A stretch of 20,602 nucleotides of DNA from positions 1 to 20,602 of IMG/VR virus record IMGVR_UViG_3300034418_000993; one strand, written 5' to 3'. This DNA comes from a virus. The notes below the pieces were generated by a model, which was not told where the DNA came from, did no database searches, and saw only the letters and a program-made list of their open reading frames with translations. Positions 1 to 20,602 of the stretch are shown piece by piece. The position numbers and the translations under genes are program-made. Within the stretch, counting starts at the first letter, position 1. Each line of letters opens with the position of its first letter.

Positions 1-202
1 TGGAATGTCTGTTTCTGTCCTGATGCTCTTTGGAGCAAGTCTTGATTTCGACGCGATAATGGTGGATGTCATCGTGCATGATAAGCGCGTCAAAGTTACG
101 TTGCTGGCAAAGCACTGTGCGATAACCCAGTGACTCCATGATGCCGCAAGCTAGTAACTCACCAGCCCTGCCGACAGATACTTCGTGGATTGTTCCGGCC
201 AA
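1..202 (-). CDS. PD-(D/E)XK-type nuclease, N-terminal part (cut by window edge)
   Basis: The reading frame is open from a TTG start at 200-202 to the left window edge and gives 67 residues. The pattern fits a PD-(D/E)XK nuclease core: a helix with Gly-Arg-x-Gly-Glu (Glu15), a hydrophobic strand after GYRT, then Asp38 in NFDALI, and Glu52-Ile-Lys54 in VEIKT. Asp38, Glu52 and Lys54 are the expected metal-binding and catalytic set. The frame is closed just upstream by TAA, and no ATG or GTG lies between that stop and the first motif, so TTG is the likely start; GAGG sits five bases before it. The only in-frame ATG near the N-terminus falls after Glu15. The gene begins one base after the stop of its neighbour, so it belongs to the same transcription unit. 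Related small phage enzymes include resolvases, recombination nucleases and restriction-like enzymes. Which kind this is cannot be told from the fragment. Confidence 0.7.
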   Translation of the reverse strand, partial: MAGTIHEVSVGRAGELLACGIMESLGYRTVLCQQRNFDALIMHDDIHHYRVEIKTCSKEHQDRNRHS

Positions 203-203
203 G

Positions 204-650
204 TCACCCTCTTAACTTGCTGACTACGAACCATAATACTACACCGGCGATTCCCAGCGCCGCAATCAGTAATCCACCGATAGTTATCTGTTCGATCTTT
301 TTTGCTTTTCTTATTTTTTCTTGACGCTCTAGCTCTTTTTGTTCCCTCAGGCGCTTTTGATATTCAGCTTGTATCTGGTCGTAGAAGCCATTGCCAAAGC
401 GCAGGTCTAGCATCATCTTTAATTCGTACAGCATCTCTTGCTGTTGCTTGTACTCAATCATCTCAATGGCTACGTCTTTCAGACCGCCACTAAAGCGCTT
501 CTTATTAAATTCCTGATGACCAGTGAAGATGTTGGAAAGTTGTTCGCCAATGGCTTTGGCATCGTTGATTGTATCAAGGTTAGACTTGATAAAGTCTATG
601 CCCTGTTTTGCAAGGGCTAGACCTGTAAGGACTGTGGTGACTGGCTCCAC
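204..650 (-). CDS. Small phage membrane protein with C-terminal transmembrane segment, lysis candidate
   Basis: This 148-residue protein has a hydrophobic N-terminal helix (about residues 4-20), a central helical part, a strongly charged Lys/Arg/Glu coil (about 95-118) and one clear membrane segment (about 122-143, ITIGGLLIAALGIAGVVLWF) followed by SKLRG. The layout resembles a group of small proteins near the end of structural modules in marine phages, where they are usually listed as unknown. A C-terminal anchor next to another small membrane protein suggests a role in host lysis or membrane attachment, but this is inference. The start is GTG at 648-650. The two ATG codons just upstream are in another frame that closes after a few codons, and a TTGAG stretch lies about eight bases before the GTG. 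The start follows the upstream stop codon so closely that translation is probably coupled. Confidence 0.72.
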   Translation of the reverse strand: MEPVTTVLTGLALAKQGIDFIKSNLDTINDAKAIGEQLSNIFTGHQEFNKKRFSGGLKDVAIEMIEYKQQQEMLYELKMMLDLRFGNGFYDQIQAEYQKRLREQKELERQEKIRKAKKIEQITIGGLLIAALGIAGVVLWFVVSKLRG

Positions 651-651
651 A

Positions 652-873
652 TCATTTGCTCAATATGCGATCTAACTTATCCTCCAGACGATGCAGAGCC
701 TCCATGACCCTATCCATATCGTCTTTAAGTTCATGCCGCGTTGCATAATCCTCACGGGTGCGATTAAGCAGAATATCAATCCGCTTAACTTCACCTGAAA
801 GGGATGAGACATACCAGCCGCCAGCCGCGATGACCACTCCAATCAAAAGATCAAAAAGGTATGTCATGTCCAT
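652..873 (-). CDS. Small protein with N-terminal membrane anchor and coiled coil (holin-like or unknown)
   Basis: The product is 73 residues: one N-terminal membrane segment (about residues 5-25, LFDLLIGVVIAAGGWYV) and then a charged helix with heptad-like spacing ending in HRLEDKLDRILSK. This anchor-plus-coil layout is common in small phage proteins encoded near holin and endolysin genes. Some are annotated as holin-like, but the function is not established. I take ATG at 871-873 as the start because GGAGG lies six bases upstream, inside the last codons of the preceding gene. The frame can be extended to a TTG at 888, but that has no comparable ribosome binding site and would run into the neighbour. 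Single membrane segment and N-out or N-in topology cannot be decided here. A spanin subunit is another possibility, although no lipobox or signal peptide is visible. Confidence 0.72.
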   Translation of the reverse strand: MDMTYLFDLLIGVVIAAGGWYVSSLSGEVKRIDILLNRTREDYATRHELKDDMDRVMEALHRLEDKLDRILSK

Positions 874-874
874 T

Positions 875-1060
875 TTATGCCTCCGCAATCACAAGTGTGC
901 CTGCCTCTACCTGCCGCATGATTTCGGCGTAGTGGGTGTTGCCAGCAACGAGGGGGACTAGCACTAAACGGTTGTCTATCGTTGCACTAATGCAAGTGTT
1001 TTCAGAGGGGTTTGCTGGGTCTGTTATATATTGAGCCGATGTAATACTCATTTCATTCAT
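875..1060 (-). CDS. Small conserved phage protein of unknown function (HYAEIMRQVEAGTL type)
   Basis: This soluble protein has 61 residues. Its signature is an N-terminal SITSAQY segment, a strand-rich middle (ISATIDNRLVLVPL) and a C-terminal helix HYAEIMRQVEAGTLVIAEA. I recall very similar small proteins from many phages and prophages, typically next to tail fibre genes, without an assigned function. The ending resembles short segments found in tail-fibre-associated or assembly proteins, so a virion or chaperone role is possible but unproven. The ATG at 1058-1060 is preferred over the ATG at 1073-1075: a GGAG lies seven bases upstream of it, and the longer form would overlap the preceding gene by 14 bases and lack a visible ribosome binding site. 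A third in-frame ATG at 1049-1051 is less well placed. Confidence 0.72.
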   Translation of the reverse strand: MNEMSITSAQYITDPANPSENTCISATIDNRLVLVPLVAGNTHYAEIMRQVEAGTLVIAEA

Positions 1061-1061
1061 T

Positions 1062-2150
1062 TTATAACTCCGCATTAAAGCCTAAATAAGCATTGCTATT
1101 GTTTGTTCTGCACGGGCCTGAATGACCCACTGTTCCTGATGCTCCGCTATTATTTGCATCTAGACTAGCTGCTCTAGGACTGCTTCTTCCTATTCCAGTA
1201 AACGAATTAAAAGAGTCTAAAGTGTTGTTTGCATAAACAGCATAATAATCAGTGCCAGACACAGTATCAAGCGAAGGGGCAGCCCTCATAGTCACTGGAA
1301 ACTCAACTGTAGTAGCAACCAAATTGCTGGCATAATAAGAGCCTGTAGGAATAGTTTGAGAGTCACCCTTTGCAAGTAAGTAGTAATACCTCTGACACAG
1401 CGCTAGTTCTTCACCATAAGACCGATGCTCAAATTCGGTGGCGACAGAGCCGACTTCAAGTTGAACGCCTGTGATGTAAAACGCATCATTGTTGGACGCT
1501 ACTGCGTTTACCTGACCCACTGCACGGTTGGCAGTTACAGTAAGGTTCCAAGATGTATTGAGTGTTCCGCTAGTATAGTTAGACCCTGCCCCAAGCCACC
1601 AAATCATAGAAAGGCTTGAGTTTGCATCATTGTCCAAAGACCCTGAAGTATCACCAGAAATAGTAATTACCTTCTTTTCCCAAGTATTGCTTGCGGAAAC
1701 AGAATACGTTGTTGAAATGGAGCGATTATTGTCGTTATCAGACAACTCAAAAACGTATGTCCCAGTAACAACAGACTTTACCCAAAAGCTAATAGTAACA
1801 GGCAAAGCGTTGGAAGACCCTTTTAATATCTGTTGTAAGTTTTGGCCTTCAAGGGAGGTGATAATCTTTGCGCTGGCGGCAGAAGTTGGTGACGAAAAAC
1901 CTGTTGGCGCCAACGCCTTAAAAGACTTACTAAAGCCAGAACCACTAGGTGCATCGGATGCTTGCTCTAAAGTAAAACTGCCGCCCATAGTGCCAGATAA
2001 CTGAAACCTATCTACAGTTTGGTATCCGCCAGAAGCATTGGTAAATGGGCCAGCACCACGCTGTGCCACGTTCATAGCACCATTGATAATCAAATTACGA
2101 CGCCCAGACGGTACGCTTCCAAGTTGGGCTATCTCACGGGCGTTACTCAT
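1062..2150 (-). CDS. Tail fibre / receptor-binding protein with jelly-roll-like domain
   Basis: This is a 362-residue virion adhesin. It opens with NLIINGAMNVAQRG (residues 19-32) and a GGYQTVDRF segment. A beta-rich region follows with the look of a carbohydrate-binding jelly roll (roughly 40-235: SFWVKSVVTGTYVFEL, then strands up to FYITGVQLEVG). The hallmark joint VATEFEHRSYGEELALCQRYYY lies at about 236-257. This arrangement is widespread in fibres of marine phages, including cyanophages, and in prophages. The last 105 residues, rich in Ser, Asn, Thr and Tyr, look unique and are the natural place for a host-specific tip. No catalytic motif is visible, so binding is likelier than depolymerase activity. 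The start ATG overlaps the stop of the preceding fibre gene by one base (TAATG) and has GGAG eight bases upstream. Being last in the fibre run, it may be the distal receptor-recognising part. Confidence 0.82.
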   Translation of the reverse strand: MSNAREIAQLGSVPSGRRNLIINGAMNVAQRGAGPFTNASGGYQTVDRFQLSGTMGGSFTLEQASDAPSGSGFSKSFKALAPTGFSSPTSAASAKIITSLEGQNLQQILKGSSNALPVTISFWVKSVVTGTYVFELSDNDNNRSISTTYSVSASNTWEKKVITISGDTSGSLDNDANSSLSMIWWLGAGSNYTSGTLNTSWNLTVTANRAVGQVNAVASNNDAFYITGVQLEVGSVATEFEHRSYGEELALCQRYYYLLAKGDSQTIPTGSYYASNLVATTVEFPVTMRAAPSLDTVSGTDYYAVYANNTLDSFNSFTGIGRSSPRAASLDANNSGASGTVGHSGPCRTNNSNAYLGFNAEL

Positions 2151-3859
2151 TATGCGTTCTCCAGTGCTTCAAGACGGTTCTCAATATTTGCCAAGCGTTG
2201 CTCTGTTGCCGCACCGATAAAGGCCAGCAATTCAGGATAGCGGATGCCTAAGCGTGTACGCTCCGTTGCACCCTCTGGTGCTTCTTCGGCTGTCTCATAG
2301 ATGTCAGTGCGTGTGTAGGCTTCTTGTGCCTCTACAATTACATTGCCTTCTTCATCTGTTTCTTCTGCAACCGCTGGCACTTCGGTTTGTGTTTCCCACC
2401 AAGTGCTGGAGATAAAGAAAGCATAGTTACCAGCGTCTAAACCTGCATCAGCCATAGCTTGCTGAACGTCTTGTGCAATCACGCCAGCGTGTGTCCGTGC
2501 GCTATCACCTTTTTCCGCAATAGCATCCTTCCATTTAAACGTCTTAAACAGTTTGCTGATTGCTTTGGCGGCAGTGATTTCAGCATCCGACATAGATGCG
2601 ATATTTTCTTTCTCATTACGGTCAGAAGTTTGAATGGTGCCGTTTGTGGCGTATACGTCATCCCAACGGCGATTTGATATCCCTAAATCTCTTGCATTAT
2701 CTGAGTTTGGATAAAACCGTGTTGTGTCCCAACCATAGTAAACTGTTCCATTCGACGCTAAAAATCCTGTGTTGTTTTCTGAATTAAAATAGGTATACAA
2801 ACCAGAGAGAACACCAACACTCCCCACAGCCGTGCCATTTTTGCGGAACACCGCAATGTCGCCATCGGATGTCGTTCTGTTTATATCAAGAGGCGAACCA
2901 CCGCTTCTGGCCGCCCAAATTCTTCCGCTAGCTATAACGACGCCATTATCTGCACTTGTGCCTGTATTATTGTTATAGGGATAAGTATCAGTCGTACCAA
3001 CCAGCAAGTTGCCACTGCTGTCGATGCGAATACGTTCTGTGCCAGATGTGCCAAACCGCATAAAGTCAGAGGGATGGTTGTATTCTAAGTAGCCTCTGTA
3101 GGCAGTAGTGCCTGAAGTCCCATCAGCAAAGTAAATGTTCCCTGTTCCTGTGGTTCCACAATAGAATGTCATTCCAGCTTCGCCAGAACCAGAGCCAACC
3201 ACAAGATTATTTGCGCCAGCATATAATGAACTGGGCGAATCCGTTCCAATCCCCACATTGCCACTGCTGTCGATGCGCATGTGCGTTTGAACATTATTTG
3301 TGCCTAAGTTTAAAGCATCATTTGTATGGTCATACTCAACACGCCCAACAACTCCATCAGACTGATCGCCAAAGTACAATCTTGAGTAAGACGCATCACT
3401 AGATTGAAGTCTAATTGTTGCGTCACCACCAGAATTGTTAATATGCAAAGAATTATCTGGTGAATCTGTACCAATTCCAACCAGATTATTCGTGCTATCG
3501 ACGTACAACGTATCCGTATCAACCGTTAGGTTGCCTGATAAAGTGGTAGCACCACCGACCGTCACATCCCCACCAAACGTGCCAGAGAAGACAGAGAAGC
3601 TGTCAAACGCAATCACCTCTAGCAAGTCACCAGCCGATGCACCGGATGTCAGCACAACCGATGTACCTGTCGTGGCGGTGTAGTCTGAGTTAGGATCAAG
3701 CAAAACACCGTTCAGGAACACATCCATAAACTTGGTGTCGGTGTAGCTGAGTGTGCGGCTGTCATCGTCAGCACCAGAGAAGGTTGTCTGGCCGCTGGTA
3801 GCAGTAAAGAGATAGCGATGGCGAACGCCTTGTGATGGGGAAGTTCCGATATATGCCAT
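2150..3859 (-). CDS. Tail fibre with C-terminal S74 intramolecular chaperone, long paralogue
   Basis: The product has 569 residues. An N-terminal domain (about 1-95) carries the pattern YLFTATSGQTTFSG and DVFLNGVLLDPNSDYTAT, seen in marine phage fibres and probably serving attachment to the particle. A shaft (about 95-405) repeats VGIGT-x-SP and IDSSGN elements. The S74 domain (chaperone of endosialidase) runs from about 411 to the end. In SDRNEK the presumed nucleophile is Ser412 and the partner Lys417, spaced as in endosialidases; AGVIAQDVQQAM and RTRLGIRYPELLAFI follow. It ends in a short coiled coil, EQRLANIENRLEALENA. In this family the C-terminal domain drives trimer folding and then cuts itself off just before the Ser. 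The gene sits two bases after its shorter paralogue, with an AGGGG site nine bases before the ATG inside that gene's last codons. Confidence 0.88.
   Translation of the reverse strand: MAYIGTSPSQGVRHRYLFTATSGQTTFSGADDDSRTLSYTDTKFMDVFLNGVLLDPNSDYTATTGTSVVLTSGASAGDLLEVIAFDSFSVFSGTFGGDVTVGGATTLSGNLTVDTDTLYVDSTNNLVGIGTDSPDNSLHINNSGGDATIRLQSSDASYSRLYFGDQSDGVVGRVEYDHTNDALNLGTNNVQTHMRIDSSGNVGIGTDSPSSLYAGANNLVVGSGSGEAGMTFYCGTTGTGNIYFADGTSGTTAYRGYLEYNHPSDFMRFGTSGTERIRIDSSGNLLVGTTDTYPYNNNTGTSADNGVVIASGRIWAARSGGSPLDINRTTSDGDIAVFRKNGTAVGSVGVLSGLYTYFNSENNTGFLASNGTVYYGWDTTRFYPNSDNARDLGISNRRWDDVYATNGTIQTSDRNEKENIASMSDAEITAAKAISKLFKTFKWKDAIAEKGDSARTHAGVIAQDVQQAMADAGLDAGNYAFFISSTWWETQTEVPAVAEETDEEGNVIVEAQEAYTRTDIYETAEEAPEGATERTRLGIRYPELLAFIGAATEQRLANIENRLEALENA
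3484..3535. repeat. Diverged direct repeat, copy 1 (fibre shaft start)
   Basis: These 52 bases match 4847-4898 at 45 positions with no gap. They encode the GNLTVDTDTLYVDSTNN segment of the long S74 fibre. Most differences are transitions. The copy marks common descent of, or exchange between, the two fibre genes. Confidence 0.75.
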
Positions 3860-3860
3860 T

Positions 3861-5003
3861 TTACATTGCCCCTATGATAAATGCTAGAAGTTCAGGGTAG
3901 CGAACACCAAGACGTGTGCGCTCTACAGCGCCTTCTGGTGCTTCTTCCGCTGTCTCAAATGTGTCTGTACGGGTATAAGCATCCTGTGCCTCAATGCCGT
4001 TTTCTTCATCAGCCTCAACTTCTGGCACTTCTGTCTGTGCTTCCCACCAAGTAGATGAGATAAACATGGCGTAACGACCAGCGTCTAAACCTTCAGCGGC
4101 AAAAGCATCCTGTAAGTCTTGGGCAATAATACCGAAGTGAATACGCGCATCGTCACCCTTTTCAGCCACAGCATCTCTCCAACGAAACTTACGCATTAAA
4201 CCTTTGCAGGCTACAGCCACACGTTTCTCTGCCTCAGACAATTCTTCAATATCTTGCTTTTCATTACGGTCAGATGTTTGGATGGTGCCATTAGTGGCGT
4301 AGACGTCATCAAAGCGGTAGGATGCTGATCCTAAATCGACTTGATTGTCACTAAACGCACCTGATTTCATTGGGTAAACTGTCAGGCTACCAAAAGATAA
4401 TCCTGAGCCAGTTGATGTGCCTTGTATATATGAAACTCCACTGATTGTTCCAATACTCCCCACAGTGGTATTGTCTTTGCGGAAGTCTATAAAAGCACCA
4501 TCACTAGTTGTTCTATTTATAAAAAGAGGCGAACCAGAATCCCTTGTAAAAATAGAACCATTAGTTCTTAATTCAACACCAGCCGTTCCTATAGATGTAG
4601 CAATTTTCCCCACCAGCACGTTGCCACTGCTGTCGATGACCATGCGCTGGCCGCTGTTGTTTGTAAAGAAAGATAGATTACTAGATGAGTCTGCTCTTAT
4701 GCGAACAAGGTCGGCAGAATCCGTGCCAGCTAATAGGTTTAATTCTGTAAAAGAAGCACCACTAGATTGGAAATATCCTGATTGGCCGTCTGATTGCCCA
4801 TCAACGTGCAACACCTCTGATGGCGAAGACGTCCCAATCCCAACCCGATTATTTGCGCTATCGACGTACAGCGTATTCGTGTCAACCGTCAGGTCGCCAG
4901 CAACAGTCGTATCGTTATTAACCGTCAGGTCATCGCTGACAGTCATGGACTGGGATTGCGTTACATCTACAAAGTCAACAGGCTTTTTGCCAGTATACGC
5001 CAT
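3861..5003 (-). CDS. Tail fibre with C-terminal S74 intramolecular chaperone, short paralogue lacking end coil
   Basis: This 380-residue fibre has a short N-terminus (AYTGKKPVDFVDVTQSQSMTV) followed by repeated DLTV-type strands, a brief shaft with VGIGTSSPSEVLHVDG and IDSSGNVLVG elements, and an S74 domain from about residue 243. The presumed self-cleavage dyad is Ser244 and Lys249 in SDRNEK, and FGIIAQDLQDAF and RTRLGVRYPELLAFI match the longer neighbour closely. It stops at FIIGAM, so the 17-residue coiled coil ending the neighbour is missing. The neighbour's ribosome binding site and start occupy exactly that spot. Codons for the shaft start are also shared at DNA level (4847-4898 against 3484-3535). 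The start ATG overlaps the preceding stop (TAATG), with GGAG eight bases upstream. A working trimeric fibre is the simplest reading, but loss of the end coil could affect registration or release. Confidence 0.86.
   Translation of the reverse strand: MAYTGKKPVDFVDVTQSQSMTVSDDLTVNNDTTVAGDLTVDTNTLYVDSANNRVGIGTSSPSEVLHVDGQSDGQSGYFQSSGASFTELNLLAGTDSADLVRIRADSSSNLSFFTNNSGQRMVIDSSGNVLVGKIATSIGTAGVELRTNGSIFTRDSGSPLFINRTTSDGAFIDFRKDNTTVGSIGTISGVSYIQGTSTGSGLSFGSLTVYPMKSGAFSDNQVDLGSASYRFDDVYATNGTIQTSDRNEKQDIEELSEAEKRVAVACKGLMRKFRWRDAVAEKGDDARIHFGIIAQDLQDAFAAEGLDAGRYAMFISSTWWEAQTEVPEVEADEENGIEAQDAYTRTDTFETAEEAPEGAVERTRLGVRYPELLAFIIGAM
4847..4898. repeat. Diverged direct repeat, copy 2 (fibre shaft start)
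   Basis: This is the counterpart of 3484-3535 and encodes GDLTVDTNTLYVDSANN in the short S74 fibre. A second, perfect 18-base repeat coding for the IDSSGN motif occurs at 3009-3026, 3258-3275 and 4621-4638, so the two genes share several short patches that could serve recombination. Confidence 0.75.
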
Positions 5004-5332
5004 TAGCTAATCTCCAAGATGCTGAGTGCCACGTCTGCGCTGGATGCCGTGTCGCTGGTTACCTTGAGAACGTCGTCAGCTTCCATCACGACTTTTTGCT
5101 CCGCACCAACAACGATCAAAGTAGAGCCTACAGGAATAGGCGCACCCTTAACAAGATAGATATTGTCACCGTCATTATTCTCTAGCGTCACATCAACCTC
5201 AATCGCAGAGCTGACAATGTTAGAGACAGACAGACCAATGATCGTTACCTCAGTGCTGGCAGGGCCAGTGTAAATCGTTGTAGGCGTTGCACCTACAGCA
5301 GTCTTTGTCTTTACCTTAAATGAATTTGCCAT
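5003..5332 (-). CDS. Small beta-rich virion protein of unknown role
   Basis: This 109-residue protein is almost entirely predicted strand: FKVKTKTAVGATPTTIYTGP, VTIIGLSVSNIVSSAIEVDVTLEN, NIYLVKGAPIPVGSTLIVVGAEQKVVMEADDVLKVTSD and a closing VALSILEIS. I recall small proteins with this pattern in structural modules of marine phages; they look like a single beta-sandwich and are listed as structural or unknown. Lying just before the first S74 fibre and overlapping its start by one base, it could be a fibre adaptor or a decoration protein. No membrane segment or catalytic motif is seen. The ATG has AGGA seven bases upstream, formed by the last codons and stop of the preceding gene. Confidence 0.7.
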   Translation of the reverse strand: MANSFKVKTKTAVGATPTTIYTGPASTEVTIIGLSVSNIVSSAIEVDVTLENNDGDNIYLVKGAPIPVGSTLIVVGAEQKVVMEADDVLKVTSDTASSADVALSILEIS

Positions 5333-5336
5333 GTCT

Positions 5337-5669
5337 TTATCCTAACGCAATAGCCAGAGCCACCGCAGTTCCAGCCTGATCTACTTCTAAGTTTGCCCTT
5401 GCATCTGCCGCTGTCGATGCCCCAGTGCCACCGTCTGCAACAGCAAGATCTGAAATTCCGCTAATAGAACCGCCACTAATTGTTATGCTACTAACCGAAG
5501 GGCTGGTCAATACAGTTGTGCCATCGTTCATGTCAGCCAAGTCTGCCATCAACTCACGAATGGCATTGTTAATGCCGCTTGGAAGGCATCCCTCTGCAAT
5601 GTCAACAGATTGAATATCCGTGTTGAGTGACGCTGTAGCGGAGTAATCTGTGATGCTATTCTTTGCCAT
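5337..5669 (-). CDS. Short tail-fibre-like protein (fibre N-terminus without a tip)
   Basis: The 110-residue product begins with NSITDYSATASLNTDIQSVD and a helix LPSGINNAIRELMADLADMN, typical of the particle-attaching end of marine phage fibres. A short strand region (PSVSSITISGGSISGISD) follows, then the motif VADGGTGASTAADARANL, which in longer fibres marks a shaft junction. The protein ends only about 15 residues later. It could be a complete small connector for separately encoded fibres or a fibre that has lost its tip. The start has GAGGT upstream, overlapping the end of the 1019-residue gene whose stop is five bases away. The order anchor-like protein, beta-sandwich protein, then S74 fibres favours an assembly role, but this is inference. 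Confidence 0.72.
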   Translation of the reverse strand: MAKNSITDYSATASLNTDIQSVDIAEGCLPSGINNAIRELMADLADMNDGTTVLTSPSVSSITISGGSISGISDLAVADGGTGASTAADARANLEVDQAGTAVALAIALG

Positions 5670-5673
5670 TGGG

Positions 5674-8600
5674 CTACCTCATAATTCTCTCTACAAGAGA
5701 AGGATCTTGCTCTTCAATTATACCACGAATATTTCTTTTAAGCCTTCTAAATGTTAGGCGCAAGAAAGTTTCAGGATCTTCCTTCAATGCACTTTTTCGC
5801 GCCTCTTTACGAAGCTCTTTTAAGACTTCATCAATGACAAGGCGTTTCATTCTATTGCCGTATTTCTGATACTTTTCAGATGAAACAATAGGAGTCATAA
5901 TCGTTTCAACAATAGGGCCAAGATACTTTGCCATAGTTTCGTCCGCAGATCTTTCACCAGTATAAGGTAAAATATCTTTTCGCTTCAATCCCAGACGATC
6001 AAATTCTTTTTCTACTGGGTTTTTTGCTTCTCCAACAGTAATACCTGTAAGCTGACGAGCAACACTTCCTGGCACTTCTATGTCTGTAAATGGTATGCGT
6101 ACTGTCTCTGGTCTGCCTGGTGTTGCCGCACGAGTCGGAGACTCCATTTCCGGCAATGTTTGTTGCAGTCCAGGTATGTTTCTTTTTAGCTGCTGACCAA
6201 TATCTTCAAATGAAATATAGGGAAGATCTTGTTTTGCCTCTAGCGCTGGTGCTCTAAATTTTTGCTTGGTGTCCACAAAATCATTAAACATACGGAGTGG
6301 TGTTAAAAATCCACCAAGGACATCAGACACATAACGTGTCACCGCATTGGTAATTTTATTTTCATCATCAATGCCACTTATTTCGTTAATCAAATTGTCT
6401 GCAATAGCAAGACCTGTGCCACCACGAAATTGTGCGCCAGTCAGTCCTTGCATAATATCTTTTGCGTCCAATCCCCCACGCCCCTCTTCTGCGCGGACAA
6501 TAAGATCTGCTACAAGCATGTACGGGGTTAATGGAAAGTATGGACGCATATCAATAGGCTTTCCATCTGTGCCTTCAATTTCGTACCACTTTTCTCCACC
6601 AAAACCACTACGTTTTGCCTCTATCATTCCCATTAAAGCGGCTGTTCCAACAAGTGACTGTGCCAATACCTTGCTGTCTCCGGCGGCAACCTTAGCCATT
6701 TCCTTTTCGGTAAGCAAAGATAGCGGCCCAAGCGGACTATGCTTAAATTGAAACTCCATTGCATTAGTCATAAACCTAGCAAACGGGAACACAGCAGTAG
6801 TCACAAATGGAACGCTGTTTGCAAAATCAATAAATGCTTTACCAAGTTTGCTTTCAGGCATTTTTGCATAGGTAAACTCAAGAGCGTCATTAACAGCTTT
6901 TTCAACATCACCCTTAGCAATAAACTGCATAGGATTTTCGCTTGCCATAACATCTTTGATGTTCATGTTCTTTTTGCGTAACTGTCGATCCAGCGATGCG
7001 GTAAACATAGCGCGTCTGTAGTAATATTCTTGCATACGATTAAGAGTATTAAGACCATCAGTTATTTTGCCAGCCCACTTAAACGTAGTGTTTTTACTCG
7101 CATCAGCAACATCAGACGAATAGTTGCTAAACAGTCTGTCGCGCTCACCAACAAGATATTTTGTTACATACTCTGTAGTGTCTTTTGAAAACTTCTTGTC
7201 TTTAGTCAGATTAAATAAAAGACCTAATGTTTTGTTATGATCTATTGGCTTTGTTTCTACGCCAAAAAGTTTTCTCATTGGATTGAATGTTGCGTTTAAA
7301 ACGTCATCCATCCCGTTGACTAGCGTCTCCATTCCAACACGCCCAACTTGTGCTGTAAAGTTACGCATAGATGTGGCGATCTGACTAACCAGCAAGCCAC
7401 GACGAACATTGTCAAGCTCTCTTGCTCCGGCACCAAACTTGCGAAGCAAAGAAAATCCCATAGGATCTTTTTCAACTTCACCAGACAAAACCTGAGATAT
7501 GTTTTTCATACCGCGACTTGCGCGACTTAACTGATTTAATCGTTTACCCGCTTCTGATCCTGACAACTTAAACAGTTGGGCAAACTCAATCTCACTAATA
7601 TTATTTCTTTTTAGTGTATCAGCAAAAGCATCTGCATATTCTTTGTTTTCGCTTGCAAGCTGAAGAACATCAAAAATCTGATCTGAAATCTGAACCTCTG
7701 GATTGCGAGGTATATTCATTTTGTTCATAAAGTCGATAGCAATATCAACTGCCTTGCCAGAAACATCAAGAGAAAGATTAGGCTCAAAGTCTATGTTTGT
7801 TTCAGCAGCTTCATTACGCACCTTTTGAGCGGTAGCTTCATCGTATGGCGCAACCTGTGTTCCAATATCTACAGGCTGATCCTGTAAAACTTTTTTCTCC
7901 GACTCAAGAGCCTGTTGATATTTTTTGCCGGATATTCTGCCCCCAAGACCGCCAATAGCAGAGCCTAAAACGCCACCAGCGGCGGCTCCTATTGACGCGG
8001 CTTTGGCGGCTTCACCAAAATCAAATCCCTCTTGTGTCCCAGCCTGTATCCTAGCTGATTGTCGTAAAGAGTTGTCTGCCGCACCATAAACACTGCCCTC
8101 AATAGCACCGATCTTAGCACCCTGAGTAACACCAGCTTTAGTTGCCTGTTTTACACCTTGTTTAATTCCTTGCTTAAGAGCTTCTCTACCAACAATGCCA
8201 GCACCCAAAGTACCAATACCTACATACGTTGTAGGGTCTGCAAGGACACCAGTGATCGCACGACCGACACCAGAAAGACTTACATCTTTCTGATCGTACA
8301 TATCCATAAGATCTACAAATGCTTTACGCTGATCGTCAGTAGCATCACCAAGCTGTGAAGCCTCAAGACCCATTTTGGGAAGATTGTAATTAAACCAACC
8401 CATATAGCGAAGTCCGTACTGAGCCGCTTGCCTGTCGTTATCTAAGGCTTTTGCATCAGGGCCTTCGTTCATCAAATAAACTTTGCGTGATGCTTCAATC
8501 CACTTAGGATCAGAAAGAAGAGACTCTTCCGTTATTGGTTTCTCTTCCTGTGAAACAAGAGAATCTAACTGAGCATCTGTATATTTAGATAAATCTGGTT

Positions 8601-8733
8601 GCTGTGGAGCACCACCAATAATAGCATCAAGTTCTTCATCTGACATAGATGACAAATCTGGTGTTGCTGAACCACCAGAAATAATAGAATCAAGCTCTTG
8701 ATCTGATAGTGATGATAGATCTATAGGCTTCAT
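5674..8733 (-). CDS. Large internal virion / DNA-ejection protein
   Basis: This is the largest gene, 1019 residues. The N-terminus has three 21-residue units (residues 5-62) of the form DLSSLSDQELDSIISGG. A Gly/Ala-rich stretch follows (about 160-270: repeated KQGIKQGVKQATKAGVTQGAKIG, then AASIGAAAGGVLGSAIGGLGG) that could insert in or line a membrane. The long remainder is helical and charged, and the C-terminus is very basic (RLTFRRLKRNIRGIIEEQDP). Large proteins of this kind, with short DLS-type repeats at the start, sit after the tail tube genes in many podovirus-like phages and take the place of T7 gp16-like cores that leave the capsid with the DNA. I see no lytic transglycosylase or peptidase motif. 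The place among two other presumed ejection proteins supports the role. The ribosome binding site is weak (GTGGG). Confidence 0.75.
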   Translation of the reverse strand: MKPIDLSSLSDQELDSIISGGSATPDLSSMSDEELDAIIGGAPQQPDLSKYTDAQLDSLVSQEEKPITEESLLSDPKWIEASRKVYLMNEGPDAKALDNDRQAAQYGLRYMGWFNYNLPKMGLEASQLGDATDDQRKAFVDLMDMYDQKDVSLSGVGRAITGVLADPTTYVGIGTLGAGIVGREALKQGIKQGVKQATKAGVTQGAKIGAIEGSVYGAADNSLRQSARIQAGTQEGFDFGEAAKAASIGAAAGGVLGSAIGGLGGRISGKKYQQALESEKKVLQDQPVDIGTQVAPYDEATAQKVRNEAAETNIDFEPNLSLDVSGKAVDIAIDFMNKMNIPRNPEVQISDQIFDVLQLASENKEYADAFADTLKRNNISEIEFAQLFKLSGSEAGKRLNQLSRASRGMKNISQVLSGEVEKDPMGFSLLRKFGAGARELDNVRRGLLVSQIATSMRNFTAQVGRVGMETLVNGMDDVLNATFNPMRKLFGVETKPIDHNKTLGLLFNLTKDKKFSKDTTEYVTKYLVGERDRLFSNYSSDVADASKNTTFKWAGKITDGLNTLNRMQEYYYRRAMFTASLDRQLRKKNMNIKDVMASENPMQFIAKGDVEKAVNDALEFTYAKMPESKLGKAFIDFANSVPFVTTAVFPFARFMTNAMEFQFKHSPLGPLSLLTEKEMAKVAAGDSKVLAQSLVGTAALMGMIEAKRSGFGGEKWYEIEGTDGKPIDMRPYFPLTPYMLVADLIVRAEEGRGGLDAKDIMQGLTGAQFRGGTGLAIADNLINEISGIDDENKITNAVTRYVSDVLGGFLTPLRMFNDFVDTKQKFRAPALEAKQDLPYISFEDIGQQLKRNIPGLQQTLPEMESPTRAATPGRPETVRIPFTDIEVPGSVARQLTGITVGEAKNPVEKEFDRLGLKRKDILPYTGERSADETMAKYLGPIVETIMTPIVSSEKYQKYGNRMKRLVIDEVLKELRKEARKSALKEDPETFLRLTFRRLKRNIRGIIEEQDPSLVERIMR
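8548..8721 (-). repeat. Three tandem 21-residue units at the N-terminus of the ejection protein
   Basis: Units begin at residues 5, 26 and 47, each with Asp-Leu-Ser, then an acidic Glu/Asp/Gln-Leu-Asp-Ser/Ala helix, and the first two end in Gly-Gly-x4-Pro. The first two are full length and the third stops after 16 residues. Spacing is exact at 63 bases. They look like short helical binding motifs. Confidence 0.85.
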
Positions 8734-8744
8734 TATTAGCCCAC

Positions 8745-9626
8745 TTATTCGCCAGTTGGATTACGTTTATTTCGCTCTGCTATTGCGGCTTGCCTGAGGG
8801 CTTCGGGGGAGTCGCCTAAAAGAAGACTTCCAAGAAATTGATCTAATGCACTACCGCCAACAGACATTTTTTTATCATAAGCATCTTGCTCAACTTGAGT
8901 TAAAGGAAGATTAGCCGCTTTTTTTCTGATTGCGCTATTAAGGACTACATCAAAAAGATCTTGTGTACCTTTTTTGTACTCTAATTTGTAAGCCTCAGCA
9001 GGATATGCGGCCTTAAACGCCGCGTCTTTTTCCTCACTTGTTGCATTAGGATCAGCAATAATATCCATAGCATCAAGCTGTTTGCTTTTGATTTCCGTTT
9101 GTTTGCGCTTTAGTTTTCTTATTTCTTCCGCATCAACAGCTTCTTCTCCAGCCGCAAGGCCTTGCATCAAAGATTGACCAAAAGAAATAGGTGTGCGCGA
9201 TGGGCCTTGCATAAGGGCTTTGCCTAAAGCAAGCAAGCGAGCGCTAGACCCTTCTCCGGTAAGAAGGCCAGAAAGACCACTTGGTTTATCAGAAAGCAAT
9301 CCATCAGCCTGTTGTGCGCTATAGTCTGGTCGCGCCATTGGGGCTTCCGATATGTTTAATAAGCCACCAGTTTGTTGTTGCATAGACTGTAACTCTTCAG
9401 CGGTCGGCACTATTTGGGGAGTTTCTGGCAAAACTGCCTCAGAACCAAGCAGTCCTCTTGGCTCTCTTCGAGACAATTCAGTTTTTGCCGCACCAGCAAG
9501 CAGTGGATTACCAAAGTTAATAATTTCAGTTAGCTGATAATCTTGAAGTTGTGAAAGCGGATTTGTTTTCGTTCCGGCAAAACTAGCAAAAAGATCACTT
9601 GGATTTGTTTGTCTGTAATCACGCAT
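8745..9626 (-). CDS. Presumed internal virion protein
   Basis: This 293-residue protein is mostly helical. After a Gln- and Pro-containing N-terminal third comes the segment LLALGKALMQGPSRTPISFG (about residues 130-149) and then QSLMQGLAAG, followed by a charged coil (about 165-187) and a helical C-terminus that ends NKRNPTGE. The pattern of a small Gly/Pro-containing hydrophobic helix before a charged helix recurs in proteins encoded beside the large ejection proteins of podovirus-like phages. The position between two other presumed ejection proteins is the main support for the role; I recognise no catalytic or named domain. The ATG has AAGGA about eight bases upstream, overlapping the stop of the preceding gene, and its own stop lies 11 bases before the next start. 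Confidence 0.6.
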   Translation of the reverse strand: MRDYRQTNPSDLFASFAGTKTNPLSQLQDYQLTEIINFGNPLLAGAAKTELSRREPRGLLGSEAVLPETPQIVPTAEELQSMQQQTGGLLNISEAPMARPDYSAQQADGLLSDKPSGLSGLLTGEGSSARLLALGKALMQGPSRTPISFGQSLMQGLAAGEEAVDAEEIRKLKRKQTEIKSKQLDAMDIIADPNATSEEKDAAFKAAYPAEAYKLEYKKGTQDLFDVVLNSAIRKKAANLPLTQVEQDAYDKKMSVGGSALDQFLGSLLLGDSPEALRQAAIAERNKRNPTGE

Positions 9627-9637
9627 TAGTTAATTCC

Positions 9638-10441
9638 TTAACGCTGTCCAATAATTCCACCAAGAAGGCCATAACCAAGACGTTCAGATGTTGATGCTGT
9701 ATCCGGCAATAACCCAGCCAGCGTTGCCGCGCCACCCAAGAATTGTTGCCCAGTGCTAGGCTCATAATAAGGCGTCAACTGGGTAGATGTTTGACCAGGA
9801 TAGCCATAAGCATGACCTAAGAAAGTAGAAAGCTGTTGCTGTGGTGCAGTCTGCTCATATTGGTAACGACGCATTGCATCATCAATAGAGCGTTGAGCTT
9901 GTGCTTCACGAGTTGCGCCAACCTGACCAAGCTGTGCAATATCAAAATAATCAGCTTGTGCAAACTGAGGAGCCATACCAAGAGCCTGTTGCTGACGACT
10001 GCGCTCATTCATGTAATCTTGATAAGACATCTGAGCGGCAATATCGCCAACAGTTTGAGCCACAGCCTGACTGCCAAGTCCTGATCCTAAACGACCACGC
10101 TGGGCAAGCCCACTCATAGCGGCGGCTTGAGCTGGACGTGTGGCACGTTCGATAGCCGCTTGAAGGCCGGGAGAGCCACCAAGGAAGCCGCCAGAAAGCG
10201 TTTGTTGCATTAAGTCCTGTGCAGACTGCATAACAGGAGAACCAGCAAGAGCGCGCTCCTCTGCAGCTCTCAGAGCCTGTTCTGTCTGTGGGGCAAACTC
10301 AGCAAATGTTTGGCCAGGGAAAAACTCGGGTGCGCCAGCTTGATACTGACGTAAAGCCTCAGCTAAACCGTACTGTGCATAAGGCTCTGCAAAGGCTGGT
10401 AATCCCTGCGTTGCGGTGGTTTGTGTCGTTTCTACTGCCAT
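9638..10441 (-). CDS. Presumed virion / ejection-associated protein, Gln/Ala-rich
   Basis: The product has 267 residues, rich in Gln, Ala and Gly. Features in order: a Thr/Gln-rich start; a segment with FFPGQTFAEFAPQTEQALRA (about residues 40-59); the Gly-rich patch LSGGFLGGSPGL; RGRLGSGLGSQAVAQ (about 114-128); a Gln-rich helical middle; a Pro/Tyr-rich part (YGYPGQ, LTPYYEPSTGQQF); and a hydrophobic Gly-rich end (FLGGAATLAGLLP, then YGLLGGIIG). Proteins with the FPGQT and GRLGSG motifs are frequent in structural modules of phages and in prophages of Proteobacteria, and are usually unnamed. The Gly-rich hydrophobic end and the position before two further presumed ejection proteins suggest cargo released with the DNA, with moderate support only. 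GAGG lies eight bases before the ATG. Confidence 0.6.
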   Translation of the reverse strand: MAVETTQTTATQGLPAFAEPYAQYGLAEALRQYQAGAPEFFPGQTFAEFAPQTEQALRAAEERALAGSPVMQSAQDLMQQTLSGGFLGGSPGLQAAIERATRPAQAAAMSGLAQRGRLGSGLGSQAVAQTVGDIAAQMSYQDYMNERSRQQQALGMAPQFAQADYFDIAQLGQVGATREAQAQRSIDDAMRRYQYEQTAPQQQLSTFLGHAYGYPGQTSTQLTPYYEPSTGQQFLGGAATLAGLLPDTASTSERLGYGLLGGIIGQR

Positions 10442-10492
10442 TTTCTTTACCTCTGGCTATAATTTACACTCTAATTTAGTGTTTGTAAAACT
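10442..10492 (-). promoter_or_regulatory. AT-rich spacer with weak promoter-like boxes and overlapping inverted repeats
   Basis: This 51-base gap is one of the longest in the window. On the minus strand it holds TTTACA (10484-10489) and TAAATT (10461-10466) 17 bases apart, a fair match to sigma-70 boxes. Two alternative stems overlap: TTTACA with TGTAAA, and ACACT (10478-10482) with AGTGT (10466-10470). The implied transcript would start almost on the GAGG ribosome site (10450-10453), which argues against a strong promoter. It may only be an unstructured leader or processing site. Confidence 0.22.
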
Positions 10493-11296
10493 CTATCCGA
10501 TGATGACATAATTATATGTTTTACCTGCCACGCTGTTAGGCAGATGGTTAACTGTTGCCTGACCTTTTTGTCTGTCTGTGACATACATCTCAAATGCTGT
10601 TCCGCTAGTTTGAGATGGAGCTAAAAGCCTGGCGTTTACCATTAGTGATGGAATAGCTGGAATTGCAAATGGACTTGTTAGGGCTGAATAAGCCTCAAGA
10701 TAAACATTTGCGTGTTCTGCGGCTCCAACAATCTCAATATAATCACCAGCATCTAACTCAAGAGGATGGTTTATTGATACTGGCATATATCCATCTACTG
10801 AGCCGTGATGCTCCACTACTGCAAACTTTGTTGCAGAGTGTGGATAGTCTGTTCCGTTTACTCTAACCCAAAGAAACCCATTGTAGATCTGCGGTTCCAT
10901 GTTCACAAACAACGCTGATATATCAACATCGTAAATACCAGCATAGTCAACTGTGATCTGATTAGATGATAATGACATACCATAAGCATATTCAGTTTCA
11001 CTTAACGTAAGAACTTGCGGTGTATTCGCCGCAGAAAATGTAATATCCGAATGATTCTCAAAAGTGCCATACGGGTATTTATTTGTTGCCGCCGCAGAAA
11101 GAGAAGCAGGGGCAAAAAGAATAACTGAGTCAGCACCAATCCGACGATCAAGTAATGTTGTAGTAGTCGCACCGCCTGTATCCAGTGTTATTGTACCAGT
11201 AGAGTTTAGCTTACCTTCAACAAGGTTATTGACAACCTCCGCAACCTCACGCGGAGTGCCTCCTAGATTTGGTAGCCTACGGTACTGGTTAGCCAT
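10493..11296 (-). CDS. Virion structural protein with fibre-type N-terminal module and beta-rich C-terminus
   Basis: This 267-residue protein starts with LPNLGGTPREVAEVVNNLVE and GKLNSTGTITLDTGGATTTT (about residues 8-48), then LLDRRIGADSVILFAPASLSAAATN. That block is common at the start or in the shaft of phage tail proteins and fibres. The rest (about 70-267) is beta-rich. The middle part (TENHSDITF-like strands, QITVDYAGIYDVDISALFVN, FLWVRVNGTDYP, HPLELDAGDYIEIVGAAEHA) resembles a TNF/C1q-like jelly roll, a fold used for trimeric tips; this fold call is from the strand pattern only. The ATG overlaps the preceding stop by one base (TAATG). Coming after the nozzle gene, it may form part of the tail or a short spike; an appendage hub is an alternative. 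Confidence 0.68.
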   Translation of the reverse strand: MANQYRRLPNLGGTPREVAEVVNNLVEGKLNSTGTITLDTGGATTTTLLDRRIGADSVILFAPASLSAAATNKYPYGTFENHSDITFSAANTPQVLTLSETEYAYGMSLSSNQITVDYAGIYDVDISALFVNMEPQIYNGFLWVRVNGTDYPHSATKFAVVEHHGSVDGYMPVSINHPLELDAGDYIEIVGAAEHANVYLEAYSALTSPFAIPAIPSLMVNARLLAPSQTSGTAFEMYVTDRQKGQATVNHLPNSVAGKTYNYVIIG

Positions 11297-12768
11297 TACC
11301 TACGCCCTATCGTCCCAAAGTCTAAATCAATGCCCTGCGCTTTTTTCCAGCCACCTGTAAGGTTAAGCCGTATCCTGTGATAACGACCATTAGACCTAAC
11401 AGGGATAAGGTTATCTGTATTTAAGCTAGATGCAGTGCCAAATGAGTATGTGTCAATCTGACGGTTACGCGATGCTATTTGCGCAGTGACGTTCCCAGAT
11501 GCGTTTTCACGAAGCGTAACATAAGGGATAACATTTCGGAGCATAGTGAAAGAACCTGTCTTACCTTCAAACTCAGCCGTTTCAATAGTCGCCGAAAGCG
11601 TAGAACCAGTAAACGTTTGGATCTTATTGTCTTTAGAAGCTGCAAAAAGAAACTCTCCACCACGGTAAATAGCTCCATCAAGAGAAGCAGGTAGAACATC
11701 AAGAGCACCAAAAGCGGCATCAAGATCCTCCAAGGTATAACCAGCAGTATATACAGGAGCGACCAGATCCACGGCGATGTCAGCCGTTGACCACTTACCA
11801 AGCGCGTAATTGTAAATGATAAGTTTGTCAGCAGAGCCATCACTTGATGCAGTGCTTGCGTAAGACCATACGATAATTTGCCGAAGAGGATCCGCAGATG
11901 CCGACATATTCCTTGCGTGTTCACCATTCCAATCCTCTAAGAAAAAGCGGTTTACTTTTTCTGCGCCAATAGGCTGTGACCGCTCACCGTCAAACATATA
12001 AAAGCCATCGTCAGCAAGATAGAACACACTATGGCCAACATTGCAGACACTGCCTGGCACCTTACATCCACGCACAGTCTCAACCTTGTCAAACTGGAAG
12101 ATCAGAGGTGAGCCAATATATGAGGCGCGAACAATACCTTTCTCAAGTAGGATTGTTGCATACTCTCCGCCGACTAGTCCAGTTACGTCGCCCATGTCAG
12201 CAATGTCTTGGAAGTCAGCCTGAGTCGCCGCAGAGATAGCCCAGCTTGTATGATCGCCAATACCAGACCAACGCACACGGTATGGCTTGTTACCGTCCGT
12301 CGCGTCATAGGTAAAGCCTGTCATCACAAAGTCGCGCACAACCGCAAGATACTTAGCGCGTGGTGCATCAGCAGAAAGGTCGGCAAACTGCGTACCACTG
12401 TAAGCCGTGATATACTGAATAGGATCGCCAAAGTTAGTGCCAATTACATCTTGACCAAACTGTACAAAGCGCCAGCGATCATCGTCATCTGTGCTGTAGT
12501 TGCCAGTCTTGCTAACATTATCAAGCGTACTTGTGGTCGTGTTAAACTGATAAATCTTGCCACGGTCAGCGGCATACAAGGCGATCTGACCATCGTCATC
12601 AGCCGCCGCAATCATACCAACAAGCGGCCCATCAGCGGCGGCGCTAATAGGAGAAAGGCTTTGCATACTCTCATAGCCAATAGCCGCTGGAATTACGTTA
12701 TTGGCAATGGTTACACCAGCATTACCAAAATCAGATTGATCTGGTAAAAATTCGCCAAACTGTATCAT
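11296..12768 (-). CDS. Tail nozzle / packaged-DNA stabilisation protein (P22 gp10-like)
   Basis: The 490-residue product belongs to a widespread phage family comparable to P22 gp10 and podovirus nozzle proteins, which close the tail tube and keep DNA in the head. Visible signatures: RVRWSGIGDHTSWAISAATQ (about residues 163-182), then ADFQDIADMGDVTGLVGGEY, GIVRASYIGSPLIFQFDKVE, the turn GCKVPGSVCNVGHSVFYLAD, and DGFYMFDGERSQPIGAEKVN followed by RFF. The alternating strand pattern and repeated Trp/Tyr positions suit a beta-propeller-like body. The C-terminal part has short strands ending GWKKAQGIDLDFGTIGRR. It has no membrane segment or signal peptide, as expected for a particle component. The start overlaps the end of the repeat-protein gene by four bases (ATGA), with GGAG six bases upstream, so the two are probably translated together. 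Confidence 0.85.
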   Translation of the reverse strand: MIQFGEFLPDQSDFGNAGVTIANNVIPAAIGYESMQSLSPISAAADGPLVGMIAAADDDGQIALYAADRGKIYQFNTTTSTLDNVSKTGNYSTDDDDRWRFVQFGQDVIGTNFGDPIQYITAYSGTQFADLSADAPRAKYLAVVRDFVMTGFTYDATDGNKPYRVRWSGIGDHTSWAISAATQADFQDIADMGDVTGLVGGEYATILLEKGIVRASYIGSPLIFQFDKVETVRGCKVPGSVCNVGHSVFYLADDGFYMFDGERSQPIGAEKVNRFFLEDWNGEHARNMSASADPLRQIIVWSYASTASSDGSADKLIIYNYALGKWSTADIAVDLVAPVYTAGYTLEDLDAAFGALDVLPASLDGAIYRGGEFLFAASKDNKIQTFTGSTLSATIETAEFEGKTGSFTMLRNVIPYVTLRENASGNVTAQIASRNRQIDTYSFGTASSLNTDNLIPVRSNGRYHRIRLNLTGGWKKAQGIDLDFGTIGRR

Positions 12769-13643
12769 TTGTCACTCCAAACTTCTGAACCTGCATCTAT
12801 CTTTACCCAAGTACCAAGACCAGCGGCAACAAGGTTCCAGCTTTCATCTTCCGGCGGAATCTTAGTCCAAGTATCTTCTCCAACTATAACATCAGACAAT
12901 ACAGTATCCGATACCGCAAGAATAGACCACAATTCACCCAGTTTTTCTGCCTCTACGGATAGAGAAGCTGTGGCAAGTGGTGTTGCACGACCGTCAGCAA
13001 AATAGAAGCCGTTAGCCGTTGCTGTGGCAAATACGTTTACATTTGCGTTGGCACTAGCAACAAAACCACCAGCCGCTTCAACAGTAGCAGAGGTAGATGG
13101 CTGTGCCTCACCAAGACGCAACCGCACAGCTTCGGCAGTAGTCGTAACAGCGGAGGATGCAGATGCCGCGCCAAACTGGATACGAATACCTTCAGAGGCA
13201 ACACTAGCGGATGTGCTAAGTGCAGACTCGCCGATAACAATACGGATGCCCTCAGAGGCTACCGTGGCGTTTGTAGATGCAGATGCCTGACCGTTGGCAA
13301 TAAGGAAAGCCTGTGCATCCATAGTCGCTGGGCCAGCCAGCATAGATGCGCCAAACTGTATCCGTATTCCTTCGGACGTAACACTGGCAGAGGCATTAAG
13401 AGATGCCTCAAATGTCAAGATACGCAAGCACTCAGCAGATACGCTGACAGATACAGACGCTGATGCTGTATGTAGGAATATACCAAAACCAGCGGCAGAA
13501 ACAGATGCGCTGGTTGATGGTGTAGACTCACCTTCGCGTAAAGCCGCAGTCAGCCAGATAGGGTCGTCAAGACTATACGGTAGAGTGTCTAACGTACCCC
13601 AGTTATCTAGCTGTTCTAAATTTGGCCCTACGATTTCGGCCAT
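12765..13643 (-). CDS. Virion protein made of ten exact 20-residue repeats plus a 10-residue Trp repeat
   Basis: The product has 292 residues. The N-terminus (LDNWGTLDTLPYSLDDPIWL, 12-31) is a pattern often seen in neck or tail proteins. Residues 43-242 form ten units of exactly 20 residues with the consensus STSASVxSEGIRIxFGxAxx; units 3, 5 and 6 are the most alike. Alternating small and branched residues suggest two short strands per unit, as in a beta-solenoid. The C-terminus has Trp at 259, 269, 279 and 289, a strict 10-residue spacing, with WTKI and WVKI strands. No enzyme motif is seen. It lies between the small beta protein and the nozzle gene and overlaps the latter by four bases, so I infer a tail or neck component. 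The ribosome binding site is weak. I do not recognise a named family for the repeat part. Confidence 0.78.
   Translation of the reverse strand: MAEIVGPNLEQLDNWGTLDTLPYSLDDPIWLTAALREGESTPSTSASVSAAGFGIFLHTASASVSVSVSAECLRILTFEASLNASASVTSEGIRIQFGASMLAGPATMDAQAFLIANGQASASTNATVASEGIRIVIGESALSTSASVASEGIRIQFGAASASSAVTTTAEAVRLRLGEAQPSTSATVEAAGGFVASANANVNVFATATANGFYFADGRATPLATASLSVEAEKLGELWSILAVSDTVLSDVIVGEDTWTKIPPEDESWNLVAAGLGTWVKIDAGSEVWSDK
12777..12869 (-). repeat. Ten-residue tryptophan repeat (C-terminal, four Trp)
   Basis: Codons for Trp259, 269, 279 and 289 are spaced exactly 30 bases apart. Between them are Ile or Val two or three residues after the Trp and a short turn with Gly, Asp or Pro. 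A further Trp at 239 fits the same phase. Comparable Trp ladders occur in phage tail proteins and would fit short antiparallel or spiral strands. Confidence 0.85.
12918..13517 (-). repeat. Ten tandem 60-base units coding for a 20-residue protein repeat
   Basis: Each unit spans 20 codons without any insertion or deletion over 600 bases. The best conserved core is SEGIRI followed by a hydrophobic residue and Gly. The DNA copies are clearly diverged, with the closest copies around 13158-13277 and 13338-13397, so the array is old or under strong constraint on length. Confidence 0.88.
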
Positions 13644-13645
13644 AA

Positions 13646-14035
13646 TTAAGCCGCCGTGATGTCAACACCCGATGTGGCAATCTTAAAGATGTCACCTTCG
13701 TTGATGGTCTTGCTTGCAGTCAAAGCCGCATGGAACAAAAGGTTGCCAGCAGAAGAAGCATCCCAGATACCGATATGTGTAATCGTTCCCCAGTTGCCAC
13801 CAGAAGCGGCAGGAAACTCAACAGCGGCATCGTTGCTTGCCGTTCCACCAGAAGATGCACCAAAAGAAATCGACTGACGTGCATAGCCGTTGCCGCTTAC
13901 TTCTGTGCCTGTACCAGCATCGGTAGGATCGGCAGTGTGCAGACCTACATAGATAGTGGCTGGGGAAGCTGTGGATGATGTTCCAAGAAAGTGATCCAGA
14001 AAAGCATTTTCCAGATAATCGCTCATTGCGCTCAT
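13646..14035 (-). CDS. Small beta-rich virion protein (GTEVSGNGYAR type)
   Basis: This 129-residue protein carries a well-spread phage signature: a helix SDYLENAFLDHFLG, the strand PATIYVGLHTADPTDAGTGT followed by EVSGNGYARQSISFGA, the segment NWGTITHIGIWDASSAGNLL, and the end ASKTINEGDIFKIATSGVDI. The family occurs in siphovirus, podovirus and mycobacteriophage structural modules, often annotated as minor structural or tail protein, with no agreed function. Here it sits between the adaptor and the repeat protein, which suggests a neck or tail role. The start overlaps the adaptor stop by four bases (ATGA), and GGAG seven bases upstream decides for this Met over the Met three codons later. No membrane segment is seen. 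Confidence 0.8.
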   Translation of the reverse strand: MSAMSDYLENAFLDHFLGTSSTASPATIYVGLHTADPTDAGTGTEVSGNGYARQSISFGASSGGTASNDAAVEFPAASGGNWGTITHIGIWDASSAGNLLFHAALTASKTINEGDIFKIATSGVDITAA

Positions 14036-14661
14036 GTTAATTCTCCGTAGTCAGATTTCATAAAGAGGGCGCTACCAGCGTGTTTACCACGCTCTTCTTC
14101 TTTCTTTATCTCATCAAGTGACCGTGTAAACAACTGCTCATATAAAGCAGTCTTTTGGTCATCCATAAGATAAATGCTCGCTTGAGCAAGTGCGCCATAC
14201 AGATATGCGTCGGGATGGCGTGTTAGCATAGTATTGGTCGTGTTGATGTCTGACAAATCAGCAACACCCTCTACATATACAATTTCTGCTGTGTAGCTGC
14301 TATCTGGCGTAGGAGCAAACTTAATTTCTGTGCCAATGATAGTATAGCCACGCGGTTTACCGATTGCTGTAGACGAGTACGTTTCATCCAGCTTGGCTGG
14401 GGTGTAATACTCAAGAACCTCAATCGGATTAGTGTTTAGCTTTACAAGACGAATAGAACGCAAGTCTGTCGGCAAGGATACAAATGCGTCACCAGACGTT
14501 AGCGTAGATGTTGCGCGTTTCTCCTGACCACGCGACTCCAGTAGTCGGCTCATACGTCCCTCAGCTAATGCGATAAACTCAGGAATACGATCCGTTAAGT
14601 CATCACGGGCTAGGAAGTTAGAAATAGCCGTTTTCAGTTCTGAGTAAGTTCCAATAGCCAT
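14032..14661 (-). CDS. Head-to-tail adaptor (SU10-type)
   Basis: The 209-residue product resembles adaptor proteins that form a dodecameric ring under the portal in short-tailed phages such as SU10. Features: an N-terminal helical pair (YSELKTAISNFLARDDLTDR and PEFIALAEGRMSRLLESR), then the strand-turn FVSLPTDLRSIRLVKLNTNP, the PRGYTIIGTEIKFAPTPDSS strands, YTAEIVYVEGVADLSD, and a C-terminal helix (HPDAYLYGALAQASIYLMDD) with a charged extension. The pattern LPTDxRxIRxV followed by PxxYTIIGxxIxFxPxP is a reliable mark of the family. Length is in the usual range. The ATG overlaps the upstream stop by one base (TAATG) with only a weak GGCGG nearby, so coupling is likely. It should bridge the portal and the nozzle encoded three genes later. 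Confidence 0.85.
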   Translation of the reverse strand: MAIGTYSELKTAISNFLARDDLTDRIPEFIALAEGRMSRLLESRGQEKRATSTLTSGDAFVSLPTDLRSIRLVKLNTNPIEVLEYYTPAKLDETYSSTAIGKPRGYTIIGTEIKFAPTPDSSYTAEIVYVEGVADLSDINTTNTMLTRHPDAYLYGALAQASIYLMDDQKTALYEQLFTRSLDEIKKEEERGKHAGSALFMKSDYGELT

Positions 14662-14984
14662 TATACGTTACCGCCGCCTGTTCTAAAGAAACGATTGTCA
14701 TAATCGTTTAGCCAACGCTTCCATGCGTTAGGATTGTCTTTTGGTCGTCCAAATTTCTGAACCAGCTCATGGTACAACCCTGCGGGAATATCGGCAACCT
14801 TTTGTTGATGGCGCTGAGTATTTCCTAAAAGACTACCATTTCTGTATTCGTTTGCTTGCTTTTTGTTCTCCTGCAAAAGCGCATCTACATTCTGTGTTGT
14901 CTCAAAAATAAAGCCACCGTCAGGTTGAAAGTGGCACCAAGTTTCTTTGCCTGTAACAGCATCTTTATGTACTAGCTTCTTCAT
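14661..14984 (-). CDS. Small conserved neck-region protein of unknown function
   Basis: This 107-residue protein has a short strand start (KLVHKDAVTGKETWCHFQPD), a polar helical middle (ENKKQANEYRNGSLLGNTQR) and a recognisable end: VADIPAGLYHELVQKFGRPK then NAWKRWLNDYDNRFFRTGGGNV. The WLND-x-DNRFFRT-x-G ending is shared by small proteins encoded just after the major capsid gene or before the adaptor in many phages. Their function is unknown to me. It has no membrane segment or signal peptide. It is the first gene after the hairpin following the capsid gene, with a good GAGGGAG ribosome site. Its stop and the adaptor start overlap by one base. Confidence 0.75.
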   Translation of the reverse strand: MKKLVHKDAVTGKETWCHFQPDGGFIFETTQNVDALLQENKKQANEYRNGSLLGNTQRHQQKVADIPAGLYHELVQKFGRPKDNPNAWKRWLNDYDNRFFRTGGGNV

Positions 14985-14986
14985 GT

Positions 14987-15002
14987 CTCCCTCACAAGTG
15001 AG
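14987..15002 (-). promoter_or_regulatory. Strong ribosome binding site inside a small palindrome
   Basis: On the minus strand GAGGGAG (14987-14993) precedes the ATG at 14982-14984. It overlaps the 12-base palindrome CTCACTTGTGAG (14991-15002). A stem there would cover part of the ribosome site, so it may tone down translation of the gene after the capsid gene. This is inference from sequence alone. Confidence 0.4.
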
Positions 15003-15005
15003 TTA

Positions 15006-15029
15006 GGGGGTGGTTTCAAGGCCACCCCC
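15006..15029 (-). terminator. GC-rich hairpin after the major capsid gene (partial terminator or mRNA-stabilising stem)
   Basis: An eight-base perfect stem (GGGGGTGG at 15006-15013 with CCACCCCC at 15022-15029) and an eight-base loop lie eight bases after the capsid stop codon. No run of T follows on the minus strand, so it is not a standard rho-independent terminator. A stem here could protect the 3' end of capsid mRNA or cause partial stopping, both ways to make more coat protein than downstream proteins. Confidence 0.6.
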
Positions 15030-15037
15030 CGCATCAA

Positions 15038-15976
15038 TTACGACAGGTCGTAAACTGCGCCGTGTGCTTTCGGTGCAGATACTTTCAGCGTCCACTCAGT
15101 GATAATCTCAAATTTCTGAGAGTCACCAGTTTTCGCCAAATCGTTTACTGCAAAGTTACGGCCAGGCAACGTGCAGACAGAAGCATAGTCGCTGTCAAGC
15201 AGGTATACACGGTCGTCCGAAGCAAAGCGGTCGATTACAACGTCAAGCTGACCAAAGTCAGACAGGTACAACGAAACCGAACCAACGATAGCGGCTTCAC
15301 GAGGAGCCGTGTAGTTGATTTGATTCGTAGCAACTGAACCGCCATTTAGGCCGCTGAAAGTCGCTTTTTTGGAAGGAGATACAACCAGCATGTTAGGCTG
15401 ACCACCGTCCGTGTAAGCAGCTTGCATTGCGTTGTCGATCATGTCCAGAGTCAGGGCACGGTTTGTACCAGCCATGTCAGGAACATCAGTACCGTCACCA
15501 GTAGCGGCAGACGTGCCAGAAGCGTCGTCTACGTTGGTGATCCAAGCCGACAAAGAGCCAGCCTTGCGTGGATCGGAACCGGAACGGGCCGTGTCTGAAT
15601 GGAGGTATTTTTCAATGTCACGACGAAGCTCCAAGCCTTTCAAGACTTTTTGGTATGCGGTTTCACGGTCACGACCAGCTTTGTCAACGGCATCCAATGT
15701 GCCAGAGACTTGCGCGTCTTTTTGTGAAATCTGCATGTAGTTGCCAAAACGAGTAGTTGCAGTCGGAGCGACATAGCTCGCGTCTGCGCCTTCGTTGCGG
15801 TAGTTGGTTGCAGAAGCGGCGGCAAGTTCTTGTACTTGCCATTCTACAAATACACCATTTCCTGTCTCTTTACGGAGAGCAGAGAAGATGGGGGTTTCAT
15901 CAGGGTCAATGCGAGTAATTACATCAGCAAGATCTTCGCGTTCACCTACTGCTGTGGAAGTGCTATGGATAGCCAT
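15038..15976 (-). CDS. Major capsid protein (SU10/DUF5309 type, HK97 fold)
   Basis: This 312-residue coat protein shows the family signature at the start: STAVGEREDLADVITRIDPD, then ETPIFSALRKETGNGVFVEWQ, and LAAASATNYRNEGADASYVA. The central part has the long helix with RDRETAYQKVLKGLELRRDI and EKYLHSD (the spine-helix position in HK97-like folds) and a variable loop SGTSAATGDGTDVPD. The C-terminal P- and A-domain strands include PNMLVVSPSKKATFSGLNGG, SVSLYLSDFGQLDVVIDRFA, VYLLDSDYASVC and SQKFEIITEWTLKVSAPKAH. Relatives form the shell of SU10-like podoviruses and of other phages. No N-terminal delta domain is fused, in line with a separate scaffold gene just upstream. The ATG follows the scaffold stop by one base, with AAGGA upstream inside the last scaffold codons. 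A GC hairpin follows the gene. Confidence 0.92.
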   Translation of the reverse strand: MAIHSTSTAVGEREDLADVITRIDPDETPIFSALRKETGNGVFVEWQVQELAAASATNYRNEGADASYVAPTATTRFGNYMQISQKDAQVSGTLDAVDKAGRDRETAYQKVLKGLELRRDIEKYLHSDTARSGSDPRKAGSLSAWITNVDDASGTSAATGDGTDVPDMAGTNRALTLDMIDNAMQAAYTDGGQPNMLVVSPSKKATFSGLNGGSVATNQINYTAPREAAIVGSVSLYLSDFGQLDVVIDRFASDDRVYLLDSDYASVCTLPGRNFAVNDLAKTGDSQKFEIITEWTLKVSAPKAHGAVYDLS

Positions 15977-15977
15977 G

Positions 15978-17039
15978 TTACTTCATCCTTTCTAATAAAT
16001 AATCAACGGCGGCATCTTTCGAGCCAGTTTTTGCTAGGCGATCAAAAGCCTGTTTCTTGCGACCAGATGCTATTTGCTTTTTAGAGGCAGGAGTACCAGC
16101 TTTAACTGTCTTCGGTGCTTTCTTTACTTTCTTCTGAGCTTCAGGCCGTTTAGCCATTAACTCATCGTAAAGGTAAGCCTTACGTAAGGCTTCAATGGCG
16201 CGACTGTCACTAGCTACCGCAAGTTCTTGCTCGGTGTAACCAAGCCGCTGTGCATAACTAATCACAGCCTGTTTTTCGCGGGTCGCAACTTCTTCGTTAC
16301 GCCATTCAGGAATACGCTCCAACAACCGATTTTGTTCCTCAGCAAGTTTTTGCTTGTGAGCTTGCATCATCTGCTGTTGTTGCTCTTGCTGTGTACGAAT
16401 ACGTTCTTGCTGTACCTTTGCAAGTTGATCCTTGCGTTCGCGGTAAGCGTCACGTTGACGTGTCCACTCAAGAGGGTCTTCCTGATAGAGCTTTTCCCAA
16501 TATTCTTGGGTTGGCTCTTGCACCTGAGTAAGCTGGGCTTCTATCATCTGCAAAGCCTGAGCGTACTGCTCGCGTTGTTGAGCTAATGCCTCTGCTTCCG
16601 CTTCTGCTTGCTTCCGTGTTTGGGAGGCTTCTTGCATACGCTTCTGCGCGGCTTGCTCTAGTTGATATGATTTGACAAGTTCCTCAGCGGTTACTTTTTT
16701 CTCTTCACCATCAACTTTAACGGTATAAACGTCATCTTCGACGACTTCGATTTCATCTTCTTCGACGATTTCAATTTCGTCTTCCTCAACGTCATACTCT
16801 TCATCATCTTCCTCTTCCTCTTCAGATTCGGATGGCTCTTCAGCGTCCTCTTCTTCCGGTTCGTATTCAGATGTTGCCTTTTCCGTCTCTACCTCTTCGG
16901 CTTCGACTTCTTTGGCTACAGGCTCTTGAGTATCTTCGCTTGCCTCTTTGGGGGCGTTGATATTCAAGAGAAGGTCAATCGCTTGACCTTTGCTTAAAGC
17001 GTCTCCAGATCCAAGGAGGGTACTGGTTTCATCGCTCAT
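15978..17039 (-). CDS. Capsid scaffolding protein
   Basis: The 353-residue product has the usual three-part scaffold layout. An extremely acidic stretch lies at about residues 33-104, with long Glu/Asp runs and the near-repeat DEIEIV then DEIEVV. A short ordered segment follows, YTVKVDGEEKKVTAEELVKS (105-124), seen in many phage scaffolds. Then comes a long Gln/Glu/Lys coiled coil (about 130-245), a compact helical part (YAQRLGYTEQELAVASDSRA) and a very basic end (about 297-330, KKVKKAPKTVKAGTPASKKQ) that probably binds the coat. Scaffolds direct shell assembly and leave or are degraded afterwards. No protease motif is visible, so removal must be by exit or by a protease not encoded here. GAGGAG lies ten bases before the ATG. 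Confidence 0.86.
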   Translation of the reverse strand: MSDETSTLLGSGDALSKGQAIDLLLNINAPKEASEDTQEPVAKEVEAEEVETEKATSEYEPEEEDAEEPSESEEEEEDDEEYDVEEDEIEIVEEDEIEVVEDDVYTVKVDGEEKKVTAEELVKSYQLEQAAQKRMQEASQTRKQAEAEAEALAQQREQYAQALQMIEAQLTQVQEPTQEYWEKLYQEDPLEWTRQRDAYRERKDQLAKVQQERIRTQQEQQQQMMQAHKQKLAEEQNRLLERIPEWRNEEVATREKQAVISYAQRLGYTEQELAVASDSRAIEALRKAYLYDELMAKRPEAQKKVKKAPKTVKAGTPASKKQIASGRKKQAFDRLAKTGSKDAAVDYLLERMK

Positions 17040-17053
17040 AATAATCTATCTCC

Positions 17054-17302
17054 TCATTTAAGTTGTGCTTTTGCTAGGTTGCCAGTATTGACAACCTCCT
17101 CCAGATGGCCTTGTACCGCTTTTAGGTTTTGGTACATCTGAAAGAGCTTTTCCCTGTCATCTTGAGCTTTGACAGGAGAATTTTTCCATGCGTCCAAATA
17201 CTTTTCCTCTAGCATTTCGAACGCTTCTTGAAGCATTGGATTGCGTAATAAGGCTTCTGCCTTGGCTCCGCGATCCTGCTCCTCTAACCGTTTTCCATCC
17301 AT
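17054..17302 (-). CDS. Small helical protein between unknown 704-residue gene and scaffold
   Basis: This is an 82-residue, all-helical, charged protein: GKRLEEQDRGAKAEALLRNP, then MLQEAFEMLEEKYLDAWKNS and a tail helix with AVQGHLEEVVNTGNLAKAQL. I recall similar small proteins in phage head modules, often next to portal or scaffold genes. They carry the pattern LL-x-NPxLxEAFxxLxExxLxxWKNSP and have no known function. An assembly helper or minor head protein is plausible. I choose the ATG at 17300-17302 because AGGAG (17309-17313) lies six bases upstream; the ATG two codons earlier touches that ribosome site directly and is unlikely to be used. The stop is 14 bases before the scaffold start. 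Confidence 0.75.
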   Translation of the reverse strand: MDGKRLEEQDRGAKAEALLRNPMLQEAFEMLEEKYLDAWKNSPVKAQDDREKLFQMYQNLKAVQGHLEEVVNTGNLAKAQLK

Positions 17303-17308
17303 CTCCAT

Positions 17309-17362
17309 CTCCTACTGTTGCAAAAATACCACACTATACGTTTTTCGCAAGCATTTATCCAC
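17309..17362 (-). promoter_or_regulatory. Spacer with possible extended -10 promoter and AT-rich inverted repeat
   Basis: This is the longest gap in the window, 60 bases counting to the chosen start of the next gene. On the minus strand TTGCGA (17345-17350) and TATTTT (17323-17328) are 16 bases apart, with TGG just before the second box, like an extended -10 element. The same stretch forms a stem with one bulge (17341-17350 with 17318-17326). The expected transcript would start about 14 bases before the ATG. It lies ahead of the scaffold and capsid genes, where an extra promoter would make sense, but the match is weak. Confidence 0.25.
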
Positions 17363-19477
17363 TTAACGCCTAATCCGTATTCCCCCTAATGAAGAAAAGT
17401 CTGGTAGTTTTAAGTTAGACAAATCTATTGGCTGTATATTTAAATTTGGAATAACAACTGGAGCTGGTTTTGGCTGTGTATTCGTCACAGTGTTGCCTGT
17501 TTTGTCTACTCCTAATAGCTCAGGTTTTGCCATTTTTGAAAAATCTAATTTCTTCAGCCCTTCAGCTATAGCCGCTTGATCTATTTTTAGATTGGAAAAA
17601 TCAAGGTTACCAAGGCTTTCCGAAAGAGCTTGATGGAACGGATCATTTTTTATTGCATTTTCTAGTTTCTTTTTCTCAGCTTCTCTGATCTGGGAAACAG
17701 TTGTAAATGGCAGTGTCTGCTCATTGTGACGACCTTTAGAGTATTCACGCGCATCACTAAACAGTCCGCCCCAATCAATATTGTTCGGAGTGCTTTCTGT
17801 CGGAATCAAAGCACCCTTCTCAATCATGTCGATAACAATATCATTAGCACCGCGATTAACATTGCCATTGTTAATGTCAATCGTCTGGTCAATGCCTTTA
17901 AGTTTTGACTGATCTACCTTAAAGCCAAGATTATCTGTCAACTCGTTTAACACTAAGTTGGTTGTATGCAACTCAGGCATCGTGTATACCCAGCCCTTGT
18001 TTTTGCTTGCTTCATCTACAAAGGCAAAGTCATCGCCCTTATAGCCAAGCTCTGCTCTACCAAACGTAGAGCCGCCACCTCCAAATGCACGACCTACAAT
18101 CGGCAGGCCCTGCAACACATCTTTGACGCTAAGATCTTCAGAAAGAATTTGCTCAAGTCCAATCCCTATTCCAATAGGCCCAAGCACTGGTGCTACTGTT
18201 CCAGCGATGGAGCCAATAGAAGCGGCTGTGCTTCCTGCGGCGGCACCCTTAGTCGCCATTAATGCGGCAGTTGTAGCGGCGTTAGCAACAGCAACGGCTT
18301 CGCCAGCAGAATCGATACCACCCTCAGCCGCCTTAAGACCACCAAGAATAGTGCCAACATTAGCCATTTGACCAGCGCCAGGTAAACCTTTTGATAAAGT
18401 TCCTGGGACTTTGTTCATAACAAGGTGATCTAACCCTCCATAGGCTTGAGCAATGTTGGCCGCTGTTGGATCTTCAAGTGCCTTGCCAATAGCAAGCCCA
18501 GCACTAGCGTCTGCAACGCCGCCAACAATCTCACCCGGTAAGCTGATCTGCAAGTCTTGTGGCAGAATTGTGTTTAACTCTCCAACAGCATCTACAGCTT
18601 TGTAAAGATTGTCTGGGTTAGGATTGTTTGCAAAGTTTTCAATACTACCGTAAGCGTCAAATGCTTTTTTGCCAGAAGGCAACACAGTCTCTTGGAATGT
18701 GTTTAGCCATTGTGGCTTGTCAAACTTTTCATCAAGTTTAGCCAAAAATTCTTTTGTTTTATTTTCCATGGTACGCAGACCTTCGTCGCGTACAAATTGT
18801 TTTTGTGCGGTGTATGCTTTATCTATGTCAGCTTTAAGCTCTGATTCCTGCCAACCTTTAACAAGCGGATCAACAAAAGTTTTCTTTGCTGGCTGTGTTA
18901 CTTTTTCCTCAAACTTTTCGCCTAAACTTTCTTCTTTTTTCTTAACTTCACCAGAGAAAGGATCGGTGACCAAGTTAAATAGATCTTCCGCGTATGGATA
19001 GACAGCGGCTAACGCACCAGCGCCAGCAATAGCTTGAGCAGGGTTAAATTTATCCTTCTGCACCTCAAACCCAGGAATTTGAGCTGGGATAAATCCGCCA
19101 GCGCGATACATATTTCCAAACATACTAGGATCAAAAGCAAAGCTCTCTTGGAATTTCTGCTCTAGTGGAGCGTACTCTTGACCGTAGTCTTTAGAAAAAA
19201 GAGATTGAATATTGGCAACATCAGGAGCCATGCCTAACAAACCTTGGCTCATTGCAAAGCGACCAGATGGTGTCTGCTCATAACCCTTCATAAACTCTGG
19301 CAGGTTAGTTGCTGAATACGAACTGCCTGACTGAAATCCAGGAACATAACCAATCTGCGAGCCAGGCACCTGAGAAGTAGAAAGACCACCCATAAGCGTG
19401 TTCGGAGCTAACGGCGCTGGAACATTCAGCAATGTCGCCGTATCAATTTGATCCGATGTAAGTGGCCCAACTGCCAT
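17363..19477 (-). CDS. Large unrecognised protein between portal and scaffold (possible virion protein)
   Basis: I do not recognise this 704-residue protein. Visible parts: a Gly/Ser/Pro-rich N-terminus (to about 80) without signal peptide; a short hydrophobic helix at about 148-161 (AIAGAGALAAVYPY); a charged helical part (about 180-260, many Lys and Glu); a Gly/Ala-rich hydrophobic region (about 312-445, with ANAATTAALMATKGAAAGST and APVLGPIGIGIGLEQIL); a mixed region with Asn-rich IDINNGNVNRGAND; and a C-terminal part with recurring DFSNLK, DFSKM, DLSNLK, DFSSL elements ending in IRIRR. The Gly/Ala hydrophobic stretch recalls the 1019-residue ejection protein, so an internal head or ejection protein is the best guess. 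It starts two bases after the portal stop, with only GAG seven bases upstream. No nuclease, protease or lysin motif is seen. Confidence 0.65.
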   Translation of the reverse strand: MAVGPLTSDQIDTATLLNVPAPLAPNTLMGGLSTSQVPGSQIGYVPGFQSGSSYSATNLPEFMKGYEQTPSGRFAMSQGLLGMAPDVANIQSLFSKDYGQEYAPLEQKFQESFAFDPSMFGNMYRAGGFIPAQIPGFEVQKDKFNPAQAIAGAGALAAVYPYAEDLFNLVTDPFSGEVKKKEESLGEKFEEKVTQPAKKTFVDPLVKGWQESELKADIDKAYTAQKQFVRDEGLRTMENKTKEFLAKLDEKFDKPQWLNTFQETVLPSGKKAFDAYGSIENFANNPNPDNLYKAVDAVGELNTILPQDLQISLPGEIVGGVADASAGLAIGKALEDPTAANIAQAYGGLDHLVMNKVPGTLSKGLPGAGQMANVGTILGGLKAAEGGIDSAGEAVAVANAATTAALMATKGAAAGSTAASIGSIAGTVAPVLGPIGIGIGLEQILSEDLSVKDVLQGLPIVGRAFGGGGSTFGRAELGYKGDDFAFVDEASKNKGWVYTMPELHTTNLVLNELTDNLGFKVDQSKLKGIDQTIDINNGNVNRGANDIVIDMIEKGALIPTESTPNNIDWGGLFSDAREYSKGRHNEQTLPFTTVSQIREAEKKKLENAIKNDPFHQALSESLGNLDFSNLKIDQAAIAEGLKKLDFSKMAKPELLGVDKTGNTVTNTQPKPAPVVIPNLNIQPIDLSNLKLPDFSSLGGIRIRR

Positions 19478-19479
19478 GC

Positions 19480-20602
19480 TTATACTCGCGGCAGGTTAGT
19501 CGATGTCTGCACTCCAGAGGCAAGCTGTTGCATCCGAAGCTGACGCTCAAACTCAAGCTCTTGCTGACGCAACTGTAACTCAGCCGCCATCTGCTCACGC
19601 TTGAAGGCAAACTCCATTTGCATTTTCTCTTTCTGCAACTGTAAGTCTTGTTGTGCTTTGGCCTGTTGCATTTGCATCTCTGCTTGCATTTTTTGCATCT
19701 CAATAGCAATGCGTGGATCTTGCTGTGGCTGTTGGGCCTGTTGCGGAGGAGCGTTGCGTGGGTCAGCAAAAAACTCTGTTGGATTTTTGAAGCCAGACAA
19801 TTCAGCAATCTTGGCAAGTGTGTTGCGATACTCAAGCGGCGTAACAATCGGGTTGTTCATACCCATGCTACCCATAATCTGCTCTTGCTTGGCCGCAATC
19901 TGATACAGCGTTGCAAGTTGCTGGTCTGTTTGACCAGTGCCCAAGCCAACATTGATCTGCACATCATATTGGTTTTGCCACTCACGCGGATCCATCGGCA
20001 CAAACTGATTACGCAGGCGAACAATCTGTGGCTTGTTTTGATACTTCGTAACCATCTGTAAGATGCCACGGAACAAGTCACGCACACCTGTCTCAGCAAA
20101 CACACGGGCAATCATTTCAATCTTGCCTTGCGATGCGGCTTGCATAGCGGCAACAGCCGTAGCTGTGGTTGACTGCAACGCATCTGCATCCAGACCCATT
20201 GACTGACGGCTCATGCCAGTGCGCTGTTCTTTGATGCGATCCATATACTCAAGTGCAGGGAACACAGCGCCAGATACTTCTGGAACCTGCAAGGGCTGAA
20301 CCATACCTGGCGCACGAGTACGCACAATACCGCCTGGACGGTTGGTCAGCAGGTCGTCAAGATTAACCTGACCCTCAACAGCAACCACCCGAGCGTTGTT
20401 TGTGTTGTAGATGTTGTCTAGCAACTGACGCATCAGAGTTGACTTAATCAACTGCACGTCCATCACAAGCTCGGCAACAGAACGCCCAATAGCGCGGTGT
20501 GGCATCAAGATCGGAGAAAGAATAGCAAAAGGAACGTGGTCGTATTCTTCGTTCTCTAAGATATGATAGCTGCTACCGATGCTAACAACGCGACGCAACT
20601 CA
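19480..20602 (-). CDS. Portal protein, C-terminal part (cut by window edge)
   Basis: At least 373 residues of the portal lie in the window; the frame stays open to the right edge, so the N-terminus is outside. A TTG near the edge is an internal Leu codon. The family, common in podovirus-like phages, is clear from SVAELVMDVQLIKSTLMRQL, then NTNNARVVAVEGQVNLDDLL, NRPGGIVRTRAPGMVQPL, RTGMSRQSMGLDADALQSTT and IARVFAETGVRDLFRGILQM, followed by RLRNQFVPMDPREW and VGLGTGQTDQQLATLYQIAA. These cover the wing-to-stem-to-crown part of the ring through which DNA enters and leaves. The last 90 or so residues are a Gln/Met/Glu-rich coiled coil (QMQQAKAQQDLQLQKEKMQM), suiting a barrel-like helical extension into the head. 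The terminase genes are expected to the right of the window. Confidence 0.9.
   Translation of the reverse strand, partial: ELRRVVSIGSSYHILENEEYDHVPFAILSPILMPHRAIGRSVAELVMDVQLIKSTLMRQLLDNIYNTNNARVVAVEGQVNLDDLLTNRPGGIVRTRAPGMVQPLQVPEVSGAVFPALEYMDRIKEQRTGMSRQSMGLDADALQSTTATAVAAMQAASQGKIEMIARVFAETGVRDLFRGILQMVTKYQNKPQIVRLRNQFVPMDPREWQNQYDVQINVGLGTGQTDQQLATLYQIAAKQEQIMGSMGMNNPIVTPLEYRNTLAKIAELSGFKNPTEFFADPRNAPPQQAQQPQQDPRIAIEMQKMQAEMQMQQAKAQQDLQLQKEKMQMEFAFKREQMAAELQLRQQELEFERQLRMQQLASGVQTSTNLPRV

Follow-up and report, generated by a model that had tools for sequence, protein, structure and literature searches.

The 292-residue repeat protein encoded in the window, the whole stretch of 20,602 nucleotides analysed here, is probably (with odds of roughly four in five) the 'rope' of a beaded side fibre resembling fibre I of podophage GP4, in which it would thread gp80 beads at about one repeat unit per bead. 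Bead homology, gene order and the repeat step suggest that the module in the window is of the same kind as GP4 fibre I, and the window protein itself appears, by its sequence, to lie outside the GP4 rope family.

The protein is composed of a conserved head, an array of ten units and a second array built on tryptophan (Table 1). The sequence-only reading had described ten gap-free units of 20 residues at exactly these coordinates, strict in length and loose in sequence, and had known of no named fold with their consensus, and on all of these points it is confirmed. A unit PSSM chain spans the array with every step equal to 20. Scored with BLOSUM and compared with 1000 shuffled versions of the same residues, self-similarity reaches z = 10.2, 10.2, 9.9, 8.4 and 8.1 at lags 20, 40, 60, 80 and 100, with peaks at multiples of 20 only and negative values at lags 19 and 21. 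The units are strongly diverged and relatives very rarely alter the unit length; 96 related or adjacent proteins together give the unit consensus SASATVTAEGIRIQFGASSL. Purifying selection acts on the repeat region (dN/dS 0.10-0.25 in 11 pairs), and copies of the protein (identical, at 97%, and diverged) are found in other viral contigs. Searches with the window protein gave no Pfam match above the cut-off, no PHROG match and no PDB match; the Pfam hits to CPT_N and SlpA_D2 lie below the cut-off and were rejected. The near-invariant columns of the head in a 47-sequence alignment follow the pattern MAEIVGPNLEQLDNWGTLD...W..ALREGES. The C-terminal array reads LW..., TW, SW, TW, VW, with one W lost at residue 249. 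Of the 278 W-to-W distances in the relatives, 276 are exactly 10, and most relatives have 4 or 6 W residues, against 5 in the window copy. The length of this W array also tends to vary by steps of 20 residues.

Table 1. Coordinates of the repeat protein, its segments and the adjoining genes in the window.
Feature	Positions	Strand	Details	Basis
Rope-like protein, 292 aa	12765..13643	minus	ATG at 13643, stop at 12765	ORF list; copies elsewhere; dN/dS
N-terminal head, non-repeat, conserved	13518..13643	minus	residues 1-42	near-invariant columns, 47-sequence alignment
Ten 20-residue units, gap-free; proposed bead-binding array	12918..13517	minus	residues 43-242	periodicity; unit PSSM chain
C-terminal W repeats, period 10	12768..12929	minus	residues 239-292	W spacing over relatives
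gp80-family bead protein, 129 aa	13646..14035	minus		PF23140 Gp80 E 1.6e-51; 8jou_a E 3.7e-15
Virion structural protein, nozzle position, downstream	11296..12768	minus		phrog_3287 E 1.2e-84
SU10-type head-tail adaptor	14032..14661	minus		PF24175 E 6.1e-36

The tail-module setting proposed earlier for the repeat protein stands, and a structural role in that module is supported; the key neighbour, the upstream gp80 gene with its matches to PF23140 and 8jou_a, had been missed. Only 2 nt separate the end of this gene from the start codon of the rope. On the other side, syntenic relatives of the gene in the nozzle position are annotated 'phage stabilization protein'. Elsewhere in the window, a 704-aa ORF (17363-19477, minus strand), which has no PHROG match at E 0.01, is flanked by the portal and by a small ORF that precedes the scaffold. 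Two consecutive tail-fibre ORFs (2150-3859 and 3861-5003, minus strand) have the C-terminal families phrog_7121 and phrog_1171 in common, and their sequences suggest a duplication.

Relatives of the module show a constant step with a changing number of units. Their loci were drawn from viral contigs both via the neighbouring gp80 and via the repeat protein itself, giving about 90 distinct sequences for the ORF that follows gp80; gp80 is present in 150 of 152 sequences overall, and in nearly all loci that were fetched by rope similarity. Across 96 proteins, 533 of the 565 unit-to-unit steps are exactly 20 residues. The distance from the REG[EA] motif to the LG[ED].W motif is 119-121, 139 or 199-200 residues, equal to 6, 7 or 10 units, and the 68 proteins sorted by array length comprise 38 with six units, five with seven and 25 with ten. 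One related pair, from loci L013 and L036, differs by 80 residues that are cleanly missing from the middle of one protein. The unit ladder is strict but not absolute, because most ten-unit relatives have one 21-residue step. Units of variable length among relatives, which the sequence-only reading had named as an outcome that would remove its own structural idea, did not appear; the changes are of whole units, and the gain or loss of entire 20-residue units agrees with its suggestion that the protein may set a length. In hhalign comparison the window-type rope matches the proteins of Venkman, ctXG6705, ct2t2046, ctjtQ328 and L192 at 99.8% (E 1.9e-30), values that composition bias may inflate. 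With this caution, the window protein appears to join the Venkman-like ropes.

The PDB holds one relative of the window gp80, 8jou_a, from a single entry with ten chains entitled 'Fiber I and fiber-tail-adaptor of phage GP4', and PF23140 is the family of Gp80, the fibre I protein of this podophage. Zheng et al., in J Mol Biol in 2023, are said to have found five fibres I in GP4, each consisting of five gp80 dimers joined by an elongated 'rope' protein. The 8JOU protein has been described as a dimer, and its fibril as running between an adhesin and the nozzle collar (PMC13243795). The GP4 genome is among the viral contigs (L186, 61129 bp, gp80 100%). The 325-aa ORF directly after its gp80 has 20 as its top lag, with z of 5.1 for the whole protein and 6.5 for the best stretch. 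When trained on GP4-like phages, a model of the unit counts eleven units in GP4, L191, JC1, CSP3 and Itty13, and seven in BcepMigl. No PDB chain matched the 325-aa GP4 protein by sequence, and the linking chain therefore appears not to be deposited under this sequence. The eleven motif matches in the GP4 repeat protein are a point against the rope reading, in that 8JOU has ten gp80 chains; ten chains against ten to eleven units would fit about one unit per bead.

GP4 fibre I and the window module are alike in having a homologous bead protein, gp80, followed by a protein of 20-residue repeats. The two repeat proteins differ in that the GP4 protein belongs to phrog_19041, unlike that of the window, in that the GP4 unit consensus is Gly/Ala-rich, and in the C-terminal W array, which is absent from the GP4 protein. 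Profile comparison found no homology between window-type and GP4-type ropes (hhalign probability 1.3%), and their equivalence therefore rests on synteny and periodicity. In Itty13 and GP4 the rope gene is soon followed by one for a conserved protein of only about 93-98 aa, directly in Itty13 (L006:7276-7572) and one gene later in GP4 (L186:4886-5167), and genes of similar size are found in L191, JC1 and CSP3.

The pairing of a 20-periodic protein with the gp80 family spans podo-, sipho- and myophages. In a scan of 31 gp80 loci, 16 of the 82 ORFs lying no more than 700 bp from a gp80-family gene showed lag-20 periodicity, compared with 1 of 201 ORFs farther away (Fisher p about 1e-8), a result slightly favoured by three loci that were found via the rope or are the window itself, the remaining loci having been picked by gp80 or by accession. 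The sole distant periodic ORF is the rope of Venkman, which lies in the same tail module as gp80. About half of the 31 loci have no neighbour above the periodicity threshold, and no clear 20-periodic neighbour of gp80 was seen in Caulobacter C1, Microcystis Mvi-JY20, Octadecabacter DB2 and ctvy9321. Antisense ORFs over ropes look periodic too and were left out, and the alignment of gp80 from many phages had too much diversity to serve in a scan of the phage collection. A 20-periodic ORF at the Tardiphaga locus (L177) was rejected as a likely chance case; it lies inside a long tape-measure-like ORF.

The periodic neighbours include gp29 of Mycobacterium phage Heath, gp235 of Bacillus phage SP-15 and an ORF of Agrobacterium phage Atu_ph08, as well as proteins in bacterial contigs from Pseudomonas, a proteobacterial MAG and Nitrospira. 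Sampling that started from gp80 added further cases, namely L192 (z 8.3), Velveteen gp20 (z 6.7) and Nicholasp3 gp24 (z 5.7). The Atu_ph08 ORF, which follows gp80 (L154, about 4405-4917, plus strand), is unannotated, and the hypothetical protein AUZ95466 is annotated antisense over it. In the Firmicutes phages PVJ1 and Lietuvens, units are seen by eye ahead of a DUF2313-type baseplate domain, and at least some Firmicutes gp80 loci have only 2-3 unit-like stretches, likewise judged by eye, fused to a baseplate protein. Several hundred mycobacteriophages have matches to the gp80 family (641 at E 1e-3), and the repeat neighbour was checked in three of them. In Desulfofustis phage LS06-2018-MD01, a 264-aa protein (WBK39765, L155:4001-4795) shows by eye two tandem gp80-like domains and is possibly a natural fused gp80 dimer.

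Three other fibre systems bear comparison with the window. Slicko01 resembles it in having a gp80-like gene near a protein with 20-residue periodicity. This gene (WGH49681, E 8.5e-4, under the family cut-off) is one short gene away from a 1843-aa protein (WGH49683, L170:7570-13101), of which residues about 1040-1720 are 20-periodic with z up to 11.8. Unlike in the window, however, the repeat part stands behind depolymerase-like domains and amounts to roughly 35 units (about 680 residues), and the unit sequence is different. The 1843-aa protein is of the type of gp34 in the gp34-gp36 module of LSH1 (PMC13243795), its periodicity being known here from the Slicko01 sequence, and the C-terminal part of LSH1 gp34 was called unexplained by its authors in 2026 (PMC13243795). 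Heath gp29, a mycobacteriophage minor tail protein (phrog_416), has about eight 20-residue units beside a gp80 homologue, as in the window, whereas Heath is a siphophage and the protein ends in a glycine-rich domain (PF21722) instead of the W array. Anabaena phage A-1(L) is alike in form, with five flexible beaded fibres of about 14-16 beads at its 15-mer neck (PMC10966104). Its gp81 trimers, as published, chain head to tail unaided, and no rope is described (PMC10966104).

For the repeat array, the sequence-only reading had pictured a regular solenoid or trimeric spiral with one unit per turn, which the single-chain structure predictions do not bear out. The AF2 model of the window protein from 47 sequences has a mean pLDDT of 41 and a pTM of 0.27, with two short strands per unit. 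The gp80 and rope of locus L088 were modelled as one chain, with the stop read through as a modelling device only and with the rope rows removed from the fusion alignment because MAFFT had aligned them with gp80. In this model the gp80 part matches 8jou_a (E 5.6e-6, TM 0.74 on the target), and a few rope units reach pLDDT up to about 83 and resemble beta-solenoid turns. Outside gp80 the Foldseek matches to beta-helices all have E > 0.2, the match of gp80 to 8jou_a being the only significant one in the PDB. The gp80 fold of the model also weakly matches neck or connector proteins of Sf14 and Bas63 (9c39_K, 9mt4_K; E about 5e-3). Two results of phmmer in the PDB, which linked L164 with NDM beta-lactamases and alignment A1 with phycocyanin, were rejected as composition noise.

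It is unlikely, and less likely than a bead-threading rope, that the repeats stack as a free-standing beta-solenoid with one unit per turn, as a monomer or a trimer, and make up a short spike or shaft beside which gp80 is a separate component. Twenty residues is a usual length for a solenoid turn, both models have two strands per unit, with units of L088 at pLDDT of about 80, and there are the weak beta-helix matches, but the low confidence of the window model and the E values of these matches weigh on the other side. The authors of the LSH1 study obtained a beta-helix model of similarly low confidence for a region of this kind and suspected a hallucination (PMC13243795). Ten turns would span only about 50 A, and a solenoid would leave unexplained why the unit tracks gp80 genes. 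This tracking, specific to gp80-family genes and extending to phages with unrelated tails, also tells against the likewise unlikely alternative that the units bind some other partner, such as capsid or collar subunits, while gp80 caps or decorates the structure and the unit number is unrelated to the bead number. Unit counts such as 7 and 11, which are not dimer multiples, would suit that alternative, and the GP4 figures of about 11 units for 10 beads would not. It is very improbable that the protein serves as a flexible spacer or a linker of low complexity, with a periodicity that comes from recent tandem duplication and not from function. The Ser/Ala/Thr-rich composition, and the name 'serine-rich adhesin' that some annotators give to relatives, would agree with a linker, but strongly diverged units remain in exact register, the repeat region is under purifying selection, and an identical period recurs with unrelated sequences in many phages.

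If the window protein is a rope, an extended chain of ten 20-residue units would thread and organise copies of the 129-residue gp80-like bead. Each unit would contribute a single segment for binding a bead, perhaps the pair of short strands seen per unit in the AF2 model, and the repeat number would fix the bead number and the fibre length. We infer the binding of units to beads and the 1:1 ratio, under which an array of ten would make the fibre about ten beads long (five dimers), and a length-ruler role; attachment would be through the conserved head at the N-terminus and the W array at the C-terminus. An even-number rule of two units per dimer was dropped because seven-unit ropes exist, which do not fit it in its strict form.

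A more general proposal, slightly better than an even bet, is that this two-gene fibre module is widespread among tailed phages, whichever of the three morphologies they have. The rope, stepping strictly by 20 residues, would template the polymerisation of gp80-family beads, one per unit, and the number of repeats would set the fibre length, with 2-3 units in some Firmicutes phages and more than 30 in Slicko01. The sequence of the rope would be nearly free to drift. For GP4, the analysis points to the gene of the 325-aa product as a candidate for the chain that links fibre I. It also provides a possible account of the C-terminal region of proteins of the LSH1 gp34 type, and offers a function for the repeat-bearing proteins annotated 'minor tail' or 'hypothetical' that adjoin gp80-family genes. 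If the units count beads, the array would be a simple genetic ruler.
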